Notes under the pieces: generated by a model | Told to the model about the DNA's origin: nothing | The model's input: the letters and a program-made list of their open reading frames with translations, nothing else | Databases searched by the model: none | Program-made: the position numbers and the translations under genes | Shown here: positions 1-64,000 of the stretch, in pieces | How the letters are laid out: every line of letters starts with the position of its first letter | Position numbering within the stretch: the first letter of the stretch is position 1 | NCBI GenBank assembly: GCA_026129685.1 | Contig: JAHCHO010000007.1 | Coordinates: 1-64,000, forward strand | Source of the DNA: Fimbriimonadaceae bacterium | GTDB lineage: Bacteria; Armatimonadota; Fimbriimonadia; Fimbriimonadales; Fimbriimonadaceae | Reading direction: 5' to 3' | DNA: 64,000 bases

Positions 1-80
1 CGACCGTAGTGCGTGGCCCCGGGGAGGGTTCCCACGTTTCGCGGGTTCAACGTGTGCTCCATCACGCGCGTGTTGAACAT
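1..80 (-). CDS. NifU/IscU-like Fe-S scaffold protein, N-terminus only
   Basis: Reading leftwards from an ATG at 80 the frame gives about 26 residues before the window ends. They include HTLNPRNVGTLPGATHYG, which matches the start of NifU/IscU scaffold proteins, where an 'H..NPRNVG' block follows an initial helix. The family assembles iron-sulfur clusters on conserved cysteines, which here would lie outside the window. The ATG lies about 110 bases from the end of an insertion sequence, and the transposase frame reads into it without a stop. A SufU-type scaffold lies at the other end of the window, so the organism appears to have two scaffold types. The match rests on a short segment, so the call is tentative. 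Confidence 0.5.
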   Translation of the reverse strand, partial: MFNTRVMEHTLNPRNVGTLPGATHYG

Positions 81-1208
81 TCGGTTCTGTCCCTGTGCGT
101 CGCTCGAAAGAAACGGGTCGGAAGCCGGTTCCTGTCGCGAGCACACCAATGATACGACGGCTTTCGCCGAACGACAAGGACTTGTATTAGTTACATACAT
201 ATTGGACTTTTGGAGATGTTTAACGACTACAGCCATGGGGGACTGGTATTTTAGGGCTTGGTGGGGTCTCTCTGTGTTGTAGAAGAGGAGATATGTGATG
301 AGTTTGTTGTTGAAGGTTGGTAAGTTGGGTAGGTCTTGGGTGTTCGCGTCAACGAACTCTTCTTGGAGCGTTCTGTTGAATCTTTCGATATGGGCATTTT
401 GTTTTGGACTTCTGGGATAGCTGAAGAAGTGAACGATTCCTCTTTTCTCTAACTCTTTGTCGAACTGTCCCAGGAACTCACTTCCGTTGTCTGTTTGTAC
501 GGCTCTGATGAGGTACGGAGTGACTTGATGGAGATCTTGGAAGAACTTGGCGGCGCTTCTTGATGAGTGGCTTTTGTAGGTTTCTGCAAAGGCGAACTTT
601 GTAACTGGGTCGATGGCGGTAAGGATATATCTCTTGACGCCGTGGTCGAATCGAACAACTGTATCGATTCGCATGAGATCACCGGCTTGTTGTATGGGGT
701 ATCCGAAGACTCGTTGTTTGTCTGGTCTAATTGATTTGTTTTTTCTTCGTTCGCCTAGATATAAAAACCAGTTGTTACGCCTAATGAGTTTGCCAACGGC
801 GCTGGGTGAGAGCAGCTGGATGTTCGGATTCTTGCTTCTTTCGGCTTTTAGTAATCGAGCGATCTTTTCTTTGCCAAGACGAGGATACTGTTGCCTGAGA
901 TTCTTGATATATATGTAAGTTTCTTCTTCAACCAACATTCTTCGAGCAGTGTGCGGTTTTCTTGAGAGATTGGCAAGTATGTACAGCTTACCGTGAGACG
1001 CCTTAAGTTTTTGTTTCCAAAGAAAGACAGTGGAGCGAGCAACCTTGAAGGCTTTTCGAGTTGCCTTCTCTCCGAACTCGTCATAGAACTTAATTACTTC
1101 TAGCCTCAACTCAATCTCAGGATGGTCCTTAAGAAGACAAATATTAGACATACATTTCATGAAGAGACCGTACCCTTTAATCCAGCGGCCGACAAACTCA
1201 ACCCTCAT
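81..1208 (-). CDS. IS481/IS3-like integrase-core transposase, no own stop codon
   Basis: Translating the minus strand from ATG 1208 (GAGGAGG three bases upstream) gives an N-terminal helix-turn-helix region (about residues 40-70, '...ARSTVFLWKQKL...') followed by an rve integrase core. The DDE triad is visible: D in 'MRIDTVV' (about residue 180), D in 'VQTDNGSEF' (about 250) and E in 'NAHIERFNRTL' (about 285), followed by the family hallmark 'YNTERPHQAL'. The product should cut and join the ends of its own element. The frame has no stop at the element end. It continues through about 110 bases of higher-GC flank and enters the NifU-like gene in frame, with no stop before the window edge. The end given here is therefore the base before that ATG, not a real stop. 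Confidence 0.75.
197..208 (+). repeat. left terminal inverted repeat of the IS
   Basis: ACATATTGGACT here is the exact reverse complement of 1233-1244. The repeat lies inside the 3' coding part of the transposase frame. Confidence 0.7.
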
Positions 1209-1232
1209 CGACCTCCTCAACAACCCTTAGTG

Positions 1233-1244
1233 AGTCCAATATGT
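1233..1244 (-). repeat. right terminal inverted repeat of the IS
   Basis: AGTCCAATATGT is the exact reverse complement of 197-208 and lies 25 bases upstream of the transposase start. Confidence 0.7.
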
Positions 1245-1513
1245 TTCGGAACTTTTGCAGGACTTCTTGTTATGAGATTTGAAAAAGTCGCGAGCCATCG
1301 CCTGACGCACGGTTCGCGTTTCGCGAGAAACTTCACCCTAAACAATACATGACACGCTAGAAGGGCGGTTCCTTCGCGCTTTCTTCGGGAGTTTTCCACC
1401 GCTTCCTTCGTTTGCGCCGGCGCGCCGGTTCCTCGCTTCCTTTTCCCTACTTTGCGAGGATGGTCTCCCACGGGTCTTCGCCCGTGAGTCCACGCCTAAC
1501 AAGGAGGCCAAGA

Positions 1514-2398
1514 ATGGCCGCGCACCTTTCCGCGACATCCCCCGACGGTTCGGTCTACGAACGCGTCGCCGCCCGAATGATCGAGGCGCTCTCCCGGGGG
1601 GTCGCCCCCTGGCGAAAGCCCTGGACCGACCCCGCCCCCCGCAACGCCGTCACCGAGCGACTGTACCGGGGGATCAACCTGCTCCTGCTCTCCATGTCCG
1701 GATACCGGGACCACCGCTGGCTCACCTTCCGCCAGGCCCTCGACCTCGGGGGCGCCGTGCGAAAGGGAGAGAAGAGCTCGCTCGTGGTCTTCTGGAAGCT
1801 CTGGGACCGGGAGACCGAGGACGAGGCGTCCGGCGAGGTTCGTCGCCGCGAGATCCCCGTCCTGCGCCACCACCCGGTCTTCAACGTCGAGCAGTGCGAC
1901 CGACTGGACCTGCCCGCCGTTGATCGCCCGCTTCCGGCGGGCGAAGAGCGGCACCGCGCCGCCGAGACGGTGGTCGCCTCGATGCCGGACCCGCCCGCGA
2001 TCCGTTTCGGCGCCGATCGCGCCTGGTACCGACCGCCGTCCGATTTGGTGGGAATCCCCCACGAGGAGGCGTTCGAGTCCCTCGACGCGCGCTACGCCAC
2101 GCTCTACCACGAGCTGGCCCACGCGACCGGGCACGAGAGACGCCTGAACCGACCGGCGGTGACCCGACGCGCCGAGTTCGGCTCGTGCGACTACGGCCGG
2201 GAGGAGCTGGTGGCCGAACTCGCCTCCGCCTTCCTCTGCGCCGCCGTCGGCCTCGACAACTCCCTTCAGGACAACGCCGCCGCCTACGTCGGAAGCTGGT
2301 TGGAGGCGATCCGAGAGGATCCCAGGGCGGTGGTGGTCGCATCGGGCCAGGCCCAGCGCGCCGCCGACCGAATCCTGGGCGTCCCCGACGCTCGCTGA
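1514..2398 (+). CDS. ArdC-type antirestriction protein / zincin metallopeptidase
   Basis: This 294-residue protein has the two-part layout of ArdC. The N-terminal ssDNA-binding ArdC-N domain covers about residues 10-110 (YERVAARMIEALSRGVAPWR, then the 'YRGINLLLL' block and 'GGAVRKGEKS'). A C-terminal zincin domain carries HELAHATGH with a downstream acidic 'EELVAE' segment. Known relatives protect incoming plasmids or integrative elements from restriction. The start was chosen for the strong AAGGAGG at 1501-1507; an in-frame start 102 bases upstream has no such site. A hairpin terminator follows directly. Its position beside an IS and a SLOG-like gene supports a mobile-island origin. Confidence 0.8.
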   Translation: MAAHLSATSPDGSVYERVAARMIEALSRGVAPWRKPWTDPAPRNAVTERLYRGINLLLLSMSGYRDHRWLTFRQALDLGGAVRKGEKSSLVVFWKLWDRETEDEASGEVRRREIPVLRHHPVFNVEQCDRLDLPAVDRPLPAGEERHRAAETVVASMPDPPAIRFGADRAWYRPPSDLVGIPHEEAFESLDARYATLYHELAHATGHERRLNRPAVTRRAEFGSCDYGREELVAELASAFLCAAVGLDNSLQDNAAAYVGSWLEAIREDPRAVVVASGQAQRAADRILGVPDAR

Positions 2399-2401
2399 CG
2401 C

Positions 2402-2440
2402 TCCGCCCTCGCCCGTTACGGGCGGGGGCTTTCACCGTAC
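2402..2440 (+). terminator. intrinsic terminator after the ArdC gene
   Basis: A GC-rich inverted repeat (CGCCCG-TTA-CGGGCG core with CCCT/GGGG flanks, about 2406-2430) is followed by a short T-containing run just past the ArdC stop codon. Confidence 0.5.
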
Positions 2441-2543
2441 CGACCCGAGTTGCGCGGACGGCTCGGTTCCTGGCGCTTCCGAACGGACCGACCTAGCCTA
2501 GGGGCGGAGGGGGCTCCAGAACTCCCCTCCGGGAGGTCCCCAA

Positions 2544-3071
2544 ATGTCCACCGAGCTCGCGACCGCTCCGTGCGAAGGCGAACCCGCCATCGCGCCCGAC
2601 CTGTGCTTCCAGCCCTTTCTTCACGAGGTCTCGGGTCTCTGGCTCTACGGCAACGTTCGCCTGCTGTCGAGCGGGCTCGGAACGTCTCCGAGCGCCCGTG
2701 GCCCCTCGTCCTGGGACCGAGCCAACCTCGCTCGCGTCCAGATGGAGGCCGAGATTCTCGTCCTCTCCGGCGGCATCCTCGTGTGCGGCTGTCACAACGA
2801 CGCCCACCGGCTCTCCGCCGTCGTGCCCCTGCGGTACGGCGCGCCCCGCGTTCTCGTCCTGTCGGGGGGCTTTCGTTACCACCTGGGGCCGGAACTCGAT
2901 CGGGAGCCGTTCGCGATCGCCGCGCTTTGGAGGTATCGTTTCGATCCGACGACGGATCTGGCGGTCTCTCGGCGCGCGCCCGACAAGCCGCCCACCTTCG
3001 CCCGCCACAATCCGACGGTGGACCGACTGATCGTCAGGATCGCCTCCGGTTCGCTCGCTACTTTTTTCTGA
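2544..3071 (+). CDS. DprA/SLOG-like Rossmann protein
   Basis: A 175-residue protein preceded by GGGAGGT at a good distance. Residues about 65-110 read '...EAEILVLSGG....G..NDAHRLSAVVPLRYGAPRVLVLSGGF', which resembles the SLOG fold of DprA: an 'SGG' nucleotide loop, a conserved 'D-A-H', then a strand ending in 'VLSGG'. The following 'ALWRYRFDP' and 'SRRAPDK' resemble the later part of small DprA-like proteins on mobile elements. SLOG proteins bind nucleotides or ssDNA. The combination with ArdC suggests an entry or anti-defence role for an integrative element. The family assignment is by eye and moderate. A hypothetical protein of other fold remains possible. Confidence 0.5.
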   Translation: MSTELATAPCEGEPAIAPDLCFQPFLHEVSGLWLYGNVRLLSSGLGTSPSARGPSSWDRANLARVQMEAEILVLSGGILVCGCHNDAHRLSAVVPLRYGAPRVLVLSGGFRYHLGPELDREPFAIAALWRYRFDPTTDLAVSRRAPDKPPTFARHNPTVDRLIVRIASGSLATFF

Positions 3072-3081
3072 CGAGGCACGA

Positions 3082-3120
3082 CCCGCCCCGTCTCTCCCGG
3101 AAAAGGGGAGGGCGGGGCTC
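3082..3120. terminator. bidirectional terminator hairpin
   Basis: CCCGCCC (3082-3088) pairs with GGGCGGG (3110-3116), with further pairing inside. It lies between the convergent genes ending at 3071 (+) and 3124 (-), flanked by TTTTTT on one side and CTCTTTCT on the other. Confidence 0.65.
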
Positions 3121-3123
3121 TTT

Positions 3124-3396
3124 CTACGGGTAGGTTTGTGCGAAAAGCAGAACCGCGACGAGCGCGAGCAGCGCGAGGATCGGCAGCAGGTTCCTCTTGG
3201 TCTCCTCCCAGGCTCGCTGACGGTCCATCTCCCGGGCGCACAGCGGGCAGACGATCCGCATGCCGTAGTGGACGTTCAGCGAGTCCACGCTCTTGCGGGG
3301 GTACTTTCGCCTCACCCACTCGCCCGTCTTGATCCTTCGGCGACGCCGAAGAGAGACCTCCGGCAGACGCCTGCCGCAACGATAACAGTTGGACAT
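3124..3396 (-). CDS. small zinc-ribbon membrane protein
   Basis: This 90-residue protein starts with a CxxC knuckle (MSNCYRCGRR, residues 4-7), has a second knuckle CPLC at about residues 50-53, a very basic segment between them, and one predicted C-terminal membrane helix (about residues 68-86, 'LLPILALLALVAVLLF'). It is therefore probably a tail-anchored zinc-ribbon protein with its ribbon in the cytoplasm. No enzyme motif is visible and the role is unknown. It converges on the SLOG-like gene across a shared terminator. No clear ribosome-binding site precedes the ATG, which lowers confidence in the exact start. Confidence 0.6.
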   Translation of the reverse strand: MSNCYRCGRRLPEVSLRRRRRIKTGEWVRRKYPRKSVDSLNVHYGMRIVCPLCAREMDRQRAWEETKRNLLPILALLALVAVLLFAQTYP

Positions 3397-3589
3397 AGTC
3401 CATACGTCGCGGTTTCTCGCGCCTTGCGCAACTCTTTGGTCTGTGGGAGCAATCGACCGTCAGATGGCAACGCACCGCACGATGGTTTGGCGCCCCATGC
3501 GTCAAGGTTAGCCAGGCTTCTTACCAAAAGACCAAAGATGCCCTGATAGCAGCTCGCTCCGCTCCAAGAGGGTCATCCCAAGGTCCAGT

Positions 3590-3741
3590 GGTGCCTCGTC
3601 TCCCGGCTTCGCGCCGAGGGTCTTGGCGCCGAAGTTTTTCACAACCTGGCGGACGCCCAGATCAAGCTGCGCGTGTACCGTCGCTACAACAATGAGGTCC
3701 GTCCACACTCCGCGTTGGGCTATCGCCCGTCGTCGTCGCCC
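3590..3741 (+). pseudogene. IS3-family transposase (OrfB) C-terminal remnant
   Basis: The frame through 3641-3741 reads 'EVFHNLADAQIKLRVYRRYN' and then 'NEVRPHSALGYRPS', the standard C-terminal end of IS3-family OrfB. The catalytic core and any start are missing. It marks the downstream (left) border of the five-gene operon that ends at 3781. Confidence 0.7.
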
Positions 3742-3780
3742 TCTCAACATCAAGCTGGAGAGACTGCGGTTGAAACGTCT

Positions 3781-4953
3781 TCATCGCATGGGCCGGTTAC
3801 TTCGGCATCGGCTTTGGCAACCGCCCGCCGTCAGCGCGACCGAAGGATCACCTTTCCCGCACCGCCATACGGGAGGGACTGCAATCAAGACGTCTTCACC
3901 GGACGGAGCGGGCCAGGACCCCGGGCTGTTCCACCTTCCCTCATCCTGGTCGACGGTCAGCAACAGTGAGGCTGTTGATTCGTTGGCTCCCTTGATAGTT
4001 GCTTTAGCGGAATTGCGCACTTGCGTAGAGCTCGCTGCGTACATCATGCCCCGCGCGCCCTCAAAACCACAGTTGAGCGAGGCAAGGACTTGACCGAACT
4101 TCAGTCCGTCTGCGACGACTTCTGGATGATCTGCGAGCTGTTCGCAAGGCATCCCCAGGTCCATCAACACATCAATCAGCCCGGCGCTGCACCAGTCGCC
4201 GCTACCGGAGGCATCAAGAAGTCTCGGCGCGGAGTATGCGGGAAAGTCCCTCCACGAACTCCGACTAACGCCAGCACAGAACCGCATCCTAAGCCCGCTT
4301 GCTCCGAGTGTTTCTATCTCGATGGGCACTCTATGCTTCTCGACTATATGACCGATACCCCTAAGCCTCTCCTTGGAGTACTTCACTACGTGGGCCGTTT
4401 GGAGACCCTCGCGAAACAACTGTTCGTCCCCGATCCCCGAGGGTTCAAAAAAGACGAGCGCGCCGCGCGCGCGACTCCTCTTGGCGAGCATAAGGGTTCC
4501 AGGAGATGCCCGGTCGAGGTAGAACACCGAATGCTGGGGGAGACTCGCGGCAATGGATGCTGCCTCACTTGCTCGGACGGGCCTGTACGCCGGGAACGAG
4601 GCGCCGCAGACTGGGCAGACGCGTGAGAAGCGGTGGCGCGGGCGCGCTTTCGAATCAAGGTAATTCTCCTGAACGATGATCGGTGTGCCTATTCCAGGCT
4701 CAACATGGAGCAGCTCCGTTCTCACACCCCATGCCGCGAGGTCGGCAAGAAGCTCACTTCCTGGCTGATCATTGCCGATGCGTCCCACGGCGCTCGCAGC
4801 CCAGCCGAAGTAAGCCAGAATCGCAAGCACGTTCCCGCACGAGCCTCCAGCGAAACGCCTCTCGGTCGCGCCAGTTCCGACCGTGTTTCGCACCACGTCG
4901 AGGACGATGAACCCGGTGCCGACACAACTGTGCTGTTGGGCCTCACACGGCAT
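3781..4953 (-). CDS. PfkB-family carbohydrate/nucleoside kinase
   Basis: This 390-residue protein is the fifth and last gene of the island operon. It shows a PfkB layout: a 'GTGFIVLDVV' first strand, the glycine-rich substrate-side signature 'FAGGSCGNVLAILAYFG' (residues 34-50), and the ATP/anion-hole signature DASGSGDWCSAG (247-258) with catalytic Asp253. The family phosphorylates sugars, nucleosides or related metabolites, but the substrate cannot be read from sequence. A CPVCG segment (113-117) is an uncommon insertion. The start at 4953 overlaps the upstream stop by 11 bases. About 85 residues after the kinase domain are low in family-like features and run toward the IS3 remnant, so the natural C-terminus may have been replaced. 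Confidence 0.75.
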   Translation of the reverse strand: MPCEAQQHSCVGTGFIVLDVVRNTVGTGATERRFAGGSCGNVLAILAYFGWAASAVGRIGNDQPGSELLADLAAWGVRTELLHVEPGIGTPIIVQENYLDSKARPRHRFSRVCPVCGASFPAYRPVRASEAASIAASLPQHSVFYLDRASPGTLMLAKRSRARGALVFFEPSGIGDEQLFREGLQTAHVVKYSKERLRGIGHIVEKHRVPIEIETLGASGLRMRFCAGVSRSSWRDFPAYSAPRLLDASGSGDWCSAGLIDVLMDLGMPCEQLADHPEVVADGLKFGQVLASLNCGFEGARGMMYAASSTQVRNSAKATIKGANESTASLLLTVDQDEGRWNSPGSWPAPSGEDVLIAVPPVWRCGKGDPSVALTAGGCQSRCRSNRPMR

Positions 4954-6076
4954 AGCATTCTCCAGAGAGCCACATCGTGAACAGCGTCGGCGGCGTGGCG
5001 GCGCTTGTCGACTCGACGCGGTATCCCTGCGACTCGACGTGGGCAACGCCCACCGTCACCTTCGGATCTCGTCGACCTAACTCGTACGCCGCGAGGAGTA
5101 CGCCCATCGATGCCAGCTTCGAGGACATTGCAGATAGCGCGACTTTGCAGCCACCCAGTGGCTTGAGCGCGCGGTCGTAGTGAAGGATGGACCTCATGAG
5201 CTGGCGGAACACCTCGAAGGGGTTGGACTCGGCGGCGTAGATGATATTGCGCGGCTCCACACGGAGTTGGTCGAAGAGCAGTTCGCGGTACTCAATCATG
5301 ATGGAGTCTCCCTCGCGAGGGTCCTGCGCTGGCGAGGGGAGCAGCGGACAGATCTCGTCAGGCATGACGAACTGGTTGATCCGCTCCAACTGCGCCTGTT
5401 GGCGCTTCCCCAAGACGGGGATCCAGATTATCGGCTGGCCGCTTGTCGAGTCGCTCTGCATGGTTGCCCCTGCAAACCCGAAGAGGTAGCTCGCGCTCTC
5501 CTCGAGTCCCTCCTCGACGATGGCACCGTCGAGCGCGGGAGAGTGCGAGACTATGACGTGGAGATTGCGCTTCTCGCCGTCCATCGCTTCGCCATCGAAC
5601 AGCGCGAGGAGCTTTGCCAAGAGTGGCATGTAGAGGCTCCTAGGCAACGCGCTGATGTCCACGACGACATCGGTATAGGAACGGAACTCAGCCGACGAAG
5701 CGAACTCCTGGGCGATGCTTCGCGCGCCGACTCTGCGGTTGTCATCGGAGAACATCTTGATGTCCCTGTGCCCGATATTGCCGCGTCCCTGAACCAGTTT
5801 CTCGAGTCGCTCGCCATTCGCCTTGCGCTGGGCCAGATAGGTCTGCGACGGCGACTCCGCGCCCTCATCGAACGCAACTAGAGCGACGTCGCGGGTGCCC
5901 TCTCCACCGAGCTTGAGCACCCGTTCGATACCGTCGCACATCCGCACATCGAAGCCATGCCCGATCACGAAGAGCAGGTCCCTCTTCCGCTCGGCCAAGA
6001 ACAGCTTCCAGAACTGATCAAACCCTTCACCATCGCGAAGGAAGTAGTCTCGCCAGCGCAGCGAGTCGGGGCTCAT
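4943..6076 (-). CDS. unknown Rossmann-like protein of the island operon
   Basis: A 377-residue protein whose ATG overlaps the upstream TGA (ATGA). I do not recognise the family. It has alternating hydrophobic strands and loops suggesting a Rossmann-like alpha/beta fold: RDLLFVIGHGFDVR (about 30-43), 'YTDVVVDISALPRSLYMPLL' (about 130-150), 'LHVIVSHSP', and a late 'KVALSAMSSKLASMGVLLA' block followed by 'VTVGVAHVES'. The repeated pattern of two such lobes resembles ligand-sensing or SIR2/CARF-like Rossmann domains, but no catalytic signature is clear. Tight coupling to the ATPase upstream and kinase downstream implies it works in the same complex or pathway. Confidence 0.65.
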   Translation of the reverse strand: MSPDSLRWRDYFLRDGEGFDQFWKLFLAERKRDLLFVIGHGFDVRMCDGIERVLKLGGEGTRDVALVAFDEGAESPSQTYLAQRKANGERLEKLVQGRGNIGHRDIKMFSDDNRRVGARSIAQEFASSAEFRSYTDVVVDISALPRSLYMPLLAKLLALFDGEAMDGEKRNLHVIVSHSPALDGAIVEEGLEESASYLFGFAGATMQSDSTSGQPIIWIPVLGKRQQAQLERINQFVMPDEICPLLPSPAQDPREGDSIMIEYRELLFDQLRVEPRNIIYAAESNPFEVFRQLMRSILHYDRALKPLGGCKVALSAMSSKLASMGVLLAAYELGRRDPKVTVGVAHVESQGYRVESTSAATPPTLFTMWLSGECYAV

Positions 6077-7992
6077 AGCAGCGTCTCCGACTTCGAGGGT
6101 CGGTAGCCCTTTTCCGCCCAAGTGATGAAGTCGCGGAGCGGCTTCTCGCGGAAGCCACCGAACTGCAGCGGCAGCTCGTACTTCGGACAGAGAAGACGAT
6201 TGAGGTAGAGCACCATGTAGCGGTTGCCCTTAACCTTGTAGTCAACCTCCGCGTGCAGGAGGTTGTGAGCGATCGCCGTTCCGAGCATGGACGCGAATGC
6301 AGCTTTCGGTGGGCTCTTCGCTAGGTGTGCGGGGTCGAGAAGCGACTCTCGCTCCTGCATGAGGATCGCGATGCCAGTGACGCCCGGCGAGTACGGAGCG
6401 TTGGGCTGGTGCGTCACATCGCGACAGAACTGACCAACGGCATCCAGGAAGCGAAGCACGTCTCGGCCATTCCTCGCGCGGCGTGGCAGGTCCTTGACGC
6501 GCGTGTCATATGCGCCTTCGAGAATGCGCTGCTGTCGCTCGGGAGCGAGTCGCGGACTGCGTCCCATCACGGCCGCCGCCAGGGACTCCTCGAAAAGGTC
6601 GCCAGCGAGCCGAATGAACTGCTCCACGTTGAAGGATCCGAGGCTCGCGAGCTTGCTCAGGCCGAAGTAGTAGGGGAAGCCAAACTCCTTGCTCAAGAAC
6701 AGTTCGGCCGCAGCGCGAACGTCGGACTCGTCCTTGTCGTCGAGTTCCTCAGTGCTCAGCGGTTCGAGCAGGAGGTCCATCTGCTTCTTCCCCTGTTGTC
6801 GTGCGATCAGTATCTCAAGCGTGCGCCACTTAATGAGCTGGTGGCGAAGCGTGCCCTCAACGTCCGCGCGCGAAGATACCCAGTCAGCGTACTGAGCCTT
6901 GCTGGCCGCAAGGACTTCGACGCGCTTCCGAACGACATCGAGCGCAGCCTGCGTCTTCTCCTGCCACGCAGGTGCATCAAGGTCAGCCTCGATGGTGGGG
7001 GCGAACGCATCCGGCGCGTTGGCGCCCGCCGACTCGGCGGCCATGCGGGCGCGCCGTTCCGCGATGAGCTTCACAGCAGGTTCGAAGCGTCCCTTCTTCC
7101 ACTCGCGCTCGAGGTTGATCACGAGGTGATCCCGACCGCTCAATGCGCCGGAGGCAAGCAACTCGTCCGTGGAGAGCGCCTCGAACCGTTCGGCCAACCA
7201 GACCGTTGACCGCGCGCGCTGGTCGACGACGACTTCGAGCAACGCCGCTCGCTGCGTCGGTGCGAGCTTCTGCATGTCGTCGAAGGTGATAAGCCACTGC
7301 GTCTCGAACGGCTTCCCGTCGAGTTGGATGCAGTTGGCATCGAGCAGCCGTAGCGAGAGCAGCGCATCGTGCCCCGGGGGACCGGCTCCTTCTGGTGACA
7401 TGAGGGTGTCGATGAGATCGGCGACGCCTTGCTCGATGGTCTCGGCCCATCGCTGGACGGCAACACCGTCGCAAGGAACGGACACTCCCGGAACGTGATC
7501 GTCGGGTGGCGCGACGAGTGTCAGACGCGAGAGGTCGTCGGGGAAGCGAAGACCTCGGGCGATGAGGATCGCGCGAAGCGCACCCAGGATGACGCGGGCA
7601 TCGATCAACGCGAGGAGCAGACGCTTGGCGCGCGCAGGCTTCAGTTCCACATCGGCCAAGGCAGGATACGTTCGTGCGCAGGGCAGCATCACCGAGAGCA
7701 CGTTGACGTCGTGGTCAGAGACGGCGCCCAACCCCTTGAGCTTGCCGAGGAGTTCCTTGACCGCGTCGTTGCCCTTCATCGCAACGAGGTGCTGCAGGAC
7801 CGAGGGCGTGAAGAGCTTGAGGAGCGACGTCTTGCCGCCACCGGGCGCGCTTCGGATGAACAGCGGGCGCCCCGTAAGTGCGTTCTCGGGGAGCAGCTCG
7901 AGTACGCCATATCCGAACAGACGCAGGAAGTCCGCGTCTGAGTCGATGCTCTCGGCGGTCTGTAGACGGAAGGGGTTACGGACGTCCTTCAT
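6073..7992 (-). CDS. AAA+/ORC-CDC6-like P-loop ATPase
   Basis: A 639-residue protein starting by ATGA overlap with the upstream gene. The Walker A loop is IRSAPGGGKTSLLKL (Lys54, Thr55) and the Walker B strand is WLITFDDMQKL (Asp238-Asp239), with a long helical C-terminal half. The unusual P-loop (S-A-P-G-G-G-K-T) and the widely spaced Walker B resemble ORC/CDC6- or STAND-type ATPases recorded in bacterial conflict operons with PRTase-like partners (family knowledge from memory, not searched). It could act as the sensor or switch that drives the neighbouring enzymes. No DNA-binding domain is evident by eye. Confidence 0.75.
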   Translation of the reverse strand: MKDVRNPFRLQTAESIDSDADFLRLFGYGVLELLPENALTGRPLFIRSAPGGGKTSLLKLFTPSVLQHLVAMKGNDAVKELLGKLKGLGAVSDHDVNVLSVMLPCARTYPALADVELKPARAKRLLLALIDARVILGALRAILIARGLRFPDDLSRLTLVAPPDDHVPGVSVPCDGVAVQRWAETIEQGVADLIDTLMSPEGAGPPGHDALLSLRLLDANCIQLDGKPFETQWLITFDDMQKLAPTQRAALLEVVVDQRARSTVWLAERFEALSTDELLASGALSGRDHLVINLEREWKKGRFEPAVKLIAERRARMAAESAGANAPDAFAPTIEADLDAPAWQEKTQAALDVVRKRVEVLAASKAQYADWVSSRADVEGTLRHQLIKWRTLEILIARQQGKKQMDLLLEPLSTEELDDKDESDVRAAAELFLSKEFGFPYYFGLSKLASLGSFNVEQFIRLAGDLFEESLAAAVMGRSPRLAPERQQRILEGAYDTRVKDLPRRARNGRDVLRFLDAVGQFCRDVTHQPNAPYSPGVTGIAILMQERESLLDPAHLAKSPPKAAFASMLGTAIAHNLLHAEVDYKVKGNRYMVLYLNRLLCPKYELPLQFGGFREKPLRDFITWAEKGYRPSKSETLL

Positions 7993-9068
7993 GCCTCCCT
8001 CCGGTGGCGACTCACGCGGGGGAACAACGGCTGAACGGCGTCGCTATCTTCCGCCCACAGGACGAAGATGGAGTTGTTCGGGGTGTTGTGGTGGATGACG
8101 AGGGGCAGGCCCCCATCCTTGTAGCCGAAGGGGACATCGCCTCCCCACTCGGGATGCTTCTCCTTCGCGAGTGGGTCGTAGTACTTCTTGATCAGATCGA
8201 TCACCGGCTCGGTCTGGGATGCATTGAGAGAGATTTCGCTCGCGATGCGTTGGACGCACAGCACCGTGATCTCGATGCCATACGTCTTCCTGAGGACGTC
8301 GGCGCCGGTCTCGATGTTGGCCAGCGCCTGCGCGGTCGCGACGTAGAACACGACAACCAGTCGCGTCTTCGGAAACGAGACGACCGACGTCCACTCATCG
8401 GACTGCTGCACCCGATCGACGAACTTAGCGAGTTTGCCTCTGGCCCGATCGCCGTCCGCCGTTAGGCAGCTCGTCCCGCTCGCCGCGAAGTCGTCCAACA
8501 GCACGAGCGCCGGTGCGGCGTCTTTGTGGCCGCGCTTCTCGTCGAGCCACGTTCGGATCTCGTGGACCTTCTCCTTGGAAATCTCGTAGCTGGTGAAGAT
8601 CTGCTCGTGGCTTAGTTCCTTGTTGCTGCGCCTGAAATGGTCGACACGTGCACCATCGCTCAGTCCGAAGAACAGGCTCGATCCCTCAAGCCGCTCGAAG
8701 ACTTCCGTGCCAAGGACCTTGCTGACGCGATACGGATGGAACCCCGAATCCTTCGCAGCCTGCTCCATGAACACCTGTCGAATCACGTCTGGGTACGCGA
8801 TAGCTGTGAAATGAGCCATCTCGGCGTGCGAAAGGAATACGAGCCGACTCAGGACGAACTCATACGCGGCGGTGCGCTCATCCATTGGCTCGAACTGCTC
8901 GATCCACAGCGCTAAGCTCTCCACGAAGCGCATGCCGGGGCTAAACTGCTGGTACTCGTCGTACTTGAGGGCGGCCAGGGCCTGGAGCACTGGCCGTTCT
9001 CGGGCGACGTCCTCGGGCTCCCATGCCATGACGTTCGCGAGCAGGCGTTCCGCGAGTGCGTCTCTCAT
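7989..9068 (-). CDS. phosphoribosyltransferase-like protein (PRTase-CE type)
   Basis: A 359-residue protein whose ATG overlaps the stop of the SIS-HAD gene (ATGA). It has a PRPP-binding signature ALVLLDDFAASGTS (residues 187-200), comparable to the 'VDD..TTG.T' loop of type I phosphoribosyltransferases, preceded by a long N-terminal helical region and followed by a Rossmann-like 'TRLVVVFYVATAQAL'. The paired acidic residues and the G-T of the loop are kept, so PRPP binding is plausible. The substrate is unknown. Its lengthened N-terminus and operon partners fit the PRTase-CE class described in predicted conflict systems. The start 195 bases further upstream lies inside the previous gene and was rejected. 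Confidence 0.7.
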   Translation of the reverse strand: MRDALAERLLANVMAWEPEDVARERPVLQALAALKYDEYQQFSPGMRFVESLALWIEQFEPMDERTAAYEFVLSRLVFLSHAEMAHFTAIAYPDVIRQVFMEQAAKDSGFHPYRVSKVLGTEVFERLEGSSLFFGLSDGARVDHFRRSNKELSHEQIFTSYEISKEKVHEIRTWLDEKRGHKDAAPALVLLDDFAASGTSCLTADGDRARGKLAKFVDRVQQSDEWTSVVSFPKTRLVVVFYVATAQALANIETGADVLRKTYGIEITVLCVQRIASEISLNASQTEPVIDLIKKYYDPLAKEKHPEWGGDVPFGYKDGGLPLVIHHNTPNNSIFVLWAEDSDAVQPLFPRVSRHRREA

Positions 9069-10939
9069 CGCGCCGAGCCCTCTTTCCAGGTGAAGGTGCC
9101 AAGACCGTCGCGAGCCTTGATCGCGCGGAGATAGAGCAGCGTTGCATCTGGACCGGAGACGCCTCGCGGCGCGAGGTTCCAGCACGAGTCGTCCAGGCTG
9201 GAGACCTCGTCGACGCTTAGCGACATCGGTTCGGCGAGCAGCACAAAGTCGTTGCCGGGCCATGCGCCCCGGTCGCCGATAGACAGCACCTCGCGGCCTG
9301 CGCCGATCTGTCTGCGCAGCCAGGTCACAAGCGCGCCCTTGCCAGGCTGAGCACCCAACACGTCAAGCGAGTGTGAGGAGACAACAATGCGCACGCCCAT
9401 ACCATCGAGCGGTGCGAGGCGCGACATCACGTGGGCTGCAAGGGCGTCGTTCCTCGTAGCGCCCTTGGGCTCGACAGTAAGCTGCTTTGGCCTCGGCGTG
9501 ATCTTCGCCGCCGTCGCCAACCAGGCGTCCTCCGACAAGAGCGATTGCGCGCGCTTCAACACGGCGTCGATCGGTTCATCCGTCTTCGGCGAGTCATCAT
9601 CGCCGAGAGTGCCGATGTCCGTCCCATTGTAGTAGCCGATGTGGCAGCGGCCCCAAAGTGCGCGATCGAATACCTTCTGAAGCTCCTGGCGCACCGACTT
9701 CCCTCGGCCAGTAGCGATCCCGAGTTGGAGTCCCGCCTCTAGCAGCCGCGCGCACTCGGCTACGACCTCTTCCGGGAGCCGGTCGAACCGGCGGTCCTTC
9801 GAGCACAGCGTTCCGTCGTAATCAATGGCCACCGCACCGATCTTCACGGTGCGAGCAAGCGCCAGGAACTTCTGGAGCCCCCGTAGGAAGACCCCTCCGT
9901 CGCCAGCGGCTCCCGGCGACGCCCAGAGCTTCCGCTGGATCGGCGCCGCAATGGCCGCTCGCGAACGCGGTGGAGCTAGTCGGTACAGCTTGCGACCGAA
10001 CTCAGGCACGTGTGGGCGACCGGGGTCCTGCACGCGTGTTTCACCCAGGAAATGCACGAGGTTGAACGCTTGGAGGAGCAGATCGACTGTCCCTGCCGGG
10101 CCGTCGAGGGTGGTGTCAAGCCGAACGACCGGGATGCTCTTTGGGATGAGCCTCAGTGTAGGCTCCGCGATGGCGGCGGACCCCGGAGTCACGAGAGCGA
10201 CCACCACTGTCTCGGCTGCCCTCTTCGCCAGCCACAGGTGTCTGCCGTGACCGAAATTCCGGTAGTCAGCGACCTGCGTTGCTGCCAAGGCCGATTCGTT
10301 CAGCTTCGACTCGAGATCAGTTGCGACAGGGGCGCCCCACCCTCCGTGCAGGACCAGCACCATGTGGCGGTCCTCGAAGATCGATCCTTCTAGCCTCTTC
10401 CCCTGCATGTTTGGGATGGACATCTGGTGGCCGTAAGCGCGCGTCATCAGCACGCAGGTTGCGAGGAGACCATTGGTCGCAAGAAAGCCGTCCTTGCCTG
10501 CAGGAGCATCTGACGCGAATACGCGGGCTCGCGCAAAGAGTGTTGCCGCCTCCCCCAAAGGGCTCTTTTCTCGCAAAACAACTACGGCGATTGCGGGCGT
10601 CTCCTCCGCGATGCAGGCATCGAGCGCCGCGAGGATGTCTTTGTTCTTGCCAGAAGCCGAGGCCAGGAAAACACCTGCACGATGGAGCCCGGCGGGTACC
10701 AACAGGATGTCCAGCGGAGTCGTGAACATGGCTGGGCGACCATGACGCTCACGGTGAAGAAGCGAGGTCAGGTGGCATGCCGTTGACGAGCCACCCGAAC
10801 CGATCGCGATGAGCGGTCTATCCGCGACGTCCGCGACGAACTGCTCGAGTGGCCCCACGTTGCAGGACAGGCCCCATTCGACGGTGTCCTCCAGAGCAGC
10901 CAACTCGCTCGCAAACGCCCTACCCAAAGCTGCCTCCAA
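9065..10939 (-). CDS. SIS-domain / HAD phosphatase fusion protein
   Basis: This 624-residue protein is the first gene of the operon. Residues about 25-300 form a double SIS (phosphosugar-binding) domain with GSGGSSTACH (47-56) and a GHGRH loop (229-233). Residues about 365-600 are a Cof-like HAD phosphatase with all four motifs: IDYDGT (Asp373 nucleophile, Asp375), 'IATGRG' (Thr410), Lys534 in 'PGKGAL', and GDRGAWPGND (555-564). It probably binds a phosphosugar and removes a phosphate. The start is a TTG with a weak upstream AAGG. An ATG (10965-10967) begins 'MKKVDQ' 26 bases further upstream, out of frame by one base, so a short N-terminal frameshift is possible. Confidence 0.75.
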   Translation of the reverse strand: MEAALGRAFASELAALEDTVEWGLSCNVGPLEQFVADVADRPLIAIGSGGSSTACHLTSLLHRERHGRPAMFTTPLDILLVPAGLHRAGVFLASASGKNKDILAALDACIAEETPAIAVVVLREKSPLGEAATLFARARVFASDAPAGKDGFLATNGLLATCVLMTRAYGHQMSIPNMQGKRLEGSIFEDRHMVLVLHGGWGAPVATDLESKLNESALAATQVADYRNFGHGRHLWLAKRAAETVVVALVTPGSAAIAEPTLRLIPKSIPVVRLDTTLDGPAGTVDLLLQAFNLVHFLGETRVQDPGRPHVPEFGRKLYRLAPPRSRAAIAAPIQRKLWASPGAAGDGGVFLRGLQKFLALARTVKIGAVAIDYDGTLCSKDRRFDRLPEEVVAECARLLEAGLQLGIATGRGKSVRQELQKVFDRALWGRCHIGYYNGTDIGTLGDDDSPKTDEPIDAVLKRAQSLLSEDAWLATAAKITPRPKQLTVEPKGATRNDALAAHVMSRLAPLDGMGVRIVVSSHSLDVLGAQPGKGALVTWLRRQIGAGREVLSIGDRGAWPGNDFVLLAEPMSLSVDEVSSLDDSCWNLAPRGVSGPDATLLYLRAIKARDGLGTFTWKEGSAR

Positions 10940-11239
10940 GGAGAGTGCCTTGTATTCCCTGGTCGACCTTCTTCATCTGGATCAGATTACTCCGCAATCG
11001 TGACTCAAGTCCCCACTGCGCGTCACTCGCAGAAAAAGCTGACCTGGCTCGGGAAGACCTCCTCCAGACGACTCGACCCTGGCCACTCCCGGCAGGGAAC
11101 CTACAAGGGAGCCAGACCAGGCGTTCGACCGGCGCAAGCATGTTGGTCCAGATCCAGGAGCAGGCATACGCGACGGCAGAGCGGATCATGAGGCGTTGTT
11201 GCCCGGCCGTCGGCATACGCCTAAGGCTCCGGATCGGGA
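10940..11239. other. gap upstream of the operon, no gene recognised
   Basis: No gene or clear sigma-70 promoter is recognised here. The minus-strand frame entering the SIS-HAD gene has no ATG or GTG before a stop at about 10966. The promoter of the five-gene operon should lie in this interval. Confidence 0.4.
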
Positions 11240-12240
11240 GCGACACCTGGTGCTCCAAGTGGTTGCCGCCGTCCCGCTCGACAGAGACGAGGGTCTTCGA
11301 GACCAGATGTGCGGGCAAGCGGGAGCGTCCGGGCCGACGGTACGGCCCGGAGGGGCGGCGATCCTGGAACCGCTCTGGGCCGCCACGGGATTCGACCGGT
11401 CGAAGCGGTTGGCAACGTTCCTCCCCTCGCTGATCCCGATGGTCGAGGCGGAGGGGTGTCGGCCCATTCCGGACAGGGCGAAGACCCGACTCTTGAACTA
11501 TCGGTTCCGGCGACCTGCGATCGGTTGCCGCGCCCCGCCCGTCGTTCCGCCGACCGCGCGGTTCGATGCCCGACCAAGCCGGGATCGATGCTCAAAGCCA
11601 GGATCCCGATCCGCACCCGGGCGGACTGGAAGGAGGACGAACCGGGGTACGCCGAGATCGACCTCGTACACCATTGCGGATTCGAAACCTCGGGCGAATA
11701 CCTCCACAGCCTGACGCTCACCGACGTGGCCACCGGATGGACCGAGGGGCGCGCTTTGAGGAACCGGTCCCGGACGAGCTTCCTGGAGGCAATCCGCTCA
11801 ATCCGCGCGAGCCTGCCCTTTCCGCTCAGGGATCTCGATTCGGACTCCGGCGGCGAGTTTCTCAACGAGGCGATGCTTCGGTTCTGCGACGAGGAGGCAT
11901 CCGCTTCACCCGATCCAGACCGTACCGGAAGAACGATCAGCGCCGGGTCGAGCAGAAGAACTGGAGCGTGGTGCGGCAGAGCGTCGGTCACGACCGCCTC
12001 AAGGGAGAAGGGGCGCGGCGGGCTCTGAGCGCTCTGTACCGTTCGCTCGTTCTCCGGGTGAACTTCGTCCAGCCCTGCACGATTCTGGTGGCCAAGGAGC
12101 GGAGCGGATCGCGAGTGAGGAAGATCCACGATTCGGCCAAGAGCCCATGTCGTCGGGTCCTCGACCACCCGGCGGTTCCCGAAGAGCGGAAGACGGCGCT
12201 GCGCGCCCACTGGAGGCGATTCGCCCCATGGCCGTCGCCC
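11240..12240 (+). pseudogene. frameshifted integrase-type transposase
   Basis: Three frames together spell one integrase. The first covers about 11300-11495 (ATGFDRSKRLATFLPSLIP), the second about 11495-11905 (RIPIRTRADW, then PGYAEIDLVHHCG, TLTDVATGWTE and DLDSDSGGEF, which holds the second catalytic Asp), and the third from about 11905 ('RSRPYRKNDQRRVEQKNWSVV'-like, with the catalytic Glu). The block is characteristic of ISNCY/IS-type integrases with a 'VEIDLVAHCG' motif. At least two frameshifts make it non-functional. It borders the five-gene operon on its upstream side, as the IS3 remnant does on the other. Confidence 0.75.
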
Positions 12241-12591
12241 GCGAGATCGATTGCCTCAGGGACGCGCTATGGGATCATGCTCGGTAACAATCAGATTCGA
12301 GGCAACTAAGTCCGCCAAGTCACGCTTTTGATTTGAGGCAACACGCACGCACGTCTCGGCGAACAACACCAATGCCTCGCCTTGGATACAGCTCGCCTCA
12401 AGAACGACGGGAGCCGGGGTGCCGCGCTCCCGGCGTTCAGAACCCCACGGGCTCCGAAGAAGATTCCCCGAGTGAGTTCGTTAGCCCAGAGCAGGATGTC
12501 GCCGACCATTTGGGTCGCACCGACAAGACCCGTTCCAACAGCGCTATGGCGTTCTAAGTGCGTCAAGAAAGGTCCACCAACGAGTCGCCCC

Positions 12592-12975
12592 ATGCCGTAT
12601 CCTCCCATCGACGACTTCGTGACGTTCCTCCCCACCGCCGACCTCGAGGCGACCACCCGGTTCTACCGCGAGGCGCTCGGGTTGAGGCTTGTGCTGGACC
12701 AGGGTCTTTGCCGGATTTTCGAGGTTTCGCCAAATGGCTTCGTCGGGTTTTGCGAGCGAGAGTCCTGCGCCGATGCCCACAAGGTGGTGCTGACGCTCGT
12801 GACTTCCGAACTGGAAGCCTGGCACGATCGGCTCATCGAGATCGGCGTCCCCACCGACGGACCGGTCCGCGCCAACCCGACCTACCGGATCGACCACTTC
12901 TACGCCATGGACCCGAACGGCTATCGGGTAGAAGTCCAGCGGTTTCACGACTCCCCGTGGCACTCTTCGACGTAG
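12592..12975 (+). CDS. VOC (glyoxalase/bleomycin-resistance fold) protein
   Basis: A 127-residue single-domain VOC protein. The N-terminus shows 'DDFVTFLPTADLEATTRFYR' and the end MDPNGYRVEVQRF, the typical beta-alpha-beta-beta-beta halves; the final E is a usual metal ligand. Such proteins act as dimers in detoxification or ring cleavage; no substrate can be inferred. The start at 12592 was chosen because it begins exactly at the domain; the longer in-frame reading upstream has no family features. Confidence 0.8.
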   Translation: MPYPPIDDFVTFLPTADLEATTRFYREALGLRLVLDQGLCRIFEVSPNGFVGFCERESCADAHKVVLTLVTSELEAWHDRLIEIGVPTDGPVRANPTYRIDHFYAMDPNGYRVEVQRFHDSPWHSST

Positions 12976-13091
12976 GACCAAAGGGTTGGGTCCAAGGTCG
13001 CCGGGCGGACCATCGGCCCAACGTTCGCCGGGCGGCGCGTCTACCATATCCGCTTTGCGGCGCTCACCGCGTCGACCAAGAAGGAACACCG

Positions 13092-14501
13092 ATGACCGAT
13101 ACTCACGATTCTCTGTCGGCCGAAGCCGTTCGCGAACTTCGCGAACTCCTGACGGGTAAGGCCCATCTCCCCGGGGACGCCGACTTCGGCAACGCCGCCT
13201 TCGCCTGGAACGTCGCGATCGAACACCGTCCCTTGATCGTGGTCGACGCCGTTTCCGAGGGCGACGTCCTCGAAGCGGTGCGATTCGCCAACGCACACGA
13301 TCTCGGAATCGCCGTCCAAGCCACCGGCCACGGACAGCCGCGCCCGTGCCACCACGCGATGCTGATTCGGACCGGAAGGATGGACGCGGTGGCGATCGAC
13401 CCGGTCGCGAAGACGGCCCGCTTCGGCGCGGGCGCGGCCTGGGGACGCATCAACGATGCGGCCGGTGAACACGGCCTCGCGGGCGTCTCGGGCTCCTCAC
13501 CGAACGTCGGCGCCCTCGGATACCTGATGGGTGGCGGACTCGGGCTGATGTCGCGACGACACGGGCTCGGGGTCGATCGCGTCCTCCGCTTCAGGGTCGT
13601 CACCGCCCAAGGAGAGGCCGTGACGGCGAGCCGGGAAGAGAACCCTGACCTGTTTTGGGCGATCCGAGGCGGCGGCGGGTCGTTCGGCGTCGTGACGGAG
13701 GTCGAGATCGAGTTGATCGAGGTTCCCGAGTTCTACGGCGGTGCGGCCTTCTGGTCGGTGGAACGCGCCGAGTCGGTGTTTCCCGCTTACGCGGCGTGGG
13801 CGGCAACCCTTCCCGACGCCATGTCGACCAGCCTCCACGCCATCAACTTCCCGCCGGTGCCGTTCGTGCCCGAACCTCTGCGGGGACGTTCGATGGTCTA
13901 CGTGACGGCCGCCTTCGTGGGTCCCGCCGAAGAAGCCGAGCGGCTGCTCGCTCCATTGCGCGGTTGGGAGGGATTCGAGTTCGACACGTACCACCCCATG
14001 CCTTACCGCGAATCGGCCTGCGTCCACAACGACCCGGTCGATCCCCTGCCCGTCAGCGGAAGCGGACGCCTGCTCCGGTCGTTCACCCCGGACGAGGCCC
14101 TCGAACTCGCCCGGGCGATTTCACCGTTCGCCTCCTCGCCGCACCTCATGCTCCAGGTTCGGCACCTCCAGGGTGCGATCGCCCGGGTGGATCGGGAGGA
14201 CTCGCCGGTCGGCCCGACCCGCGAGGCACCCTTCGTCCTGCACATGCTCGGAGTCCCAACGCCGCACAACCCGCCCGAGGGCATCGAGGCCAACGCCCAG
14301 CGCGTGTTCGCGGAGATTCGGTCGTTCGTGCTCCAACCCGGCCCGATCAACTGGGTCGGTGAGGGTGGCGTCTCGGCGGAAACGATGCGCGCCGTCTTCA
14401 CCGACGACGATTGGGACCGGCTCCTGGAGATCAAGTCGCGGCACGACCCCAAAAACCGCTTCCGGTTCGCGGGAATCGGCCTGGTGGTGGACGCCTCCTA
14501 A
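13092..14501 (+). CDS. FAD-linked oxidase (berberine-bridge-like, PCMH)
   Basis: A 469-residue protein with a PCMH-type FAD-binding domain. It shows RPLIVVDAVSEGDVLEAVRF (about 40-60), an 'ATGHG' pyrophosphate loop (about 79-83), 'GAGAAWGRIND', and GALGYLMGGGLGLMSRRHG (about 140-160). The C-terminal KNRFRFAGIG end is typical of the berberine-bridge family. The histidine of the usual flavinylation site is visible in GHG. It oxidises an unknown alcohol or sugar-like substrate. AAGGAACACCG precedes the ATG. It follows the VOC gene on the same strand. Confidence 0.8.
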   Translation: MTDTHDSLSAEAVRELRELLTGKAHLPGDADFGNAAFAWNVAIEHRPLIVVDAVSEGDVLEAVRFANAHDLGIAVQATGHGQPRPCHHAMLIRTGRMDAVAIDPVAKTARFGAGAAWGRINDAAGEHGLAGVSGSSPNVGALGYLMGGGLGLMSRRHGLGVDRVLRFRVVTAQGEAVTASREENPDLFWAIRGGGGSFGVVTEVEIELIEVPEFYGGAAFWSVERAESVFPAYAAWAATLPDAMSTSLHAINFPPVPFVPEPLRGRSMVYVTAAFVGPAEEAERLLAPLRGWEGFEFDTYHPMPYRESACVHNDPVDPLPVSGSGRLLRSFTPDEALELARAISPFASSPHLMLQVRHLQGAIARVDREDSPVGPTREAPFVLHMLGVPTPHNPPEGIEANAQRVFAEIRSFVLQPGPINWVGEGGVSAETMRAVFTDDDWDRLLEIKSRHDPKNRFRFAGIGLVVDAS

Positions 14502-14636
14502 CGCCGCTCCCTTTGGAGCGGGATGAGCCTGTCGGCCCACTTCTGGGCCGACAAACCAACCTGCCACCCGCGACCACCGCGACTCAGTTTGCTCCCCGAA
14601 GGAGCGAACTGGCGAGCCGACGAAGAAGTGGCTGGA

Positions 14637-17089
14637 ATGTTGCCCATCGGCGCTGCTCTCCTGATCCACATCCTGGTACCCCGCCCGGTTGCGGTACCGG
14701 CGCAGGATTCCCCGTCCACGACGCGGTGCGCCCGCGAGACGCTCTCCCTCGACTCTGGCTGGTGGTTTCACGAGGGAGACATCCCCCATCGCGACTTTCG
14801 GCCGAACGGCGATGAGGCGGAGGGTGGCAGCAAGGGGGCCAGCGCCTGGGGTGCGGCCGCCCCAAGCTTCGATCACCGGTCCTGGACGAAGTTCGACCTC
14901 CCCCACGACTGGGTCCTCGAGCAACCCTTCATCGAGAGCGCGGTGCGCTCCCAAGGCTATCGACCGAGAGGCATCGCTTGGTACCGAAGGCAGTTCAGAC
15001 TGCCCGAATCGGACCGGTCGAAGCGGCTCGAGCTCCAGTTCGACGGAGTATCGACCCACTGCACCGTCTGGTTCAACGGCTCGGTCGTCTATCGAAGCTG
15101 GAACGGGTACCGGTCGTTCTCCATCGACATCACGCCGCTGGCCCGCTTTGGCGACGACACCAATACGATCGCCGTGCGCGACGATGCCCAGGCGATGGAG
15201 GGATGGTGGTACGAGGGAGGAGGCATCTACCGCCACACGTGGCTTGTCAAGCGACCTCCGATGCACATCGTTGGCGACGGCGTCGACGCCAGACCCGTCA
15301 AGGCGGCAGACGGGAGGTGGTCGGTCCCGGTAGAGACGACCCTGATCAACGACTCCGGGTCGGACGCCGAGGCCTTGATCGAGGCAACCCTGCACGGCCC
15401 CGACGGCAAGAGGGTCACCTCGGCCAAGGTGCGACGGAAAGTGATCCCTGGGAGACGGTGACGGCCGGCCTCACCTGCCGAGTGAAAAAACCGGCGCTGT
15501 GGGACGTCGAGAACCCGGCCGTCTACGTGCTGACGGTCAGGGTCACGAGCGACGGACTTACGGACGAGGCGAGCACCAACCTCGGATTCCGCGCCATCCG
15601 CTTCGATCCCGACCAGGGCTTCTTTCTGAACGGGAAGCCCCTTAGGATCAAAGGAGTGTGCTGCCATCAAGACCACGCGGGCGTCGGAGTCGCGGTACCG
15701 GACTCTCTCCTCGAATTCCGCATTAAGAAGCTCAAGGAAATGGGCGCCAACGCCTACCGGAGCGCTCACAACCCGCCCTCGAAAGAACTCCTGGACGTCT
15801 GTGACCGCTTGGGCATGATGGTGATGGATGAAACGCGCCACTTCAACGGGTCGCAAGACTCGCTGAGCGACTTGGAGTGGCTCGTGCGGCGCGACAGAAA
15901 CCACCCATCCGTGATTCTTTGGTCGCTCTTTAACGAAGAGAACGCGCTTCAAGGCAACGAGCAGGGCCGCGCGATCGCGAAGCGAATGGTAGCCGCCGTC
16001 AAGCGCTTGGACAAGACGCGGCCCGTAACCGGCGCACAGAACGGCGGCCACGTCGTCGACGGCAAACTCAACCCAAACAGCGTCGCCCTGGAACTCGACG
16101 TCGTCGGGATCAACTACCAAGTGGATCGTTACGACGAGATACGCGCCGCCTATCCGCGCAAACCCATCCTTAGCACCGAGGACACCTCGCAAGTCATGAC
16201 ACGAGGCGTGTTCGTCACCGACTGGAACAAGCTGATGTTGGCTTCCTACGATGACAAGTACCCAGGCTGGGCGTCGGACAATCGCGGCGCGTGGGAGGCC
16301 ATTGCCCGCCAACCCACGTTTGCGGGAGGGTTCATCTGGACCGGCTTCGACTATCGAGGAGAGCCGTCGCCTTTCGGGTGGCCCGCCGTCAGTTCCTATT
16401 TCGGCTGCATGGATACCTGTGGGTTTCCGAAGACGGCCTTCTATCTTCGCCAAGCCTTGTGGGTGACCAACCGTCCAATTCTGGCCCTTGTTCCCCATTG
16501 GAACTGGCCGGGGTGGGAGGGTCAGCCGCTCAGAGTCATGGCGATCACCAACGCCGAATCCGTTCTTCTCTCGCTAAACGGAAGGGACCTAGGAGAGAAG
16601 CGAGTGGACCCGTACCGAATGGTCGAGTGGCAAGTCCCCTATGCCGCCGGACGGCTGGAAGCGGTGGCCAAGGTTGGGGACCGGGTCACCGCAAGGGTAT
16701 CCGTCGAGACCACGGGACCACCCGTCGCGCTCAGGCTTAGTCCCGACCGAAACACCATCCGAGGGGACGGTCGAGATGCGATTCCCGTCACGGTCGAAGC
16801 CTTGGACGCATCGGGCCGTCCGGTTCCTACGGCAGACCCGCCCATCGAGTTTGAGCTGTCTGGACCAGGCAGAATCCTTGGGCTTGGGAACGGGGACCCC
16901 ACCAGCCACGAGCCCGAGGTGGGTCGCCAACGCAGGCTCTTCAACGGATTGGCTCAGGTGATCCTCCAAACGACAGCGGGAACGTCGGGCAAACTTACAC
17001 TGAGAGCGACGGCGGCGGGGCTTGCCCCAGCGACGACGACCATCCAGGTGCGAACGGCGGTCGCCCCGCCGTCGGTGCCGGCGCTTTAG
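14637..17089 (+). pseudogene. GH2 beta-galactosidase-like enzyme split by a one-base frameshift
   Basis: Two overlapping frames encode one glycoside hydrolase family 2 protein of about 815 residues. The first (from 14637, with a signal-peptide-like LPIGAALLIHILVP start) holds the sugar-binding and immunoglobulin-like domains (FDLPHDWV, GIAWYRRQF, EGGGIYRHTWL). The second holds the TIM barrel with LRIKGVCCHQDHAG, 'GANAYRSAHNPPS', HPSVILWSLFNEEN (acid/base Glu) and PILSTEDTS. The break is at GGG 15450-15452: one extra G there restores the reading 'KVIPGETVTAGL'. This may be a real inactivating mutation or an assembly error in a homopolymer. Neighbours suggest polysaccharide use. Confidence 0.75.
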
Positions 17090-17108
17090 AGACCTCACAG
17101 GCTGTTCC

Positions 17109-19511
17109 ATGGCTCTCCTCGCAATCCGCTATTTGCTTGGCTTGTTCCTTGACTTGTCGATCCTGACGACCCCGGTCTCTATGGCACAAGAGCTCTTCGT
17201 ATCTCCTGATGGGTCCGACCTGCAGGCGGGAACACGGTCACACCCGGTGCGGACCTTGGCGCACGCTCGATCGCTGGCCAGGCAGTTCGCGGGCCGGCGG
17301 GGGGTCACCGTCACCCTGATGGATGGCGATTACTTCTTGCAGGAGCCGCTGCTGCTCACGAGCGAGGACTCCGGGTCGCCTAGTGCTGCCGTCGTCTATC
17401 GAGCGCAGAACGAGGGCAAGGCGGTCTTGAGCGGAGGCATTCCGCTCGCCCTCGAATGGGAGCCCTGGCGGAACGGCATCTATCGGGCTCGGTGCCCCGT
17501 GAACAAAAGATTCGACCGCCTCTTCGCGGATGGCCAACCGCAGCCGATGGCCAGGTACCCCAATTACGATCCCACGAGGCAGGACGTTCCCTATCGTGGA
17601 GCGGCGGCCGACGCCGTCAGCCCAGAAAGGTCCGCTCGGTGGCAGAATCCGGCGGGGGGCTACATTCATGCGATGCACCCCTCGCTATGGGGCGGCTTTT
17701 CCTTTCGCATTCTCGGGAAGGGACCGAACGGGGACCTCCTCTATGAAGGTGGCTGGCAGAACAACCGTCCGGCGCCGATGCACGAGCGGTTCCGCATGGT
17801 GGAGAACGTCTTCGAGGAACTCGACGCCGCCGGTGAGTGGTTTCAGGACGTTGGCGAGGGACTGCTCTACTGGATGCCACCAACCGGTACCGACCCGGCC
17901 CGTGCGAAGATCGTAGGGGTTACCCTTGCCTCGTTGGTGGAGCTTAGGGGCTCGGCGAGCCGCCCCGTACGTTACGTCAGACTGGAAGGACTCACGTTTC
18001 GGCACACCGCCCGCACCTTCATGGACAACAAGGAGCCGCTGTTGCGCTCCGACTGGACCATTTACCGAGGCGGCACGGTGCTTTTCGAGGGAACCGAATA
18101 CTGCGGCTTGACGAACAGCTTCATCGATCAACCTGGCGGTACGGCGGTCTTCGTGAACAACTACAACCGCGGTCTCCGGCTCTCGGGTCTTCACGTCTTG
18201 GGATCGGGGGCTAGCGGGGTGGCTTTCGTCGGAGACCCTGCCGCCGTACGCAATCCCGCTTTCGGCTACCACGCGCCCCACAACCTGGCCGACCTGGACC
18301 CGGTGGTTGGCCCCCGAGGCACGAACTACCCCATGGAGTGCATCCTGGAGGACTCGCTGATCCACGAGGTCGGCACGGTGGACAAACAAGCGGCAGGCGT
18401 CCAGATTTCCATGTCGCGCAGGATCACCGTGAGGCACTGCTCCATCTATGACACGTCTCGCTCTGGCATCAACATCAACGAAGGCACCTGGGGCGGACAT
18501 CTGATCGAGGGTTGCGACGTGTTCCGAACGGTGCAAGAAACGGGCGACCACGGCTCCTTCAACTCCTGGGGAAGAGACCGCTTCTGGGTGCCGAACACCG
18601 ACGAAACGGCCGCCGAAGTTAGGAAGAATCCGAGCCTTCCCTACCTTGACGCCATGGAACCCGTGGTGATCCGGAACAGCCGCTGGCGATGCGACCACGG
18701 TTGGGACATCGACCTCGACGATGGGTCGACCAACTACATCATCGAGAACAACCTTCTTCTCAACGGTGGACTCAAACTGAGAGAGGGATACCGCCGAATC
18801 GTCAGGAACAACATCCTCGTCAATAATTCGCTCCATCCTCACGTCTGGTATCCGGCGAGCGACGATGTGTTCACCCGCAACGTGGTGATGGCGCCCTATC
18901 AACCGGCGGGCATGCGATCCGGTCAGTGGGGACGACTCCTCGATCGAAACCTCTTTGCCTGCGCCGAAGCCGACCGAGCCCGGTTTGCCGCGAACGGGGC
19001 TGACGCAACATCCGTGACGGGCAATCCCGCCTTTGCCCAACCAGACCAAGGCGACTTCACGGTCACCAACGCCGCTCTGGCCCGAGCGATCGGCTTCCGG
19101 AACTTCCCGATGGACCGTTTTGGCGTGCGGCGCCCGTCTCTACGGGCGATCTCGGACCGGCCGGCGATGCCGACGGTCACGGTCAATGTCACACGAGCCG
19201 GTGGAGAGAGATCGCGCGGCTCCTGGATGGGCGTCGTCTTCGTGCAGCCCCTTGGGCAAGAGCTTTCCGCCTACGGCGCGGGATTCGAAACCCAGGCGCT
19301 GGCGGTCGAGAGCGTCGACGCGTCTTCTCCCCTCGGCGGCCCGAACGGGCTTAGGCGGGGCGATCTCGTCCTCTCGATCAACGGGCGCCAGGCGAGCCAA
19401 GTGGACGACCTTGAGAAGGCGCTCGCGTCTGCCGCTGACCGGAAGCTGACGATTCGGCTTCTCCGATCCCAGAGAGAGCGGACCCTCGTTTTGACGCTCG
19501 GGCCGCGTTGA
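17109..19511 (+). CDS. secreted right-handed beta-helix glycosidase-like protein with C-terminal PDZ
   Basis: An 800-residue protein. An N-terminal hydrophobic segment ('LLGLFLDLSIL') acts as a likely signal sequence, followed by 'ELFVSPDGSDLQAGTRSHPV', the usual start of DUF1565/GH141-like beta-helices. Repeated short strands with asparagine turns ('NIIVRNNILVNN'-like) form the helix to about residue 660. The last about 100 residues form a PDZ domain ('GLRRGDLVLSINGRQASQVD'). The beta-helix/PDZ layout recalls GH141 enzymes acting on plant-type polysaccharides, but no catalytic residues were assigned. It follows the GH2 gene by 19 bases and may share its transcript. Confidence 0.75.
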   Translation: MALLAIRYLLGLFLDLSILTTPVSMAQELFVSPDGSDLQAGTRSHPVRTLAHARSLARQFAGRRGVTVTLMDGDYFLQEPLLLTSEDSGSPSAAVVYRAQNEGKAVLSGGIPLALEWEPWRNGIYRARCPVNKRFDRLFADGQPQPMARYPNYDPTRQDVPYRGAAADAVSPERSARWQNPAGGYIHAMHPSLWGGFSFRILGKGPNGDLLYEGGWQNNRPAPMHERFRMVENVFEELDAAGEWFQDVGEGLLYWMPPTGTDPARAKIVGVTLASLVELRGSASRPVRYVRLEGLTFRHTARTFMDNKEPLLRSDWTIYRGGTVLFEGTEYCGLTNSFIDQPGGTAVFVNNYNRGLRLSGLHVLGSGASGVAFVGDPAAVRNPAFGYHAPHNLADLDPVVGPRGTNYPMECILEDSLIHEVGTVDKQAAGVQISMSRRITVRHCSIYDTSRSGININEGTWGGHLIEGCDVFRTVQETGDHGSFNSWGRDRFWVPNTDETAAEVRKNPSLPYLDAMEPVVIRNSRWRCDHGWDIDLDDGSTNYIIENNLLLNGGLKLREGYRRIVRNNILVNNSLHPHVWYPASDDVFTRNVVMAPYQPAGMRSGQWGRLLDRNLFACAEADRARFAANGADATSVTGNPAFAQPDQGDFTVTNAALARAIGFRNFPMDRFGVRRPSLRAISDRPAMPTVTVNVTRAGGERSRGSWMGVVFVQPLGQELSAYGAGFETQALAVESVDASSPLGGPNGLRRGDLVLSINGRQASQVDDLEKALASAADRKLTIRLLRSQRERTLVLTLGPR

Positions 19512-19521
19512 GCGACCGATC

Positions 19522-19635
19522 AGAACTGGTCCGACATGAACATCTCCGGGAGGGTGGGGAAACGGTACACCATTCGTCCGACCCGTTCTCGAGGGGGACG
19601 TCCAGGTCGGTGGTGAAGGTGGCGTTGCCGATCCG
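19522..19635 (-). repeat. degenerate copy of a GNAT gene 3' end
   Basis: This stretch is nearly identical to 20230-20352, the 3' end of the GNAT gene, in the same orientation, lacking about 10 internal bases. In the copy the minus-strand end still reads 'MVYRFPTLPEMFMSDQF' (the full gene has CPTVPEMFMSDQF). It is not a gene on its own. Together the two copies form direct repeats around a VOC gene. Confidence 0.75.
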
Positions 19636-19757
19636 GGGTGACCCGTCGACGCGCGGACGGCACGACCCGGTTCGTGTATCCTTTGTCGTCGCTCGTTGCC
19701 ATTTGGACTGTCGGGAAGCCCGCGAGTCAAAGGAGTAGCGGGAGACGCGCGAATACA

Positions 19758-20132
19758 ATGGCGATTGTTCGGTATCTGGTCGATGACGTGGACGATGCGT
19801 TGCCCTTCTATCGGGCTCTGGGCTTCCGGCTTACCGATCGCTGGGGTCCACCGTTCGCCGTGGTGAAAGGGCACGGGCTGACGGTTTGGCTCAGCGGCCC
19901 GGGTACGTCCGCGCGGAAGGCGCTGAGTTCCGGAGCGGTGCCGACCCCCGGGGGCTGGAACCGGCTGGTCGTTCAGGTCAAAAACATGGACACCACGGTG
20001 GCGAAGCTCGAGGCGGTCGGCACGGTGTTTCGGAACAAGCCGATCCTCGGCCCCGGAGGCCGGCAAGCGCTCGTCGAGGACCCGTCGGGGAATCCCGTCG
20101 AGGTCTTCGAACCTCGCGAGGACGCCAAGTGA
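19758..20132 (+). CDS. VOC-family protein flanked by direct repeats
   Basis: A 124-residue VOC protein. It begins MAIVRYLVDDVDDALPFYRA and ends 'LVEDPSGNPVEVFEPRED', the usual first strand and metal-binding final Glu. No substrate is evident. Its interval is bracketed by a near-identical repeat of the neighbouring GNAT gene's 3' end, so it was probably inserted by a duplication event. The start at 19758 coincides with the domain start; 120 bases of in-frame upstream reading show no homology. Confidence 0.75.
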   Translation: MAIVRYLVDDVDDALPFYRALGFRLTDRWGPPFAVVKGHGLTVWLSGPGTSARKALSSGAVPTPGGWNRLVVQVKNMDTTVAKLEAVGTVFRNKPILGPGGRQALVEDPSGNPVEVFEPREDAK

Positions 20133-20227
20133 ACGCGGCACGGGCTGCACGACCTTGACGAGCCCTGCCGGCCCGGAACGGGCGGACTCGGGTCGTCGCC
20201 GATGAGGTGGGGTCGGACGAACCGGTT

Positions 20228-21001
20228 CTAGAACTGGTCCGACATGAACATCTCCGGGACGGTGGGGCAACGGTACACCATCATGGTCAGTTCGTCCGAC
20301 CCGTTCTCGATTGGGACGTCCAGGTCGGCGGTAACGGTCGCGGTGCCGATCCACTCGGCGGCGGTCCCGACTTCAAGCGCCCAGGGAGGGTTCGTCCAGA
20401 CCGCTTCGCGAACGACCCCGGACTCGAGCCGGAAGTAGCCGTCCATCGCCTCGTAGCACGCTCCGTAGCGCCAATCCCAGTAGCGCCAGCGGGATTCGTC
20501 CCGACGCAAGCGACCCGGCGACCCCTCGACCCAGCGGTCATACAACTCCCGCACCGTCGCCGGGTCCATCGGCTCGAGAATCGTGCTGGGCGGCACGCGC
20601 ACAAGGTTGGCCCTCACGACCCGATCGCCGTGGGTGAAGCCGAGCCGAGCGTAGAGGCGGGGATCGTGAGCGAAAAGCAGGGCGGCCTCCACCCCTTCGC
20701 GACGCAGATGATCGAGCACCTCCCGCATAAGGCGCTCGGCGAACCCCTTGCCCCGATCGATTCGACGCGTCGCGACGTTCGAAAAGCCGCTCGCCGACCC
20801 CCATCCGAATTCGAGACGAAGGACCGAAAGGATCGAAACGAGGTCGCCATGGCGGTTGAACAGTCCCCATTTCATTCGCTGATCGCGCAGGGGTTCCGTA
20901 TTGAAGGCGTGGGCGGATCGGCGTCGGTCGAGCGAGAAGGCGGCGCAGAGCAGGTCTAGGAACCGGTCGAACTCAGCCTCGTGCAGAGGACGGACTTCCA
21001 T
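20228..21001 (-). CDS. GNAT acetyltransferase (Eis-like)
   Basis: A 257-residue GNAT. Its first strand is 'MEVRPLHEAEFDRFLDLLCAAF'-like, and the acetyl-CoA loop is 'RIDRGKGFAERLMREVLDHL' (R-x-x-G-x-G/A form, about residues 73-92), followed by ARLGFTHGD. A long C-terminal domain (about 110-257) resembles Eis/MSMEG-type two-domain acetyltransferases. The start at 21001 overlaps the end of the YbbR-like gene by 28 bases, so it may be translationally coupled. The acetylated substrate is unknown. Part of its 3' end is duplicated at 19.5 kb. Confidence 0.7.
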   Translation of the reverse strand: MEVRPLHEAEFDRFLDLLCAAFSLDRRRSAHAFNTEPLRDQRMKWGLFNRHGDLVSILSVLRLEFGWGSASGFSNVATRRIDRGKGFAERLMREVLDHLRREGVEAALLFAHDPRLYARLGFTHGDRVVRANLVRVPPSTILEPMDPATVRELYDRWVEGSPGRLRRDESRWRYWDWRYGACYEAMDGYFRLESGVVREAVWTNPPWALEVGTAAEWIGTATVTADLDVPIENGSDELTMMVYRCPTVPEMFMSDQF

Positions 21002-22001
21002 CTGCGCCTCCCAGGGGCACCGTCGCCGGTCCCGGGCCACCACCGGGCGCGCTCGGCACGTCCGGGCTGCGAACGACGTTCACGCGGACCCGAACCCGAT
21101 CCACACCCCGAACCTGCAGGCCGGGAGGGGGCACCAGTTTCGCCTGGATCAGACGTCCGGACTCGATGTTGGTCACGTCAATGGGTTCGGTCTGCACGGT
21201 GAAAACGTTGGACAGCCGCTCGAACTCGCCGCGCAGGGTCACCTGGTTCGGCGTCACCTCGTACCCCTGGACCTGAAATCCGTACTTCGGCTGGCCCCGG
21301 AACGAGGGGACGACCAGGGCCTGTTTCTCGGGGACGTCGGGCATGATCGAGACGACGACCACCACTTCGACCGGATCGATCCGAACAAAGGGCACTCGCT
21401 TCCCATCCGCGTCGAGCACTTCCAGCGGGGATCGGATGACCTTGTTCTCGGCCACCTCGGCAAGGTTGAGAACCGCTCGGACGATCGACACTCGCTGAAG
21501 GAAACGACGGGGCCCGAACACCTGAACGGTGTCCGGTTGTGGGTTGTAGGACGTCATCCGCATGCCCCTTTCCAGGCGGAGCGAACCCCGGGTCGTGATT
21601 TCGATGGGTCGGACCTCGGTGACCACTTGCTCGAGGGTCACGTCGGCGAAGCGGCGGTCGAGGGCGATCCGGGCCGGGGAGGTCGGCGCCGTCAGGGCGA
21701 TCGGATAGCTTCTCGCCCCGGCGACGCCCTCGGTGAGATCTACCGTTCCGAACACCGTTTTGCGATCCACCGCCGCGACCTCTTCCTCGGTCCCTTCGAC
21801 GATGGCGCGGACCGACGTCGGCCCCCCCGTACGAACGAGGCCTTGGATGGGATCGCGGTAGACGATCGGTACGTCGAAGGTCTCCTGCTTGGGCGCCCCT
21901 TGCGGCATGTTCAGCCCCTTGACCACCGTCCAAAGCAAAATGGAGAGGAAGAGGGACAGGACCATCAGCAACAGGTTGTTGCGGAGATAGCTCCGGCTCA
22001 T
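20973..22001 (-). CDS. YbbR-domain protein (CdaR-like regulator of CdaA)
   Basis: A 342-residue protein with one N-terminal membrane helix ('NNLLLMVLSLFLSILLWTVV', about 8-27) and an extracytoplasmic portion made of several YbbR repeats ('FDVPIVYRD', 'VRAIVEGTEEEVAAV'). In Firmicutes a protein of this type sits next to and regulates the membrane diadenylate cyclase. The ATG overlaps the cdaA stop (ATGA), and this gene is followed by a GNAT. Regulation of CdaA is inferred from this arrangement. Confidence 0.8.
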   Translation of the reverse strand: MSRSYLRNNLLLMVLSLFLSILLWTVVKGLNMPQGAPKQETFDVPIVYRDPIQGLVRTGGPTSVRAIVEGTEEEVAAVDRKTVFGTVDLTEGVAGARSYPIALTAPTSPARIALDRRFADVTLEQVVTEVRPIEITTRGSLRLERGMRMTSYNPQPDTVQVFGPRRFLQRVSIVRAVLNLAEVAENKVIRSPLEVLDADGKRVPFVRIDPVEVVVVVSIMPDVPEKQALVVPSFRGQPKYGFQVQGYEVTPNQVTLRGEFERLSNVFTVQTEPIDVTNIESGRLIQAKLVPPPGLQVRGVDRVRVRVNVVRSPDVPSAPGGGPGPATVPLGGADGSPSSARG

Positions 22002-22864
22002 CCGATCGGGACCTCCTCTTCCTTCTTGGTCGGCTTTTCGCGATCCCGACGCCGCATCCGGCGCACGTTGTTCTCCTCGTTCTCGCGCACCGGGCCGCGG
22101 AGGCTTTCGACGATGGCCTTGCGGAGTTCGCCCGTCGTCACGACCTTGCGATAGTCGCCGTTCTGGGCGACGGTGACCTGCCCGCGCTCCTCGCTAACGA
22201 TCACGGTGAGGCAGTCCATGACCTCGGTGACCCCGATGCCGGCCCGGTGACGGAGGTGCATGCGGACGTCGATGCGAGGGTTCTCGCTGAGCGGAAGGCG
22301 ACAAGCCGCCGCCACGAGCGAGTTGCCGCGCACGACGACCGCGCCGTCGTGCAGAGGGTTCGCCCCGTAGAAAATCGATCCCAGCAGTTCGCGGGAGACC
22401 TTCGCGTCCAGCGGGGTGCCGCTCGCGACGACGTCCACCAAGTGCGGACCCCGCTCGATCACGATCAGCGCGCCGACGCGCTTGGTCGCCAGGTCGAAGC
22501 TGACGGCGACGATGTCGTCGATCGTCTGGTCGCTGATCGCGTGATCGGAGCGGACCAGCCGGGAGGGGATGAGCCCGATGTTGCCGAATCCCTCGAGCAT
22601 CGCGCGCAGTTCCGGCAAAAGCAGGAGGGCGATGGCGAAGGGCGCCAGCGGCACCGTCTGCTTCATCAGCCACGCCAGCGTCGCCAGCTTGAAGAACTCC
22701 GCCGCCGCCCAGACGACGACAAAACCGACGACGCCGCCCAGAATCCGCCACGCGCGCGTCCCCCGGATCAGCTTCAGCAGGCGAAACAGCAGGAAGGCGA
22801 CCAAGAGAATATCCACAAGGTCCCTGACCCAAGATTCGCCAAGGTGACGGAACAGCGTTTCCAA
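21998..22864 (-). CDS. cdaA: diadenylate cyclase CdaA
   Basis: A 288-residue membrane enzyme making cyclic di-AMP from two ATP. The N-terminal half has three membrane helices (about 12-30, 38-60 and 68-88). The DAC domain (about 100-250) carries the nucleotide-binding DGAVVV motif after 'GANPLH' and the RHRAGIG motif, both diagnostic. A basic, acidic-alternating tail (about 255-288) is longer than usual. It leads an operon with a YbbR-domain protein and a GNAT. In other bacteria such operons control cell-wall and osmotic homeostasis. Confidence 0.92.
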   Translation of the reverse strand: METLFRHLGESWVRDLVDILLVAFLLFRLLKLIRGTRAWRILGGVVGFVVVWAAAEFFKLATLAWLMKQTVPLAPFAIALLLLPELRAMLEGFGNIGLIPSRLVRSDHAISDQTIDDIVAVSFDLATKRVGALIVIERGPHLVDVVASGTPLDAKVSRELLGSIFYGANPLHDGAVVVRGNSLVAAACRLPLSENPRIDVRMHLRHRAGIGVTEVMDCLTVIVSEERGQVTVAQNGDYRKVVTTGELRKAIVESLRGPVRENEENNVRRMRRRDREKPTKKEEEVPIG

Positions 22865-22936
22865 GAGAGTTGCCGGTTGCCACGAGTTTACATGGCTTCG
22901 GTCGCCAGGCCGTCTTCGAATCGGCGCGTTTCGCCC

Positions 22937-23719
22937 CTATTCGCCCGCGCCGCCCGCCCAGTGCGCGCGGAACTCGGCCAGGCGGTCCGTGTTGATCCAG
23001 TCCACCCCCGCCTCGCGCTGGAGGTCCCACGATGCGGGCAAGTCCGGAGCGCCCCAGAACCGGACCGTCCGACCTTGTCGGTGCGCGCGGTCGACGAACG
23101 CCCGCAAGCGCTCCCGATCCGCATCGCCGATGGGACCCAATCCCGGCCAGGAGAACAGACCTCGCCAGTTCTCCGAAACGAGAGGCACCAGGGAGGCCGG
23201 GGGGTCGGCCTCCAAGTCCCCCGCGCGGCCGTCCACAAACGTCCATCGGCGACGCGCCCGCCGCATGGCGTCGATCGCACGGTTCCCGGAAACGACGACG
23301 CGAACTCCTCGATCGACCACCCGGCCGTCGCGGTATTCCGTGATGAAGGGGTGGTAGGGTGCCAGCGCGCGCTCGATGGCGCGCCACGCCGGTTCCGCCT
23401 CGTCCTTGACGTCGATCAGCAGTTGAAAGGACTTTCCCCGGGGCAAGCCCGGAAACACCCGCCCGCCCTGCTTCCGTGCGCGCGAGAACAGGGGCGCAAG
23501 ATAGAGCGCATCCAAGGTGCGCCCCGGGGTCAGCTCGGCGGCATCGTGACCGACCAGGAGTCGGTCCTCCATCAAGTAGACGTCGGCTTCCACGCTGAGA
23601 AACCCATGGTCGAGGGCGTCCAAGAGGGGTCGAGGGTGGCGGTAGTCGTTGTGGGCGTGGGCGCCCATCGGGGAGCCGGGGCCGGCGACCAAGACGGCGG
23701 CGAGGAAGAAGGCGACCAT
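22937..23719 (-). CDS. PI-PLC/GDPD-like phosphodiesterase (AIM6-like)
   Basis: A 260-residue protein with a signal-like start (MVAFFLAAVLVAGPG). HAHNDYRHPRP and 'FLSVEADVYLM' (Glu-Ala-Asp, metal ligands) mark the TIM-barrel phosphodiesterase fold, and 'LLVGHDAAELTPGRTLDALY' is characteristic of the AIM6-like subfamily. It probably cleaves a phosphodiester in a secreted or periplasmic setting; the substrate is not determined. It lies on the same strand as cdaA, 72 bases upstream of it. A consensus promoter lies about 325 bases upstream and leaves an unusually long leader. Confidence 0.75.
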   Translation of the reverse strand: MVAFFLAAVLVAGPGSPMGAHAHNDYRHPRPLLDALDHGFLSVEADVYLMEDRLLVGHDAAELTPGRTLDALYLAPLFSRARKQGGRVFPGLPRGKSFQLLIDVKDEAEPAWRAIERALAPYHPFITEYRDGRVVDRGVRVVVSGNRAIDAMRRARRRWTFVDGRAGDLEADPPASLVPLVSENWRGLFSWPGLGPIGDADRERLRAFVDRAHRQGRTVRFWGAPDLPASWDLQREAGVDWINTDRLAEFRAHWAGGAGE

Positions 23720-24044
23720 CGCTTCCGAGTGTAACCCTGAGGAATCGGCTGGAGCGACCCAACTAAAGGAGAGAGCCCCGGCGGGAGAGAGCCAGGGCTG
23801 TTGGGAGGAGGATACTTCAGTATTCGGATCGCCTCGACGGAGAGAACGTCGGGAAATCTCTTTTTGTATACTGATTTGAGAGGAGGATATTCAGTTGTAG
23901 TTGGTTGGTTGGTTGGTTGGTTGCAGAACAAAATCGACTTCACCAACCGGCCCGATCGCTCGGGGTGTCCTTCCTCTCGCGTCCTCACATCGATATTCGA
24001 TTGTCTCGTCCTCGGGCTCTCCGCCCGACTCCCCGTGCCCAACG
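23720..24044 (-). ncRNA. long structured 5' leader of the phosphodiesterase gene
   Basis: Between a strong minus-strand promoter and the phosphodiesterase ATG lies about 325 bases with no gene. It holds hairpins TCGGGC...GCCCGA (24012-24028), CCCGA-TCGC-TCGGG (23951-23964) and CGACG...CGTCG (23835-23851), a (TTGG)5 run, and two copies of a GAGGAGGATA..TTCAGT motif (23805 and 23880). On the transcript strand these read TATCCTCCTC, an anti-Shine-Dalgarno-like sequence. Sequence near 23835-23925 is related to a unit in the array at 25.9 kb. It could be a regulatory leader, an sRNA or a repeat insertion. Confidence 0.45.
23901..23923 (+). repeat. (TTGG)5 tract
   Basis: Five tandem TTGG tetramers plus TTG. 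The other strand is (CCAA)n. GGTT runs can form two-tier G-quadruplexes. Confidence 0.8.
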
Positions 24045-24050
24045 ATCAAT

Positions 24051-24079
24051 ATAGTACACCCTGCCGGATCGCCTGTCAA
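24051..24079 (-). promoter_or_regulatory. sigma-70-type promoter for the phosphodiesterase leader
   Basis: On the minus strand TTGACA (24074-24079) and TACTAT (24051-24056) are separated by 17 bases. The -35 box matches consensus exactly. Transcription would begin near 24044. Confidence 0.65.
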
Positions 24080-24247
24080 CCCCCTTTCGACATTTTCTAA
24101 GAGTTTTTTCTGCGCGGGTTGACGACTAGTCTAAACGCATAACACGCGCACTACCGGATTAAGACGTTTCTGTCCCACGGTAGTACGCGTCGTCGAGCCT
24201 CGCCCTGGGGGCGCGGTTCGACGTGCGGTGGCCGGTACGGTTCGCCG

Positions 24248-24517
24248 CTAGGCGAACTGAACGACCGCTTTCAGGCGAACCGCGTCCTGCGAGGATATCG
24301 GCCGTGCGCCGCGCTGCGGCATCACCACCGTGTTCTCGCCGACTCGGCGGTTCCGCCCGCCAAACTTGAAGACGCAGGCTTTTGCCGAGGTGGCCATCAG
24401 GCTCGATGCGCTCTCCGCTTTCGCGGGAACCCATCCGAGTCCGAGGTCCGTTCTCACGCCGTCGCCTAGCGCATTGCGGCCGTTCTGGCCGCTCCAACCA
24501 ACGAAGGGATTCTTCAT
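24248..24517 (-). CDS. short hypothetical protein
   Basis: An 89-residue reading preceded by AGGAG ten bases before ATG 24517. It begins MKNPFVGWSGQNGRNALGDG and ends 'RLKAVVQFA'. No family is recognised and no membrane helix or motif is visible. It could be a small phage-like or secreted protein, or a chance open frame in GC-rich DNA. The good ribosome-binding site is the main support. Confidence 0.35.
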   Translation of the reverse strand: MKNPFVGWSGQNGRNALGDGVRTDLGLGWVPAKAESASSLMATSAKACVFKFGGRNRRVGENTVVMPQRGARPISSQDAVRLKAVVQFA

Positions 24518-24762
24518 CCTGAACGATCTCCTGAGGAATAGCTGCAAACAACACGGCCCGAATCGGGAGGCGCACTCCCGCCCGGACTCCAACCATCGCA
24601 CTCGACGAACCAAGGAGGCGCACTAAGGCCGTTACCCCCGGGGGGATGCGGACCATAGCGCGGGGGTCCTTGACCGACCGAGCCTCGTCCGGGGTCGCGT
24701 CTCGTCCTGCGGATCATGCGCGGGGCCTCCGAACGTGCGGACTGACAAAACCGTTCGTCCTT

Positions 24763-24889
24763 CGCCTCGACCGGCGCGTGAAAAGGGTGGTCCCGACCTC
24801 CCGAGAGACGCAGGGACCCCTAGCGCAGATCAAGGAAAGCTCGTCGGAACGACTCCCGCCGAGACTAGAGAAGGAGGATAGAGAAGCAA
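24763..24889 (+). repeat. structured repeat A1
   Basis: First of three near-identical units. A purine lead GAAAAGGGTGG is followed by GGTCCC...GGGACC (24789-24818), a GTCGGAACGAC hairpin, and AGAAGGAGGATAGAGAAGCAA. It differs from A2 and A3 by a single base over the core 105 bases. Confidence 0.75.
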
Positions 24890-24954
24890 AACCGGGCGGC
24901 CGGTTCACGTCCGGGGGCGGAACCCCGTCGTCGCGACCGTAACGCGCTCCTAGA

Positions 24955-25087
24955 CCCCTCGATCCGGGCGGAGAAAGGGTGGTCCCGACGTCCCGAGAGA
25001 CGCAGGGACCCCTAGCGCAGATCAAGGAAAGCTCGTCGGAACGACTCCCGCCGAGACTAGAGAAGGAGGATAGAGAAGCAAGACTTG
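24955..25087 (+). repeat. structured repeat A2
   Basis: Second copy, identical in the core to A3. It shares the upstream CCCCTCGAT.CCGGGCG and ends CAAGACTTG. Just downstream is an 11-bp GC hairpin (CCCGCCGACGT...ACGTCGGCGGG). Confidence 0.75.
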
Positions 25088-25298
25088 TCGGATCGCTCCC
25101 GCCGACGTCCAAGCACGTCGGCGGGCGGAATCCGGGCGAGGCGTCGCCGACCGTCCAGCGGCGCCGTCGCAAGGCGGCGGGCGGAGACCCGTAGAGACGC
25201 GCCGTCATGCGGCACCTCCCGGCGGCTGCCCGCGTGCGGGGACGCGATCGCGGCCCGGTGACCCGCGCCCTGGCGGCCCACCGTCGCGAATGGGCCTT

Positions 25299-25434
25299 CC
25301 CCTCGATGATCCGGGCGTGAAAAGGGTGGTCCCGACGTCCCGAGAGACGCAGGGACCCCTAGCGCAGATCAAGGAAAGCTCGTCGGAACGACTCCCGCCG
25401 AGACTAGAGAAGGAGGATAGAGAAGCAAGACTTG
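25299..25434 (+). repeat. structured repeat A3
   Basis: Third copy, with the same lead, hairpins and purine run as A2. The repeats are not evenly spaced (192 and 344 bases apart), so they are not a simple tandem array. Confidence 0.75.
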
Positions 25435-25467
25435 GTCCGCGCCGACCAGGTGGCTTGGCGCGCTTGA

Positions 25468-25572
25468 CTCGACCGCCCCGATGGGAAAGGGGTGGCCCGG
25501 TAACCAGACCGGGCCCAACCAAACCAGTACCAACCAGAGTAGGAGTAGGAGAACCGGACGGGGAGTCCGGTA
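25468..25572 (+). repeat. structured repeat B1
   Basis: First of two near-identical units. It starts CTCGACCGCCCC, carries GGGAAAGGGGTG, a perfect 8-bp stem GGCCCGGT-aaccag-ACCGGGCC (25494-25515), AACCAAACC..AACC, two GTAGGA repeats, and a 7-bp stem ACCGGAC-ggggа-like loop-GTCCGGT (25553-25571). Confidence 0.75.
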
Positions 25573-25599
25573 CGAAGGAGGACGAAAAACCGTTGCCCG

Positions 25600-25703
25600 C
25601 TCGACCGCCCCGGTGGGAAAGGGGTGGCCCGGTAACCAGACCGGGCCCAACCAAACCAGTACCAACCAGAGTAGGAGTAGGAGCGCCGGACAGGGCGTCC
25701 GGC
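25600..25703 (+). repeat. structured repeat B2
   Basis: Second copy with the same layout. The last stem is GCCGGAC...GTCCGGC (25685-25703), so its closing pair changes from A-T to G-C compared with B1, a compensatory change in a stem. Confidence 0.75.
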
Positions 25704-25894
25704 GAGGACAGAACCAAAGCGTTCGCGAGACCGGCCGGGCGCAAAACGGAGGGCATCGCGTTTCCGCGCGCCTCGCTCCAGATTTGACCAACCAACCGTT
25801 TCATCGTCTCGTCTCTCGGCGCCGGACCGCTCGAAGGGCGAGAACAGGGGGAGACGATGATGGGTGTGCGGACGCGCCCGACGTACCCAAGACG

Positions 25895-25945
25895 CGGCGC
25901 GGTTCTGCAACCAACCAACCTCTCGACGGTTCTCTCTCCGTCGAA
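25895..25945 (+). repeat. structured repeat D (related to the phosphodiesterase leader)
   Basis: GGTTCTGCAACCAACCAACC (25901-25920) is followed by a 7-bp stem TCGACGG...CCGTCGA (25923-25944). The minus strand at 23835-23925 carries the same two blocks with about 65 bases between them. Confidence 0.6.
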
Positions 25946-26190
25946 CGACCGACGACTCACTTGCGTGAGATCGCCTTCACCGACTCCGGAACGACCAACC
26001 ACGATCTCCGGAACCGGCTCGAATCCGCCTGGCGAGCGGGCCCAACTACTGCCCTGTCTCGCAAGCCGATTCGACGGCCTGCGCGATATTCAGTTTTCGC
26101 GGATCGACGGCCCTCTCAAACCGACCGACCCGCCTCGCTCGCCGCCCGCCTGGGCGACGAACAAGCCTCTACGCGACCCGTTCCCCCGAC

Positions 26191-26280
26191 TCGACCGCGA
26201 TTCCGTCCGAAGGAAGAGTGGGCTCCGGAGGGGTCTCCGGAGCCAAAGACGGAACCTGGAGTAGGGAACAGGAAGCAAAT
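26191..26280 (+). repeat. structured repeat C1
   Basis: It starts CTCGACCGCG like the B units, then has GAAGGAAGAGTGG, a 9-bp stem GGCTCCGGA-ggggtc-TCCGGAGCC (26222-26245), and ends AGGAAGCAAA like the A units. Confidence 0.6.
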
Positions 26281-26281
26281 C

Positions 26282-26400
26282 GCTCCGTCCGCCGGTGAGA
26301 AGGGTGCGCTCCGGGGCAAGCCCCGGAGCCAAACAACCAACCATAGGGGACCCCGTCCCAAGTGGACGGGAAAGGAGTAGGAGACAGAACCAAAAACCGT
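26282..26400 (+). repeat. structured repeat C2
   Basis: GGTGAGAAGGGTG precedes a 9-bp stem GCTCCGGGG-caag-CCCCGGAGC (26309-26330), then CAAACAACCAACC, a 7-bp stem CCCGTCC...GGACGGG (26353-26371), GGAGTAGGAGACAGAACC. The order of modules matches B1 and B2. Confidence 0.6.
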
Positions 26401-26413
26401 GCGCGCGACCGAG

Positions 26414-26440
26414 CGCCCGTCCGTCGGGCGTTTCCTCTCT
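26414..26440 (+). terminator. possible terminator at the end of the array
   Basis: The stem CGCCCG-tccgt-CGGGCG (26415-26431) is followed by TTTCCTCTCTCT, in the place expected if the array is transcribed on the plus strand. Confidence 0.4.
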
Positions 26441-27063
26441 CTGTCATCGATCGCGTCTTCATGACGAATCCACCTGCAAGGGGAGAGAGGGGATCCTCGC
26501 ACCGCTGCCTCGCCAGGTGAACCGACCAACCACGGAACGCCACCTGTCAAAGAAGCGAGGAAGAAATCTTTGCACCAACCAACCGGTGCGGAGAATCCTC
26601 TCACTCCACGACTCACTTACCGTAACGTCGAACGAAGCGTGCCTCGTTCGGGCCACGGGGCTTCGGACTCACGCCGTGAAGAGACAATGAGGTCGGGAAC
26701 GAGAAGTGGAGACCAAAACCAACGCTGTCCTCGCTTCTCTCAAGACGGCGACTCTTCGGTCGCTTCATCTTCCTACCCGGCCTGCACGGTCTCACGTCAC
26801 CTCGGTCTCTACTCCGAGGGCTTCGGGGCTTCTCTCGAACCCGTCAGCGCGACGCTCTCTCGAGCCGTCAACCTGTGCCTATTATCGCACACCTTTCGCG
26901 AGATGGGAGGACTTTTTCGACTTTTTTCGGTCGAGCCCGCTCCGCCCTCGGCGTTCCGGTCCGCGATCCTTCGGACTCCTTCATCCTATCACGCCCCGAC
27001 CCAAGCGTCAAGGGTTCCGCGACAAATGCCCGAAAAGCCGCGGGCCGGACGCCCGCCCCTCCT
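26441..27063. other. gene-free DNA between the array and lepA
   Basis: No gene is supported. It holds a small hairpin with AACCAACC as loop (GCACC-aaccaacc-GGTGC, 26572-26589), another hairpin CGAACGA...TCGTTCG near 26630, and more CCAAC tracts. The 3' end of lepA faces this DNA. Confidence 0.5.
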
Positions 27064-28860
27064 TCACTCGGCAACCTTCAGGACGGACAGGAACGCCTCC
27101 TGAGGAAGCTCGATCGAGCCGATCTGCTTCATGCGCTTCTTGCCCTCCTTCTGCTTTTCGAGCAGCTTGCGCTTGCGCGTGATGTCGCCGCCGTAGCACT
27201 TGGCGATCACGTTCTTGCGGAAGGGCTTGATGGTGTCCGCCGCGATCACCTTTGCGCCGATCGCCGCCTGGACCCGAACCTCGTACTGCTGGCGCGGCAC
27301 CACCTTGCGCAGTTGTTCGACCATCGCCTTGCCGCGCTGGTACGAGAACAACTTGTGGACGATGAACGACAGGGCGTCCACCGGGTCGCCGTTGAGCAGA
27401 ACATCCACCTTGACCAACTCTGCGGGCTGGTAGCCGGCGAGGTCGTAGTCGAACGACGCGTACCCGCGGGTTTGCGACTTGAGCTTGTCGAAGAAGTCGA
27501 GCAGAATCTCGCCGAGGGGAAGCACGTAGTGCAGGATCACGCGTTGCGGGGTCGGATACTCGGTGCGCTTGTAGGTGCCGCGACGCTCTTGGCACAGGGT
27601 CATTACCGCGCCGACATACTCGGTGGGCACGATGATCGTCGCGGTGACGATGGGCTCCTCGACCAGGTTGACCAAGTGCGGCGCGGGGAAATCGGTCGGG
27701 TTGGAGATATGGGCCTCGGTGCCGTCGGAGCGGGTCACCTTGTAGTCCACGCTCGGGGCGGTCAATATGAGGTCGAGGCCGAACTCGCGCTCGAGCCGCT
27801 CGCGCGCGATCTCCATGTGCAGCAGTCCCAGGAACCCGCAACGAAACCCGAAGCCCAGGGCGGCCGAGGTCTCCGGAGCGAAGTTGAGGGAGGCGTCGTT
27901 CAGCTTGAGGCGCTCGATCGCGTCGCGCAGTTCCTGGTATTGGTCGCCGTCGGAGGGGTACATCCCGCAGAAGACCATGCTCAGCGCTTCGCGATACCCG
28001 GGAAGCGGCATCCGGGCCGGATTGGTCGCCGAAGTGATCGTATCGCCGACCGCCGCGTCCCCGATGGACTTCATCGCCGCCGTCACGAAGCCGACCTCGC
28101 CGCACGCCAACCCAAGGTCCACGGTGAGGGCCGGGCTGAAGTGTCCGGTCGAGTCCACCTCGAATCGCGAGTCGGTCGACATCATCTGGATGCGGTCGCC
28201 CTTCTTGAGGCTTCCGTCCTTGACGCGGATGTACGCGACGGCCCCTTGGTAGGCGTCGAAGTGCGAATCGTAAATCAGGGCGCGGAGGGGGGCGTCCGGC
28301 GACCCGGCGGGGGGCGGCACGCGGTGGACGATCGCCTCGAGGATATCGTCGATCCCGAGTCCCGATTTTGCGGAGCAGGGAATGGCGTCGGTGGCGTCGA
28401 TCGCCACCGCCATTTCGATCTCCTCGCGGGCGCGCTCCACGTCGGCGTGGGGAAGATCGATCTTGTTGATGACGGGGATGATCTCCAGCCCCTGGTTGAG
28501 GGCCATGCCCGCGTTCGCGATCGTCTGCGCCTCGACCCCCTGGCTGGCGTCCACGACCAGCAGCGCTCCCTCGCACGCGGCGAGCGCGCGGGACACCTCG
28601 TAGGTGAAATCCACGTGGCCCGGCGTGTCGATCAGGTTGAGCTGGTAGGACTGGCCGTCCTTGGCGACGTAGGTCAGCCGGACGGCGGCCATCTTGATCG
28701 TGATGCCGCGCTCGCGCTCGATGTCCATCGAGTCGAGCATTTGCTCCTGGGCGATCCCTCGGATGGCGCCGCATCGCTCGATCAGCCGGTCGGCGAGGGT
28801 GGATTTGCCGTGGTCGATGTGCGCGATGATGCAGAAGTTGCGGATGTGCGCCTGGTCCAT
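27064..28860 (-). CDS. lepA: elongation factor 4 (LepA)
   Basis: A 598-residue translational GTPase. G1 is [14 protein letters not shown] (residues 13-26), G3 'DTPGHVDF' and G4 'NKID' with the LepA-specific '[10 protein letters not shown]' in between; C-terminal '[20 protein letters not shown]' is the hallmark LepA end. The length matches the family (about 600). LepA helps ribosomes stalled at low temperature or high salt. It is 67 bases downstream of the LPS-transport-like operon. Its start is the ATG adjacent to the conserved [18 protein letters not shown]. Confidence 0.95.
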
Positions 28861-28927
28861 CGGGAGGGTTCTACGGCGAGGACGACGGTCCGTCGCCTCG
28901 GGGATGCATTGTACCGGTTCGGTCCGG

Positions 28928-30376
28928 TCAGACCCGGCGAGGTCGGCCGATCGGACCCGAGAGTCCGCCGCCCCCCGTCTTCCCGCCGCCCCCGGTCTTG
29001 GCGGGCTCCTTCTTCGGAAGCTCCTCGTCGTCCACCGGCATCACGCCTTCAACGTCCTCCCCTTCGAACTCGGGGTTGTCCTCGTCCTTGGTGACCAATC
29101 GGAAGCGCGAACCCTTCAGGTCGTGGCCGAGGGAAGACTTGAAGCGCACGTCGCGTTCGCCGGCCCGACTCGTCATTACGAGTTCGTCCTTTTCCCCGTC
29201 GTAGTCGGCGCGATCCGACCAGACCTGCCGCCAGCGCGCCCCCGCCAGTTGCTGACGCGCCTGCGGTTCGCCCGTCGCGACCGCCTTGCGCTTGCCCTCT
29301 TCGTACCAGTACTCGACTCTTCGCGCGGTGAGGAGCACCGGGTACTTTCGCCGCGACGCAGCGGACGTGACCTCGTCGTCCATCTTCTTCTCTTCGCTTC
29401 CCACGACGGGGGCGGGCGGACGATCCCGGGTGACCTCCTCCGGCAACGCGGGCCGGAAGGGCGGAATCTCGACCTCCTCGAGCTTCTGCTTGTCCTCGGC
29501 CTTCACGAGCATTCGCACGTCCCCGGTGAGCACCATGCGCTTTTCCTTACGGAAGATCACGACCTCTTGGGAGGCGAGATTGGCCTCGATGCCGAAGTAG
29601 CGGACGTTGCCGGTAGCGGTGATCACGTCTTCCTTCCGGTTGACGACGATCTTGTCGGCCTTGACCACCGTCTCGCCCGCCTCGTCGCGCGCCGCCGCCT
29701 CGGTGTACTCGTCAAGGTCCTTCCCGATCGAGCGCATCCGCTTGCCCTTCACGTCCCATTTGGTGCGCTTGACGGGTTGTTCCTGGGGCAGGTCGTCCAG
29801 TTTGTCGATCTGACCGAACCAGTGCACGGGGCCCATGTCGTAGCGGTCGGTGCGAACGTAGTACTCTAGGTTCGAGGCGCCGAGTTCGCCCTTGTAGAGC
29901 CGACCCTTGATCTCGCCCGGTACCGTCAGTCGCTCCTGGCTCTGGTCGAACTTGAAGGCGGGGACTCTGAGGTCGAGGTCCTTGTTCCAGACGTGCGCGC
30001 CCTGCGTCACGTTCAGGTCGCGCGAGGTGGCGTTCCAGGTTGCGGCCTGCGCGGTGAACTGAATCTCACCCTTTTCGGACGCGTACTCGCCTTCCGACAG
30101 ACCGTCGAAGAAGAGCAACTGACGGTCGCTGCGCACGTCGATACGCTTTACTTTCGCGCGACCGAGCCGACGCGCGCCCCGAAAATAGCCGATCTCGGCG
30201 TCGGCGAACCGGATGCCGGTCTCCTGCGTCGCCTTGCCGAAGTCACCCCGATTCTTGGCAAAGGGATCGACGGTCAACAGATAGCGAAGGTAGACGACGC
30301 CGATCGGAAAGCCGACCACGAACAGGATGGTCAGCAACAGTCGTCGAACCCAGACGCGGCTATTCGAGCGTGACAT
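28928..30376 (-). CDS. LptC/LptA-like LPS-transport protein
   Basis: A 482-residue protein with one N-terminal membrane helix ('[20 protein letters not shown]', about 14-33) and a long periplasmic part with repeated short beta-strand patterns ('[19 protein letters not shown]', '[20 protein letters not shown]'), typical of the OstA/LptA-LptC jellyroll. Proteins of this fold carry LPS across the periplasm. It is much longer than E. coli LptC (191) and may combine both roles. An acidic and glycine-rich C-terminal tail is present. It overlaps the preceding lipoprotein gene by 17 bases. Confidence 0.65.
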
Positions 30377-31235
30377 CGCGGCGGATCACTTGGTTCGGGC
30401 GCTCGAGCACGACGGTCTGATCCGGTGCGTGAAGCGATCCCTTCGCATAGCGTAGCGTATACGTGCCCGGGGACAACCACAGCCAGTACAGACCGTTTGC
30501 CCCCACCGTGAAACTCCTCACGTTCGTGCCCCCTTCGACCACCGTCACCACCGTTCCGGGGGATTGGGCGCTCGGCGAGACGCGCCCCCAAACGTTGTAG
30601 GGCACGTCGGGCGGGCTTGCGTCGCTGGTGGGGATCAAGAGGAGATCGTCGAGCGTTACGACGGCGCCCGCCGCGGCGGAAGGCTCGGCGCGAAAGGTAG
30701 AAACGAAGTAACCGGACGCCCGCACCGCGCCCTCGATGCCCCAGAAGCCGTTGAGGTCGGCCGCATAGTAGGCGACGTCCGCGAGGGTGAATCGGCCCGC
30801 CGCGTTCGTCGTGCCAGACCGCCCGGCGAACGAAACCGTCGCACCGGATATCGGCGAATCGTCCACCGCCGACTTCACCAGCCCGGTCACCGAGACCCTG
30901 GCGGGTCCGATGTACAGGTCGCCCACGTCGTTCGTCGCGGAGGTCGCGGGAGGGAAGGTGTACGTCCACGTGCCGGAGTCCGACCGGCTGTCGATCGTCA
31001 CCTGGGTCGCGCCGGGTGGAACCGTCAGGCGAAAGGTGCCCGTCGCATCGGTCAGGGCGGAGACCGAGCCGATCTGGCAACTGGCCGCCGGGTCGGGTGG
31101 TCCTCCCGTCTTGACCTGGACCGCGCGACCGGTGACGACGACGGTGTTGCCACCGCCTCCCCCGCCGCCTCCGCCCCCACAGCCGACCGCAAGGAGGCCG
31201 AAAACTAGCGCGCAGAGCAAGGGGAGTCGTCTCAT
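30360..31235 (-). CDS. lipoprotein with carboxypeptidase-regulatory-like repeats
   Basis: A 291-residue lipoprotein. 'ALVFGLLAVGC' is a lipobox followed by an uninterrupted ten-glycine run (residues about 20-29). The remainder has repeated beta-sandwich blocks ('GRAVQVKTGG', 'TGLVKSAVDDSPISGATVSF', 'GRFTLADV') like carboxypeptidase-regulatory domains. No enzyme motif. Its ATG overlaps the upstream stop (ATGA), so it is cotranscribed with the large secreted protein and the LptC/LptA-like gene. The role in envelope assembly is inferred only from context. Confidence 0.6.
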   Translation of the reverse strand: MRRLPLLCALVFGLLAVGCGGGGGGGGGGNTVVVTGRAVQVKTGGPPDPAASCQIGSVSALTDATGTFRLTVPPGATQVTIDSRSDSGTWTYTFPPATSATNDVGDLYIGPARVSVTGLVKSAVDDSPISGATVSFAGRSGTTNAAGRFTLADVAYYAADLNGFWGIEGAVRASGYFVSTFRAEPSAAAGAVVTLDDLLLIPTSDASPPDVPYNVWGRVSPSAQSPGTVVTVVEGGTNVRSFTVGANGLYWLWLSPGTYTLRYAKGSLHAPDQTVVLERPNQVIRRDVTLE

Positions 31236-33991
31236 CGTCCCACTCCCTTCGCCACGATCTCGAAAGTTTGGGTTCGTCTCTGGGCGGTGAAGCGGTAGGT
31301 CATCCCCGGACGAAGCGTAATGCGTCCGCGACCGTAGCGATCGGTGAGGGCGAACTCACGGAGGTCGCCGCGCAACAGGGTGAAGGCCATCGTGTACGTC
31401 TTGCCGATCTCAAGGTCGTCGATTGCCAGACTGTAGCCGGAGGCGCGCCCCAGCGGACGCACGTCGCGGTAGAGCGATCCCTTTAACGAGGCTTGTGTTC
31501 CACCGACACCGGGCGGCAGGGCGCTGTCAAGGGCCTTGTCGAACCCGTCCGTCGCCTGACGATGTTGCCCGACGATCGCGTCGGTGACGCTCGCCCCGTT
31601 GCGGGTCACGATGCGCAACGCCCACGAGGCGTCGGTGCCGGGCACAACAAGTGGACTCGGCGAAGCCCCCGAAGCCGGCTCGAACAGCAAGGTCAGACCT
31701 TCGGGCGCGAGGACCCTCACAAACACGCCGACCCCCGGCTCGAAAATCGCGGTCGCGGTCATCGCCCCGCCTTCCGGCGCGCCCGTATAGGGGTCCGGGT
31801 TTCCGGGGACAAAACGAAAAACGTCGGCACCGAGCCAAGGGCCGTTTTCGACCGTCGTGGTGAGGGACTCCGCCCACGTGCGCGGGAAGTCCGTACCCCG
31901 TACGACCCTTACGCGGCTGAACGGAACGGCCTGGGGCAACGGCGAGGACACGAGGTTCCATCCCGGCCGTAGCGCGACCGCCACCGAGGCGTTCGGGACG
32001 CTCGTGCCCGCGACGGCGAAGGATGGCTTGGCGGCCTCGAGGCGAACGAAGTAGCCGTGGCCCTGGGTGAACGCCTCCGTATCCGGGTTGAGGTCGTACG
32101 CCACGCGCGCCGGGTTGAAGCGGGCGACCAACACACGGCCCTCGGCAATACCCAACACCGACGCATGGGACGTGGCGAACGGATCCAACGGCATTCCGAC
32201 CATCGACAGCCCCTTCGCCAGGCCGCCGCCGAAAGCGAAGGTCTGGGCCGCGTTCGCGCGGAGTTCGAGGGCGAGGGGTCCGGGACCCTTGTTCACCCTT
32301 CGCGACAGCACCACCGAACTGTCCGACGTCCGAACGACCTCGATCAGCAGGCGGCGGTAGCCGGCGTAGGCGGCGAGGGCGACCTTACCGCCGAACGCGC
32401 CTTCCGTGACCGGGAACTCGCCTCCGGAGACCCCGTCGACCGTCAGCCGTACCTTGACCGCCCCGACCGACGCGGCGAGACCGGTCACCGTGCCGTAGAA
32501 GTCGTTCGGGCTGCCCGAGGTCGCGGCGGTGGCGATGCCGCCTGCGGGTAGGGTGACGCGCACGATTCGATCCTGGACCGGAACATCGACGGTCAGCGCA
32601 TAGGGCTTGCCCCCGGACAGGTTCGGGAAGTTCGGGGTGACGGAGCCGTAACTGAGCGAGAACTGCATCCGGTCGTCCTGGCCGCCCGAGGTGAAGACCC
32701 GGTTGAAGAACGGATCCCAGAAGATCGGGTAACTCGTGCCGCCGAGCAGTTCCTCGGCGCCGTTCGACCCCGTCGAGAAGAACGTGGACTCGAGGATGAA
32801 CACGCCGAAATCGCTCCCGCCGAGACCGTCGGTGATCGGGATCGGCTCGACGAAGAGCTTGGTCCCCCGGGATTCGGCGGTTTCGAGCGCGAACTGCCGT
32901 GCGTACCAGTCAGGAAACGCCAGTCCCTCGACGCGCGCGTCCGCGCCGCCCAACGAGCGAATCACGGTGTCGGCGAGGGCGACTAAGCCGGGCACGTTCG
33001 CCTTGAGTTCGGGCTTCGCGTAGTAGGCGGCGAGAAACTGCGAGGCGAAGGCGGGGTACTCGGTCAGCACCTTCTGCCAGGCGCTGCCCGCCATGCGGAA
33101 GCGTTGGAGATAGAGGCCCCCCAGACTTCCTCCGATCGGGAGCGGATTCGCGCGCAGGTTGGGCGCGATGAACACGGGACCGCCGAGGGCCCTTTGGTTC
33201 GTCCAATCGTAACGTGGACCCGCGTCGTAGTTTAGGTCGAGGACCGCTTCGAGGAGGTCGGCATCCAAGGTCGCGGGAAGCGCCCCAGGGGTGCGGACGA
33301 CCCGCATCGTGGCCGCCCGCACCAGTCCCTCTTGGAAGGCGTCGAACTCGAAGGCGCGGGGACCAAGATAAGCGAGGAGAAGGCAGTGAACGAAGTTCAC
33401 GGCGGCGGTGGGCCGAACCTCCTCGCCACCGGAGGTGTAGACCGGGAACCGTATTTCCGGCACGCCCGCCCCGTTGTCCGGAAGATAGTAGCCTCCGGCC
33501 AGGTACTCGCGATCCGCAATGTCGGCGTTGTAGTTCGCGACCCGGACGGCGCCACCGACGGACGGCGGGCCGAACACCACGTCGAGGGTCGGCCTCACCT
33601 GGTTGAAGACCGCCGTCAGGAAGTCGCGGTAGGCGGACGGGAAGGCACGATCGCCGGCCGCGTCGAACTGCAACACCAGCGGCCCGCTACCGGAGCGAAC
33701 CCTTGCGGTCGGCGCGTTCTCGAGACGCACCGTCAGCGGGAGAAAGTAGCGCGCTCCCTCCGCAAGGACGCCCGCGCGCCGGCGCTCCTCGCGGGCGGCC
33801 CGGGTCTGCATCGCCATCGTCGTCGAGAAGTTCCGTACCGCGAAGTCGGTGCGCTCGCCGATCGCCCGAGGCGACCGCAAACCGCCGACGTCCACCGTCA
33901 GCGCGCCGCGCTGAGCGTAGGCGGAGAGGGGAAAACCCAGCGCGCACCCCGCGGCCAGGCCCAAAATCAGCGTCAATCGGGAGCGAGTCAT
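31232..33991 (-). CDS. large secreted protein of unknown function
   Basis: A 919-residue protein with a signal peptide (LILGLAAGCALGFPLSAYAQ, residues about 8-27). It is mostly beta-rich with no catalytic signature that I recognise. There are repeated 'PGWNLVSSPL' and 'GMPLDPF' segments like those in secreted proteins of this phylum, and the end has 'LTDRYGRGRITLRPGMTYRF'. Possibly a surface or outer-membrane-associated protein. It heads an operon with a lipoprotein and an LPS-export-like protein. Confidence 0.6.
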   Translation of the reverse strand: MTRSRLTLILGLAAGCALGFPLSAYAQRGALTVDVGGLRSPRAIGERTDFAVRNFSTTMAMQTRAAREERRRAGVLAEGARYFLPLTVRLENAPTARVRSGSGPLVLQFDAAGDRAFPSAYRDFLTAVFNQVRPTLDVVFGPPSVGGAVRVANYNADIADREYLAGGYYLPDNGAGVPEIRFPVYTSGGEEVRPTAAVNFVHCLLLAYLGPRAFEFDAFQEGLVRAATMRVVRTPGALPATLDADLLEAVLDLNYDAGPRYDWTNQRALGGPVFIAPNLRANPLPIGGSLGGLYLQRFRMAGSAWQKVLTEYPAFASQFLAAYYAKPELKANVPGLVALADTVIRSLGGADARVEGLAFPDWYARQFALETAESRGTKLFVEPIPITDGLGGSDFGVFILESTFFSTGSNGAEELLGGTSYPIFWDPFFNRVFTSGGQDDRMQFSLSYGSVTPNFPNLSGGKPYALTVDVPVQDRIVRVTLPAGGIATAATSGSPNDFYGTVTGLAASVGAVKVRLTVDGVSGGEFPVTEGAFGGKVALAAYAGYRRLLIEVVRTSDSSVVLSRRVNKGPGPLALELRANAAQTFAFGGGLAKGLSMVGMPLDPFATSHASVLGIAEGRVLVARFNPARVAYDLNPDTEAFTQGHGYFVRLEAAKPSFAVAGTSVPNASVAVALRPGWNLVSSPLPQAVPFSRVRVVRGTDFPRTWAESLTTTVENGPWLGADVFRFVPGNPDPYTGAPEGGAMTATAIFEPGVGVFVRVLAPEGLTLLFEPASGASPSPLVVPGTDASWALRIVTRNGASVTDAIVGQHRQATDGFDKALDSALPPGVGGTQASLKGSLYRDVRPLGRASGYSLAIDDLEIGKTYTMAFTLLRGDLREFALTDRYGRGRITLRPGMTYRFTAQRRTQTFEIVAKGVGR

Positions 33992-34001
33992 AACGTCGGC
34001 C

Positions 34002-34038
34002 GCGCGGCCTCATGGGATTCTGACCCATCAGGCCGCGC
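34002..34038 (-). terminator. hairpin terminator after khpB
   Basis: GCGCGGCCTCATGGG (34002-34016) pairs with CCCATCAGGCCGCGC (34024-34038), 14 of 15 positions. It lies between the khpB stop and the next gene. No T-run follows, so it may be a weak or Rho-assisted site. Confidence 0.5.
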
Positions 34039-34074
34039 CCCGCTTCGGCGGATTTGCCCTAATGCCGACCCGAC

Positions 34075-34890
34075 TCAGTCGGCGGGAGCGATAACGACGC
34101 GGCGATTGGGCTCTTCGCCTTCGCTGTAGGTCGAGATTCCGGCGAAATCGAGCAAGGCCTTGTGGACGATGCGGCGCTCGAAGGCGGGGAGGGCATCGAG
34201 GACCGCTTCCTCGCCGCGCTTTCGGACCTCCCGGGCGATGCTTTGCGCCAAGTGCGTCAGCTTCTGCTCGCGGTCCTTGCGATAGTCGTTCCCGTCGAGG
34301 GTGCAACGGACGCCGTTCGCCAGTTTGCGGCCGACGATGATGTTGACCAGGTACTGGAGGGCGTTCAGGGCCTCGCCGCGCTTGCCGATCAGGAAGGCGA
34401 CGTCACGACCGTCGAGTTCCACGTTCACGTACCGGTCGTTCATCGAGCGGACGCGAGCGCGGGCGGTCAGGTGCGCGGATTTCAAGAGGTTGTCCACGAT
34501 CGCAAGGATGTTGTCCGCGTCCTCGGCGGTCGCGACCACGTTCGGTCGCTCTTCCTCCTCCGGCTCTTCGAAGGACTCGGAATCGGCTTCCGCATCCTCG
34601 GGTTCCGTCGGAGCGGCCTCGACCGAGGCCTCGACGGGAGGAGTCGGGGGAGCCTTGGGAGCGGCCTTCTTCCGAACGGCCTTGGGCTTCTCGATGACGG
34701 GGGCGGGTTCCGCGTCGGTAGAAGCCTCGGGAGCCACCCATGCCCGGATGCGCACCGTCGATTTGCCGAAGAGACCCGCCGTTTCCTCCAGCACCTCGTG
34801 CGCGAGAGTGCCGGAATCAACGCCGAGTTGGGATGCCGCCTGCGCGAGCGCGTCGCGCAGGTCTTTGCCTGTGGTTTCGATAGCCTCCAT
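34075..34890 (-). CDS. khpB: KhpB/Jag RNA-binding protein
   Basis: A 271-residue protein. A Jag N-terminal domain covers about residues 1-55, then a long acidic/proline-alanine linker (about 60-110). The KH domain has 'VAFLIGKRGEALNALQYLVN' (GxxG loop, about 168-187) and the R3H domain contains 'RKRGEEAVLDALPAFERRIVH' (about 220-245, R-x-x-x-H-like). KhpB binds RNA with KhpA and influences cell elongation. It follows yidC in the usual rpmH-rnpA-yidD-yidC-khpB order. An in-frame GTG lies one codon upstream. Confidence 0.9.
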   Translation of the reverse strand: MEAIETTGKDLRDALAQAASQLGVDSGTLAHEVLEETAGLFGKSTVRIRAWVAPEASTDAEPAPVIEKPKAVRKKAAPKAPPTPPVEASVEAAPTEPEDAEADSESFEEPEEEERPNVVATAEDADNILAIVDNLLKSAHLTARARVRSMNDRYVNVELDGRDVAFLIGKRGEALNALQYLVNIIVGRKLANGVRCTLDGNDYRKDREQKLTHLAQSIAREVRKRGEEAVLDALPAFERRIVHKALLDFAGISTYSEGEEPNRRVVIAPAD

Positions 34891-34918
34891 CACTGCACCT
34901 GAAATCGTTGTTGCCAGT

Positions 34919-36238
34919 CTAACGCTTCTTCTTCTGTTTGTGCGTCAGTGCGGCCGCTTTTCGCACGTTCGCGTCGGCGGTTCCATTGGATCCGGTTTTG
35001 CCGCCGCCCCCCGAGATCGGGGTCACCGGAATCACCCCGCCGACCGCCGACGCCTTCTTCGTAAGGGGCGGCATCGGCAGTCGGTACGCCCGCAACGACT
35101 GGGCGGACGCAAAGATGAGGGTGAAGATCCAGTAAAGAACGAACGCCGAGGGAAGCGGCCAGAAGAAGAGCGAAATCGAGAAGACGAGCGAGATGCCCAC
35201 GCCCATCATGCGTTGTTGCTTGAGGTTGCTAGGGTCGCTGACGGGCGTCAGGAACGTGTTCACGACCATCAGCACGGTGTAGACCCCGAGCAGAATCTTG
35301 TCCGTGTGGCCCAGGTTGGGGGCCATGAAGCCCGACGTCGCCTTTGACGACGCCTCGTTGATCCAGAGGAACGTGCCCTTCTGGAACTCGAAGCGGTACG
35401 TCTGCATCCAGTTGTAAACGAAAAGGAACAGCGGCATCTGGATGAGGGCCGGCCCGCAACCCGCCAGCGGATTGATGCCGTACTCCTGGTACAGCGCCAT
35501 GGTTCGCTTCTGGAACTCCTGCGCGTCGCTCCCGTACTTCTCCTTGATCTCGGCGACCAACGGCTGCAGTTGGCTCATCTGGCGCGACCACATGAGCTGA
35601 CGTTGGGACAACGGCCACACGACGCCGCGCACGAAGATCGCAAGGAGGAGGGCGGCGATCGTGTAGCTGACCGCCGGCTGCTTGCCCGTCAGCCCGACCA
35701 GGAAGTCCATGATCGCGTACTGGTAGGTCTTGCTGTTGCGGGTCTGGAGTTCGGTCGTGACCGTCGCGTAGAGGGTCTTTCCGGAGACCGTCGCCTCGGG
35801 GAACCTGGCGGCCGATTTCGAACTTGCCAAGGGAGGAAGCCGAAACTCCTTGTCCCAGACCGGTTTTCCCTCGAGGGCCAGGGCGTCGCCGACCAGCGTG
35901 TGGTAGGCGGCGTCCAAGCGACCCGTATCGTCCCGCTGAACGCCCGCGCGGTATTGGGTGACGGCGGTGAGGAGCTTGGCGTACACGATCTTCTCGCGCT
36001 TGGCCTCCTCGGGCATTTCTTGCGCGCCGACCTTCCGTTCGTACTGGGGCAACAGCCCGGCGATCGTGACGTCCTTGATCTCCGCGCCCGCCTTCTCCAT
36101 CGCCGCGAGCGTCTGTTCCGGGGGCTGGTCGGTCTTGGGTTGCTGGGAATTCGTCCATAGCTGGAACCCCATTAAGATCATCATGGTGATCAGCAAGGTC
36201 TGGACGATCTGTTGTCTTGGCGACGGAGCGGGTTTCAT
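34919..36238 (-). CDS. yidC: membrane protein insertase YidC
   Basis: A 439-residue YidC. The first membrane helix (about 10-27) precedes a short periplasmic domain (about 30-185) and the 60KD_IMP core with five helices from about residue 185. 'VRGVVWPLSQRQLMWSRQMS' includes the conserved hydrophilic-groove Arg, and 'CGPALIQMPLFLFVYN' is family-typical. It inserts membrane proteins with or without Sec. It is shorter than E. coli YidC because the periplasmic domain is reduced. It lies 13 bases from the yidD stop. Confidence 0.93.
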   Translation of the reverse strand: MKPAPSPRQQIVQTLLITMMILMGFQLWTNSQQPKTDQPPEQTLAAMEKAGAEIKDVTIAGLLPQYERKVGAQEMPEEAKREKIVYAKLLTAVTQYRAGVQRDDTGRLDAAYHTLVGDALALEGKPVWDKEFRLPPLASSKSAARFPEATVSGKTLYATVTTELQTRNSKTYQYAIMDFLVGLTGKQPAVSYTIAALLLAIFVRGVVWPLSQRQLMWSRQMSQLQPLVAEIKEKYGSDAQEFQKRTMALYQEYGINPLAGCGPALIQMPLFLFVYNWMQTYRFEFQKGTFLWINEASSKATSGFMAPNLGHTDKILLGVYTVLMVVNTFLTPVSDPSNLKQQRMMGVGISLVFSISLFFWPLPSAFVLYWIFTLIFASAQSLRAYRLPMPPLTKKASAVGGVIPVTPISGGGGKTGSNGTADANVRKAAALTHKQKKKR

Positions 36239-36251
36239 TGTTGAGAGCGAT

Positions 36252-36461
36252 CTAGGAAACCGGGTCGTGCCCGCCCGGTCGGAACGGGTGGCAACGGGCG
36301 ATGCGTTTCAGGCCGAGCCACGAGCCCTTGATCAGGCCGTAGCGTTCGATCGCCTCGAGCGCGTACTGAGAGCAGGACGGCGTGTAGCGGCAGGTCGGCG
36401 GCATCCATCGCGTGGATCGTTGGTACATCCTCACAAGCGCGATTCCAATTCGCCGTCCCAT
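36252..36461 (-). CDS. yidD: membrane protein insertion efficiency factor YidD
   Basis: A 69-residue protein with the near-invariant block '[20 protein letters not shown]' and '[16 protein letters not shown]'. YidD aids YidC-dependent insertion. The ATG at 36461 gives the usual length and overlaps the rnpA end by 31 bases; a longer TTG-initiated form (36515) lacks support. Confidence 0.9.
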
Positions 36462-36760
36462 CGTTGCGCGACCAGACCCAACACGTTCCTCACGTCCTCG
36501 GCGAGTTCGTGCCAAGGCGCCTTGGCCGATTCTTTCTTGGCGAACAATACGATGTCCAGTTTCGCGGCGATGCGGTCGGGGCTCAGACGGGCCGCTTCGC
36601 GCACGCGCCGCTTGCTTCGGTTCCGGCAGGGCTTGCCGCCGATGGCCTTCGCGGTCGCGAATCCGAGTCTCCCTTCGCCGGGTACGGCATACGCTCGGAC
36701 GAACTTCCCGGCGGCGCGCTTGCCCTCGCCGAACACGACGTCAAAACGACGTTTCGACAG
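36431..36760 (-). CDS. rnpA: RNase P protein subunit, non-standard start
   Basis: A 109-residue Rnp[15 protein letters not shown] at the N-terminus and the RNR motif in '[14 protein letters not shown]', with the usual protein-end '[11 protein letters not shown]'. It binds the RNase P RNA and 5' leader of tRNA precursors. The frame has no ATG or GTG before the conserved start. The options are this CTG (36760), eight bases after the rpmH stop, or a TTG at 36940 that would give an N-terminal extension reading through the whole rpmH gene in another frame, as described for Thermus. Which one is used cannot be decided from sequence. Confidence 0.8.
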
Positions 36761-36768
36761 GCCGGTGA

Positions 36769-36903
36769 CTAAGCGGTGAGCCGTTCTCGTCCCTTCACGC
36801 GACGTCGCTTGATCACGTTGCGGCCATCGGTCGTGCTCATGCGGAGACGAAAGCCGTGCGTCTTTTTCCGCTTGCGGGTATTGGGTTGGAACGTTCGTTT
36901 CAT
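36769..36903 (-). CDS. rpmH: ribosomal protein bL34
   Basis: A 44-residue protein, [20 protein letters not shown] and then '[19 protein letters not shown]', a near-textbook bL34. It is a small basic 50S component and stands first in the cluster. The ribosome-binding site GGGAGGT lies 11 bases upstream of the ATG. It is nested inside a longer alternative reading of rnpA. Confidence 0.95.
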
Positions 36904-36989
36904 GAAACTGGGCTACCTCCCGGGAGGCAAAGTGCGCCAAAGGATACCCGAATCGCCTGGATCGCCGGAAGCGGGCCCCGGGGCGCGAC

Positions 36990-38150
36990 TTACTTGGCCT
37001 CGACCGGCACCCCGTCCACCGCGCCGACGGCGAACACGTGGTCGTCCTTGTTTACGCCCACGACGGTGAACCGCTCCACCGCACCCACGTCGCGGTACGC
37101 CTGCCAGACCGGACTCGCGGTATCCCGCCAATAGACTCGGTACTTCGTCTCGGGGGTCGGGCGCCAGGTCAGGGTCGTGTCGTGTCCCTGACGCCGATCC
37201 ACCCGGACGTTCGTCGGCGCCGGTCCGGCGCTCGCGAGGGCGGCGACCGTCGCGTAGTTGGCGCGCGTGACGCGGGCGAGGTAGTCGTAGTCCACGAATT
37301 CGGGGAGGTCCCGGTCGTTGTGCTGGCGAGCGTACTCCTCGTACACCTCCGTGAAGCGGACGGCGGCGTAACCCGCCTCCGTGAAGGACGTATGGTCGCC
37401 GCCTCGCCCGAACCGATCACGGCGAAACACGAGCTTCACCCCGAAACCCGGCACGCTTCGTCGCACCTGCCACTCGACAAATCGGGCCAGTTCCCGGCTC
37501 CCGTGGGCGGCGCTTTCTTCGCTGAAGACGCGAATTTGCTTCGGATCCGAACGCTTCTGCAGGTTGCGACTCGATCCGACGATGTCGCTGTTCAGGACGG
37601 CGTCCAGTTGCCAACCCTCCGTCTTGGCGCGCCGGGCAAGGGCCTGCGAGCCGAGGAGCCCCTGCTCTTCGCCGCTGAAAGCCACCACCTTGAGGGTCTG
37701 GTTCCATCGCCGCTTCGCGGCGATCCGCGCGAGTTCGAGTCCCATGGCCACCCCGCTCCCGTCGTCGTTCGCGCCGGGCGCGCGGGCGGTTCGGGGGTCC
37801 GCGTCCGCCGCCATGTTGATCGTGTCGAGATGGCCGCCGACGAGGACGATCCGATCCGTCTTGCCCCTAATCGTCGCGATCAGCTGAACGGTTTCGACGT
37901 CCTCCGGCACCCGACGACCCTTCGGCACCGGATAGCGCATCAGCTCGACTTCGACCCCGTCGATCGTGCGGTACTCCCCCGCGAGCCAATCGGCGGCGGC
38001 GTGGATGCCCGCGCTTACCGTGTTCCGGGTCGGGAACAACGCCAGCTTTTCGACGGTGGCCCGTAGCCGCTTCGGATCCACCTCCCGCAGGGCGGACGCC
38101 AGGTCGTCAGCCGGGACGGCCATCGCGAGGACAAGGGCGCATGCGATCAT
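36990..38150 (-). CDS. M28-family metallopeptidase
   Basis: A 386-residue protein with a weak signal-like start (MIACALVLAMAVP). The M28 zinc-binding pattern is visible: 'VLVGGHLDTINM' (first His-Asp), 'PGANDDGSGVAM' (second Asp), 'AFSGEEQGLLGS' (catalytic Glu-Glu), 'NSDIVG' and 'GGDHTSFTEAGYAAVRF' (final His). M28 enzymes are exopeptidases with two zinc ions. The C-terminal about 80 residues form an extra beta-rich domain ('TLTWRPTPETKYRVYWRD', fibronectin III-like). It lies 36 bases downstream of the malic enzyme gene. Confidence 0.85.
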   Translation of the reverse strand: MIACALVLAMAVPADDLASALREVDPKRLRATVEKLALFPTRNTVSAGIHAAADWLAGEYRTIDGVEVELMRYPVPKGRRVPEDVETVQLIATIRGKTDRIVLVGGHLDTINMAADADPRTARAPGANDDGSGVAMGLELARIAAKRRWNQTLKVVAFSGEEQGLLGSQALARRAKTEGWQLDAVLNSDIVGSSRNLQKRSDPKQIRVFSEESAAHGSRELARFVEWQVRRSVPGFGVKLVFRRDRFGRGGDHTSFTEAGYAAVRFTEVYEEYARQHNDRDLPEFVDYDYLARVTRANYATVAALASAGPAPTNVRVDRRQGHDTTLTWRPTPETKYRVYWRDTASPVWQAYRDVGAVERFTVVGVNKDDHVFAVGAVDGVPVEAK

Positions 38151-38186
38151 GGGACCCTGCGTTCGACCGCCCGACCCCCTGTTCCT

Positions 38187-40454
38187 CTATCCGACGTTCG
38201 CCTTCGCCCGCGCGGCCCGGTAGCCGCTGAACACGGCCAGGTTCGCGATCTCGCGAGCCGACGCGTTGAAGGAGGCGAAGTTGATCGCCTGGTCCAGCCC
38301 TTCGAGGAGCGGCCCGACGACCTCGCGTCCCTGCCCAAGGTAACCGACGAGTTTCATCGCGATGTTCGCCGAGTCGAGATCGGGGCAGATCAGCACGTTC
38401 GCGTCGCCGCGCACCCGGCTGCCGGGATAGTTGTCCTGAGCAAAACCGGGGAGCACCGCCACGTCTCCGTGCATCTCGCCGTCCACGACCAGATCCGGTT
38501 GGTGCCGGTGCAGGAAGGCGACCGCGTCGCGAACCTTTTTCGCGCGCGGGTGCTCGTTCTCGCCGAAGTTCGAGAAGGAGAGCATGGCCACCTTGGGGGC
38601 AAGGCCCAAGTTTCCGGCGAGTTCGGCGCCCAGCAGGGCGATGTCCGCCAGTTCGCGCGAGTTGGGCTCGATGTTGAGGGTCGTGTCCCCGATGACGAAC
38701 ACCTGGCCCTCGATCAGGAGCACGTTGAAGCCGGCCGCGCGACGGACGCCCTGGCGGGTGCTCGTAAGGGGCAGGGCGGCCCGGATCGTGTCGCCATACG
38801 CGTCGTCCGCGCCGACGACCATGGCGTCCACGCGCCCCGTCCGCAACATCATGAGACCAAATCGAAGCGGCGACTCGATCAGGTGCCGCGCCTTCTTCGG
38901 GTTGACCCCCTTCCGGAACCCCACGTGGCGAAGTTCCGCCTCGAAGGTGTCGCGATCGGGCGAGGATAGCGGATCGATCGCCTCCACTTCGCTCATTTCG
39001 AAGCCATAGTGGGGCGAAGCGGCCTCGATTTTCGCTCGGTCCCCCAGCAGAACGGGGAATGCCGTTCCCTCCTGGATGAGAATGCGGCAAGCCTCGAGCA
39101 CCTTCGGGTTCTCCCCTTCCGCGAACAGCACGCGCATCGGGGTGCGCCGTGCGACCGACCGAATCCGCTGCATCAGAATCTCGCTTCGGCTGGCCATTCC
39201 GTCGAGGCGCGCCCCGTAAGCTTCCCAGTCCGTGATGGGCTCGCGGGCGACCCCGGTTTCGCAAGCGGCCCGGGCAACGGCGGTCGCCTCGTGGCGGAGC
39301 AGGCGTGGGTCGAACGGCTTGGGGATGATGTAGTCGGGGCCGAACTCGAACCGCTGACCTCCGTAGGCCATGCCAACCTCCTCGGGCACGGGTTCGCGGG
39401 CGAGGGCGGCGATCGCCTTCGCCGCCGCCACCTTCATCGGCTCGTTGATGCGGGTTGCCCGAACGTCCAGCGCGCCGCGGAAGATGAAGGGAAAACCGAG
39501 AACATTGTTGACCTGGTTCGGAAAGTCGCTCCGTCCGGTGGCGACGATCGCGTCGGGTCGCGCGGCTTTGGCCTCCTCGTAGGGAATCTCCGGGTCCGGG
39601 TTGGCAAGCGCAAAAACGATCGGCCGTTCCGCCATGGACCGGAGCATTTCGCCCGACACCAGCCCCTTGACCGAACAACCGAGGAACACGTCCGCGCCGC
39701 GCAGAGCGTCCGCAAGGGTCCGCAACGGCGTTTCGCGCGCGTACCGATCCTTGTACGCGTTGCTTCCGCCGCGTCCCACATAGACGACCCCCTTCGAGTC
39801 GCACAACAGAATATTCTGCGCCCGCACGCCCAACTGCTCGAAGAAGCGGGTGCAGGCAAGCGCGGAGGCGCCGGCTCCGCTCACGACGAGACGCACGTCG
39901 CCTATCTCCTTGCCCACAAGTTCGAGCGCGTTGAGGAGGGCCGCGCCCGTGATGATCGCCGTCCCGTGCTGGTCGTCGTGGAAGACGGGGATGTTCAGTC
40001 GTTCCTTGAGCGCCTCTTCGATCTCGAAGCACTCGGGGGCCTTGATGTCCTCGAGGTTGATTCCGCCGAAGGTGGGCTCGAGGAGTTCGCAGACGCGAAT
40101 CACCTCTTTCGGATCGTGGGTGTTCACCTCGATGTCGAACACGTCGATCTGGGCGAAACGCTTGAAGAGCACCGCCTTGCCCTCCATGACCGGTTTGCCC
40201 GCCAGCGCCCCGATATCGCCGAGGCCCAACACCGCCGTCCCGTTCGAGACGACGGCGACCAGGTTGCCTTTGTTCGTGTACCGGTAAGCGGTCCCGGCGT
40301 CCTTCTCAATCTCGAGGCAAGGGACCGCCACCCCCGGCGAGTAGGCCAGAGAAAGGTCACGAGCGGTGAGGCAGGGCTTGGTCGGCACCACCTCCAACTT
40401 GCCCGGTCTCCCCATCTCGTGGTACGCCAACGCATCGGTGTCGCGGTTCGGCAT
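38187..40454 (-). CDS. maeB: NADP-dependent malic enzyme with phosphate acetyltransferase-like domain
   Basis: A 755-residue fusion. Residues 1-430 are malic enzyme: [20 protein letters not shown], '[20 protein letters not shown]', the NADP loop [16 protein letters not shown], and '[20 protein letters not shown]'. The C-terminal third (about 440-755) resembles phosphate acetyltransferase ('[18 protein letters not shown]', '[11 protein letters not shown]') and is common in bacterial MaeB as a regulatory, often inactive, part. It oxidatively decarboxylates malate to pyruvate. It precedes the M28 gene on the same strand. Confidence 0.93.
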
Positions 40455-40532
40455 GACGGCTCCGAGGACGCGAACGTCCTCGAACCCAGTTTACGGACCG
40501 GCGAGGCGACGGCACGGGACCCGGCGGGAGCC

Positions 40533-41771
40533 CTACTTGCGCTTCACGAAGAAGGGAATGTTCGCGGTCGCCGCGTTGCCCTTACCGTCGAAGAGGTAAA
40601 GGTAGATGCGGTAAGCCCCCTCGACGGCGGGCGCGCGAAGGCGCACCTTCTTGCCAATGCGCGCGGCGAACGCATCGTACACCGCCTTCGGCTCGATATC
40701 GTCGCCCGACATCTCGGCCCGTACCTCCCACTTGAGGGTCACCGGATCGTTGTCGGGGTCAAAGCAAACGGCGGTGACGTCGTGCTCGCTCCCCGGTTCG
40801 ATCGGACTCTGGTCGATCGCCGCATCGATGTAGAAGATGCGGGGACAGCGGTTGGCGGGCCACCGGCCGCTCCAGGCGAAGGTCATCGCGTCGATCGCGC
40901 CTAGCCTCTCTCCGGTTGGAAGGAACATCCCAAACCAGGTCGGCGTCCCCTCGTTGCGCTGACCCCAGAGGTAGACGAAGGAGCCCAAGCACCGTCCCCG
41001 GTCGTCGGCGATGGCGCGAAGGTAGTTCGAGAGGTAGATGTCCTCCTTCTGCTGGCCAAGCGGTTCGCGCGGGGCGCCCCAGGTGGTCTTGGCGACCTCC
41101 CAAGGTCCGAAGGGCCCAAACTCGGTGACGAAGTAGGGCTTGGTCCATCCCAGGTCCCGCAGTCGCGTCGGCAGGGTGGCGAGGCCGGCGTAGGTGTTCA
41201 CCCCGATAGCGTCGAGGCTGGGACAGTGATCCTTGAGGCGCGCGATCTTCCGTTCGTCCAGTTCGGCCAAAACGGCGATGACGGGACGCGACGGATCGGC
41301 GGCCTTGACCGCCTTGGCGAGGTCCTCGAGCCCCTTCCAAAGCCGCTCGTCGGCCTCGTGCCCGATTTCGACCTCGTTGCCCAACGTCCACATGAGGACG
41401 GAGGCCCGCGCCTTGAGCTTGTCCACCCACTCGACGACGCGCGCGCGCTGGGCCTTGACGGCGGCCTCGTCCCCCCAGTCAAAGCCGAAGCGGGCGGCGC
41501 CGACGGGAAGGCCGACCGTCGCCAAGAGGCCGACCGACTCCGCTTGGTCCAGCAACGGCTCGATCCCCTCGACCGAGGTGGTGCGGATCGTGTTCGCGCC
41601 GGCGGCGGCCAACTGGTCGAGATTGGTGCGACCGTTCGCTCCCTTGACGAAGAACGGCGCACCGTTGCGCTTGAGTTCGAAGCCGTCGCCCGACCGGTCG
41701 ATCGTCACCCGAACGGGCGACTGGGCGAGGGCGCAACCAACGATCAGCGCGGCAAGCATCGGCTTTGGCAT
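40533..41771 (-). CDS. secreted GH2-like TIM-barrel glycosidase
   Basis: A 412-residue protein with a short signal segment (MPKPMLAALIVGCALA). 'FFVKGANGRTNLDQLAAAGANTIR' is the GH2 TIM-barrel start. 'VLMWTLGNEVEIGHE' contains the acid/base Glu and PYFVTEFGPFG the nucleophile Glu. The C-terminus ('DPDNDPVTLKWEVRAEMSG') is a beta domain. It may hydrolyse a beta-linked sugar outside the cell. It faces away from the prolyl isomerase-like gene. The 41771 ATG was preferred over 41810 because the longer form has no signal-like start. Confidence 0.7.
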   Translation of the reverse strand: MPKPMLAALIVGCALAQSPVRVTIDRSGDGFELKRNGAPFFVKGANGRTNLDQLAAAGANTIRTTSVEGIEPLLDQAESVGLLATVGLPVGAARFGFDWGDEAAVKAQRARVVEWVDKLKARASVLMWTLGNEVEIGHEADERLWKGLEDLAKAVKAADPSRPVIAVLAELDERKIARLKDHCPSLDAIGVNTYAGLATLPTRLRDLGWTKPYFVTEFGPFGPWEVAKTTWGAPREPLGQQKEDIYLSNYLRAIADDRGRCLGSFVYLWGQRNEGTPTWFGMFLPTGERLGAIDAMTFAWSGRWPANRCPRIFYIDAAIDQSPIEPGSEHDVTAVCFDPDNDPVTLKWEVRAEMSGDDIEPKAVYDAFAARIGKKVRLRAPAVEGAYRIYLYLFDGKGNAATANIPFFVKRK

Positions 41772-41808
41772 TGTAGCGAATCCGTCCTCGCCGGCCCACA
41801 CTTGCGGC

Positions 41809-42660
41809 ATGCTCGTGCCGTTCCTCTCCTGCGTGATGGGCCTCGCCGGCCAAGCCCAACTTCCGAACCGTCACCTCGGGGCGCCTCCCGGGCCGAAGAC
41901 GGAGCTGGTACGGGTGAACGGAGTCGCCATCACCGGCGAGGACCTCGCCGCGTACCTATGGGAGTGGCGCGGGGCGGACGTGCTCCAGGAGGTCGTTGCC
42001 TACCGCATCGCGGCCGACGAGGCTGCGAAGCAAGGGGTGACGGTCTCCGACGCCGAGGTGGACAAGGCGGTCGATCGAAGGCTCCAAACGATGCGCGAAG
42101 CCCTGTCGCCGGGCAAGACGTTGGAGGACGCTCTGCAAGAACAAGGGTTCAGCCGCTCCCGCCTGTTCGTTCGCCAGAAGTCCGAGGCGCTCCTCGACCG
42201 GATATGCCTGAAGACCCTCGATCCCAAGACGTGGATCCGCGTGTCGGCGATGATCTTCCCGCCGCAGGGCCCGGGCGAGGCCGGTCTTGGCATCGCCGAG
42301 TCGATCGCCCACAAGGCGATCGAACGCCTGCGCCAAGGCGTTTCGTGGACCACCGTGTACACGGACGCCCGCGACCCCCGCCCCCGACTGGGACTGGAAG
42401 ATTGGTGGCCAACGGCGTTCTTCCCGGACGAGGCTCGCGGCTTGCTCCTTACCGCCGGGGTGGGCGCCGTCGTCGGTCCCGTTCGCACCGGTCGAGGCGT
42501 CGAGGTGTTTCGGGTCGAGGGTCTCGGCGAGACGGCGAAGGGGGACGAACGGACCCTGCTGGAACGCGCGCACCTGACCCGGAACCGAGACGCTCTCATC
42601 GAGCGCCTTCGGTCCGAGTACAAAGTCGAGCGGCTATGGCGCCCGAAAGTCCGGGGTTAG
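41809..42660 (+). CDS. SurA/peptidyl-prolyl isomerase-like periplasmic protein
   Basis: A 283-residue protein. 'VNGVAITGEDLAAYLWEWRG' is the first block of SurA/PpiC chaperones ('VNGeaIt..dl'). A helix-rich middle follows with 'VSDAEVDKAVDRRLQ'. The latter half ('AGVGAVVGPVRTGRGVEVFRVEGL') is a parvulin-like end ('G...GPv.t..GyhvirV'). It probably folds exported proteins, but proline isomerase activity is not shown. Start at 41809 leaves a weak signal segment (MLVPFLSCVMGLAGQA). It is divergent from the glycosidase, sharing the intergenic region. Confidence 0.65.
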   Translation: MLVPFLSCVMGLAGQAQLPNRHLGAPPGPKTELVRVNGVAITGEDLAAYLWEWRGADVLQEVVAYRIAADEAAKQGVTVSDAEVDKAVDRRLQTMREALSPGKTLEDALQEQGFSRSRLFVRQKSEALLDRICLKTLDPKTWIRVSAMIFPPQGPGEAGLGIAESIAHKAIERLRQGVSWTTVYTDARDPRPRLGLEDWWPTAFFPDEARGLLLTAGVGAVVGPVRTGRGVEVFRVEGLGETAKGDERTLLERAHLTRNRDALIERLRSEYKVERLWRPKVRG

Positions 42661-42706
42661 CAGGGGCCGACCATCTGCCGATACTATCTGCGGACGCGAA
42701 CCCCTC

Positions 42707-43930
42707 ATGGTTACCGGCAACAAGCCGATCTTCGTGGCACGACAGCCCATCTACGACGCCGACGGCAACGTGACGGCGTACGAGGTGCTGTTTCGCAGGG
42801 GGATGGAGGGCGGCGCCGGCGTCGTCACTCGCACCGAGTCGGCGATGTCCATCGTCAACGCGATCGTCGAGATCGGACTCAACGACCTGGTGGGAGACAA
42901 GAGGGCGTTCATCAACGTGACCGAGGAACTGCTGCTCGAGGACTGCCTCGACGTCCTGCCGCGCGACCGCGTGGTGATCGAGATTCTCGAGAACGTTCGC
43001 CCCTTGCCCGAGGTTGTGGACGCGGTGCGCTCGTTGGTTCGGCGGGGCTACACCGTCGCTCTCGACGACTTTGTCCACCACGAGAGCCTTCGCGTGTTCA
43101 CCGAGTTGGCGACGATCGTCAAGCTGGACGTGCAGGGTCAGGACTTCGACGCCCTGAAGAGGGCCACCGGGCACGTGCGTCGTCCGGGCGTGCAACTGCT
43201 CGCCGAGAAAGTCGAAGACCGGCCGATGTACTCCCGCTGCAAGCGCTTGGGATTCGACCTCTATCAAGGTTACTTCTTCATGAAGCCCCACGTGGTGGCG
43301 GGTTCCAGCATGCGCACCAACCGCGTTTCGTTGCTTCGGCTCCTGACCCGGCTCCAGGACCCGAACGCCCGAATCCAAGACCTGGACGAGATCATCCGGG
43401 CGGACGTCACCCTCAGCTATCGGCTGCTCAAGCTGACCCATTCGGTCGAGGCGGCGGCGCGCGCGCGGATCGAAACGGTGGCGCAGGCGATCCAGTTCTT
43501 GGGAATCCGCAAGGTGTCGAGCATCGCCATGCTTCTCGCTCTGGCGGGCGCGGACGACGTGCCGCAGGAGTTGATCATCGGCGCATTCACGCGGGCGCAC
43601 ATGAGCGAGAATCTCGCCCGGACCCGGGGATTCGACGAGCCCAGCAAGGTGTTCCTGGCCGGGCTGCTTTCCGTTCTGGACGCGATTCTGAACGTCCCGA
43701 TGGAAGAGGCCCTCGCGATGCTGCCGCTGGCAGACGATCTGCGCGAGGCGCTGGTCAACCCCGAAGCGGAGGGCGGCATCGCTCAGTTGCTGCGCGAGGT
43801 GAAGGCCTACGAGCATGGAGACTGGGACACCGTGGAACTCGGGCTCCAACGCGGACAGGACACGATTTCCGCCTATCTGAGCGCCATCAAGTGGAGCCAC
43901 GAGGTCGAAACCGCGCTCCAAGCGGCCTGA
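42707..43930 (+). CDS. EAL-HDOD signalling protein (YuxH-like)
   Basis: A 407-residue two-domain protein. The EAL-like part (1-190) has IFVARQPIYDADGNVTAYEV, 'RGYTVALDDF' and 'FDLYQGYFFMKP'; the catalytic EAL is replaced by EVL and the loop by 'DDFVHHES', so it is probably non-catalytic and may only bind cyclic di-GMP. The HDOD part (about 205-400) begins LRLLTRLQDPNARIQDLDEI, with 'SYRLLKLTHS'. These proteins usually act in two-component or motility control. Start at 42707 coincides with the first domain. Nothing around it gives a partner. Confidence 0.85.
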   Translation: MVTGNKPIFVARQPIYDADGNVTAYEVLFRRGMEGGAGVVTRTESAMSIVNAIVEIGLNDLVGDKRAFINVTEELLLEDCLDVLPRDRVVIEILENVRPLPEVVDAVRSLVRRGYTVALDDFVHHESLRVFTELATIVKLDVQGQDFDALKRATGHVRRPGVQLLAEKVEDRPMYSRCKRLGFDLYQGYFFMKPHVVAGSSMRTNRVSLLRLLTRLQDPNARIQDLDEIIRADVTLSYRLLKLTHSVEAAARARIETVAQAIQFLGIRKVSSIAMLLALAGADDVPQELIIGAFTRAHMSENLARTRGFDEPSKVFLAGLLSVLDAILNVPMEEALAMLPLADDLREALVNPEAEGGIAQLLREVKAYEHGDWDTVELGLQRGQDTISAYLSAIKWSHEVETALQAA

Positions 43931-43937
43931 CGCCGTC

Positions 43938-44351
43938 TCAGCGTAGGGTGATAAGGACCCCCGCGACCACGAGCGCCGCCCCCACGACGAGGTTGAGGCT
44001 CACCTTCTCGCGGAGCACCACGACGCCCAACACCATCGCGAGGACGAAGCTCAGTTTGTCGATCGGCGCGACCCGCGAGATCGGACCTAGCTGGAGGGCC
44101 TTGAAGTAGCAGAGCCAGGACGCCCCGGTCGCCATCGCGGAGAGGAACAGCAACCACCAGTGCCGGCCCGTCAACGCGCCGAGCTTCGTCTGATGGGTGG
44201 CGAAGGCGATGCCGACCGTCACGAGGAGCACGAACGTCACGCGAACGGCGAGGGCAAGATTAGAGGGCACGTCCTCGACGCCCTTCTTCGAGAGAACGGC
44301 GGTGAGGCCCGCGAAGAAGGCGGAAGCGAGAGCCCAGATCCGGTAGTCCAT
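43938..44351 (-). CDS. single-domain EamA-family transporter
   Basis: A 137-residue protein with four or five predicted membrane helices ('IWALASAFFAGLTAVLSKKG', 'RVTFVLLVTVGIAFATH', 'WWLLFLSAMATGASWLCYFKAL', 'KLSFVLAMVLGVVVLREKV'). It is a half-length EamA unit, which forms dimers to export metabolites; the substrate is unknown. Start at 44351 was chosen for the usual unit length. Confidence 0.8.
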   Translation of the reverse strand: MDYRIWALASAFFAGLTAVLSKKGVEDVPSNLALAVRVTFVLLVTVGIAFATHQTKLGALTGRHWWLLFLSAMATGASWLCYFKALQLGPISRVAPIDKLSFVLAMVLGVVVLREKVSLNLVVGAALVVAGVLITLR

Positions 44352-44395
44352 GGTCGCCTCCAGCATAGCGAAAGCGACCGAGAACGATCGGGCGT

Positions 44396-44860
44396 TCAGA
44401 AGGAACGACGCCCGAAGTTGTTGCGGTAGATGTCGTACACGTGAAGGGTCTCGTTCGGCAGCACGTCGAACGTCCACCGATCGGTGGTCACGTCGCCCGA
44501 TTTCTCCATCGCGATGGCGACGGTGCAGCGCACCGTGGCGGCGCTCAGGTTTCGCACGTAGGCGTAGTAGGGCCGCTGCGAGGCGTCCGAGTTGGTGGTG
44601 AACTCGATCTCGTTCGTATCGGCGGTCAGGTACGCGTTGCACCAGACCGGGTTGGAGCCGATCGCGTCGGTTCGGCACGTGGCCGAGGAACCTGCGGACC
44701 CCTGCTTGGGGGAGACGATCAGAACCAAGTCGTCGATGTCTCGCGATTCGACCGCGAGGAACACGTCGGAGTTGACGCCCAGAATCTGAGCGGCAGTGCC
44801 CCCACAACCGCCGAGAGCGATCACCACTGCGGCCGCGAAGGCGAGGATTGCCGGTCTCAT
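44396..44860 (-). CDS. small lipoprotein, paralogue of the next one upstream
   Basis: A 154-residue lipoprotein (lipobox in 'AVVIALGGCGG'). The body shares a pattern with the neighbour at 44987: 'GVNSDVF(L/F)', 'LVLIVSPKQG', 'CRTDAIGSNPVWCNA' with two cysteines, 'IEFTT', 'RPYYAYVRN', and 'YDIYRNNF'. It probably forms a disulphide-bonded beta domain. No function is known. The two copies are in tandem on the same strand and share roughly half their residues by eye. Confidence 0.7.
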   Translation of the reverse strand: MRPAILAFAAAVVIALGGCGGTAAQILGVNSDVFLAVESRDIDDLVLIVSPKQGSAGSSATCRTDAIGSNPVWCNAYLTADTNEIEFTTNSDASQRPYYAYVRNLSAATVRCTVAIAMEKSGDVTTDRWTFDVLPNETLHVYDIYRNNFGRRSF

Positions 44861-44986
44861 GGTGGGGATTTTGGCGGGTTCTCGACCAAGTGCGCCATGC
44901 CAACGCGCACGTGGTATGGGCACCCGCCGCCCGGCGGGCGATGGTCAGGTGGGGAACCGAGCTGGACGGCGAAAACGCCGCTTCCG

Positions 44987-45451
44987 CTAAGAGGACGTGC
45001 GCGAATAGTTGTTGCGGAAGATCTCGTAGACCCGGACGACCTCCCCGCGAGCGACGTCGATCGTGTACCGATCCTCGTGTCGGATCGTGCCTCGCTCCTT
45101 CATTCGCAGATAGACCCGGCAACGCATGCTTCCCGCACCGACGTTGCGGATGTACGCGTAGTACGGGCTTTCCGACGCTCCCGAGACCGTCGTGAACTCG
45201 ATGTCGTCCGGATCGTTGACGGAACACCACGCCGGGTTCGTTCCGACCGCATCCGTGCGACAGCCGGCTGTAGAGTCGTACGCTCCCCGGTTGGGCACGA
45301 CGACGAGGACGAAGTCGCTGGAAGTGGTGCTCTCGACCCCGAAGAACACGTCGGAGTTAACCCCCGCCAGTTGGCCGACGCCGCCGCAACCCGCCAAGAG
45401 CGAGGTTGCGACGACCGTGATCGCACACGAGAAGAGGGCGCGTTTCGCCAT
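44987..45451 (-). CDS. small lipoprotein, tandem paralogue
   Basis: A 154-residue lipoprotein (lipobox 'SLLAGCGG'). It carries the same blocks as its neighbour: 'GVNSDVFFGVES', 'LVVVPNRG', 'CRTDAVGTNPAWC', 'IEFTT', 'SPYYAYIRNVG', 'YEIFRNNYSR'. The pair appears to have arisen by local duplication and then diverged. Function is unknown. The divergent neighbour is the AhpC-like gene. Confidence 0.7.
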   Translation of the reverse strand: MAKRALFSCAITVVATSLLAGCGGVGQLAGVNSDVFFGVESTTSSDFVLVVVPNRGAYDSTAGCRTDAVGTNPAWCSVNDPDDIEFTTVSGASESPYYAYIRNVGAGSMRCRVYLRMKERGTIRHEDRYTIDVARGEVVRVYEIFRNNYSRTSS

Positions 45452-45519
45452 GGGGCTATGTTAGCCGTCGTCCTGGCGGCAAGTCCACGGTGGCCGACCG
45501 AGTGCCACAATGGAGGCTC

Positions 45520-46164
45520 ATGAAGACGACGGGTCTCCTCGTCCTATCGGTGGCGCTCGCGGCGGGATGCGCGGCGCCCCCCAAACTCGCGCCGATCGTG
45601 GAGGGCTCGTCCAAGCCGCGCCATCCCGTAACGGCGACCATGGCCGAAGAGGCAGAGGCGAACGCCCGCAAGCCGGCCCCCCCGTTCGACGGCGTCGACG
45701 CGGCGGGCCGAGAACGCACGCTTGAATCGCTGACCCACGGCCGCCCCCTCGTGCTCTACTTCGTGAAGGACGGATGCCCCTGCTCGGTCGACGCCGAACC
45801 GCTCTACCAACGGATGGCCGCCAAGTTCGGCGCGAAGGCCAACTTCGCCGCCGTCATCAACGGAGGTCAGGTCGTTGCGGACAAGTGGCTCAAGGTGATG
45901 AAGACGCCCTACCCGGTGATTCTCGACCCGGATATGAAGGTCATCAAGGACTACGGCATCGAGCGGTCGGTCTACCTGGCCCTGATCGACGCCCAGCGGC
46001 GGATCGTCAAGCTCTGGCCCGGCTACTCGGCGTCCATGCTGAAGGAACTGAACGCCGCGCTCAGCAAGGCCACGGATACGGAGGAAACGCCCTTCGACCC
46101 TCTCTACGCCCCCGTCGAACTCTCCAGCGGGTGCTCGTTCGCCTCGTCCGTTCCCGGCGTCTGA
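45520..46164 (+). CDS. AhpC/TSA-type thioredoxin-fold lipoprotein
   Basis: A 214-residue lipoprotein (lipobox 'LSVALAAGCAAP'). The thioredoxin fold starts at about residue 65: 'RPLVLYFVKDGCPCSVDAEP' contains a CPC motif in place of the usual CxxC, followed by 'LDPDMKVIKDYGIERSVYLALI'. It may act as a membrane-anchored peroxide or thiol oxidoreductase. The single-residue spacing of CPC weakens any disulphide role and fits a peroxidatic Cys. Start at 45520 places the lipobox correctly. Confidence 0.7.
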   Translation: MKTTGLLVLSVALAAGCAAPPKLAPIVEGSSKPRHPVTATMAEEAEANARKPAPPFDGVDAAGRERTLESLTHGRPLVLYFVKDGCPCSVDAEPLYQRMAAKFGAKANFAAVINGGQVVADKWLKVMKTPYPVILDPDMKVIKDYGIERSVYLALIDAQRRIVKLWPGYSASMLKELNAALSKATDTEETPFDPLYAPVELSSGCSFASSVPGV

Positions 46165-46280
46165 CGGCGCGCTTCGGCCAAACCTGCGGAAGGAGTCCAG
46201 ATTGATTCGTCGAACCAGTACGGTCGGCGGGGGCTCCCTTAGCCGCGACCATCCGCCCCGACGCCCCTCGCCGGCGGCGG

Positions 46281-46286
46281 TATAAT
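46281..46286 (+). promoter_or_regulatory. perfect -10 box (TATAAT) with structured leader
   Basis: TATAAT precedes the TfoX-like gene by about 80 bases. A recognisable -35 box is lacking. The leader has a TTCG-loop hairpin (about 46310) and a CCGGGT...ACCCGG stem (about 46330-46350). Confidence 0.45.
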
Positions 46287-46362
46287 GACGCGGTGGGGGA
46301 CCAGAGGCGCTTCGGCGCTCCGCTGACGACCGGGTGGTGCGAAACCCGGAGGGGCTACCGAT

Positions 46363-46692
46363 TTGGTGTATCGACCCGTACGCTACGAGCAGATGATGAA
46401 GGCCGCCGAGGCCTATGATTGTCGTGCGCGCCGCATGTTCGGTGGCATGGCGATCTACACCGGCCCAAAGATGTTCGCGTTCCTCTACGAGTCGGAGATC
46501 GGGCTTAAGTTGGCCCCGCCGGACCTCGCCGAGGCCCTGAGCCTTCCCGGCGCCGAACCCCTTCGCCCCGACCCCGAAGCCGAGCCGATGCGCGAGTACG
46601 TCAGGATGCCCGCCGACATCCTCGACAACTTCGAGTGCTTCCAGAACTGGGTCATGCGGAGCGCCAACTACGTGCGCAACCGGATGCACTGA
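46363..46692 (+). CDS. TfoX N-terminal-domain-like protein
   Basis: A 109-residue protein. 'MFGGMAIYTGPKMFAFLYES' (about 25-45) and 'GLKLAPPD' are characteristic of the TfoX N-terminal domain. In other bacteria TfoX has a DNA-linked competence role, but stand-alone domain proteins of this kind have no assigned function. The reading starts at TTG with GTG next; GGAGGGG lies 8-12 bases upstream. A -10 box lies upstream and a strong hairpin follows. Confidence 0.75.
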   Translation: MVYRPVRYEQMMKAAEAYDCRARRMFGGMAIYTGPKMFAFLYESEIGLKLAPPDLAEALSLPGAEPLRPDPEAEPMREYVRMPADILDNFECFQNWVMRSANYVRNRMH

Positions 46693-46760
46693 CCCGATCG
46701 GTTCGGCCCCACCGTCGAGTTTCCGTCCCCGCTTCCCGGAGATTCACGCGCCCAAAGTGA

Positions 46761-46790
46761 GACGGGACGCGCCTTTCGGCGCGCCCCGTC
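46761..46790. terminator. bidirectional hairpin between convergent genes
   Basis: GACGGG-A-CGCGCC (46761-46773) pairs with GGCGCG-C-CCCGTC (46778-46790) around TTTC. It sits between the stop codons at 46692 (+) and 46813 (-). Confidence 0.65.
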
Positions 46791-46812
46791 CCGGTCGTGG
46801 AAGGAAAGCGGA

Positions 46813-47046
46813 CTAGCCGCCGGTCTTCGTCTCGCCCGCCGGGGCCTCGGTCCCACCGGCCGGAGCCTGCGTGCCCTCCGCGGGCTTGGCGGTGTCGCCG
46901 GCCGGGGCCGCCGCGTCGTCCTTCTTCTCGGCCGGAGCCGTCGTGTCGGTCGGAGCGGTCGTATCGCCTTCCTTCTTCTCGGTGCAGCCGACGAGGACGC
47001 CGGCCAGCAGAACGCTCGCGAGGAGCATGCTCAGAAACTTCTTCAT
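46813..47046 (-). CDS. small Ala/Pro/Thr-rich lipoprotein
   Basis: A 77-residue lipoprotein (signal 'MLLASVLLAGVLVGC') followed by a low-complexity tail of repeated TAPA/PAG/EGTQAPAGG units. TGGAGGCAACAAC gives a strong ribosome-binding site. Such proteins are abundant in this group, but function is unknown. Confidence 0.75.
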   Translation of the reverse strand: MKKFLSMLLASVLLAGVLVGCTEKKEGDTTAPTDTTAPAEKKDDAAAPAGDTAKPAEGTQAPAGGTEAPAGETKTGG

Positions 47047-47188
47047 GTTGTTGCCTCCAGTCGAATGGTGCGAGTAGGCCAGTCACCTACCGTTCGTGCT
47101 TGACACGAACTGCGCGCCATTGTACCAAACGTCTCTATTGACGTCGGCATGGGACCCATCCGTTGCATCGAGGGCCGACGAATCAACC

Positions 47189-47695
47189 CTAGCCGCCAAG
47201 GCTGAGCCCTTCGAACTGCGCCGGATCGAAATCGCTCGCCGTGACCCGCTGAATCCGCCACTTCTTGGTGGGGATCACCAGGTACTCGGTCGCCTCTTCC
47301 TTCGCGAATCGGAACGTGACCTCGCGGAACGTGAAACTCTTCTCCAGCGTGAACAGCCTCAGCGTCATAGTCACGGGCGCCTTCATCTCCGCCGTCTTGC
47401 CGTCCTCGGACAGCCGGAGGGGGGCGCGTTCGATCGTCACCTCCGGCTTTTGCTTCTTGATGAAGTCGGCGATCTCTCCCCTCTGAAAGATCGGTTCTCC
47501 GTTGACCTCCAGGTTGCGGCTGAGCAGGTCCAGTACGCCGCCCGGGCGCCCTTCCTTGCTCGCCAAGATCGCTTCGTCAAGCGCCCGGTCGATCAAAACC
47601 CGGTCCGAAACTGCGGAGCTCGCCCCAAAGCGCAAGACGGCGGCAACGACCCCGATCACGAGCAATAGGACCAACCCGAACTTGGCGGCTTTCAT
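47189..47695 (-). CDS. single-pass membrane protein of unknown function
   Basis: A 168-residue protein with one N-terminal membrane helix ('KFGLVLLLVIGVVAAVLRFG', residues 5-24). The outer part has an alternating hydrophobic pattern ('TMTLRLFTLEKSFTFREVTFRF') and a C-terminal 'YLVIPTKKWRIQRV', suggesting an NTF2/SnoaL-like or beta-rich extracytoplasmic domain. No family is assigned. It stands alone between a divergent coiled-coil membrane protein and the lipoprotein. Confidence 0.65.
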   Translation of the reverse strand: MKAAKFGLVLLLVIGVVAAVLRFGASSAVSDRVLIDRALDEAILASKEGRPGGVLDLLSRNLEVNGEPIFQRGEIADFIKKQKPEVTIERAPLRLSEDGKTAEMKAPVTMTLRLFTLEKSFTFREVTFRFAKEEATEYLVIPTKKWRIQRVTASDFDPAQFEGLSLGG

Positions 47696-47827
47696 AGTCG
47701 CACCTACGCTACCAAACGCGGCTCCGCTCGCGCCGGGTCACAATGGAGGACGCGCATGGGCGGAAGGTACCGGTCGACCCTCGGACCCCGGCTACCATGA
47801 CGCGGCGGAATCACGGTGACCTACCCC

Positions 47828-48142
47828 ATGCCCAATCTCTTGGCGCAACTCTCTCTCAGCGAGGACGTCATCATGTCGTTCGTCGCGGCCGGGCTGTTCG
47901 TCGTGTTGCCTCTGGTCGCCATTCTCCTGAACCATCAACGAAAGATGGCCGAGTTGTTCCACCGCCGCGACCGCGACTCGGGCGCGGAGACCGCGCGCAT
48001 CGCGCGCCTCGAACAGGAGGTCGCCCAGGTGCGTCAGCAGGTCAACGAACTGGTGATCCGGCAGGACGACAGCATGGTTCGGATGCGGAGGATGCCCGCG
48101 ATCGGCGACGAAACAAAGGTCCAACAACGCCTCGAGGAGTAG
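47828..48142 (+). CDS. membrane protein with C-terminal coiled coil
   Basis: A 104-residue protein with a single helix ('IMSFVAAGLFVVLPLVAILL', about 15-35) and a heptad-like charged tail ('ETARIARLEQEVAQVRQQVNELVIRQ', about 53-78), which is similar in layout to PspB-like phage-shock proteins. It may sense or shape the inner membrane. A GTG (47816) four codons upstream is an alternative start. Confidence 0.6.
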   Translation: MPNLLAQLSLSEDVIMSFVAAGLFVVLPLVAILLNHQRKMAELFHRRDRDSGAETARIARLEQEVAQVRQQVNELVIRQDDSMVRMRRMPAIGDETKVQQRLEE

Positions 48143-48219
48143 CGCTCGAGCAACGTTCTTGCGACAAGGAGTTCCCCGGAAGGCGTCGAATTGCCACCTT
48201 CTCCTTGGAGCCGATCTCG

Positions 48220-50070
48220 ATGAAGCACCCGACCCCCACCGTCGCGTTGTTCCTGGCGCTTTGCGGAACCCTCGCCGCCCAACAACCCGCCTCCCAACCG
48301 AACACCGAATACCGCAAGATCGAGGCGATGATCCCAATGCGCGATGGGATCAAGCTCTACACCGCGATCTACGTCCCGACCAACCGGCCGGGCAAACACC
48401 CGATGCTGATGGAGAGAACGGGCTACGGGGCCGGGCCCTACGGCGAAGGGACCCGCCGATCCCACCGAGGTTCGCCCAAGATGCGCGACGCCGGGTACGC
48501 CTTCGTCTACCAGGACGTGCGCGGCCGGGGCATGAGCGAGGGCGAGTTCGAGCACATCCGGCCGCAACTCGCCATCCGCTGGTTGCCCCACGACGTCGAC
48601 GAAAGCACCGACACCTACGACACGGTGGATTGGCTGATCAAGAACGTGCCGGACAACAACGGCCGCGTCGGCCAATGGGGCATCTCCTACCCTGGTGGGT
48701 ACGCCGCCCTCGGCGCGCTCAACACCCATCCCGCGCTCAAGGCCATCTCACCCCAGGCGCCCACCGCCGACTGGTTCCTCGGCGATGACTTCCACCACAA
48801 CGGGGTGCTCTTCCTGCAGGACGCCTTCTCGTTCCTCTCCGGTTTCGACGCCCCCCGTTCCGGCCCCGGAGGTCCTCGCTCGCGCCTCTTCTCGTTCAAC
48901 CTGGACGGGGACGCCTACAAGTTCTTCCTCGACCTCGGGCCCATCCGCAATACCCAGGACGAGAGGTACTTCGGCGGACGCAGCCGGTTCTGGAACGACA
49001 TGTTCCGCCACGGGACCTACGACGAGTTCTGGCAGGCGCGCAGCGTGCCCCACAACATGCGCAACGTCACCGCCGCCGTCCTCACCGTCGGCGGCTGGTT
49101 CGACGCGGAGGACCTCTACGGCGCCCTCAACGTCTACAAGGCGACGGAAGCTCAGAACAAGGGAATCTTCAACGCCCTCTGCATGGGTCCGTGGTCGCAC
49201 GGCGGTTGGGCCGGACCCGTCGGCGACCGACTGGGGGACGTCCTTTTCGGTTCGCTGACCTCGCGTCACTATCAGGACGAAATCGAGTTCAAGTTCTTCG
49301 ACGCCTGCCTACGGGGCGATGGCAAACCGGCCCTCGCCGAGGCGACCGTCTTCGAAACCGGGGCCAACCGCTGGCGCGAGTTCGACGCTTGGCCTCCCAA
49401 GGGCGCAACGTCGACGACCTATTCGTTCGGACCCGGTGAGACACTCGCCCTGTCTCCCTCGGGCGCCTCCGGCGCCGACTCCTACGAGAGCGACCCCATG
49501 AAGCCCGTACCCTACGAGGGCGGCACCCTCCGGGGGCGGTCCTCGACCTACATGATCGCCGATCAGCGCTTCGCCGACGAGCGACCGGACGTGCTCGCCT
49601 ACGCTTCGCCCCCGCTGGAGCAGGACGTCACCTGGGCGGGACCGGTCCGCGCCAACCTCTTCGTCGAAACGACGGGCACGGACGCCGACTTCGTCGTGAA
49701 GATCGTGGACGTGCAACCTCAGGGCACCAAGGGCGTCCAGGACAAGGACTTGAGCGACGCGCAGATTCTGGTCCGGGGCGAAATCATGCGAGCCAAGTTC
49801 CGAAACTCCTATTCGAACCCGCAACCCCTGACCCCCGGGAAGGTCGAAAAGGTGTCCTTTGCTCTGCCCGACGTGCTTCACACCTTCAAGAAGGGCCACC
49901 GGATCATGGTTCAAGTGCAGTCCTCCTGGTTTCCCCTCGCCGACCGCAACCCGCAGACCTTTGGGGACATCTACTCGCTCGGACCGGAGGCGTTCGTCAA
50001 GTCCACGACCCGGATCCACCGAGGAGGGACGAGCCCGAGCGGCGTCGAGGTGGGTGTGTTGAGGGGCTAG
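48220..50070 (+). CDS. CocE/NonD-family hydrolase (S15-like)
   Basis: A 616-residue secreted protein with signal peptide (TVALFLALCGTLAAQQP). The alpha/beta hydrolase part has 'PMRDGIKLYTAIYVPTN', 'RGRGMSEGEFE', a nucleophile elbow GQWGISYPGGYAA (Ser), 'GGWFDAED' (Asp) and 'CMGPWSHGG' (His). The later half is a jellyroll cap ('VTWAGPVRANLFVETTGTDADFVVKI'). Relatives are X-Pro peptidases or cocaine-esterase-like acylases. Start at ATG 48220 follows GGAG. The substrate is not known. Confidence 0.85.
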   Translation: MKHPTPTVALFLALCGTLAAQQPASQPNTEYRKIEAMIPMRDGIKLYTAIYVPTNRPGKHPMLMERTGYGAGPYGEGTRRSHRGSPKMRDAGYAFVYQDVRGRGMSEGEFEHIRPQLAIRWLPHDVDESTDTYDTVDWLIKNVPDNNGRVGQWGISYPGGYAALGALNTHPALKAISPQAPTADWFLGDDFHHNGVLFLQDAFSFLSGFDAPRSGPGGPRSRLFSFNLDGDAYKFFLDLGPIRNTQDERYFGGRSRFWNDMFRHGTYDEFWQARSVPHNMRNVTAAVLTVGGWFDAEDLYGALNVYKATEAQNKGIFNALCMGPWSHGGWAGPVGDRLGDVLFGSLTSRHYQDEIEFKFFDACLRGDGKPALAEATVFETGANRWREFDAWPPKGATSTTYSFGPGETLALSPSGASGADSYESDPMKPVPYEGGTLRGRSSTYMIADQRFADERPDVLAYASPPLEQDVTWAGPVRANLFVETTGTDADFVVKIVDVQPQGTKGVQDKDLSDAQILVRGEIMRAKFRNSYSNPQPLTPGKVEKVSFALPDVLHTFKKGHRIMVQVQSSWFPLADRNPQTFGDIYSLGPEAFVKSTTRIHRGGTSPSGVEVGVLRG

Positions 50071-50133
50071 CGCCGCGCCTCCCGAGTGGCGACCGATGGC
50101 GTATCCTAGAGCGGACTCGCCTTCGGAGCCGTT

Positions 50134-53133
50134 GTGCGCCATACCTCGACCTCTCGTCACTCGACCTTCGCCTGTCTGGTGGGCATCGCCGTCGCGGTGT
50201 TATCGGGTCTTGGCTTCGGCGTCGTGCCCGGGCCGGCCTCGTCCTCCTTCGCCGAACCACCGGTTCGGAAGCCCGATCCCTTTCCCAAACCCGCGTTCGC
50301 GCCGGACGCCGTGTTGGTCGCCTTCCGCGAAGCCCAGCCCCTCGCCGCCCGTCGTTCGGTCATCGACCGGCTCGGGCTCACGCCCGATCGCCGAGTCCGG
50401 AGCCCCTTCTTCGTACGGCTTCGCCTTCCCAGGGGAGTCACGGTGGACGAGACAGTACGGGCTCTTCGCCGTGACCCCGCGGTGCGCATCGCCGAGCCGG
50501 ACTGGATCGTCCACACCGCGCAGTGGTTCCCAAACGACCCGAAGTTTCCCCAACTCTACGGTCTGCACAATACGGGCCAGACGGGCGGTACCGCCGACGC
50601 CGACATCGACGCGCCCGAAGCCTGGTCCCGATCGCGCGGCGCGACCCAGACCATCGTCGCGGTCATTGACACCGGCGTCTTCGCCAACCATCCCGACCTG
50701 GCGGCGAACATCCTCAAGGACGCCCAAGGCAAAGTGGTCGGCTACGACTATTACTCCTTCGACGCCGACCCCAACGACGAGACCGGGCACGGCACCCACG
50801 TCGCCGGCATCGTGGGCGCCGTCGGCAACAACGGCATCGGCGTCATCGGCGTCTGCCCGATCGTGCGGATCATGCCCCTCCGCTTCATCGGACCGGACGG
50901 TGGCGCGATTTCCTCCGCGATCCTGGCGACCGACTTCGCCCGCGAACACGGGGCGAACGTGATCAACAACTCCTGGGGCGGCGGAGGCTTCAGCGACCTC
51001 CTCAAAGAGGCGATCGAACGTTGCCGCGACGCGAACCTCGTCTACGTCGCCGCCGCCGGAAACTCCGGGGCAAGCCTCGATACCGGCACCTTCTACCCGG
51101 CGAGCTACAACCGCTACGTGGACAACATCGTCGTGGTGGGGGCGACCGACCACAACGACCTGATCGCGCCGTTCTCAAACTACGGCACCACCGTCGATCT
51201 CGCCGCGCCCGGCAAGGACGTGCTCAGCACCGTGCCCCCAAGCCTGGATACCGACGGCACTCCCGACGGCTACCAAATGTACTACGGCACCTCGATGGCC
51301 GCGCCCTTGGTGTCCGGGACGGCCGCGCTGATCGTGACCCGCTTCCCCGGCTTGCCCTACCTGCGGATCAAGGACCGTCTCCTCCAGACCGCCGACCGAT
51401 CCGACGTGTACGTCGGCAAGGTCGCGACGGGCCGCCTGAATGCGTTCGCCGCGCTCGAGGTGGACGACATTCCGCCTGCCCCCCCTAAGAACCTACGGGT
51501 GTTCGCGATCACCCCCAGCACGGTCCAATTGCGATTCGCCCAATCGGGGGACGACGGCGACGTTGGACGAGCGGCGCGCTACGAGGTCCGAACCGCCTCG
51601 AATCCCATCTCGCCCGATGGCTTTGGGCTCGCCGCTCCCGCCGGAATCGCGTTGCCGAACCTGACGGTCCCCGACGTGCGCGCCAGCGTGTCGAATCTGA
51701 CCCCCGGCCAAACGGTCTTCGTGGCGGTTCGGGCGGTCGATAACGTCGGCAACGTGTCCGAACCGGTCTCCTTTGGCCCGATCGCGACGGCACCGGCCTT
51801 CTGGCAGGATCAGGTTGAGTCGCTACCCCGCTTCACCGCCGGAGCGGGCACAAAGTGGGCGATCACCGAAGAGGCTTGGCAGAGCCCGACCCACGCCTGG
51901 ACCGACTCGCCGGGCGAACCCTATTCGCACAACGCCAACTCGGCCCTGACCCTGACGACGCCGATGCGAATCAACGGACCCGTCGCCCTTCGCTTCGCCG
52001 CCAAGCTCTCGCTGGAGGCGAGCTACGACTATGTGTACGTCGAGGCGTCGGGCAACGGCGGAGCTTGGACGCGACTGCTCGCCCTCACCGGCCTGACCGA
52101 CTGGAAGACCTATTCCGTTCCGATGGTTCAGTACCAGGGACAGGACGTTCGCTTCCGGTTCCGCCTGGTCAGCGACGCAACGGTCGCCTACGAGGGAATC
52201 TGGATCGACGACCTCTACGTGGTGCCGTACCTGCAGGCCTACCGAGACGACGTCGAAGGCAGTCCTCGGTTCGTGGGCGACGCACCGTGGGCCACGACGA
52301 CCACCCAGAGGTATAGCCCGGTGCGATCATGGACGGACAGCCCCTCCGGCAACTACGCGAACGGGATCGACATCGGCCTGACGGGCACGAACACGATCGA
52401 TGTGTCCAACCTCGCCGACCCCCAAGTGGTCGTCTGGACCAAGGCGGTTCTGGAGCGCAACTACGACTTCCTGCGGGTCCGCGCCGACGTGGACGGGTCG
52501 GGCTTTGCCCTCAAAGGATCCTTCACCGGCACCACCGAGTGGGCGCCTCTGATCTTCCCGATCGGGCCGGCGAGCACCGTGAAGCTCCAGTTCCGGCTCC
52601 AGACCGACCTCAACTTCGGTTACGACGGCGTGTACTTGGACGATATCGGAATCCTTGGGGAGGAGATTCTGACCGCTCCAACCTGCCAAGTCTCGGGACA
52701 GTTGCGATTCAGCGGCCTCGCGGCGGGCGCGACGCCTCCGACGGGCGTCTGGTTCGAAACGCGCCCCCAGGGCTCGACGGCGGGCTGGATGCGAGTCTGG
52801 GCCTCGGTCGCCGGTGATGGAAGCTTCGACCTGACGGTGCCTCGAGGCCTGTACGACGTCGCGGTGCAGGGCGCGCCTTGGCTCCGCAAAGTGTCGCCCG
52901 TGAACGCGACCGGCGAGACCGCCGGCAGCTTGGACTGGACGCTCCGCAACGGAGACGTCTCGGGCGACAACCGGGTCAACATCACGGACTTTCTGCTCTT
53001 CCGGGCGGCCTTCGGCGCGAGTCCCGCGAGCGCGACTTGGAACCCTCGAGCCGACCTCAACCGCGACGGAACGGTGTCCACCGCCGATTTCCTTCTCCTG
53101 CGAACGGCGCTCGGTGCGACGGGCGACGCGTGA
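50134..53133 (+). CDS. secreted subtilisin-like protease with dockerin-like end
   Basis: A 999-residue S8 protease. The signal (CLVGIAVAVLSGLGFG) is followed by an inhibitor-like propeptide ('DAVLVAFREAQPLAARRSVI'). The catalytic triad is visible: Asp179 in 'AVIDTG', His222 in GHGTHVAG and Ser387 in 'GTSMAAPLVSG'. Two related beta-sandwich repeats (about 550-690 and 700-840) follow. The end (about 940-998) has two dockerin/EF-hand-like calcium loops, 'DVSGDNRVNITDFLLFRAAF' and 'DLNRDGTVSTADFLLLRTAL'. It probably degrades extracellular proteins. Start is GTG. Confidence 0.88.
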   Translation: MRHTSTSRHSTFACLVGIAVAVLSGLGFGVVPGPASSSFAEPPVRKPDPFPKPAFAPDAVLVAFREAQPLAARRSVIDRLGLTPDRRVRSPFFVRLRLPRGVTVDETVRALRRDPAVRIAEPDWIVHTAQWFPNDPKFPQLYGLHNTGQTGGTADADIDAPEAWSRSRGATQTIVAVIDTGVFANHPDLAANILKDAQGKVVGYDYYSFDADPNDETGHGTHVAGIVGAVGNNGIGVIGVCPIVRIMPLRFIGPDGGAISSAILATDFAREHGANVINNSWGGGGFSDLLKEAIERCRDANLVYVAAAGNSGASLDTGTFYPASYNRYVDNIVVVGATDHNDLIAPFSNYGTTVDLAAPGKDVLSTVPPSLDTDGTPDGYQMYYGTSMAAPLVSGTAALIVTRFPGLPYLRIKDRLLQTADRSDVYVGKVATGRLNAFAALEVDDIPPAPPKNLRVFAITPSTVQLRFAQSGDDGDVGRAARYEVRTASNPISPDGFGLAAPAGIALPNLTVPDVRASVSNLTPGQTVFVAVRAVDNVGNVSEPVSFGPIATAPAFWQDQVESLPRFTAGAGTKWAITEEAWQSPTHAWTDSPGEPYSHNANSALTLTTPMRINGPVALRFAAKLSLEASYDYVYVEASGNGGAWTRLLALTGLTDWKTYSVPMVQYQGQDVRFRFRLVSDATVAYEGIWIDDLYVVPYLQAYRDDVEGSPRFVGDAPWATTTTQRYSPVRSWTDSPSGNYANGIDIGLTGTNTIDVSNLADPQVVVWTKAVLERNYDFLRVRADVDGSGFALKGSFTGTTEWAPLIFPIGPASTVKLQFRLQTDLNFGYDGVYLDDIGILGEEILTAPTCQVSGQLRFSGLAAGATPPTGVWFETRPQGSTAGWMRVWASVAGDGSFDLTVPRGLYDVAVQGAPWLRKVSPVNATGETAGSLDWTLRNGDVSGDNRVNITDFLLFRAAFGASPASATWNPRADLNRDGTVSTADFLLLRTALGATGDA

Positions 53134-53276
53134 CGATTGGCCATCATTCCTGACGAAACGGTGAATATTCAGACGAAAGCCCCACCGGAACGAACGTTAG
53201 TCTGTCTATCGTAGGGACTGAACGGCAATCGTGCCCGACACCACGACATCCATCCCAGAGAGGTCTTTTCAGTCAG

Positions 53277-54218
53277 ATGAAAACAAGGGCGTTTACCCTC
53301 ATCGAACTGCTCGTCGTCATCGCGATCATCGCAATCCTTGCGGCGATCCTCTTCCCCGTCTTCGCCCAAGCCAAAGAGGCCGCGAAGAAATCGGTCGGCG
53401 TGGCTCACCTGAAGCAGCTCAACCTGGCGACGCTCATGTACTCCGCCGACTACGACGACGTCTATCCGTTGGCCTACGAGTACCCTTGGGATGGTCCGGC
53501 GGGCGGCTTCCCGTGGCACCTCCGCGTCTTCCCCTACACCAAGAGCTACGACATCCTCCTCAGCCCCCAGGGCGCGCCGAACCCCTCGGCTTCGAACCTG
53601 AACAACGGCTGGGACTACATTTGGGCCTACGGGACGATCCCGCGCGCCCAACTCAAGCTCCTCAACTACTACACCGTTGGCAACTGGCCGATCGCCCGCG
53701 CGCTGAACGCGGTCGGCGTCCGGTACGACAGCATCATGGGTTGGGGCCAGAACGGGACGGTCTGGGGTTGCTGGGGCGCCTACTGCGGCATCCACGCCGG
53801 CGCCGGCTACACCACCGTCAACGTGGCCTCGAAGAGCCAGTCCTCGCTCGATAACGTGGCCAACCAAGCCCTGATCTTCGATGCCGGCGAGCCCTTCGGC
53901 GACCACGCCACCTTCGGCGTGAACACCGAACTCGGCACCTGCGTCATCCGCTCCTACAACCCGGGCAGCGCGTCCATCGCGGGCGCGACGCCACGTTGGG
54001 GCGGTCCGAAGAGCTGCACCGGGTGGCGCGAGGCAGGCGGCGGCGGAAGCGCCTCCATCCCCGATGCGCTCGCCGTGAAGGTGCGCGACGGACAGGCGAT
54101 CGTCGGATTCGCCGACGGCCATACGTCCGCCATGGGCCTGACCAAGCTCTATGAGACCAAGCCCTGCGCGAACGACTCGGCCTTCAACTGCATGATCCGC
54201 TTCGAGACGAACGGATGA
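53277..54218 (+). CDS. type II secretion/pilin-like protein (prepilin N-terminus)
   Basis: A 313-residue protein with a canonical prepilin start '[20 protein letters not shown]' (residues 4-23, Phe-methylation site after the short leader MKTR) and '[13 protein letters not shown]', diagnostic for this lineage. The rest is a DUF1559-like globular domain ('[15 protein letters not shown]', 'GFADGHTS'). These are exported pseudopilin-like proteins of unknown role, present in many copies in Armatimonadota. The downstream lipoprotein start overlaps its stop (ATGA). Confidence 0.9.
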
Positions 54219-54433
54219 AGAAGCTCCTCGCCCTCGGTCTGATCGGCCTTTGTACGCTCGGGCTCCTTGGATGCCCCGGCGCGGACGCCCCCAAGGCGAA
54301 CGAAAAGCAGAAAGCCGAAATCGACCGAATCATGAAGGAAGGAATCGGCGCCCCCGGTGACAACAAGGCCGGCGGCACGGCGGAGGCCCAGACGCCCAAC
54401 AACGTCGCTCCGCCCGATTCCAGCACGCCCTAG
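54215..54433 (+). CDS. small lipoprotein coupled to the pseudopilin
   Basis: A 72-residue lipoprotein (lipobox 'CTLGLLGC'). It has a short charged helix ('[14 protein letters not shown]') and a low-complexity tail. The ATG overlaps the pseudopilin stop, so both are translated together. Function is unknown. Confidence 0.75.
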
Positions 54434-54450
54434 TCGACCACGACTCTCGC

Positions 54451-54481
54451 GGCGGTTGGCGGACTCGCTCCGCCAGCCGCC
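54451..54481. terminator. strong bidirectional hairpin
   Basis: GGCGGTTGGCGGA pairs with TCCGCCAGCCGCC over 13 pairs (one G-T), loop CTCGC, between convergent lipoprotein and proS stops. Confidence 0.65.
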
Positions 54482-54509
54482 GTGTTGATCTACAGGGACT
54501 AGCCGCGCC

Positions 54510-55976
54510 TCAATAGGCCTTCGCGAACGCGACCCGGCGCGCGCTCGGCTGGCCCGAGAACACGCACGCCCCTGGCTCGTCGTCCGACGGGTCGAGCGGC
54601 GTCAGCGGAATGCACCGAATGGTGGCCTTCGTCTTGTCGGAGATCGCCAGTTCCGTTTCCGTCGTGCCGTCCCAGTGCGCCATCACGAACCCGGCGCCCC
54701 CCTCGCCCTCGAAGATCGCCTCGAACTCCGCCCAGGTGTCCACCCGGCGGGTGTTGGCGCGTCGCAGGTCGAGCGCCCGCTCGAACAGCGCGCTCTGCAT
54801 CGAGGTCAGTTCGTGCCCCACAAAGCCGACGACCTCTTCGAGCGAGACGGTGTGCTTCTGGCCAACGTCGCGTCGGGTGACCACGCAGGTCCCCGCCTCG
54901 AGGTCGCGCGGTCCGAGCTCGATCCTGACGCACGCTCCGTGCAGTTCCCAATGGTTAAACTTGAAGCCCGGCGACTCCTTCTCGCGGGAGTCCACGTGGA
55001 CGCGCGCCCGCCCACCGTCCCACCCGGCCTGCTTCAGGTCGAGCGCCATTTTCTCGGCGGCGCCGACCGTCTTCTCGCGCTGCTCGTCCCGGCCGATCGG
55101 GATGATCACCACTTGGACCGGTGCGACGCGCGGGGGGAGGACGAGACCCTGGTCGTCCGAATGCGCCATCACGAGCGTCCCGACCAAGCGGGTCGAAACG
55201 CCCCACGAGGTCGCCCATACGTAGTCGAGTTTGCCCTCCTTGTCTTGGAAGGTCACGTCGAACGCCTTGGCGAAGTTCTGCCCGAGGTGGTGCGAGGTGC
55301 CCGCCTGGATCGCCCGGAGGTCCTGCGTCATCGCCTCGATGCAGTAGGTGTGGTCCGCCCCGGCAAACTTCTCGTTCTCCGATTTGAGCCCGACCAGCAC
55401 CGGCACCGCCAGCCAGTCCTCGCACAACTTGCGGTAGATTTCGAGGATCGTGAGCGATTCTCGCTCGGCCTCGTCGTAGGTCGCGTGCGCGGTGTGCCCT
55501 TCCTGCCACAGGAATTCCATCGTGCGCAGAAAGAGCCGCGTCCGCATCTCCCACCGCACGACGTTTGCCCACTGGTTGATCAGAATCGGCAGGTCGCGCC
55601 AACTCTGAATCCACTTGGCGTACATGTTCCAGATGACCGTTTCGCTGGTCGGCCGGATGTACAGCGGCTCCTCGAGCTTCTTGCCCCCGCCGTGGGTGAC
55701 GACGGCGCATTGCGGCGCGAACCCCTCGACGTGCTGGGCCTCCTTCTGCAGGAAGCTCTCCGGAATGAGGAGCGGGAAGTAGGCGTTTTGGTGGCCCGTG
55801 TCCTTGAACATGTCGTCCAAGGCGCGCTGAATGGCTTCCCAAATCGCGTATCCGTGCGGCTTGATCACCATGCAGCCGCGCACCGGGGCGTAGTCGGCGA
55901 GGTTGGCCCGGACGACCAGTTCGTTGTACCAGTCGCTGTAGTTTTCGCTTCGCTTGGTGATGCCTTTGCCACTCAT
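54510..55976 (-). CDS. proS: prolyl-tRNA synthetase (short, archaeal-type)
   Basis: A 488-residue class II synthetase. '[20 protein letters not shown]' (motif 2 region), '[20 protein letters not shown]', '[15 protein letters not shown]', '[15 protein letters not shown]' and the C-terminal 'KAY' end identify the archaeal/eukaryotic-type ProRS without the bacterial editing insertion. It attaches proline to tRNA-Pro. The ATG at 55976 was chosen over an upstream reading that lacks family features. It converges on the pseudopilin pair. Confidence 0.93.
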
Positions 55977-56113
55977 GGGAGCAGAAAGTGTGGCATACCG
56001 TGACGACCCAACCTTGGGCCGGCGATGGCGCACAGAGAGGAGAGGGCCATCCTAGCCCTGCGCCCACCAATCCTTGGTTCGCCCTAACGGACGAACCGGC
56101 GAAGCCGAAAGCC

Positions 56114-56920
56114 TCAGAATTCGAGCGTCATGCCGTCGAATCCGACTTCGATCCCGTGCGGATTCAGCGCCGCTTCGAGTTCGTGGTGCAGCCCGTCGCC
56201 CGTATGGGCATGGTGAGTCGTGACCACCCGAGACTCCTCGCGCAACACACCCATGCGCCGCAACCGCTCCACCACCCGGATGCAGTCGTATACGTCCAGG
56301 TGGCCGTGATAGGCGGTCCCGCGGAATCCTTCGGAGCATTCGAGGACAAGCACATCCACCGCGTAATCCTCGAGGAACGCCCATGTTTCGTCCGGCCATA
56401 TCCCGGTGTCGGTACCGTAGAGCAGGGTGCTCGTTTCGTCCTGGATCAGGATGTTCTGGCTGTCCTCGTCCTCCTTGTGGTTCGCGTGGATCGGTGTGAT
56501 AACGTACTCGCCGTGGGGGAAGGGCTGAAAACTGTGCGTCACGACGACGTCCAACGGCCAGTCGGGGTACTGCCCCCAGATTCGCGCGCTCACCTGGGGG
56601 TTGGCGTAGATCGTAAACGGCAGACACTCGTGAGACGTGAACGGGAAGAGGGCGTACTGGATTTCGGCGGGCGCGAAGTGGTCGTCGTGGCCATGGGTGA
56701 AGATGAGGGCGGACCAGTCGCGAATCCAAAGACCCTCGCGCGTCATCTGAGTCAGCGTCTCCGGTCCCAGGTCGAGTTTCAGATGCCCGTCCACGATCGC
56801 GGCAGTGCGCGTCCGCACGTCCTTGCCCCCGTGCTCCATCGCGTAACGGCTGACTCTGGAGTCGGCGTAGAATCCCGGCACCCCATCGGCGCCGCCCGTA
56901 CCGAGGAGGTTGATGATCAT
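56114..56920 (-). CDS. MBL-fold metal-dependent hydrolase
   Basis: A 268-residue metallo-beta-lactamase-fold protein. The zinc motif is 'IFTHGHDDHFAP' (HxHxDH, about 92-103), with 'NLLGTGGADGVP' near the start and 'LDVYDCIRVVERLR' later. It resembles PhnP/RNase Z-like hydrolases of phosphodiesters or lactones; the substrate is unresolved. Its ATG overlaps the DUF1015 stop (ATGA), so it is co-translated. Confidence 0.82.
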   Translation of the reverse strand: MIINLLGTGGADGVPGFYADSRVSRYAMEHGGKDVRTRTAAIVDGHLKLDLGPETLTQMTREGLWIRDWSALIFTHGHDDHFAPAEIQYALFPFTSHECLPFTIYANPQVSARIWGQYPDWPLDVVVTHSFQPFPHGEYVITPIHANHKEDEDSQNILIQDETSTLLYGTDTGIWPDETWAFLEDYAVDVLVLECSEGFRGTAYHGHLDVYDCIRVVERLRRMGVLREESRVVTTHHAHTGDGLHHELEAALNPHGIEVGFDGMTLEF

Positions 56921-58191
56921 GCTTCGAAGTCGTTCAGCGACCAGACCACCAATCCGCTGAGGAGTTTCGGGTAGTAGTAAGTGCTCTTCTGGGGCATCTT
57001 TTCCCCGCCGAGCGCGATGCGACGCATCTGGTCCACCGTGGGCGGGTTCATCAAGAAAGCGGCGCTCGCCCCATCGTCCACCGATCGGATCGCCTCCGCC
57101 GGGTCCCGGGTGTAGGCGATCCCGTCGAGTCCGGCGATCCCAAGGCGTCGTTCGAGGACCACGCGGTGCAGAATCGAGACGTCGAGGCCGCGCAACAGCT
57201 CGCTCCCGCCTTCCACCGAGGCCACGATCGACGGGAAGTCCCTCGCCGTCAGCAAAGCCCCCTTGCCGCCGGGGAGCGCGACGCCGAAGACGCCCGGGGC
57301 ACCGTCGCGCTGCGCGACCTCGTCCCAAAGCGTGGCGTTGGCAACGTCCCTACGCTCGAAATCAACCTCGAGTCTGGTCACGATGTCTTCGACCGAGACC
57401 GCGCCCTTCTGGAGGATACGATGGGTCGGAAGGAGCACGAGCCCGGGATCGGACATGCTGCTGAGGGCCATCATCATGAAGTCCTCCGGCACCGCCCCGT
57501 CCCGTTCGCCGAGGGCGGCGCGGAAGTTGCAGGCCGTCTCGTAACGATGGTGGCCGTCGGCGATCCAAACCTTCTTGTCGGCGATGCCCTGTTGAATCGC
57601 CGCGCAGGCGTCCGCCGACTCGACCGCGAACAACTCGTGCCGAACCCCGTCCTCGGTCGCAAAGTCGTGAAGGGCCGCCGAAGGCGCACCGTCGATGCAC
57701 CGGAACACGCCGCCGTCCGGGTCCTCGAAGAGTCCGTAGATGCACTCCAGGTGGGTGCGGGTCGCTTCGAGCAACCGCAGGCGGTCCTCCTTGTGCTTCG
57801 GGAAGGTCTGCTCGTGCGGCAACACGACGCCCTTCTCGTAGGGCTCCACCTTGATGAGCGTGATGAGCGCGGTGCGGCGGAACCGCTCCGGCGTCCCCGG
57901 AATGCCGAACGTCTGGACGTTGCGGTAGAAGACGGGCCGGTCCTCCAGCGCGAGATAACCGCTCCGACGCCACTCGGCGAGACCCGCCGAACTGCGCGCA
58001 TACTTGACGTACTTGCTCCGGTCGTCCGGTTGCGCAAGGGGGAGCGTCAGGTGGACGATGTTGTGGGACGACTTCTCGGCGAGCGCGTCGCGCTCGGCGG
58101 ACGTCAGGACGTCGTAGGGGGGCGCCACCAATTCTTCGATGGGTCCGGCGTCGCGGTAGCGCAGCCCTCGAAAGGGTCGGACTTCGGCCAT
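56917..58191 (-). CDS. DUF1015 family protein
   Basis: A 424-residue protein of the DUF1015 family: 'VRPFRGLRYRDAGPIEELVA' at the start, 'PPYDVLTSAERDAL', 'HEQTFPKHKEDRLRLLEAT', 'IADGHHRYETACNFR' and 'YYYPKLLSGLVVWSL' at the end. Function is undescribed; homologues lie near amino-acid or cofactor genes. The ATG 58191 fits the conserved start better than 58203. It is divergent from the prenyl synthase, separated by about 50 bases. Confidence 0.85.
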   Translation of the reverse strand: MAEVRPFRGLRYRDAGPIEELVAPPYDVLTSAERDALAEKSSHNIVHLTLPLAQPDDRSKYVKYARSSAGLAEWRRSGYLALEDRPVFYRNVQTFGIPGTPERFRRTALITLIKVEPYEKGVVLPHEQTFPKHKEDRLRLLEATRTHLECIYGLFEDPDGGVFRCIDGAPSAALHDFATEDGVRHELFAVESADACAAIQQGIADKKVWIADGHHRYETACNFRAALGERDGAVPEDFMMMALSSMSDPGLVLLPTHRILQKGAVSVEDIVTRLEVDFERRDVANATLWDEVAQRDGAPGVFGVALPGGKGALLTARDFPSIVASVEGGSELLRGLDVSILHRVVLERRLGIAGLDGIAYTRDPAEAIRSVDDGASAAFLMNPPTVDQMRRIALGGEKMPQKSTYYYPKLLSGLVVWSLNDFEA

Positions 58192-58243
58192 GGGTGGGGC
58201 CATTTTACCGACCCGTTCGGTGGCCGATAGGTACACTCCCCGC

Positions 58244-59128
58244 GTGTCGGCGGACCCCGCACTGAAGTCCTACGCCTCGATGGTGGACTCTCGGCTGGAC
58301 GCCCTTCTCCCACCCGAGACCCAGCGGCCGTCCGAGTTGCATCGGGCGATGCGCTACTCCTGTCTCGCTCCCGGCAAGCGACTTCGCCCGGCCCTCTGCA
58401 TGGCCTCGGCGGGCGCGGTGGGTGGCGATCCGACCGCCGCTCTGGACGCGGGGTGCGCGGTCGAGATGCTCCATTGCTTCTCTCTGATCCACGACGACCT
58501 GCCCGCGATCGACAACGACGACCTCCGGCGCGGAAGGCCGACCTGCCATCGCGTCTACGGGGAAGCCCTCGCGATCCTCGCCGGGGACGCCCTCTTCGCC
58601 CGCTCCCTCGAGGTGCTGGCGGGCATCGCCGCGCAGGACTCCGTGCGAGTCCGGTCGGTCTCCCTTCTTACGCGGGCCGCCGGCTCGGACGGATTGGTGG
58701 GCGGCGAGGTGCTGGACGTTCTTTCGGAGGGCCGGGACGTGGACGCGGAAACCCTGCGCTTCATCCATTCCCGCAAGACGGGCGCCCTGATCGCCGCCGC
58801 TTGCCAGATCGGCGGCCTGTTGGGCGGCGGAAGCGAAGCCCAGGTTCAGGCTCTTGGCGCGTTCGCCACTGACATCGGACTCGCCTTTCAGATCGCCGAC
58901 GACCTCCTCAACGTCCTGTCGACCGCCGACGCCCTTGGCAAGTCGACCGGGTCCGACCGCGAACGCGCGAAAGCGACCTACCCAGCGCTCTATGGGGTGC
59001 AGCGGTCGCGCGAGATCGCCGACGAGGCGGTGGTACGAGCAATCGCCGCCCTTGATCCGCTGCCCGACAACCCGAGCCGGGAAGCCCTGCGCACCCTCGC
59101 TCGGTTCGCCGTCGAACGCGATTCCTGA
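58244..59128 (+). CDS. polyprenyl (farnesyl/geranylgeranyl) diphosphate synthase
   Basis: A 294-residue trans-prenyltransferase. 'FSLIHDDLPAIDNDDLRRG' holds the first aspartate-rich motif and 'RPALCMASAGAV' the substrate-binding Arg (GKRLRP). The second motif reads QIADDLLN in place of DDILD, with only two of the usual three aspartates. 'SRKTGAL' and 'GSDRERAKATYPALYG' are family-typical. Its likely product is FPP or GGPP. Start is GTG 58244. Confidence 0.85.
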   Translation: MSADPALKSYASMVDSRLDALLPPETQRPSELHRAMRYSCLAPGKRLRPALCMASAGAVGGDPTAALDAGCAVEMLHCFSLIHDDLPAIDNDDLRRGRPTCHRVYGEALAILAGDALFARSLEVLAGIAAQDSVRVRSVSLLTRAAGSDGLVGGEVLDVLSEGRDVDAETLRFIHSRKTGALIAAACQIGGLLGGGSEAQVQALGAFATDIGLAFQIADDLLNVLSTADALGKSTGSDRERAKATYPALYGVQRSREIADEAVVRAIAALDPLPDNPSREALRTLARFAVERDS

Positions 59129-59290
59129 ATCCCAATCTTCCCGTAAAAGTCCCGACTGGACCGCCCCGGTTTCGGTAGCCTTCGAACCGAGGCCCGGTTC
59201 GCGGCGATACATGACATAATAGTCTAGATTGCGACCGCGAGTCCGACGACGATGGCCGCGCGGTCGCGTAGAAGCCGTACGAAAACCGAT

Positions 59291-60049
59291 ATGCTTGACA
59301 TCAGAAATCTGCACGCCAAGGTCGAGGACCGCGAGATTCTCCGGGGGATCGACCTGAAAGTGAACGCGGGCGAGGTCCACGCGATCATGGGCCCCAACGG
59401 TTCCGGCAAGAGCACCCTGGCCCAGGTCTTGGCCGGACGCGATACCTACGAAGTGACCGGCGGCGAGATCTTGCTCGACGGCAAGGACCTTTTGGAGATG
59501 GAACCGGAGGTCCGGGCGGCCGAAGGGCTGTTCCTCGCCTTCCAGTACCCGGTCGAGATTCACGGCGTCAGCAACACCTATTTCCTCCGCGCGGCGCTCA
59601 ACGCGATCCGAAAGTACCGAGGCGAGCCGGAACTGAGCGCGGGCAAGTTCCTTGGCTACATCAAGGAGAAGATTCAGCTCCTCGGGCTGACGCCCGACAT
59701 GCTCACTCGGGCCGTGAACGAAGGGTTCTCGGGCGGAGAAAAGAAGCGCAACGAGATCTTCCAGATGGCGGTGCTGGAACCGCGCCTCTGTGTCCTCGAC
59801 GAAACCGACTCGGGCCTCGACATCGACGCCCTCAAAGTGGTGGCGAACGGGGTCAACGCGCTTCGCTCGCCCGAACGAGCCATGATCGTGGTGACCCACT
59901 ATCAGCGGTTGCTCAACTACATCGTGCCGGACTTCGTCCACGTCCTCGTGAACGGTCGCATCGTCCGATCCGGCGGCAAGGAACTCGCCCTTGCGCTCGA
60001 GGAGCAGGGCTACGGCGAAATCGAAGAACTGGCGGGAGCGAGCGCCTGA
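59291..60049 (+). CDS. sufC: Fe-S assembly ATPase SufC
   Basis: A 252-residue ABC ATPase. Walker A is MGPNGSGKSTLAQVL (34-48), the Q-loop 'LAFQYPVEIHGV', signature 'FSGGEKKRNEIFQM' and Walker B 'CVLDETDSGLDID'. SufC pairs with SufB and SufD to build and hand on iron-sulfur clusters. The chosen ATG begins the conserved MLDIRNLHA; the upstream in-frame start gives a basic extension. It leads the operon and is 5 bases from sufD. Confidence 0.93.
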   Translation: MLDIRNLHAKVEDREILRGIDLKVNAGEVHAIMGPNGSGKSTLAQVLAGRDTYEVTGGEILLDGKDLLEMEPEVRAAEGLFLAFQYPVEIHGVSNTYFLRAALNAIRKYRGEPELSAGKFLGYIKEKIQLLGLTPDMLTRAVNEGFSGGEKKRNEIFQMAVLEPRLCVLDETDSGLDIDALKVVANGVNALRSPERAMIVVTHYQRLLNYIVPDFVHVLVNGRIVRSGGKELALALEEQGYGEIEELAGASA

Positions 60050-60054
60050 CCCCA

Positions 60055-61383
60055 ATGGCAACCCCGGACACCTTGGCCCGACCGGAAGAACCGCTAATCG
60101 CCGGGCACTTCTCGGCGGTCGCCGACCGACTCCCGGGACGCGGCCTCGGCTGGCTCGAAAGGCAGCGCGAGCAAGCGCGCGCCGACTTTCGGCGGCTCGG
60201 CATCCCGACGACCAAGCACGAGGAGTGGCGGTACACGCCGCTTCGCGACTTCTCGTCCATCGATTTTGCCCCCCGCGCTATCGCGTGCGATGTTCCCGAA
60301 CTGGCGTCGCACCCGATCTACGGGATCGAGGCGTTTCGCCTCGTCTTCAAGAACGGCGTCTACGATCCCGACGGCGGTCTCGGCGAGTGCCCGATGGGCG
60401 TCCGGGTTCTTCGGCTCGCGGACGCCCTGGCCCAAGAAGACCCCCTCGTCCGCGACCACCTTGGCCAATACGCGAAGGCGCACGAACACCCCTTTGTCGC
60501 CCTCAACACCGCGCTTTTCGAGGACGGGGTCGTCGTGCACGTCTCGCGAAACGCCGTCGTTGAAACGCCCATTCACCTCGTCTTCGCGTCCAAGACGAGC
60601 CACGCGCCGTTCGCCGCCCACCCGCGGGTGCTGATCGTCGTCGAACCCGGCGCCGAGGCCACCGTGCTCGAAAGCCATCTGGGATTCGGCGGCGTCTATC
60701 TCAGTAACCCGGTGGTCGAGGTGATCGTCGGCGAAAACGCCAAACTGGAGCACACCAAGCTTCAGGACGAGAGCCTTGAGGCCTACCACATCGCGACGAT
60801 CGACGGGCTCCAGGGGTCCGACAGCGTCTACACGTCGAACAGCGTTCAGTACGGCGCGAAACTCGGGCGAACCGACCTGAACGTGTTCCTGAACGGCCAG
60901 AACGTCGAGTGCTGGCTCAACGGCGTCTACGTCGGCATGGGGAGCCAGTTGCTCGACAACCACACCCGACTCGACCACGCCCAACCGAACGGGAACAGCT
61001 TCGAGGTCTACAAGGGCATCCTCGACGAGCGATCGAACGGCGTGTTCAACGGCAAGATCTATGTCCATCAGGACGCCCAGAAGACCGACGCCAAGCAGAC
61101 GAACCAGGCGCTTCTCCTTTCGCGGAACGCCACCATCGAGACCAAGCCTCAACTCGAGATCTACGCCGACGACGTGAAGTGCACCCACGGGGCGACCGTC
61201 GGCCAACTCGATGCCGAATCCACCTTCTACCTCCGGTCGCGCGGGATTCCCGAAGCGACCGCCAAATCCCTGTTGACCTATGCGTTCGCGAGCGAGGTGC
61301 TCGAGCGCATCGGGAACGAAGCGGTGCGCGAGATCACCGAGCGCATGCTCTACGCCAAGCTCGGCGGCGGTTTCCCGGCCTAG
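60055..61383 (+). CDS. sufD: Fe-S assembly protein SufD
   Basis: A 442-residue SufB/SufD-family protein. The N-terminus has 'PTTKHEEWRYTPLRDFSSID', typical of SufD. The beta-helix core includes 'GNSFEVYKGILDERSNGVFN' and the end 'KCTHGATVGQLDAESTFYLR' and 'SRGIPEATAKSLLTYAFASE'. It partners SufB and SufC; no SufB gene is in the window, which is unusual because most operons keep B, C and D together. A SufB elsewhere in the genome is inferred. It follows sufC with a 5-base gap. Confidence 0.9.
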   Translation: MATPDTLARPEEPLIAGHFSAVADRLPGRGLGWLERQREQARADFRRLGIPTTKHEEWRYTPLRDFSSIDFAPRAIACDVPELASHPIYGIEAFRLVFKNGVYDPDGGLGECPMGVRVLRLADALAQEDPLVRDHLGQYAKAHEHPFVALNTALFEDGVVVHVSRNAVVETPIHLVFASKTSHAPFAAHPRVLIVVEPGAEATVLESHLGFGGVYLSNPVVEVIVGENAKLEHTKLQDESLEAYHIATIDGLQGSDSVYTSNSVQYGAKLGRTDLNVFLNGQNVECWLNGVYVGMGSQLLDNHTRLDHAQPNGNSFEVYKGILDERSNGVFNGKIYVHQDAQKTDAKQTNQALLLSRNATIETKPQLEIYADDVKCTHGATVGQLDAESTFYLRSRGIPEATAKSLLTYAFASEVLERIGNEAVREITERMLYAKLGGGFPA

Positions 61384-61415
61384 ACCGATCGGCGGCTTGT
61401 CCGCCGAACGACATC

Positions 61416-61880
61416 ATGCTCGAATCATTGCGAGACGAGGTGCGCGAAGCGGTTCGGCCGCTCTTTGAGCGGCTCCCGTTGGAACGCGCGATGACGAGGC
61501 TCACGCCATCCGAGCCGATGGACGCGACCATCCTGACCGTCGCCTCCGAGACCGCCGAGCGCTTGGCGAGCGATCCGCCCTTGGTCGCCGCCGTTTGGCT
61601 CTACGTGGACGATCTCGAGCGAAGCCACCGCGTGAGCCAAGGCATCGAAGGACCGACGGGCGCCGCCTGGCACGCGATCATGCATCGCCGTGAGGGGGAC
61701 TTCTGGAACAGCAAGTATTGGTGGCGAAGGGTCGGTCCGCACCCCGGGATCGAAGGCAACCCGGCCGCGCTCGTGGACGCCGTCGAAGCCGCCCGCGGGA
61801 CCGACGATCCGGAACTGGTTCGGCGTCAACGCGAAGAGTGGGCGCGTCTGTTCGCTTGGTGCGCAGGAGGCGCGTCGTGA
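61416..61880 (+). CDS. unknown small protein inside the suf operon
   Basis: A 154-residue protein of no recognised family. It is rich in acidic and basic residues with a central aromatic segment: 'VAAVWLYVDDLERSHRVSQG', 'AWHAIMHRREGDFWNSKYWW', and 'RVGPHPG'. No cysteines for iron-sulfur binding other than a terminal one. The stop overlaps the sufS GTG (GTGA), so it is coupled. It may be a chaperone or an unrelated passenger; the repeated presence with suf genes elsewhere was not checked. Confidence 0.7.
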   Translation: MLESLRDEVREAVRPLFERLPLERAMTRLTPSEPMDATILTVASETAERLASDPPLVAAVWLYVDDLERSHRVSQGIEGPTGAAWHAIMHRREGDFWNSKYWWRRVGPHPGIEGNPAALVDAVEAARGTDDPELVRRQREEWARLFAWCAGGAS

Positions 61881-63103
61881 CGACCGAAACCTTCGACGTC
61901 GGCATTCTGCGGGCGCAGTTCCCGATTCTCGATCGCACCCTGCACGGCTACCCCATGGCCTACCTGGACTCGGCGGCGACGGCGCAGAAGCCCCGGCGAG
62001 TCATCGAAGCGACAAGGGCGTTCTACGAGACGTCGAACGCGAACATCAATCGGGGCGCCTACAAGCTCTGCCAGGAAGCGACCGAGGCGTACGAAGGCGC
62101 CCGCGCCACCGTCGCGGCCCACCTGAACGCCGCCCACCCGAACGAAATCGTGTTCGTGCGCGGCACCACCGAAGCGATGAACCTGCTCGCCCACTCGCTC
62201 GGTCAGGGACTCGGCCCGGGCGACGAGATTCTCCTCACGCACATGGAGCACCACGCGAACATCGTCCCGTGGCAGCTCGTTGCGGAACGTATCGGGGTGA
62301 CGATCCGCGTGGTCCCCGTGACCGAAGACGGACGCCTGAACCTGGAGGCGTACCGCAACATGCTCGGACCTCGGACGCGGATCGTGTCGGTGACCCACGT
62401 CTCGAACGCGCTCGGGACCGTCAATCCCGTTTGCGAGATCGCCCGCGACGCTCGGTCGGCGGGCGCGATCGTCGTCGTGGACGGCGCTCAGGCCGCCCCC
62501 CATCTCAAGGTCGACGTCCAAGCCCTCGGCGCCGACTTTTACGCCTTTTCCGGGCACAAGACCTACGGACCGACCGGCATCGGCGCGTTTTACGGTCAGC
62601 GCGCGCTGCTCGAGGAACTCCCCCCTTACCAAAGTGGCGGCGACATGATCGCCCGGGTCTCGTTCGAAAAGACCACCTTCAAAGCGGCGCCCCAGCGATT
62701 CGAGGCGGGCACCCCGAACATCGCGGGAGCGGTCGGGCTCGGCGAAGCCCTTCGCTTCCTCGCCGAAACCGGGATGGACGCGATTTCGGCGCACGAATGC
62801 GAACTCGCCGAACTGGCCCGCAAAAAGCTTGCGGTGGTCCCGGGAGTACGGTTCTACGGAACCGCACCGGAACGGGCGGGAATCGTGTCCTTCACCGTCC
62901 AGGGCGTCCATCCCCACGACCTGGCGACGATCCTGGACCGGCGCGGGGTCGCCATCCGCGCCGGCCATCACTGTTGCCAGCCGCTCTGGGAACGCTTCGG
63001 CATCCCTGCGACCGCGCGCGCCTCGTTCGGCCTGTACAATACGCACCAAGAGGTCGAGGCCCTGGTCGAAGGGGTGTCGTACGCTCGGGAGCTCTTCACG
63101 TGA
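61877..63103 (+). CDS. sufS: cysteine desulfurase SufS
   Basis: A 408-residue PLP enzyme of the SufS/CsdA type. The Schiff-base lysine is in 'FSGHKTYGPTG' (Lys228), the catalytic cysteine loop is 'RAGHHCCQPLW' (Cys366/367), and 'THMEHHANIVPWQL' is family-typical. It removes sulfur from cysteine for cluster assembly. Translation starts at GTG 61877 after AGGAGG, overlapping the previous stop. The downstream sufU starts directly at its stop codon (TGATG). Confidence 0.95.
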   Translation: MTTETFDVGILRAQFPILDRTLHGYPMAYLDSAATAQKPRRVIEATRAFYETSNANINRGAYKLCQEATEAYEGARATVAAHLNAAHPNEIVFVRGTTEAMNLLAHSLGQGLGPGDEILLTHMEHHANIVPWQLVAERIGVTIRVVPVTEDGRLNLEAYRNMLGPRTRIVSVTHVSNALGTVNPVCEIARDARSAGAIVVVDGAQAAPHLKVDVQALGADFYAFSGHKTYGPTGIGAFYGQRALLEELPPYQSGGDMIARVSFEKTTFKAAPQRFEAGTPNIAGAVGLGEALRFLAETGMDAISAHECELAELARKKLAVVPGVRFYGTAPERAGIVSFTVQGVHPHDLATILDRRGVAIRAGHHCCQPLWERFGIPATARASFGLYNTHQEVEALVEGVSYARELFT

Positions 63104-63540
63104 TGCTCGACGACCTGTACCAAGACGTCATCCTCGACCACAACCGTCGCCCCCGGAACTTCGGGGCGATGGAGCCATCGGACGGGCACGCCGAAGGGCA
63201 CAACCCCCTCTGCGGCGACTGCGTGACCGTCTTCGTCAAAACCGACGGCGAACGCATCGTGGACGTGACCTTCACGGGCAACGGGTGCGCCATTTCGACC
63301 GCCTCCGCCTCGATGATGACGGAAGCGGTGACCGGAAAGACCGTCGCCGAAGCCCTCGCGCTGTTCGACGAGGTCCAGGGGGCGGTCCGCGGCGACGCCG
63401 AACCGGACGACGAGTCGTTGGGCGAAATCGCCGCCCTCTGCGGCGTCAAGGACTATCCGATGCGGGTCAAGTGCGCCACCCTCGCGTGGCACACGTTGAA
63501 AGCCGCCTTGGAGGGAGCCACCGTTGCCGAATCCGATTGA
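63103..63540 (+). CDS. sufU: SufU sulfur-transfer/scaffold protein
   Basis: A 145-residue SufU. 'LDHNRRPRNFGAMEP' and 'GHNPLCGDCVTVFVK' include the first zinc/cluster cysteine, 'FTGNGCAISTASASMM' the second, and 'YPMRVKCATLAWHTL' the third. SufU accepts sulfur from SufS in Firmicutes-like systems. It is distinct from the NifU-like gene at the left edge. Confidence 0.94.
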   Translation: MLDDLYQDVILDHNRRPRNFGAMEPSDGHAEGHNPLCGDCVTVFVKTDGERIVDVTFTGNGCAISTASASMMTEAVTGKTVAEALALFDEVQGAVRGDAEPDDESLGEIAALCGVKDYPMRVKCATLAWHTLKAALEGATVAESD

Positions 63541-63877
63541 TCCTCCCGCCCGCTCCCTGAACTCGATCGAGCGTTCCATGCTGGAAGCCGAGGCGATCGA
63601 GGCCATCCGAACGGTCTACGACCCCGAAATCCCCGTGAACGTGTACGATCTCGGCCTCATCTACACGATCGACGTCGCCGAAAACGCGGACGTCGCCATC
63701 GAGATGACCCTCACCTCCCCCGCTTGTCCGGTCGCGGGAATCCTGCCCGGGGAGGTCGAATGCGCCGTCCGCAACGTCCCCGGTGTTGGCCGGGTTCGAG
63801 TGGACCTAGTCTGGGACCCACCGTTTACCATCGACCGCATCCCCGACGAGGTTAAACTAGAACTCGGGCTGCTATAG
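63524..63877 (+). CDS. sufT: SufT/MIP18-like protein
   Basis: A 117-residue DUF59/MIP18-family protein. 'AIRTVYDPEIPVNVYDLGLI' is the hallmark block and 'TLTSPACPVAGILPGEVE' the conserved cysteine region. SufT helps mature Fe-S proteins. The TTG start at 63524 (after GGAGGGAGCC) overlaps sufU by 17 bases; an ATG at 63578 would give a shorter form. Confidence 0.85.
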   Translation: MPNPIDPPARSLNSIERSMLEAEAIEAIRTVYDPEIPVNVYDLGLIYTIDVAENADVAIEMTLTSPACPVAGILPGEVECAVRNVPGVGRVRVDLVWDPPFTIDRIPDEVKLELGLL

Positions 63878-63879
63878 CC

Positions 63880-64000
63880 ATGAAATTCAGCGCGCAAGAA
63901 GAATACGGCCTTCGATGCCTGATCACGATCGGGCTCAAGGAGTCGGCCACCATTCCCGAGATCAGCCGCGAGGAGGGCCTGTCGGAACACCACACCGCTA
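63880..64000 (+). CDS. Rrf2-family regulator, N-terminus only (cut by window)
   Basis: Forty residues: 'MKFSAQEEYGLRCLITIGLK' and 'IPEISREEGLSEHHT', the wing-helix start of Rrf2 (IscR/SufR-type) repressors, which sense Fe-S cluster status. It follows the suf genes by two bases and continues beyond the window. It is the likely regulator of this operon; its cluster-binding cysteines are outside view. Confidence 0.88.
   Translation, partial: MKFSAQEEYGLRCLITIGLKESATIPEISREEGLSEHHTA

Follow-up and report, generated by a model that had tools for sequence, protein, structure and literature searches.

A mobile five-gene operon joining a tandem CARF protein, an ORC-CDC6-like ATPase and a PRTase-CE to a SIS-HAD phosphatase and a PfkB kinase: a candidate nucleotide-depleting defence system

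Why should a phosphosugar-type phosphatase and a sugar kinase be encoded in one overlapping run with a phosphoribosyltransferase-like protein, an AAA+ ATPase and a fifth protein that an earlier note had left without any recognised family? The question is raised by five genes on the minus strand of the 64,000-nucleotide stretch of Fimbriimonadaceae DNA analysed here, which we call the window. All five reading frames are open, and they follow one another in the order SIS-HAD, PRTase-CE, ATPase, CARF6 and PfkB.

Layout and products of the operon

The features to which we refer, in window coordinates, are the following.

11309..12028, plus strand: upstream border, degenerate remnant of an rve transposase (PF00665, 1.2e-5)
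10933..10937, minus strand: GGAGG, Shine-Dalgarno-like site of gene 1; homology of the cassette to its relatives starts here (boundary 10937)
9065..10927, minus strand: gene 1, SIS-HAD, 620 aa, TTG start; double SIS N-terminal part and HAD-IIB C-terminal part
7989..9068, minus strand: gene 2, PRTase-CE, predicted nucleotide-targeting effector (PF24390, PADLOC, invariant motifs)
6073..7992, minus strand: gene 3, ORC-CDC6-like AAA+ ATPase (PF24389, Walker A and Walker B)
4943..6076, minus strand: gene 4, CARF6, a tandem CARF protein predicted to sense nucleotides and bearing no fused effector (PDLC01910, fold)
5639..5659, minus strand: predicted ligand motif D140-I-S-A-L-P-R146 of CARF domain 1, matching the published signature
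3781..4953, minus strand: gene 5, PfkB/ribokinase-family kinase (PF00294), catalytic core intact and 3' tail altered
3600..4036, plus strand: downstream border, resembling by eye an IS3-type transposase end (homology boundary 4037)

Consecutive genes overlap by 4 nt at the SIS-HAD/PRTase (ATGA, 9068-9065), PRTase/ATPase (7992-7989) and ATPase/CARF (6076-6073) junctions and by 11 nt between CARF and PfkB (4953-4943), just as the earlier note had read them. Its view of the run as one translational unit is further supported by similar short overlaps in relatives, where the HAD-PRT gap is -4 in 44/61 loci and the CARF-PfkB gap is -11 or -4 in 33/67. Translation of SIS-HAD most likely begins at the TTG at 10927 rather than at 10939, because GGAGG precedes that TTG by 5 nt and the same codon serves close relatives as GTG or ATG. 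Scanning for a promoter or terminator upstream of the operon found none.

The surroundings were only partly as first described. Two transposase remnants had been proposed as flanks: the rve remnant stands on a Pfam match, and the downstream one shows its IS3-type resemblance by eye, a Pfam search at 3623-4093 giving no match. Beyond it, an intact-looking ArdC-type antirestriction protein with ArdcN and MPTase-PolyVal zincin domains (Pfam) is encoded on the plus strand at 1412-2398, as had been claimed; for the supposed SLOG neighbour at 2544-3071 no match to a SLOG family was found.

Family profiles uphold the identities first proposed for SIS-HAD, PRTase-CE, the ORC/CDC6-like protein and PfkB. 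The PRTase-CE matches PF24390 at 1e-22 (81.7 bits, above the curated cut-off of 27), the PADLOC retron III-A PRTase at 1.5e-18 and, weakly, an NCBIfam anti-phage equivalog. It carries a DDFxASGTS PRPP-type loop and an HNxPNN motif, and D192, D193, H327 and N328 are unchanged in 77/77 sequences; it is most likely the effector of the operon, with a predicted attack on nucleotides. The ATPase matches PF24389 at 5.7e-18 (65.4 bits, again above a curated cut-off of 27), to which the window protein aligns over residues 230-610 only and which 43/45 of its homologues match. Its Walker A (PGGGKT) and Walker B (FDD) motifs are well preserved, with K54 kept in 81/82 and D238 in 82/82. A sequence search of the PDB with the CARF, ATPase and PRTase profiles returned no useful match.

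The two remaining enzymes bear the marks of sugar-phosphate chemistry. In SIS-HAD, the N-terminal double SIS is NagB-II/GlmS-like (PDB profile matches 8eol/3hba), its conserved E211 and H227-G228 aligning by HMM with the KLKE and HGP motifs of NagB-II/GlmS-type isomerases, and the C-terminal part is a HAD-IIB phosphatase by profiles (PDB profile match 4qjb) with all catalytic motifs in place, D369, D371, K530, D552 and D560 being unchanged in 78/78. Its AF2 model has a pLDDT of 93.5 and 8fdb as best Foldseek match (TMt 0.72). PfkB matches PF00294 at 3e-10, is nearest to fructokinases among known structures (best PDB match 5ey7, 1.3e-20) and has kept D253 in 84/84. Its window copy ends differently from those of close relatives: the C-x2-C tail that they possess is missing, and unrelated sequence has taken the place of the 3' end from about 4037 down to 3781, at the insertion border. 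The border at 4037 has deprived PfkB of its last part, leaving the kinase core intact, and the window copy of the operon may be impaired in this enzyme. An internal CPxCG is also missing from some other PfkB members, so the cysteine tail may be a dispensable zinc site.

Gene 4 proved to have a family after all. It matches the PADLOC CARF6 profile PDLC01910 at 5e-110, and all of its homologues examined (70/70) match CARF6 profiles. The structure prediction that the earlier note had suggested yielded an AF2 model of pLDDT 94.5, for which VIA-align ranks 1-20 are all CARF or SAVED proteins (Z 15.3 to 8.4, the first other fold following at Z 7.9); the best match is 6sce (Z 15.3, rmsd 3.0 over 232 residues) and the nearest folds are Can1 and Csm6. 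Input alignments for the structure models were free of plasmid-derived rows. Plain Foldseek had placed chloride-transporter domains at the top; these superpose poorly (TM 0.26) and were set aside in favour of the CARF/SAVED matches of VIA-align. A CARF signature [DN]X[ST]XXX[RK] has been described after strand 4 (PMC4012209), which D140-I-S142-A-L-P-R146 of domain 1 fits, D140 and S142 being present in 87/87 sequences and R146 in 61/87; domain 2 has the variant S315-x3-S319-K320. By profile and modelled fold, gene 4 is therefore a tandem CARF protein and a predicted nucleotide sensor. It is this protein, rather than the ATPase to which the role had first been given, that is the natural candidate for sensing a small molecule.

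Conservation, modules and mobility

Relatives were collected by scanning a CARF alignment against 84,980 species genomes, which gave 131. The 89 scored loci are the best 80 of these 131, together with the window, seven loci from plasmids and one from an additional genome. All five genes occur together in 79/89 loci across many phyla (78 whole and one with a broken PRTase frame); eight of the remaining ten are situated at contig ends and the other two look decayed, judging from coordinates. The order HAD-PRT-ATPase-CARF-PfkB is found at 60 loci and HAD-PfkB-PRT-ATPase-CARF at 14, with a NADAR and an HTH gene in between in several alphaproteobacteria, while two Actinobacteria have PRT-ATPase-CARF-HAD-PfkB. 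The earlier note had wished to see gene order surveyed and would have yielded to homologues occurring only as single metabolic genes or to an order conserved nowhere; the survey clearly found a recurrent unit, whose order in distant genomes is nearly always one of two. In each of the four enzymes the catalytic residues are fully or almost fully conserved.

Because the 89 loci had been chosen by CARF, an independent test was run on plasmids. With tblastn against 72,556 plasmid records, the CARF query found 17, SIS-HAD 18, PRTase 19 and ATPase 17, and the same 17 are common to all four, which argues that a SIS-HAD of the operon type is not a free-standing metabolic gene.

Some variants deserve mention. 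A NADAR gene, of an N-glycosidase family, lies beside the cassette in several proteobacteria (L005, L008, L010, L048, L051, L056, L060, L093 and L165). On a contig labelled as a Nitrosopumilus MAG, a broken CARF6 accompanies a PfkB of the operon type (L069), possibly an archaeal relic or a binning error. A plasmid of Rhizobium tumorigenes (L093) carries a patatin-like phospholipase gene at 13374-14999, between two PRTase-ATPase-CARF triplets.

The unit is made of two co-evolving modules, {SIS-HAD, PfkB} and {PRTase-CE, ATPase, CARF6}. Over 66 loci, pairwise distances correlate at 0.905 for HAD against PfkB and at 0.91-0.94 among PRTase, ATPase and CARF, and only at 0.50-0.65 between the two groups. 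Two rhizobial plasmids each hold two PRTase-ATPase-CARF triplets and a single HAD-PfkB pair, which suggests that the pair acts in trans; its function is probably a shared, diffusible one.

Related loci, drawn by PF24389 from three phyla and read out, include five-gene ones and otherwise show the ORC-CDC6-like ATPase and CARF6 in other company: with HD-CE and a C5 DNA methyltransferase (L138, L139, L140, L162, L164), with PRTase-CE and an N6/N4-type methyltransferase (L137, L161, L168), or with a calcineurin-like phosphoesterase, a metallophosphatase (L163, L169, L170). Judged from these gene contents, the effector of ORC-CARF6 loci is exchangeable. In some related loci the ATPase is fused to a protein-kinase-like domain; at L171 (5560-9267), beside an N6-type DNA methyltransferase, a protein of 1236 residues unites such a domain with an ORC-CDC6-like ATPase and a CARF6-like region. 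Loci that have SIS-HAD and PfkB lack the methyltransferase, and the pair holds its place: the five-gene cassette has no methyltransferase gene, and matches to methyltransferase profiles are few in a set of 129 flank proteins. In FastTree trees the five-gene members form one clade, both for the ATPase (support 0.975) and for CARF6 (support 0.73), and since each groups as one clade, a single acquisition of the pair fits.

The mobile, island-like setting first proposed for the operon agrees with its sharp homology borders and with the defence genes that adjoin some copies. DNA identity to one relative (L011) is 83.6% and is confined to 10937-4037, so that the flanks do not travel with the cassette. 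Its nearest relatives (81-92% CARF identity) are in genomes labelled Myxococcales, Corallococcus and Deltaproteobacteria, and within the phylum of the window its presence is sporadic (2/291 genomes). Phage integrases, TniB, type I restriction, GajB and Fic genes are present as neighbours at other loci, an observation of presence and not of enrichment. A search of phage genomes for CARF6 and SIS-HAD found neither; two loci are present in a viral-contig collection, and one of them has the full set of five genes.

A proposed mechanism and its alternatives

We give about even chances to a reading in which the operon is one mobile, nucleotide-depleting system of the defence type, whose SIS-HAD and PfkB control a small molecule that gates the CARF6-ATPase-PRTase triplet. 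The tandem CARF6 protein would bind a nucleotide-like ligand, and the ORC/CDC6-like AAA+ ATPase, which probably touches DNA, would serve as the switch. Once released, PRTase-CE would attack cellular nucleotides, leading to dormancy or death of the infected cell. The PfkB kinase and the SIS-HAD phosphatase, with its phosphosugar-binding isomerase-type domain, would determine how much of a sugar-phosphate or nucleoside-phosphate compound is present, and this compound would gate the triplet, in whichever direction control is presumed to run. Neither a cyclase nor any other obvious producer of a CARF ligand is encoded in the operon, a point that counts against this reading, and the kinase and phosphatase are then the best candidates for source or sink of the ligand. 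Further points against it are that PfkB is not recognisable within reach at one locus (L165), which has NADAR instead, that the PfkB of the window copy may be impaired, and that the methyltransferase-linked PRTase-CE does without HAD and PfkB, which makes any direct chemical connection of the PRTase with the pair conjectural.

The pair could also act after the effector, as a clean-up or immunity device converting the ribose-phosphate or toxic phosphosugar freed by PRTase-CE and thereby sparing uninfected cells. A SIS of the NagB-II/GlmS phosphosugar type and a fructokinase-like PfkB, both with preserved active sites, would suit such a task; one pair can serve two triplets in the manner of an antidote, and the NADAR N-glycosidase gene is a recurrent neighbour. 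However, where PRTase-CE, ORC and CARF6 occur with a DNA methyltransferase the pair is absent, so it is not a general requirement of the effector. Its replacement of that methyltransferase suggests a place on the triggering side rather than in effector chemistry, which speaks, though not decisively, against a clean-up role that we regard as possible but doubtful. Sugar-nucleotide salvage or another metabolic or stress function, with no role against invaders, could be argued from three of the five genes, which belong to enzyme families of sugar and nucleotide metabolism. Such a function accords poorly with a patchy, horizontally moved cassette of sharp homology borders and phylum-wide scatter, and with CARF6 and ORC-CDC6-like proteins whose partners elsewhere are DNA methyltransferases and effectors predicted to degrade nucleotides; we find it improbable. 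Very improbable, in our judgement, is that CARF6 answers cyclic oligoadenylate from a type III CRISPR system of the same cell, the operon being its accessory effector. The nearest folds of CARF6, Can1 and Csm6, invite the idea, and the window's genome has two Cas10-like genes with strong Cas10/Cmr2 palm matches (G000 C11:42987-43367 and C15:219605-220000), but these lie on other contigs, and strong Cas10 matches occur in only 7/51 host genomes, none being strong in the other 44/51. Strong here means E < 1e-10; weak matches were ignored, the Pfam model also matching in E. coli.

A bolder reading, which we hold to be rather unlikely, is that SIS-HAD and PfkB took over the job of the methyltransferase. 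Sugar-decorated or otherwise modified nucleotides of the invader, or a matching host metabolite, would be turned into the CARF6 ligand, and self would be told from non-self by metabolite chemistry instead of DNA methylation, while CARF signalling would proceed without a cyclase. CARF proteins are best known as receptors of cyclic oligonucleotides. In the operon, members of one CARF family go together, across many phyla, with a sugar-phosphate-type kinase and phosphatase and with a predicted nucleotide-attacking PRTase, and a cyclase is absent. Should the pair turn out to make or remove the CARF ligand, bacterial immunity would include a new signalling chemistry, one that is directly testable, all parts lying within one seven-kilobase cassette.

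Relation to known systems

Several components have been met before. PF24390, PF24389 and PF24391 are presumably named after domains of the Nicastro et al. 2023 study, which is said to treat PRTase-CE / ORC-CDC6-like systems, and the CARF6 family as used in PADLOC reportedly goes back to Makarova et al. 2020. PADLOC 2.0.0 has no match for the SIS-HAD, PfkB or ORC-CDC6-like partners, and we found no description of the five-gene unit in PADLOC or in the literature searched, where the passages searched of Kaur 2020, BREX 2026 and the EVE/DCD work do not mention it. The earlier computational work that named the domains may already list this arrangement.

Type III retrons use PRTase-CE relatives as effectors (PMC12548924), and the PRTase of type III-A retrons shares its superfamily with that of the operon. 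Their partner is a reverse transcriptase, whereas the operon has none and its switch would be the ORC/CDC6-like ATPase with CARF6; in complete loci no retron reverse transcriptase lies beside the PRTase, whose neighbours are SIS-HAD or PfkB (or HTH/NADAR) and the ATPase. Can1 of type III CRISPR and the SAVED proteins of CBASS have, like CARF6 of the operon, two CARF-like domains per chain, but CARF6 differs from them in having neither a fused nuclease nor a linked cyclase. BREX combines an ORC/Cdc6-clade ATPase, BrxC, with a DNA methyltransferase (PMC12839542); its ATPase family is different from ours, and the operon has no PglZ or BrxX.

Also close in composition are the methyltransferase-linked loci (L137-L140, L162, L168), with the same ATPase family, CARF6 family and effector-ATPase-CARF order and in part also PRTase-CE. 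Unlike the five-gene operon, they have their own DNA methyltransferase and neither SIS-HAD nor PfkB, and these sister loci, with the methyltransferase in the place of the pair, provide a built-in comparison.

Follow-up and report, generated by a model that had tools for sequence, protein, structure and literature searches.

What is the product of the one gene that could be placed in no family in an operon of otherwise assignable enzymes, and what could it do among them? The gene lies at positions 4943–6076 (minus strand) of the window, i.e., the 64,000-nucleotide stretch of a Fimbriimonadaceae genome (contig JAHCHO010000007.1) that was analysed here, and codes for a protein of 377 amino acids counted from its ATG. 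It is the fourth gene of an operon of five, all on the minus strand, which in the order of transcription code for a two-part SIS-HAD protein (10939–9065), a phosphoribosyltransferase (PRTase; 9068–7989), an ORC-CDC6-like ATPase (7992–6073), the protein under study, named CARF6 below, and a PfkB-type kinase (4953–3781). The gene shares its first 4 bp with the end of the ATPase gene (6073–6076) and its last 11 bp with the start of the kinase gene (4943–4953). The initial annotation had described it as translationally coupled on both sides; the overlaps make such coupling plausible at both ends. Relatives of the protein are encoded in four myxococcal genomes (81–92% identity), on 17 plasmids (27–39% identity), and also on viral contigs, and since the reading frame is kept across them, 4943–6076 is a gene rather than an ORF arisen by chance.

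The protein is a member of the catalogued CARF6 family, and the assignment is strong. The PADLOC profile PDLC01910 matches it with E = 5e-110, residues 7–376 aligning with profile positions 2–348, and CARF6 profiles match 19 of the 19 relatives in alignment A1. The match to the PADLOC family (CARF_CARF_CARF; PDLC01910 and PDLC01916) is full-length, with no difference at the family level. The statement that this was the sole member of the operon without an assignable family therefore does not hold. As to the proposal of a new two-lobed, Rossmann-like sensor family, the sensor idea was right, CARF being the answer, whereas the novelty has to be given up, CARF6 profiles having been present in PADLOC since 2023. 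Pfam, NCBIfam, and PHROGs returned no usable match, and the silence of the first two explains why the protein had seemed unrecognised. The Pfam domain XdhC_C was rejected as its identity (E = 0.14, far under the cut-off), and neither the protein nor its profile, when searched against PDB sequences, found a relative of solved structure. Nor does the protein belong to a common housekeeping enzyme family, the outcome named beforehand as refuting the proposal. In PADLOC CARF6 is entered as a component, with no tested system shown in the database and no functional description attached to the profiles; the classification presumably derives from Makarova 2020. Two of the A1 sequences additionally match the CARF1-HEPN (4.5e-5) and Csx1 (1.6e-4) profiles, which at the level of sequence provides an independent link to the wider CARF superfamily.

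AlphaFold2 models were obtained for the window protein (built on nine sequences; pLDDT 68, pTM 0.75) and for a relative 30% identical to it (pLDDT 75, pTM 0.81), both of moderate confidence and, sharing most of their alignment sequences, only partly independent. The two-lobed alpha/beta pattern noted previously is seen in both, the window protein having an N lobe at residues ca. 30–212 (GHGFDVR at strand 1, DISALPR at strand 4) and a C lobe at residues ca. 213–377 (CPLLPSP, ESNPF, and LSAMSSK at strand 4). The plain Foldseek ranking was noisy for both models. Its first ranks, the regulatory domains of KCC/NKCC transporters and KaiC (TM 0.2–0.3), are global misalignments, rejected because VIA, a second structural alignment applied to Foldseek's candidates, placed CARF proteins first. 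The best VIA matches of the window model were Csx1-Crn2 (Z 9.8, rmsd 3.6, 155 residues aligned), Csm6 (Z 9.3, rmsd 3.4, 134 residues), and Cam1 (Z 8.7, rmsd 4.0, 151 residues), with SAVED domains coming after the CARF rows (Z 7.2–7.7, ca. 200 residues). The relative's model was matched best by Csm6-2 with cA5 (Z 12.5, rmsd 4.2, 248 residues, both lobes), next by Can2 (Z 10.7), Card1 (10.2), Cam1, Csa3 (9.3), Cad1, and the ring nuclease Sso2081 (Z 8.0); all of its top 20 VIA rows are CARF proteins, and unrelated folds start with LarE (Z 7.2). A Rossmann-like CARF core is thus present in the predicted models (VIA Z up to 9.8 and 12.5). CARF, the first of the folds suggested for testing in the initial annotation, is backed by both the PADLOC profile and the structural matches, and none of SIR2, SLOG, and PfkB occurs among the VIA rows listed for the two models. 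Profile comparison with hhalign detected no sequence similarity between the two lobes, or between the lobes and three SAVED sets.

The CARF signature following strand 4 is [DN]x[ST]xxx[RK] (PMC4012209), and D140-I-S142-A-L-P-R146, in the block VDISALPR directly behind the predicted strand 136–140, fits it. The pattern is expected by chance about once per two proteins of such length (our estimate), so the weight rests on its position and on the invariance of D140 and S142. The 'VDISALPRSLYMPLL' block to which attention had been drawn is indeed present; none of the 24 sequences departs from D140 or S142, whereas R146 is replaced in about half of the family. Its C-lobe counterpart, the basic residue K320, is kept as K or R in 24/24. 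Where R146 is present, position 318 in the other lobe is mostly serine, and where it is absent mostly glycine, with exceptions; this pairing may reflect two ligand classes, though it follows phylogeny. A serine or threonine at the end of strand 1 is found 'often' in CARF domains, being typical rather than universal (PMC4012209); it is missing from the N lobe of CARF6, where the loop reads G-x-G-F-D-x-R. The invariant polar residues of the family are D140, S142, C243, E283, and Y352, and they, together with the ring nuclease Sso2081 among the structural matches, are what could speak for CARF6 as a brake rather than a trigger, which in a ring-nuclease-like or antitoxin-like manner would degrade or sequester the signal and hold PRTase off. 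We consider this quite improbable: a ring-nuclease catalytic signature was not identified in CARF6, and the ATPase, set between CARF6 and PRTase and strictly linked to them, suggests a relay.

The partners of CARF6 have intact catalytic motifs. The ORC-CDC6-like AAA+ ATPase (639 amino acids; Pfam PF24389, E = 6e-18) has Walker A APGGGKTS and Walker B ITFDDM, and its Walker motifs are present in 19 of 19 relatives. The PRTase, of the PRTase-CE type (ATG at 9068; Pfam PF24390, E = 1e-22), has an intact PRPP loop, LDDFAASG, and matches the PADLOC profile PRTase_III-A (PDLC02933) with E = 1.4e-18. In the SIS-HAD protein, whose start codon, TTG, is uncertain, the SIS-like N-terminal part was assigned by motif inspection, with just a weak NagB-type match, and the C-terminal part is a HAD-IIB phosphatase with the DYDGT motif (NCBIfam HAD-IIB, E = 4e-6; Pfam Hydrolase_3, E = 5e-4 and up to 1e-8 in relatives). 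The PfkB-type sugar/nucleoside kinase (Pfam PF00294, E = 3e-10) has the GxGD motif and a CPVCG insertion. An inserted CPxCG is found in the PfkB proteins of alignment A5, several relatives having a C-terminal CxxC and other members lacking the second cysteine; judged from the sequences, the cysteines are perhaps a zinc site, unusual among PfkB kinases. The last ca. 50 residues of the kinase do not align with its relatives, and this stretch may have been altered by an IS remnant.

Transposase remnants bracket the operon, with a broken integrase-like frame at ca. 11300–12300 upstream and an IS3-like fragment at 3660–3750 downstream of the kinase gene. Two 40-nt direct repeats, 73% alike, lie at the 3' end of that gene (3757–3796 and 3872–3911); they resemble CRISPR repeats but were rejected as such, since no further copy of the 20-base core of the first turned up in the genome when up to 3 mismatches were allowed. 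Elsewhere in the window are an ArdC-like anti-restriction protein of the kind that conjugative elements typically carry, with a zincin metallopeptidase domain (1502–2398), and, on the minus strand at ca. 200–1216, an IS481-like transposase frame recognised by inspection, with a G+C content of 48%, below that of the rest of the region.

The five families recur together in four myxococcal genomes, on four viral contigs, and on plasmids of Rhizobium, Agrobacterium, Sinorhizobium, Bradyrhizobium, Bosea, Sphingomonas, Sulfitobacter, Paraburkholderia, and Paenarthrobacter, 8 of the 17 carrier plasmids being typed as conjugative. The PRTase, ORC, and CARF6 genes are contiguous and in identical order in 20 of 20 intact readable neighbourhoods, while SIS-HAD and PfkB stand before them, after them, or on both sides. 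Many copies of the system come with NADAR, an HTH regulator is also often present, and the window's genome has no NADAR gene. A degraded copy, with the PRTase, CARF6, and SIS-HAD frames split, is carried by a plasmid of Rhizobium sp. CC-CFT758 (L017). Pairwise distances correlate with r = 0.95–0.97 among PRTase, ORC, and CARF6, with 0.93 between SIS-HAD and PfkB, and with 0.72–0.84 across these two sets, all values being descriptive and uncorrected for shared ancestry. As judged from these distances, PRTase, ORC, and CARF6 co-evolve as one module, and SIS-HAD with PfkB as another.

Part of the first module appears to have moved on its own. DNA identity to the myxococcal copies L002 and L003 is ca. 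85–96% over ORC and CARF6 (ca. 8050–5000) and 63–75% in PfkB; synonymous divergence from L002 is 0.26 for ORC and 0.30 for CARF6, as against 0.74 for SIS-HAD, 0.69 for PRTase, and 2.0 for PfkB. The low values of ORC and CARF6 relative to the flanking operon genes point to a recent joint exchange, so the two were apparently swapped as a unit, as would suit proteins that are physically matched. Identity is also raised in part of the PRTase/SIS-HAD junction, and the region is therefore a mosaic and not one clean block.

The modular arrangement bears on the possibility of a messenger made by the operon itself: PRTase, PfkB, and SIS-HAD would together build a (phospho)ribosyl nucleotide of non-standard type, to be sensed by CARF6 and acted upon by the ORC-like ATPase. 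CARF6 is indeed accompanied by three or four enzymes of sugar/nucleotide type whose motifs are intact, and an outside synthase common to the carriers was not found. The SIS-HAD and PfkB genes, however, form a module separate from PRTase-ORC-CARF6, two plasmids have two such triplets per single SIS-HAD/PfkB set, and one viral-contig copy and one plasmid copy have no PfkB nearby, so we hold this explanation to be unlikely. The same enzymes, with a nucleoside 2-deoxyribosyltransferase sometimes near copies of the operon, are also compatible with an unusual nucleotide-metabolism locus, i.e., a metabolic or regulatory operon of nucleoside salvage with no role in defence. A salvage operon of this kind is very improbable in the case of a system that is rare (found in 2 of the 291 genomes from the phylum and in 1 of 96 from another family), plasmid-borne, and IS-flanked, that is linked to a CARF protein and an ORC-like ATPase, and that has a caspase and a patatin-type phospholipase among its neighbours.

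CARF proteins are known chiefly as receptors for cyclic oligoadenylate made by Cas10. The window's genome has two Cas10/Cmr2-type genes with an intact GGDD cyclase motif, both on other contigs (L028 and L029; type III-B-like, contig C11 at ca. 42069–43370 and contig C15 at ca. 218756–220252); behind the one on C15 lies a Cmr3-like frame recognised by inspection, and no CRISPR array was found near either. CARF6 might thus read cyclic oligoadenylate from a type III CRISPR system elsewhere in the cell, the operon being a Cas10-dependent ancillary effector acting in trans, and its best structural matches are indeed CARF proteins binding cA4, cA5, and cA6. Against this, no Cas10 above the cut-off was found in any of five other carrier genomes (G211 and G291–G294, some of the assemblies being incomplete), G292 having one weak, partial, sub-threshold match, nor on the sequences of 11 carrier plasmids, and no cas genes are annotated within ca. 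8 kb of 13 plasmid loci. The lack of Cas10 above the cut-off in the five other carriers makes the Cas10 product unlikely as the general ligand of CARF6, while in the window's genome it is possible; the Cas10-dependent reading as a whole is rather unlikely. Of 251 genomes from the phylum, none gave a match to the Csx1 HEPN profile. A TIR-SAVED-like protein (L043; contig C13, 21082–21597, the TIR part recognised by inspection) suggests a CBASS-type system elsewhere in the window's genome. A further possibility, which we regard as decidedly doubtful, is a self-contained immunity in which the operon's phosphoribosyl enzymes would make a non-standard messenger and the tandem CARF would read it without Cas10 or a CD-NTase, switching the ORC-like ATPase and PRTase.

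With moderate confidence, we assign to CARF6 the role of sensor in a candidate anti-phage system that is mobile and has PRTase, ORC, and CARF6 as its core, SIS-HAD and PfkB as accessory proteins, and often NADAR and an HTH regulator. By analogy with known systems, PRTase would be the effector and the ORC-like ATPase the transducer. As for the ligand, the direction of signalling, and the chemistry of the effector, we infer the following course. Infection would raise a nucleotide-type ligand, which would bind in the composite pocket of CARF6; the state of CARF6 would be handed to the ORC-like ATPase, which would license PRTase, and the latter would use up PRPP or modify a nucleotide or nucleic-acid target, so that the infected cell is stopped. 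The HAD phosphatase of SIS-HAD, the PfkB kinase, and NADAR may then process phosphoribosyl or ADP-ribosyl products, trimming, recycling, or detoxifying those of the phosphoribosyl type.

In sum, CARF6 is a catalogued sensor in a candidate defence operon that is rare, mobile, and uncharacterised and whose mechanism is hypothetical; no description of the five-gene set was found in a literature search, the Makarova 2020 CARF paper and most subscription journals being outside its reach. In genomes with no detectable Cas10, the strict tie of a sensor made of CARF alone to PRTase and an ORC-like ATPase makes the CARF6 ligand directly testable, the five-gene set being compact and clonable, and the system also gives a handle on the action of the PRTase effectors that it has in common with type III retrons.

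The closest structural counterpart of CARF6 is Csm6-2 of Actinomyces procaprae, which has two CARF domains per chain forming one composite ligand pocket (PMC13187428). The tandem CARF in one chain is common to both proteins, and the two CARF-like Rossmann lobes of CARF6 would form a composite pocket in the same manner. Csm6-2, however, carries HEPN RNase domains and is part of a type III-D CRISPR system, whereas CARF6 has neither a fused effector nor a CRISPR neighbour. The SAVED domains of CBASS (Cap4, Cap5, Cap14) resemble the CARF6 model in having two CARF-like lobes per monomer; they differ in that CARF6 has no SAVED profile match and no hhalign similarity to SAVED, and the operon has no CD-NTase (no SAVED or CD-NTase match for the five operon proteins in Pfam at E ≤ 1). 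With type III retrons, of which PRTase is the typical effector (PMC12548924), the operon shares the PRTase family (PRTase_III-A), accompanied in each case by a partner gene whose product is likely DNA-binding. It differs in having no reverse transcriptase or retron RNA: no reverse transcriptase was found among the five operon genes with Pfam and none is annotated in the plasmid neighbourhoods (from incomplete PLSDB gene tables), the places of sensor and transducer being filled by CARF6 and the ORC-like ATPase. A PRTase also figures among the systems that the DefensePredictor paper reports as validated (PMC13092281), and PRTase is part of the tested DprA-PRTase defence system of P2-like phages (PMC9122126), in which it is likewise the proposed effector under a separate sensor, that sensor being DprA.

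Follow-up and report, generated by a model that had tools for sequence, protein, structure and literature searches.

Organization of the Locus

The DNA analyzed here is a 64,000-nt stretch of a Fimbriimonadaceae genome (hereafter the window), in which an array of repeats and its associated genes lie between lepA and a glycerophosphodiester phosphodiesterase gene. An earlier note on this DNA had described an array of structured non-coding repeats at 24763-26440. The array is present there, but the functional locus is larger, extending from ~23.77 to 26.93 kb, and includes a minus-strand protein gene and an adjoining small RNA (designated sRNA-M) that were absent from that note. Read on the minus strand, the locus consists of a promoter (~26.9 kb), the array, a gene encoding a small basic protein of 89 aa, a second promoter, and sRNA-M, followed by the neighboring gene. 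Two other members of the genus (G001 and G002; the window's own genome is G000) contain counterparts. The features, in minus-strand order, are:

26983-27011, minus strand: additional sigma-70-like promoter (TTGACG-17-TAGGAT), located between lepA and the array
26878-26930, minus strand: promoter block conserved in G001 and G002, composed of a AAAAAAGTCGAAAAAGTC tract followed by TGTGCGATAATAGG (extended -10)
26403-26877, no strand assigned: region from unit C2 to the conserved promoter, with CCAACC motifs (plus strand)
26284-26402, probably minus strand: array unit C2, perfect 9-bp hairpin at 26308-26329
26189-26283, probably minus strand: array unit C1, perfect 10-bp hairpin at 26221-26244
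25727-26188, no strand assigned: middle region, CCAACC (plus)/GGUUGG (minus) motifs, hairpin 25923-25944, and a stretch matching sRNA-M in inverse orientation
25600-25702, probably minus strand: array unit B2, 103-nt repeat, 95% identical to B1
25468-25570, probably minus strand: array unit B1, 103-nt repeat; on the minus strand, CUCCUACUCC motif and GGUUGG motifs
25304-25438, probably minus strand: array unit A3, 135-nt repeat, 90% identical to A1
24957-25091, probably minus strand: array unit A2, 135-nt repeat, 92% identical to A1
24765-24899, probably minus strand: array unit A1, 135-nt repeat; on the minus strand, UAUCCUCCUUCUCU motif, a hairpin, and a second hairpin followed by CCCUUUUC
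24248-24517, minus strand: small basic protein gene, 89 aa, pI 11.3, 45 and 44% identity to its counterparts in G001 and G002
24051-24079, minus strand: sRNA-M promoter, sigma-70-like (TTGACA-17-TACTAT; TTGACA-17-TAAAGT in G001 and G002)
23770-24045, minus strand: sRNA-M, ~275 nt, with a CCAACC run, CU-rich motifs, and a terminator hairpin at 23799-23774

The small protein is 92 aa long in G001 and G002, and the ribosome-binding site of its gene was read by eye. It has no match to Pfam, PADLOC, or PHROGs models at E up to 1, nor to plasmid proteins; the single NCBIfam hit (E 0.17) is meaningless, and the AlphaFold model has a mean pLDDT of 46. The best candidate relative in another genus (in G006, E 0.011) was rejected, since it overlaps a longer same-strand ORF in an ordinary gene row without an array. 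The CU-rich motifs of sRNA-M are UAUCCUCCUCUC, the UUCUCUC loop of a hairpin, and UAUCCUCCUCCC, and the loop of its terminator reads UCUCUCCC in the window. G001 and G002 share the promoter block, the array halves, the protein gene, the second promoter, and the terminator, with an unchanged order wherever their split contigs let it be traced. In both, inspection by eye shows a terminator-like hairpin and a T-rich tail after the protein gene, although the scan did not call it.

Units, Hairpins, and Motifs of the Array

The near-identity of A1-A3 and of B1-B2 pointed out in the earlier note is borne out by the identities listed above, while the common module order that it described is looser than claimed, as each module is present in only part of the seven units. 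The exact CTCGACCG start occurs in four (A1, B1, B2, and C1), the GGGTG lead in six (all except C1), and perfect stems of at least 8 bp in the four B and C units and in none of the A units; the CCAAC-rich linker is confined to B1, B2, and C2. C1 and C2 do keep the same layout and short motifs with different stems, but do not form a joint long repeat family, and their likeness to the other units is one of layout alone. The stretch 26373-26405, in C2, is conserved in both G001 and G002.

The segment 24518-26880 has six perfect hairpins of at least 8 bp, whereas 100 dinucleotide-shuffled versions contain 0.52 on average and never more than 2. The plus strand of the array has 14 copies of CCAACC (1.1 expected, maximum 5 in 300 shuffles) and the minus strand has none. 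Pyrimidine runs on the minus strand equal, but do not surpass, the highest value in 200 shuffles (8 vs. 8 in the window). The folding energy of single A and B units on the plus strand is unremarkable (z +0.67 to -1.81) and is lower only in the C units (z -1.95 and -3.78); the region 26403-26900 folds on the plus strand with z from -3.6 to -4.1. The GGUUGG-rich minus-strand stretches at 25515-25667 and 25911-25920 may perhaps form two-tier G-quadruplexes.

No protein frame is supported within the array, as previously stated: none of the repeat spacings (347, 226, and 244 nt) is divisible by three, and the array indels that separate G001 from G002 are of 1, 1, and 1 nt. An Rfam scan of the 64-kb window gave no match at the gathering cut-off, in line with the earlier remark that no known family fits.

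Distribution and Chromosomal Location

A BLAST search with one A unit and one B unit found no further copy in the window's own 3.94-Mb genome. Among 41 genomes (this one and 40 relatives), matches to the A unit were present in three, namely the window's genome, G001 (three units), and G002 (five units). The tail pattern of the units, allowing up to three mismatches, was found in five of the 113 genomes of the order, i.e., the same trio and two single matches with two and three mismatches. A wider distribution was rejected on this result and on the searches with sRNA-M, the small protein, and AACCAACCAACC. An sRNA-M model gave matches in 18 of the 113 genomes at E up to 1, strong only in the three genus members (E 4.7e-31 or better), the next best having an E of 0.0027 (23 bits). 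Two weak matches in other genera (G053:C258:9067-9205, 23.0 bits, E 0.0027; G084:C6:59106-59176, 21.5 bits, E 0.0039) are probably due to chance. None of the 12 AACCAACCAACC sites inspected in other genera has such a locus, and the tail motif has no exact match in IMG/VR. Dispersed or transposon-borne repeats were rejected as a description, given a single locus in the genome and no match to plasmids (searched with the protein) or phages (searched with sRNA-M DNA). A limited survey of the literature on CCUCCUCCC with tandem sRNAs, on armatimonads, and on CCAACC/GGUUGG found nothing on the locus.

In G001 and G002 the A-type units lie at contig ends and the other half of the array at the starts of two further contigs, so the array of each relative was evidently broken by the assembly. 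The breaks are at the end of L124 and the starts of L125, L206, and L207, and public draft genomes will under-report loci of this kind.

The gene neighborhoods differ. In G001 and G002 the locus is flanked by genes for a DtxR/MntR-like regulator and a HAD hydrolase, and lepA is followed by another gene, without an array; the window's own genome has the HAD gene and the regulator gene on separate contigs (C13 and C18), without the locus. Therefore, within a single genus the same assembly of parts occupies different addresses. We saw no recombinase within the locus. With one locus per genome, no such enzyme seen in it, and a sequence under selection (see below), the earlier suggestion of selfish-element remnants is not supported. 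We also noted that the lepA of JADZEW010000016.1, titled Methanoregulaceae archaeon (MAG SJ84), is 85% identical to that of the window, and that the title of this record looks wrong.

Sequence Constraint

Constraint was assessed from substitutions per aligned position between G001 and G002. In sRNA-M, 2 of 245 positions differ (in addition to indels of 1 and 12 nt), and in the small protein gene 6 of 279 (2/56 fourfold sites). The two array halves differ at 71/1196 and 62/740 positions (6-8%), compared to 17-22% at putatively neutral sites. The HAD gene has 59/699 differences (21/120 at fourfold sites), and the gap from the small gene to sRNA-M has 36/165. Within the array, repeat cores matched by script contain 4 substitutions in 144 columns vs. 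58 in 596 columns outside. As its divergence is below that of neutral sites and lowest in the cores, the array is constrained even though it has no supported reading frame. Judged from these substitution counts, selection is keeping the locus in the relatives despite its different chromosomal place.

Transcribed Strand

The earlier note had proposed a family of small RNAs. This remains the best class of explanation, but the strand assumed for the units was probably the wrong one, because the sole conserved promoters are on the minus strand. Read in that direction, the "purine lead and hairpin" turns into a hairpin with a pyrimidine-rich tract after it, and the "GGAG/GTAGGA" runs become a CU-rich, anti-Shine-Dalgarno-like motif. 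From the sequence features below we consider it quite probable that the array is read from the minus strand.

The block at the far end of the array is 81% identical to G002 over 52 nt (E 5e-6) and 80% identical to G001 over 50 nt (E 5e-5). On the minus strand it consists of AAAAAAGTCNAAAAAGTC followed by TGTGCGATAATAGG, i.e., an A-tract and an extended -10 element, and identity drops beyond the -10. The A-tract recurs, slightly varied, before the sRNA-M promoter in all three genomes. A promoter scan called two sites in the window's locus, both on the minus strand, and a single site in each of G001 and G002, oriented the same way; it found no plus-strand promoter for the array. The hairpins themselves also differ between strands. 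On the minus strand the A-type hairpin can form nine pairs, one of them G-U, and it is shorter on the plus strand. All wobbles in far-half array hairpins of at least 9 bp are G-U on the minus strand vs. A-C on the plus strand, and one of these hairpins has a UUCG loop on the minus strand.

Other observations point to the plus strand. Both CCAACC and the UUCUCUC-loop hairpin of sRNA-M recur on the plus strand of the array, where the likeness to sRNA-M includes a 19-nt identity near 25.9 kb, and the region 26403-26900 folds with z -4.07 on the plus strand vs. -1.20 on the minus strand. Covariation tests on the minus strand gave a consistent fraction above the null in one of four (P 0.006; the others 0.094, 0.218, and 0.332), while the four plus-strand tests gave P from 0.43 to 0.80 and the control on a protein gene gave P 0.018. 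The strand tests were likewise near null. The array fold is thus not demonstrated, the covariation being weak, near null, and drawn from three genomes, two of which are closely related, too few for it to prove a structure. The earlier note had named a lack of covariation in other genomes among the results that would speak against its reading; the outcome of the tests comes near to this, although the sequence is clearly constrained. Apart from a weak 5-pair site at 25448-25433 (minus), no array hairpin in the window was called as a terminator, and weak consensus scans found no promoters between the window's array units.

Proposed Function and Alternative Explanations

Our preferred interpretation, which we hold tentatively and at a little under an even chance, is that the locus may be a cluster of regulatory RNAs on the minus strand, accompanied by a small protein gene, in which the RNAs repress translation by pairing with Shine-Dalgarno sequences. 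Transcription would start near 26.88 kb, cross the array, and reach the small basic protein gene, and the array RNA would be processed into units. The second promoter, preceded by the same upstream element, would drive the terminator-ended sRNA-M. Pyrimidine motifs predicted to be exposed in the units and in sRNA-M (UAUCCUCCUUCUCU, CUCCUACUCC, and CCUCCUCCC) would pair with Shine-Dalgarno sequences, and the RNAs, redundant and in many copies, would repress translation of target mRNAs; the small basic protein may bind the RNAs or aid their maturation. On the minus strand of the array, CCTCC outnumbers GGAGG in each genome (8 vs. 3 in the window, 10 vs. 4 in G002, and 7 vs. 3 in G001), and sRNA-M has 3, 2, and 2 copies of CCTCC, respectively. 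CCUCCUCCC occurs once per sRNA-M in all three genomes, the other sites being variants, with a pairing state that is only predicted; the array units contain variants of this motif and not the exact form.

The array and sRNA-M are complementary in a further respect. On the array's minus strand GGTTGG occurs 14, 12, and 12 times in the window, G002, and G001, with no CCAACC, and sRNA-M contains CCAACC 4, 9, and 6 times, respectively, which would let the array titrate sRNA-M. The minus-strand array could accordingly be a 2.4-kb leader of the small-protein mRNA that serves as a sponge or target of sRNA-M, its dozen GGUUGG sites and GAGAGAA loops pairing with the CCAACC run and the UUCUCUC loop. We regard this as unlikely, though the complementary counts in all three genomes speak for it, the 12-mer AACCAACCAACC is restricted to the locus in these genomes (4, 3, and 6 matches in G000, G001, and G002), and the stretch 25841-25960 forms a long complementary region with a predicted duplex energy of -130 kcal/mol. 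The mean predicted duplex energy in the window, however, is hardly above that of shuffled arrays (-88.5 vs. -86.6, sd 7.9), and the CU motifs are shared on the minus strand rather than complementary. A plus-strand sponge is a serious rival, if a slightly less likely one: the array would be a decoy with GGAGGAUA and GUAGGAG tails that soak up the CU-rich loops of sRNA-M or mimic Shine-Dalgarno sites. The A-unit tail AGGAGGAUA of the window is complementary over 9 bases to UAUCCUCCU, found twice in sRNA-M; AGGA exceeds TCCT on the plus strand (23 vs. 11 in 24515-26880), and the CCAACC and hairpin features run in the same sense as sRNA-M. There is also a precedent in Caulobacter, where the single sponge CrfA pairs with four sibling RNAs, SisA-D (PMC12559287). 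Such pairing of one RNA with a group of siblings is a model for either sponge, although here an array of units stands beside one sRNA. The complementarity is shorter in G001 and G002, because their sRNA-M reads ACCUCCUCCC, and both the lack of a plus-strand promoter in the scan and the wobbles in the strong far-half hairpins favor the minus strand.

Three explanations of another kind appear much less probable. CsrA-sequestering RNAs display GGA in many hairpin loops, and a plus-strand CsrA sponge similar to CsrB/RsmZ, with repeated GGA motifs, would fit the presence of csrA in all 25 genomes searched (G000 included) and the 20 AGGA vs. 2 TCCT on the plus strand of 24763-26440. We nevertheless find it very unlikely: overall GGA there is barely denser than its complement (53 vs. 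39 TCC), the motifs are mostly in tails with GGA in few of the listed hairpin loops, the unit structure differs from that of CsrB/RsmZ, and csrA occurs in every genome of the order that was searched vs. an array confined to one genus. The repeats and their different address in the relatives would suit a DNA-level element (protein-binding repeats or a replication/segregation site) or a mobile-element remnant, which is equally improbable in our view, as the array adjoins a conserved protein gene and a near-invariant RNA gene that has a promoter and a terminator of its own, and there is one locus per genome, no transposase was seen, and neither plasmids (protein) nor phages (sRNA-M DNA) gave a match. 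Least probable of all is a type III toxin-antitoxin-like unit, in which a small toxin gene follows a repeat RNA encoded on its own strand. The minus-strand order of promoter, repeat RNA, and small protein would agree with it, but the protein has no ToxN-like match, with none in PADLOC, Pfam, or PHROGs at E up to 1, and the array units are long and of several types, while ToxIN repeats are short and uniform.

The preferred reading, a minus-strand cluster acting on Shine-Dalgarno sequences, could be taken further. In this extended and unlikely form, the locus would be a self-contained, chromosomally relocating riboregulatory module that has not been described before, combining a near-invariant CCAACC/anti-Shine-Dalgarno sRNA, a duplicating array with copied CU motifs and a dozen complementary GGUUGG sites, whose single transcript would be both effector and sponge, and a basic protein found in this genus alone.

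Comparison with Known Systems

The closest parallels to a minus-strand cluster are the αr14 (NfeR1)/"cuckoo" RNAs and the CcsR1-4/CcaF1 system (CIN1 locus) of Alphaproteobacteria. αr14 RNAs have the CCUCCUCCC motif in three hairpins with differing stems, and NfeR1 represses an mRNA at the translation initiation region (PMC10746234); in Rhodobacter, RNase E excises four CcsR RNAs from a transcript that they share with the mRNA of CcaF1, an RNA-binding protein of 71 aa (PMC10253847). In the present locus, too, related RNA units in tandem stand next to a small protein gene, and CU-rich anti-Shine-Dalgarno motifs are kept while stems vary, with the exact CCUCCUCCC in the sRNA-M of all three genomes. 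Unlike in the CIN1 locus, the array precedes the protein gene and carries GGUUGG motifs, and a second promoter drives one RNA. In an Rfam scan of sRNA-M that was run after αr14 had been chosen as a comparison, ar14 (RF02344) aligned to the window's sRNA-M over its full length (1-123) but below significance, with 17.8 bits vs. a cut-off of 58.8 (E 0.26 in 311 bases), and did not match the sRNA-M of G002 at E up to 10. Other Rfam hits, such as ZMP-ZTP (21.6 vs. 39 bits) and CRISPR repeats, were treated as chance. DUF1127, the domain of the CIN1 small protein, gave no Pfam match in the small protein at E up to 1. As the anatomy fits the plan and the sequence families do not match, we suggest by analogy that the locus works like αr14/CcsR, and do not consider it a demonstrated member.

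In Listeria, the LhrC RNAs (LhrC1-5) are multicopy, each with several redundant CU-rich sites including one in the terminator loop (PMC4132741), and in this respect resemble sRNA-M of the window with UCUCUCCC in its terminator loop. The present locus differs from LhrC in having no Rfam match at the cut-off and an attached small protein gene, and the scans gave its units no promoters or terminators of their own (with the exception of the one weak site).

If our interpretation is true, clusters of anti-Shine-Dalgarno RNAs with a small basic protein, known from Alphaproteobacteria, would have arisen in parallel in another lineage, without a matching Rfam family and without a protein family, and an RNA effector would lie beside a complementary array, the two being testable as one unit. 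The strand needs to be settled before such repeats are modeled.

Neighboring Features

Genes for a cdaA-like diadenylate cyclase and ybbR are located near the locus, at 20973-22864 on the same strand; Rfam detected no c-di-AMP riboswitch in the 64-kb window. Further along, at ~19500-19700 and 20210-20330, the translations (e.g., HEHLREGGETVHH and HEHLRDGGATVHH) suggest a second, unrelated short intergenic stretch that has been duplicated.
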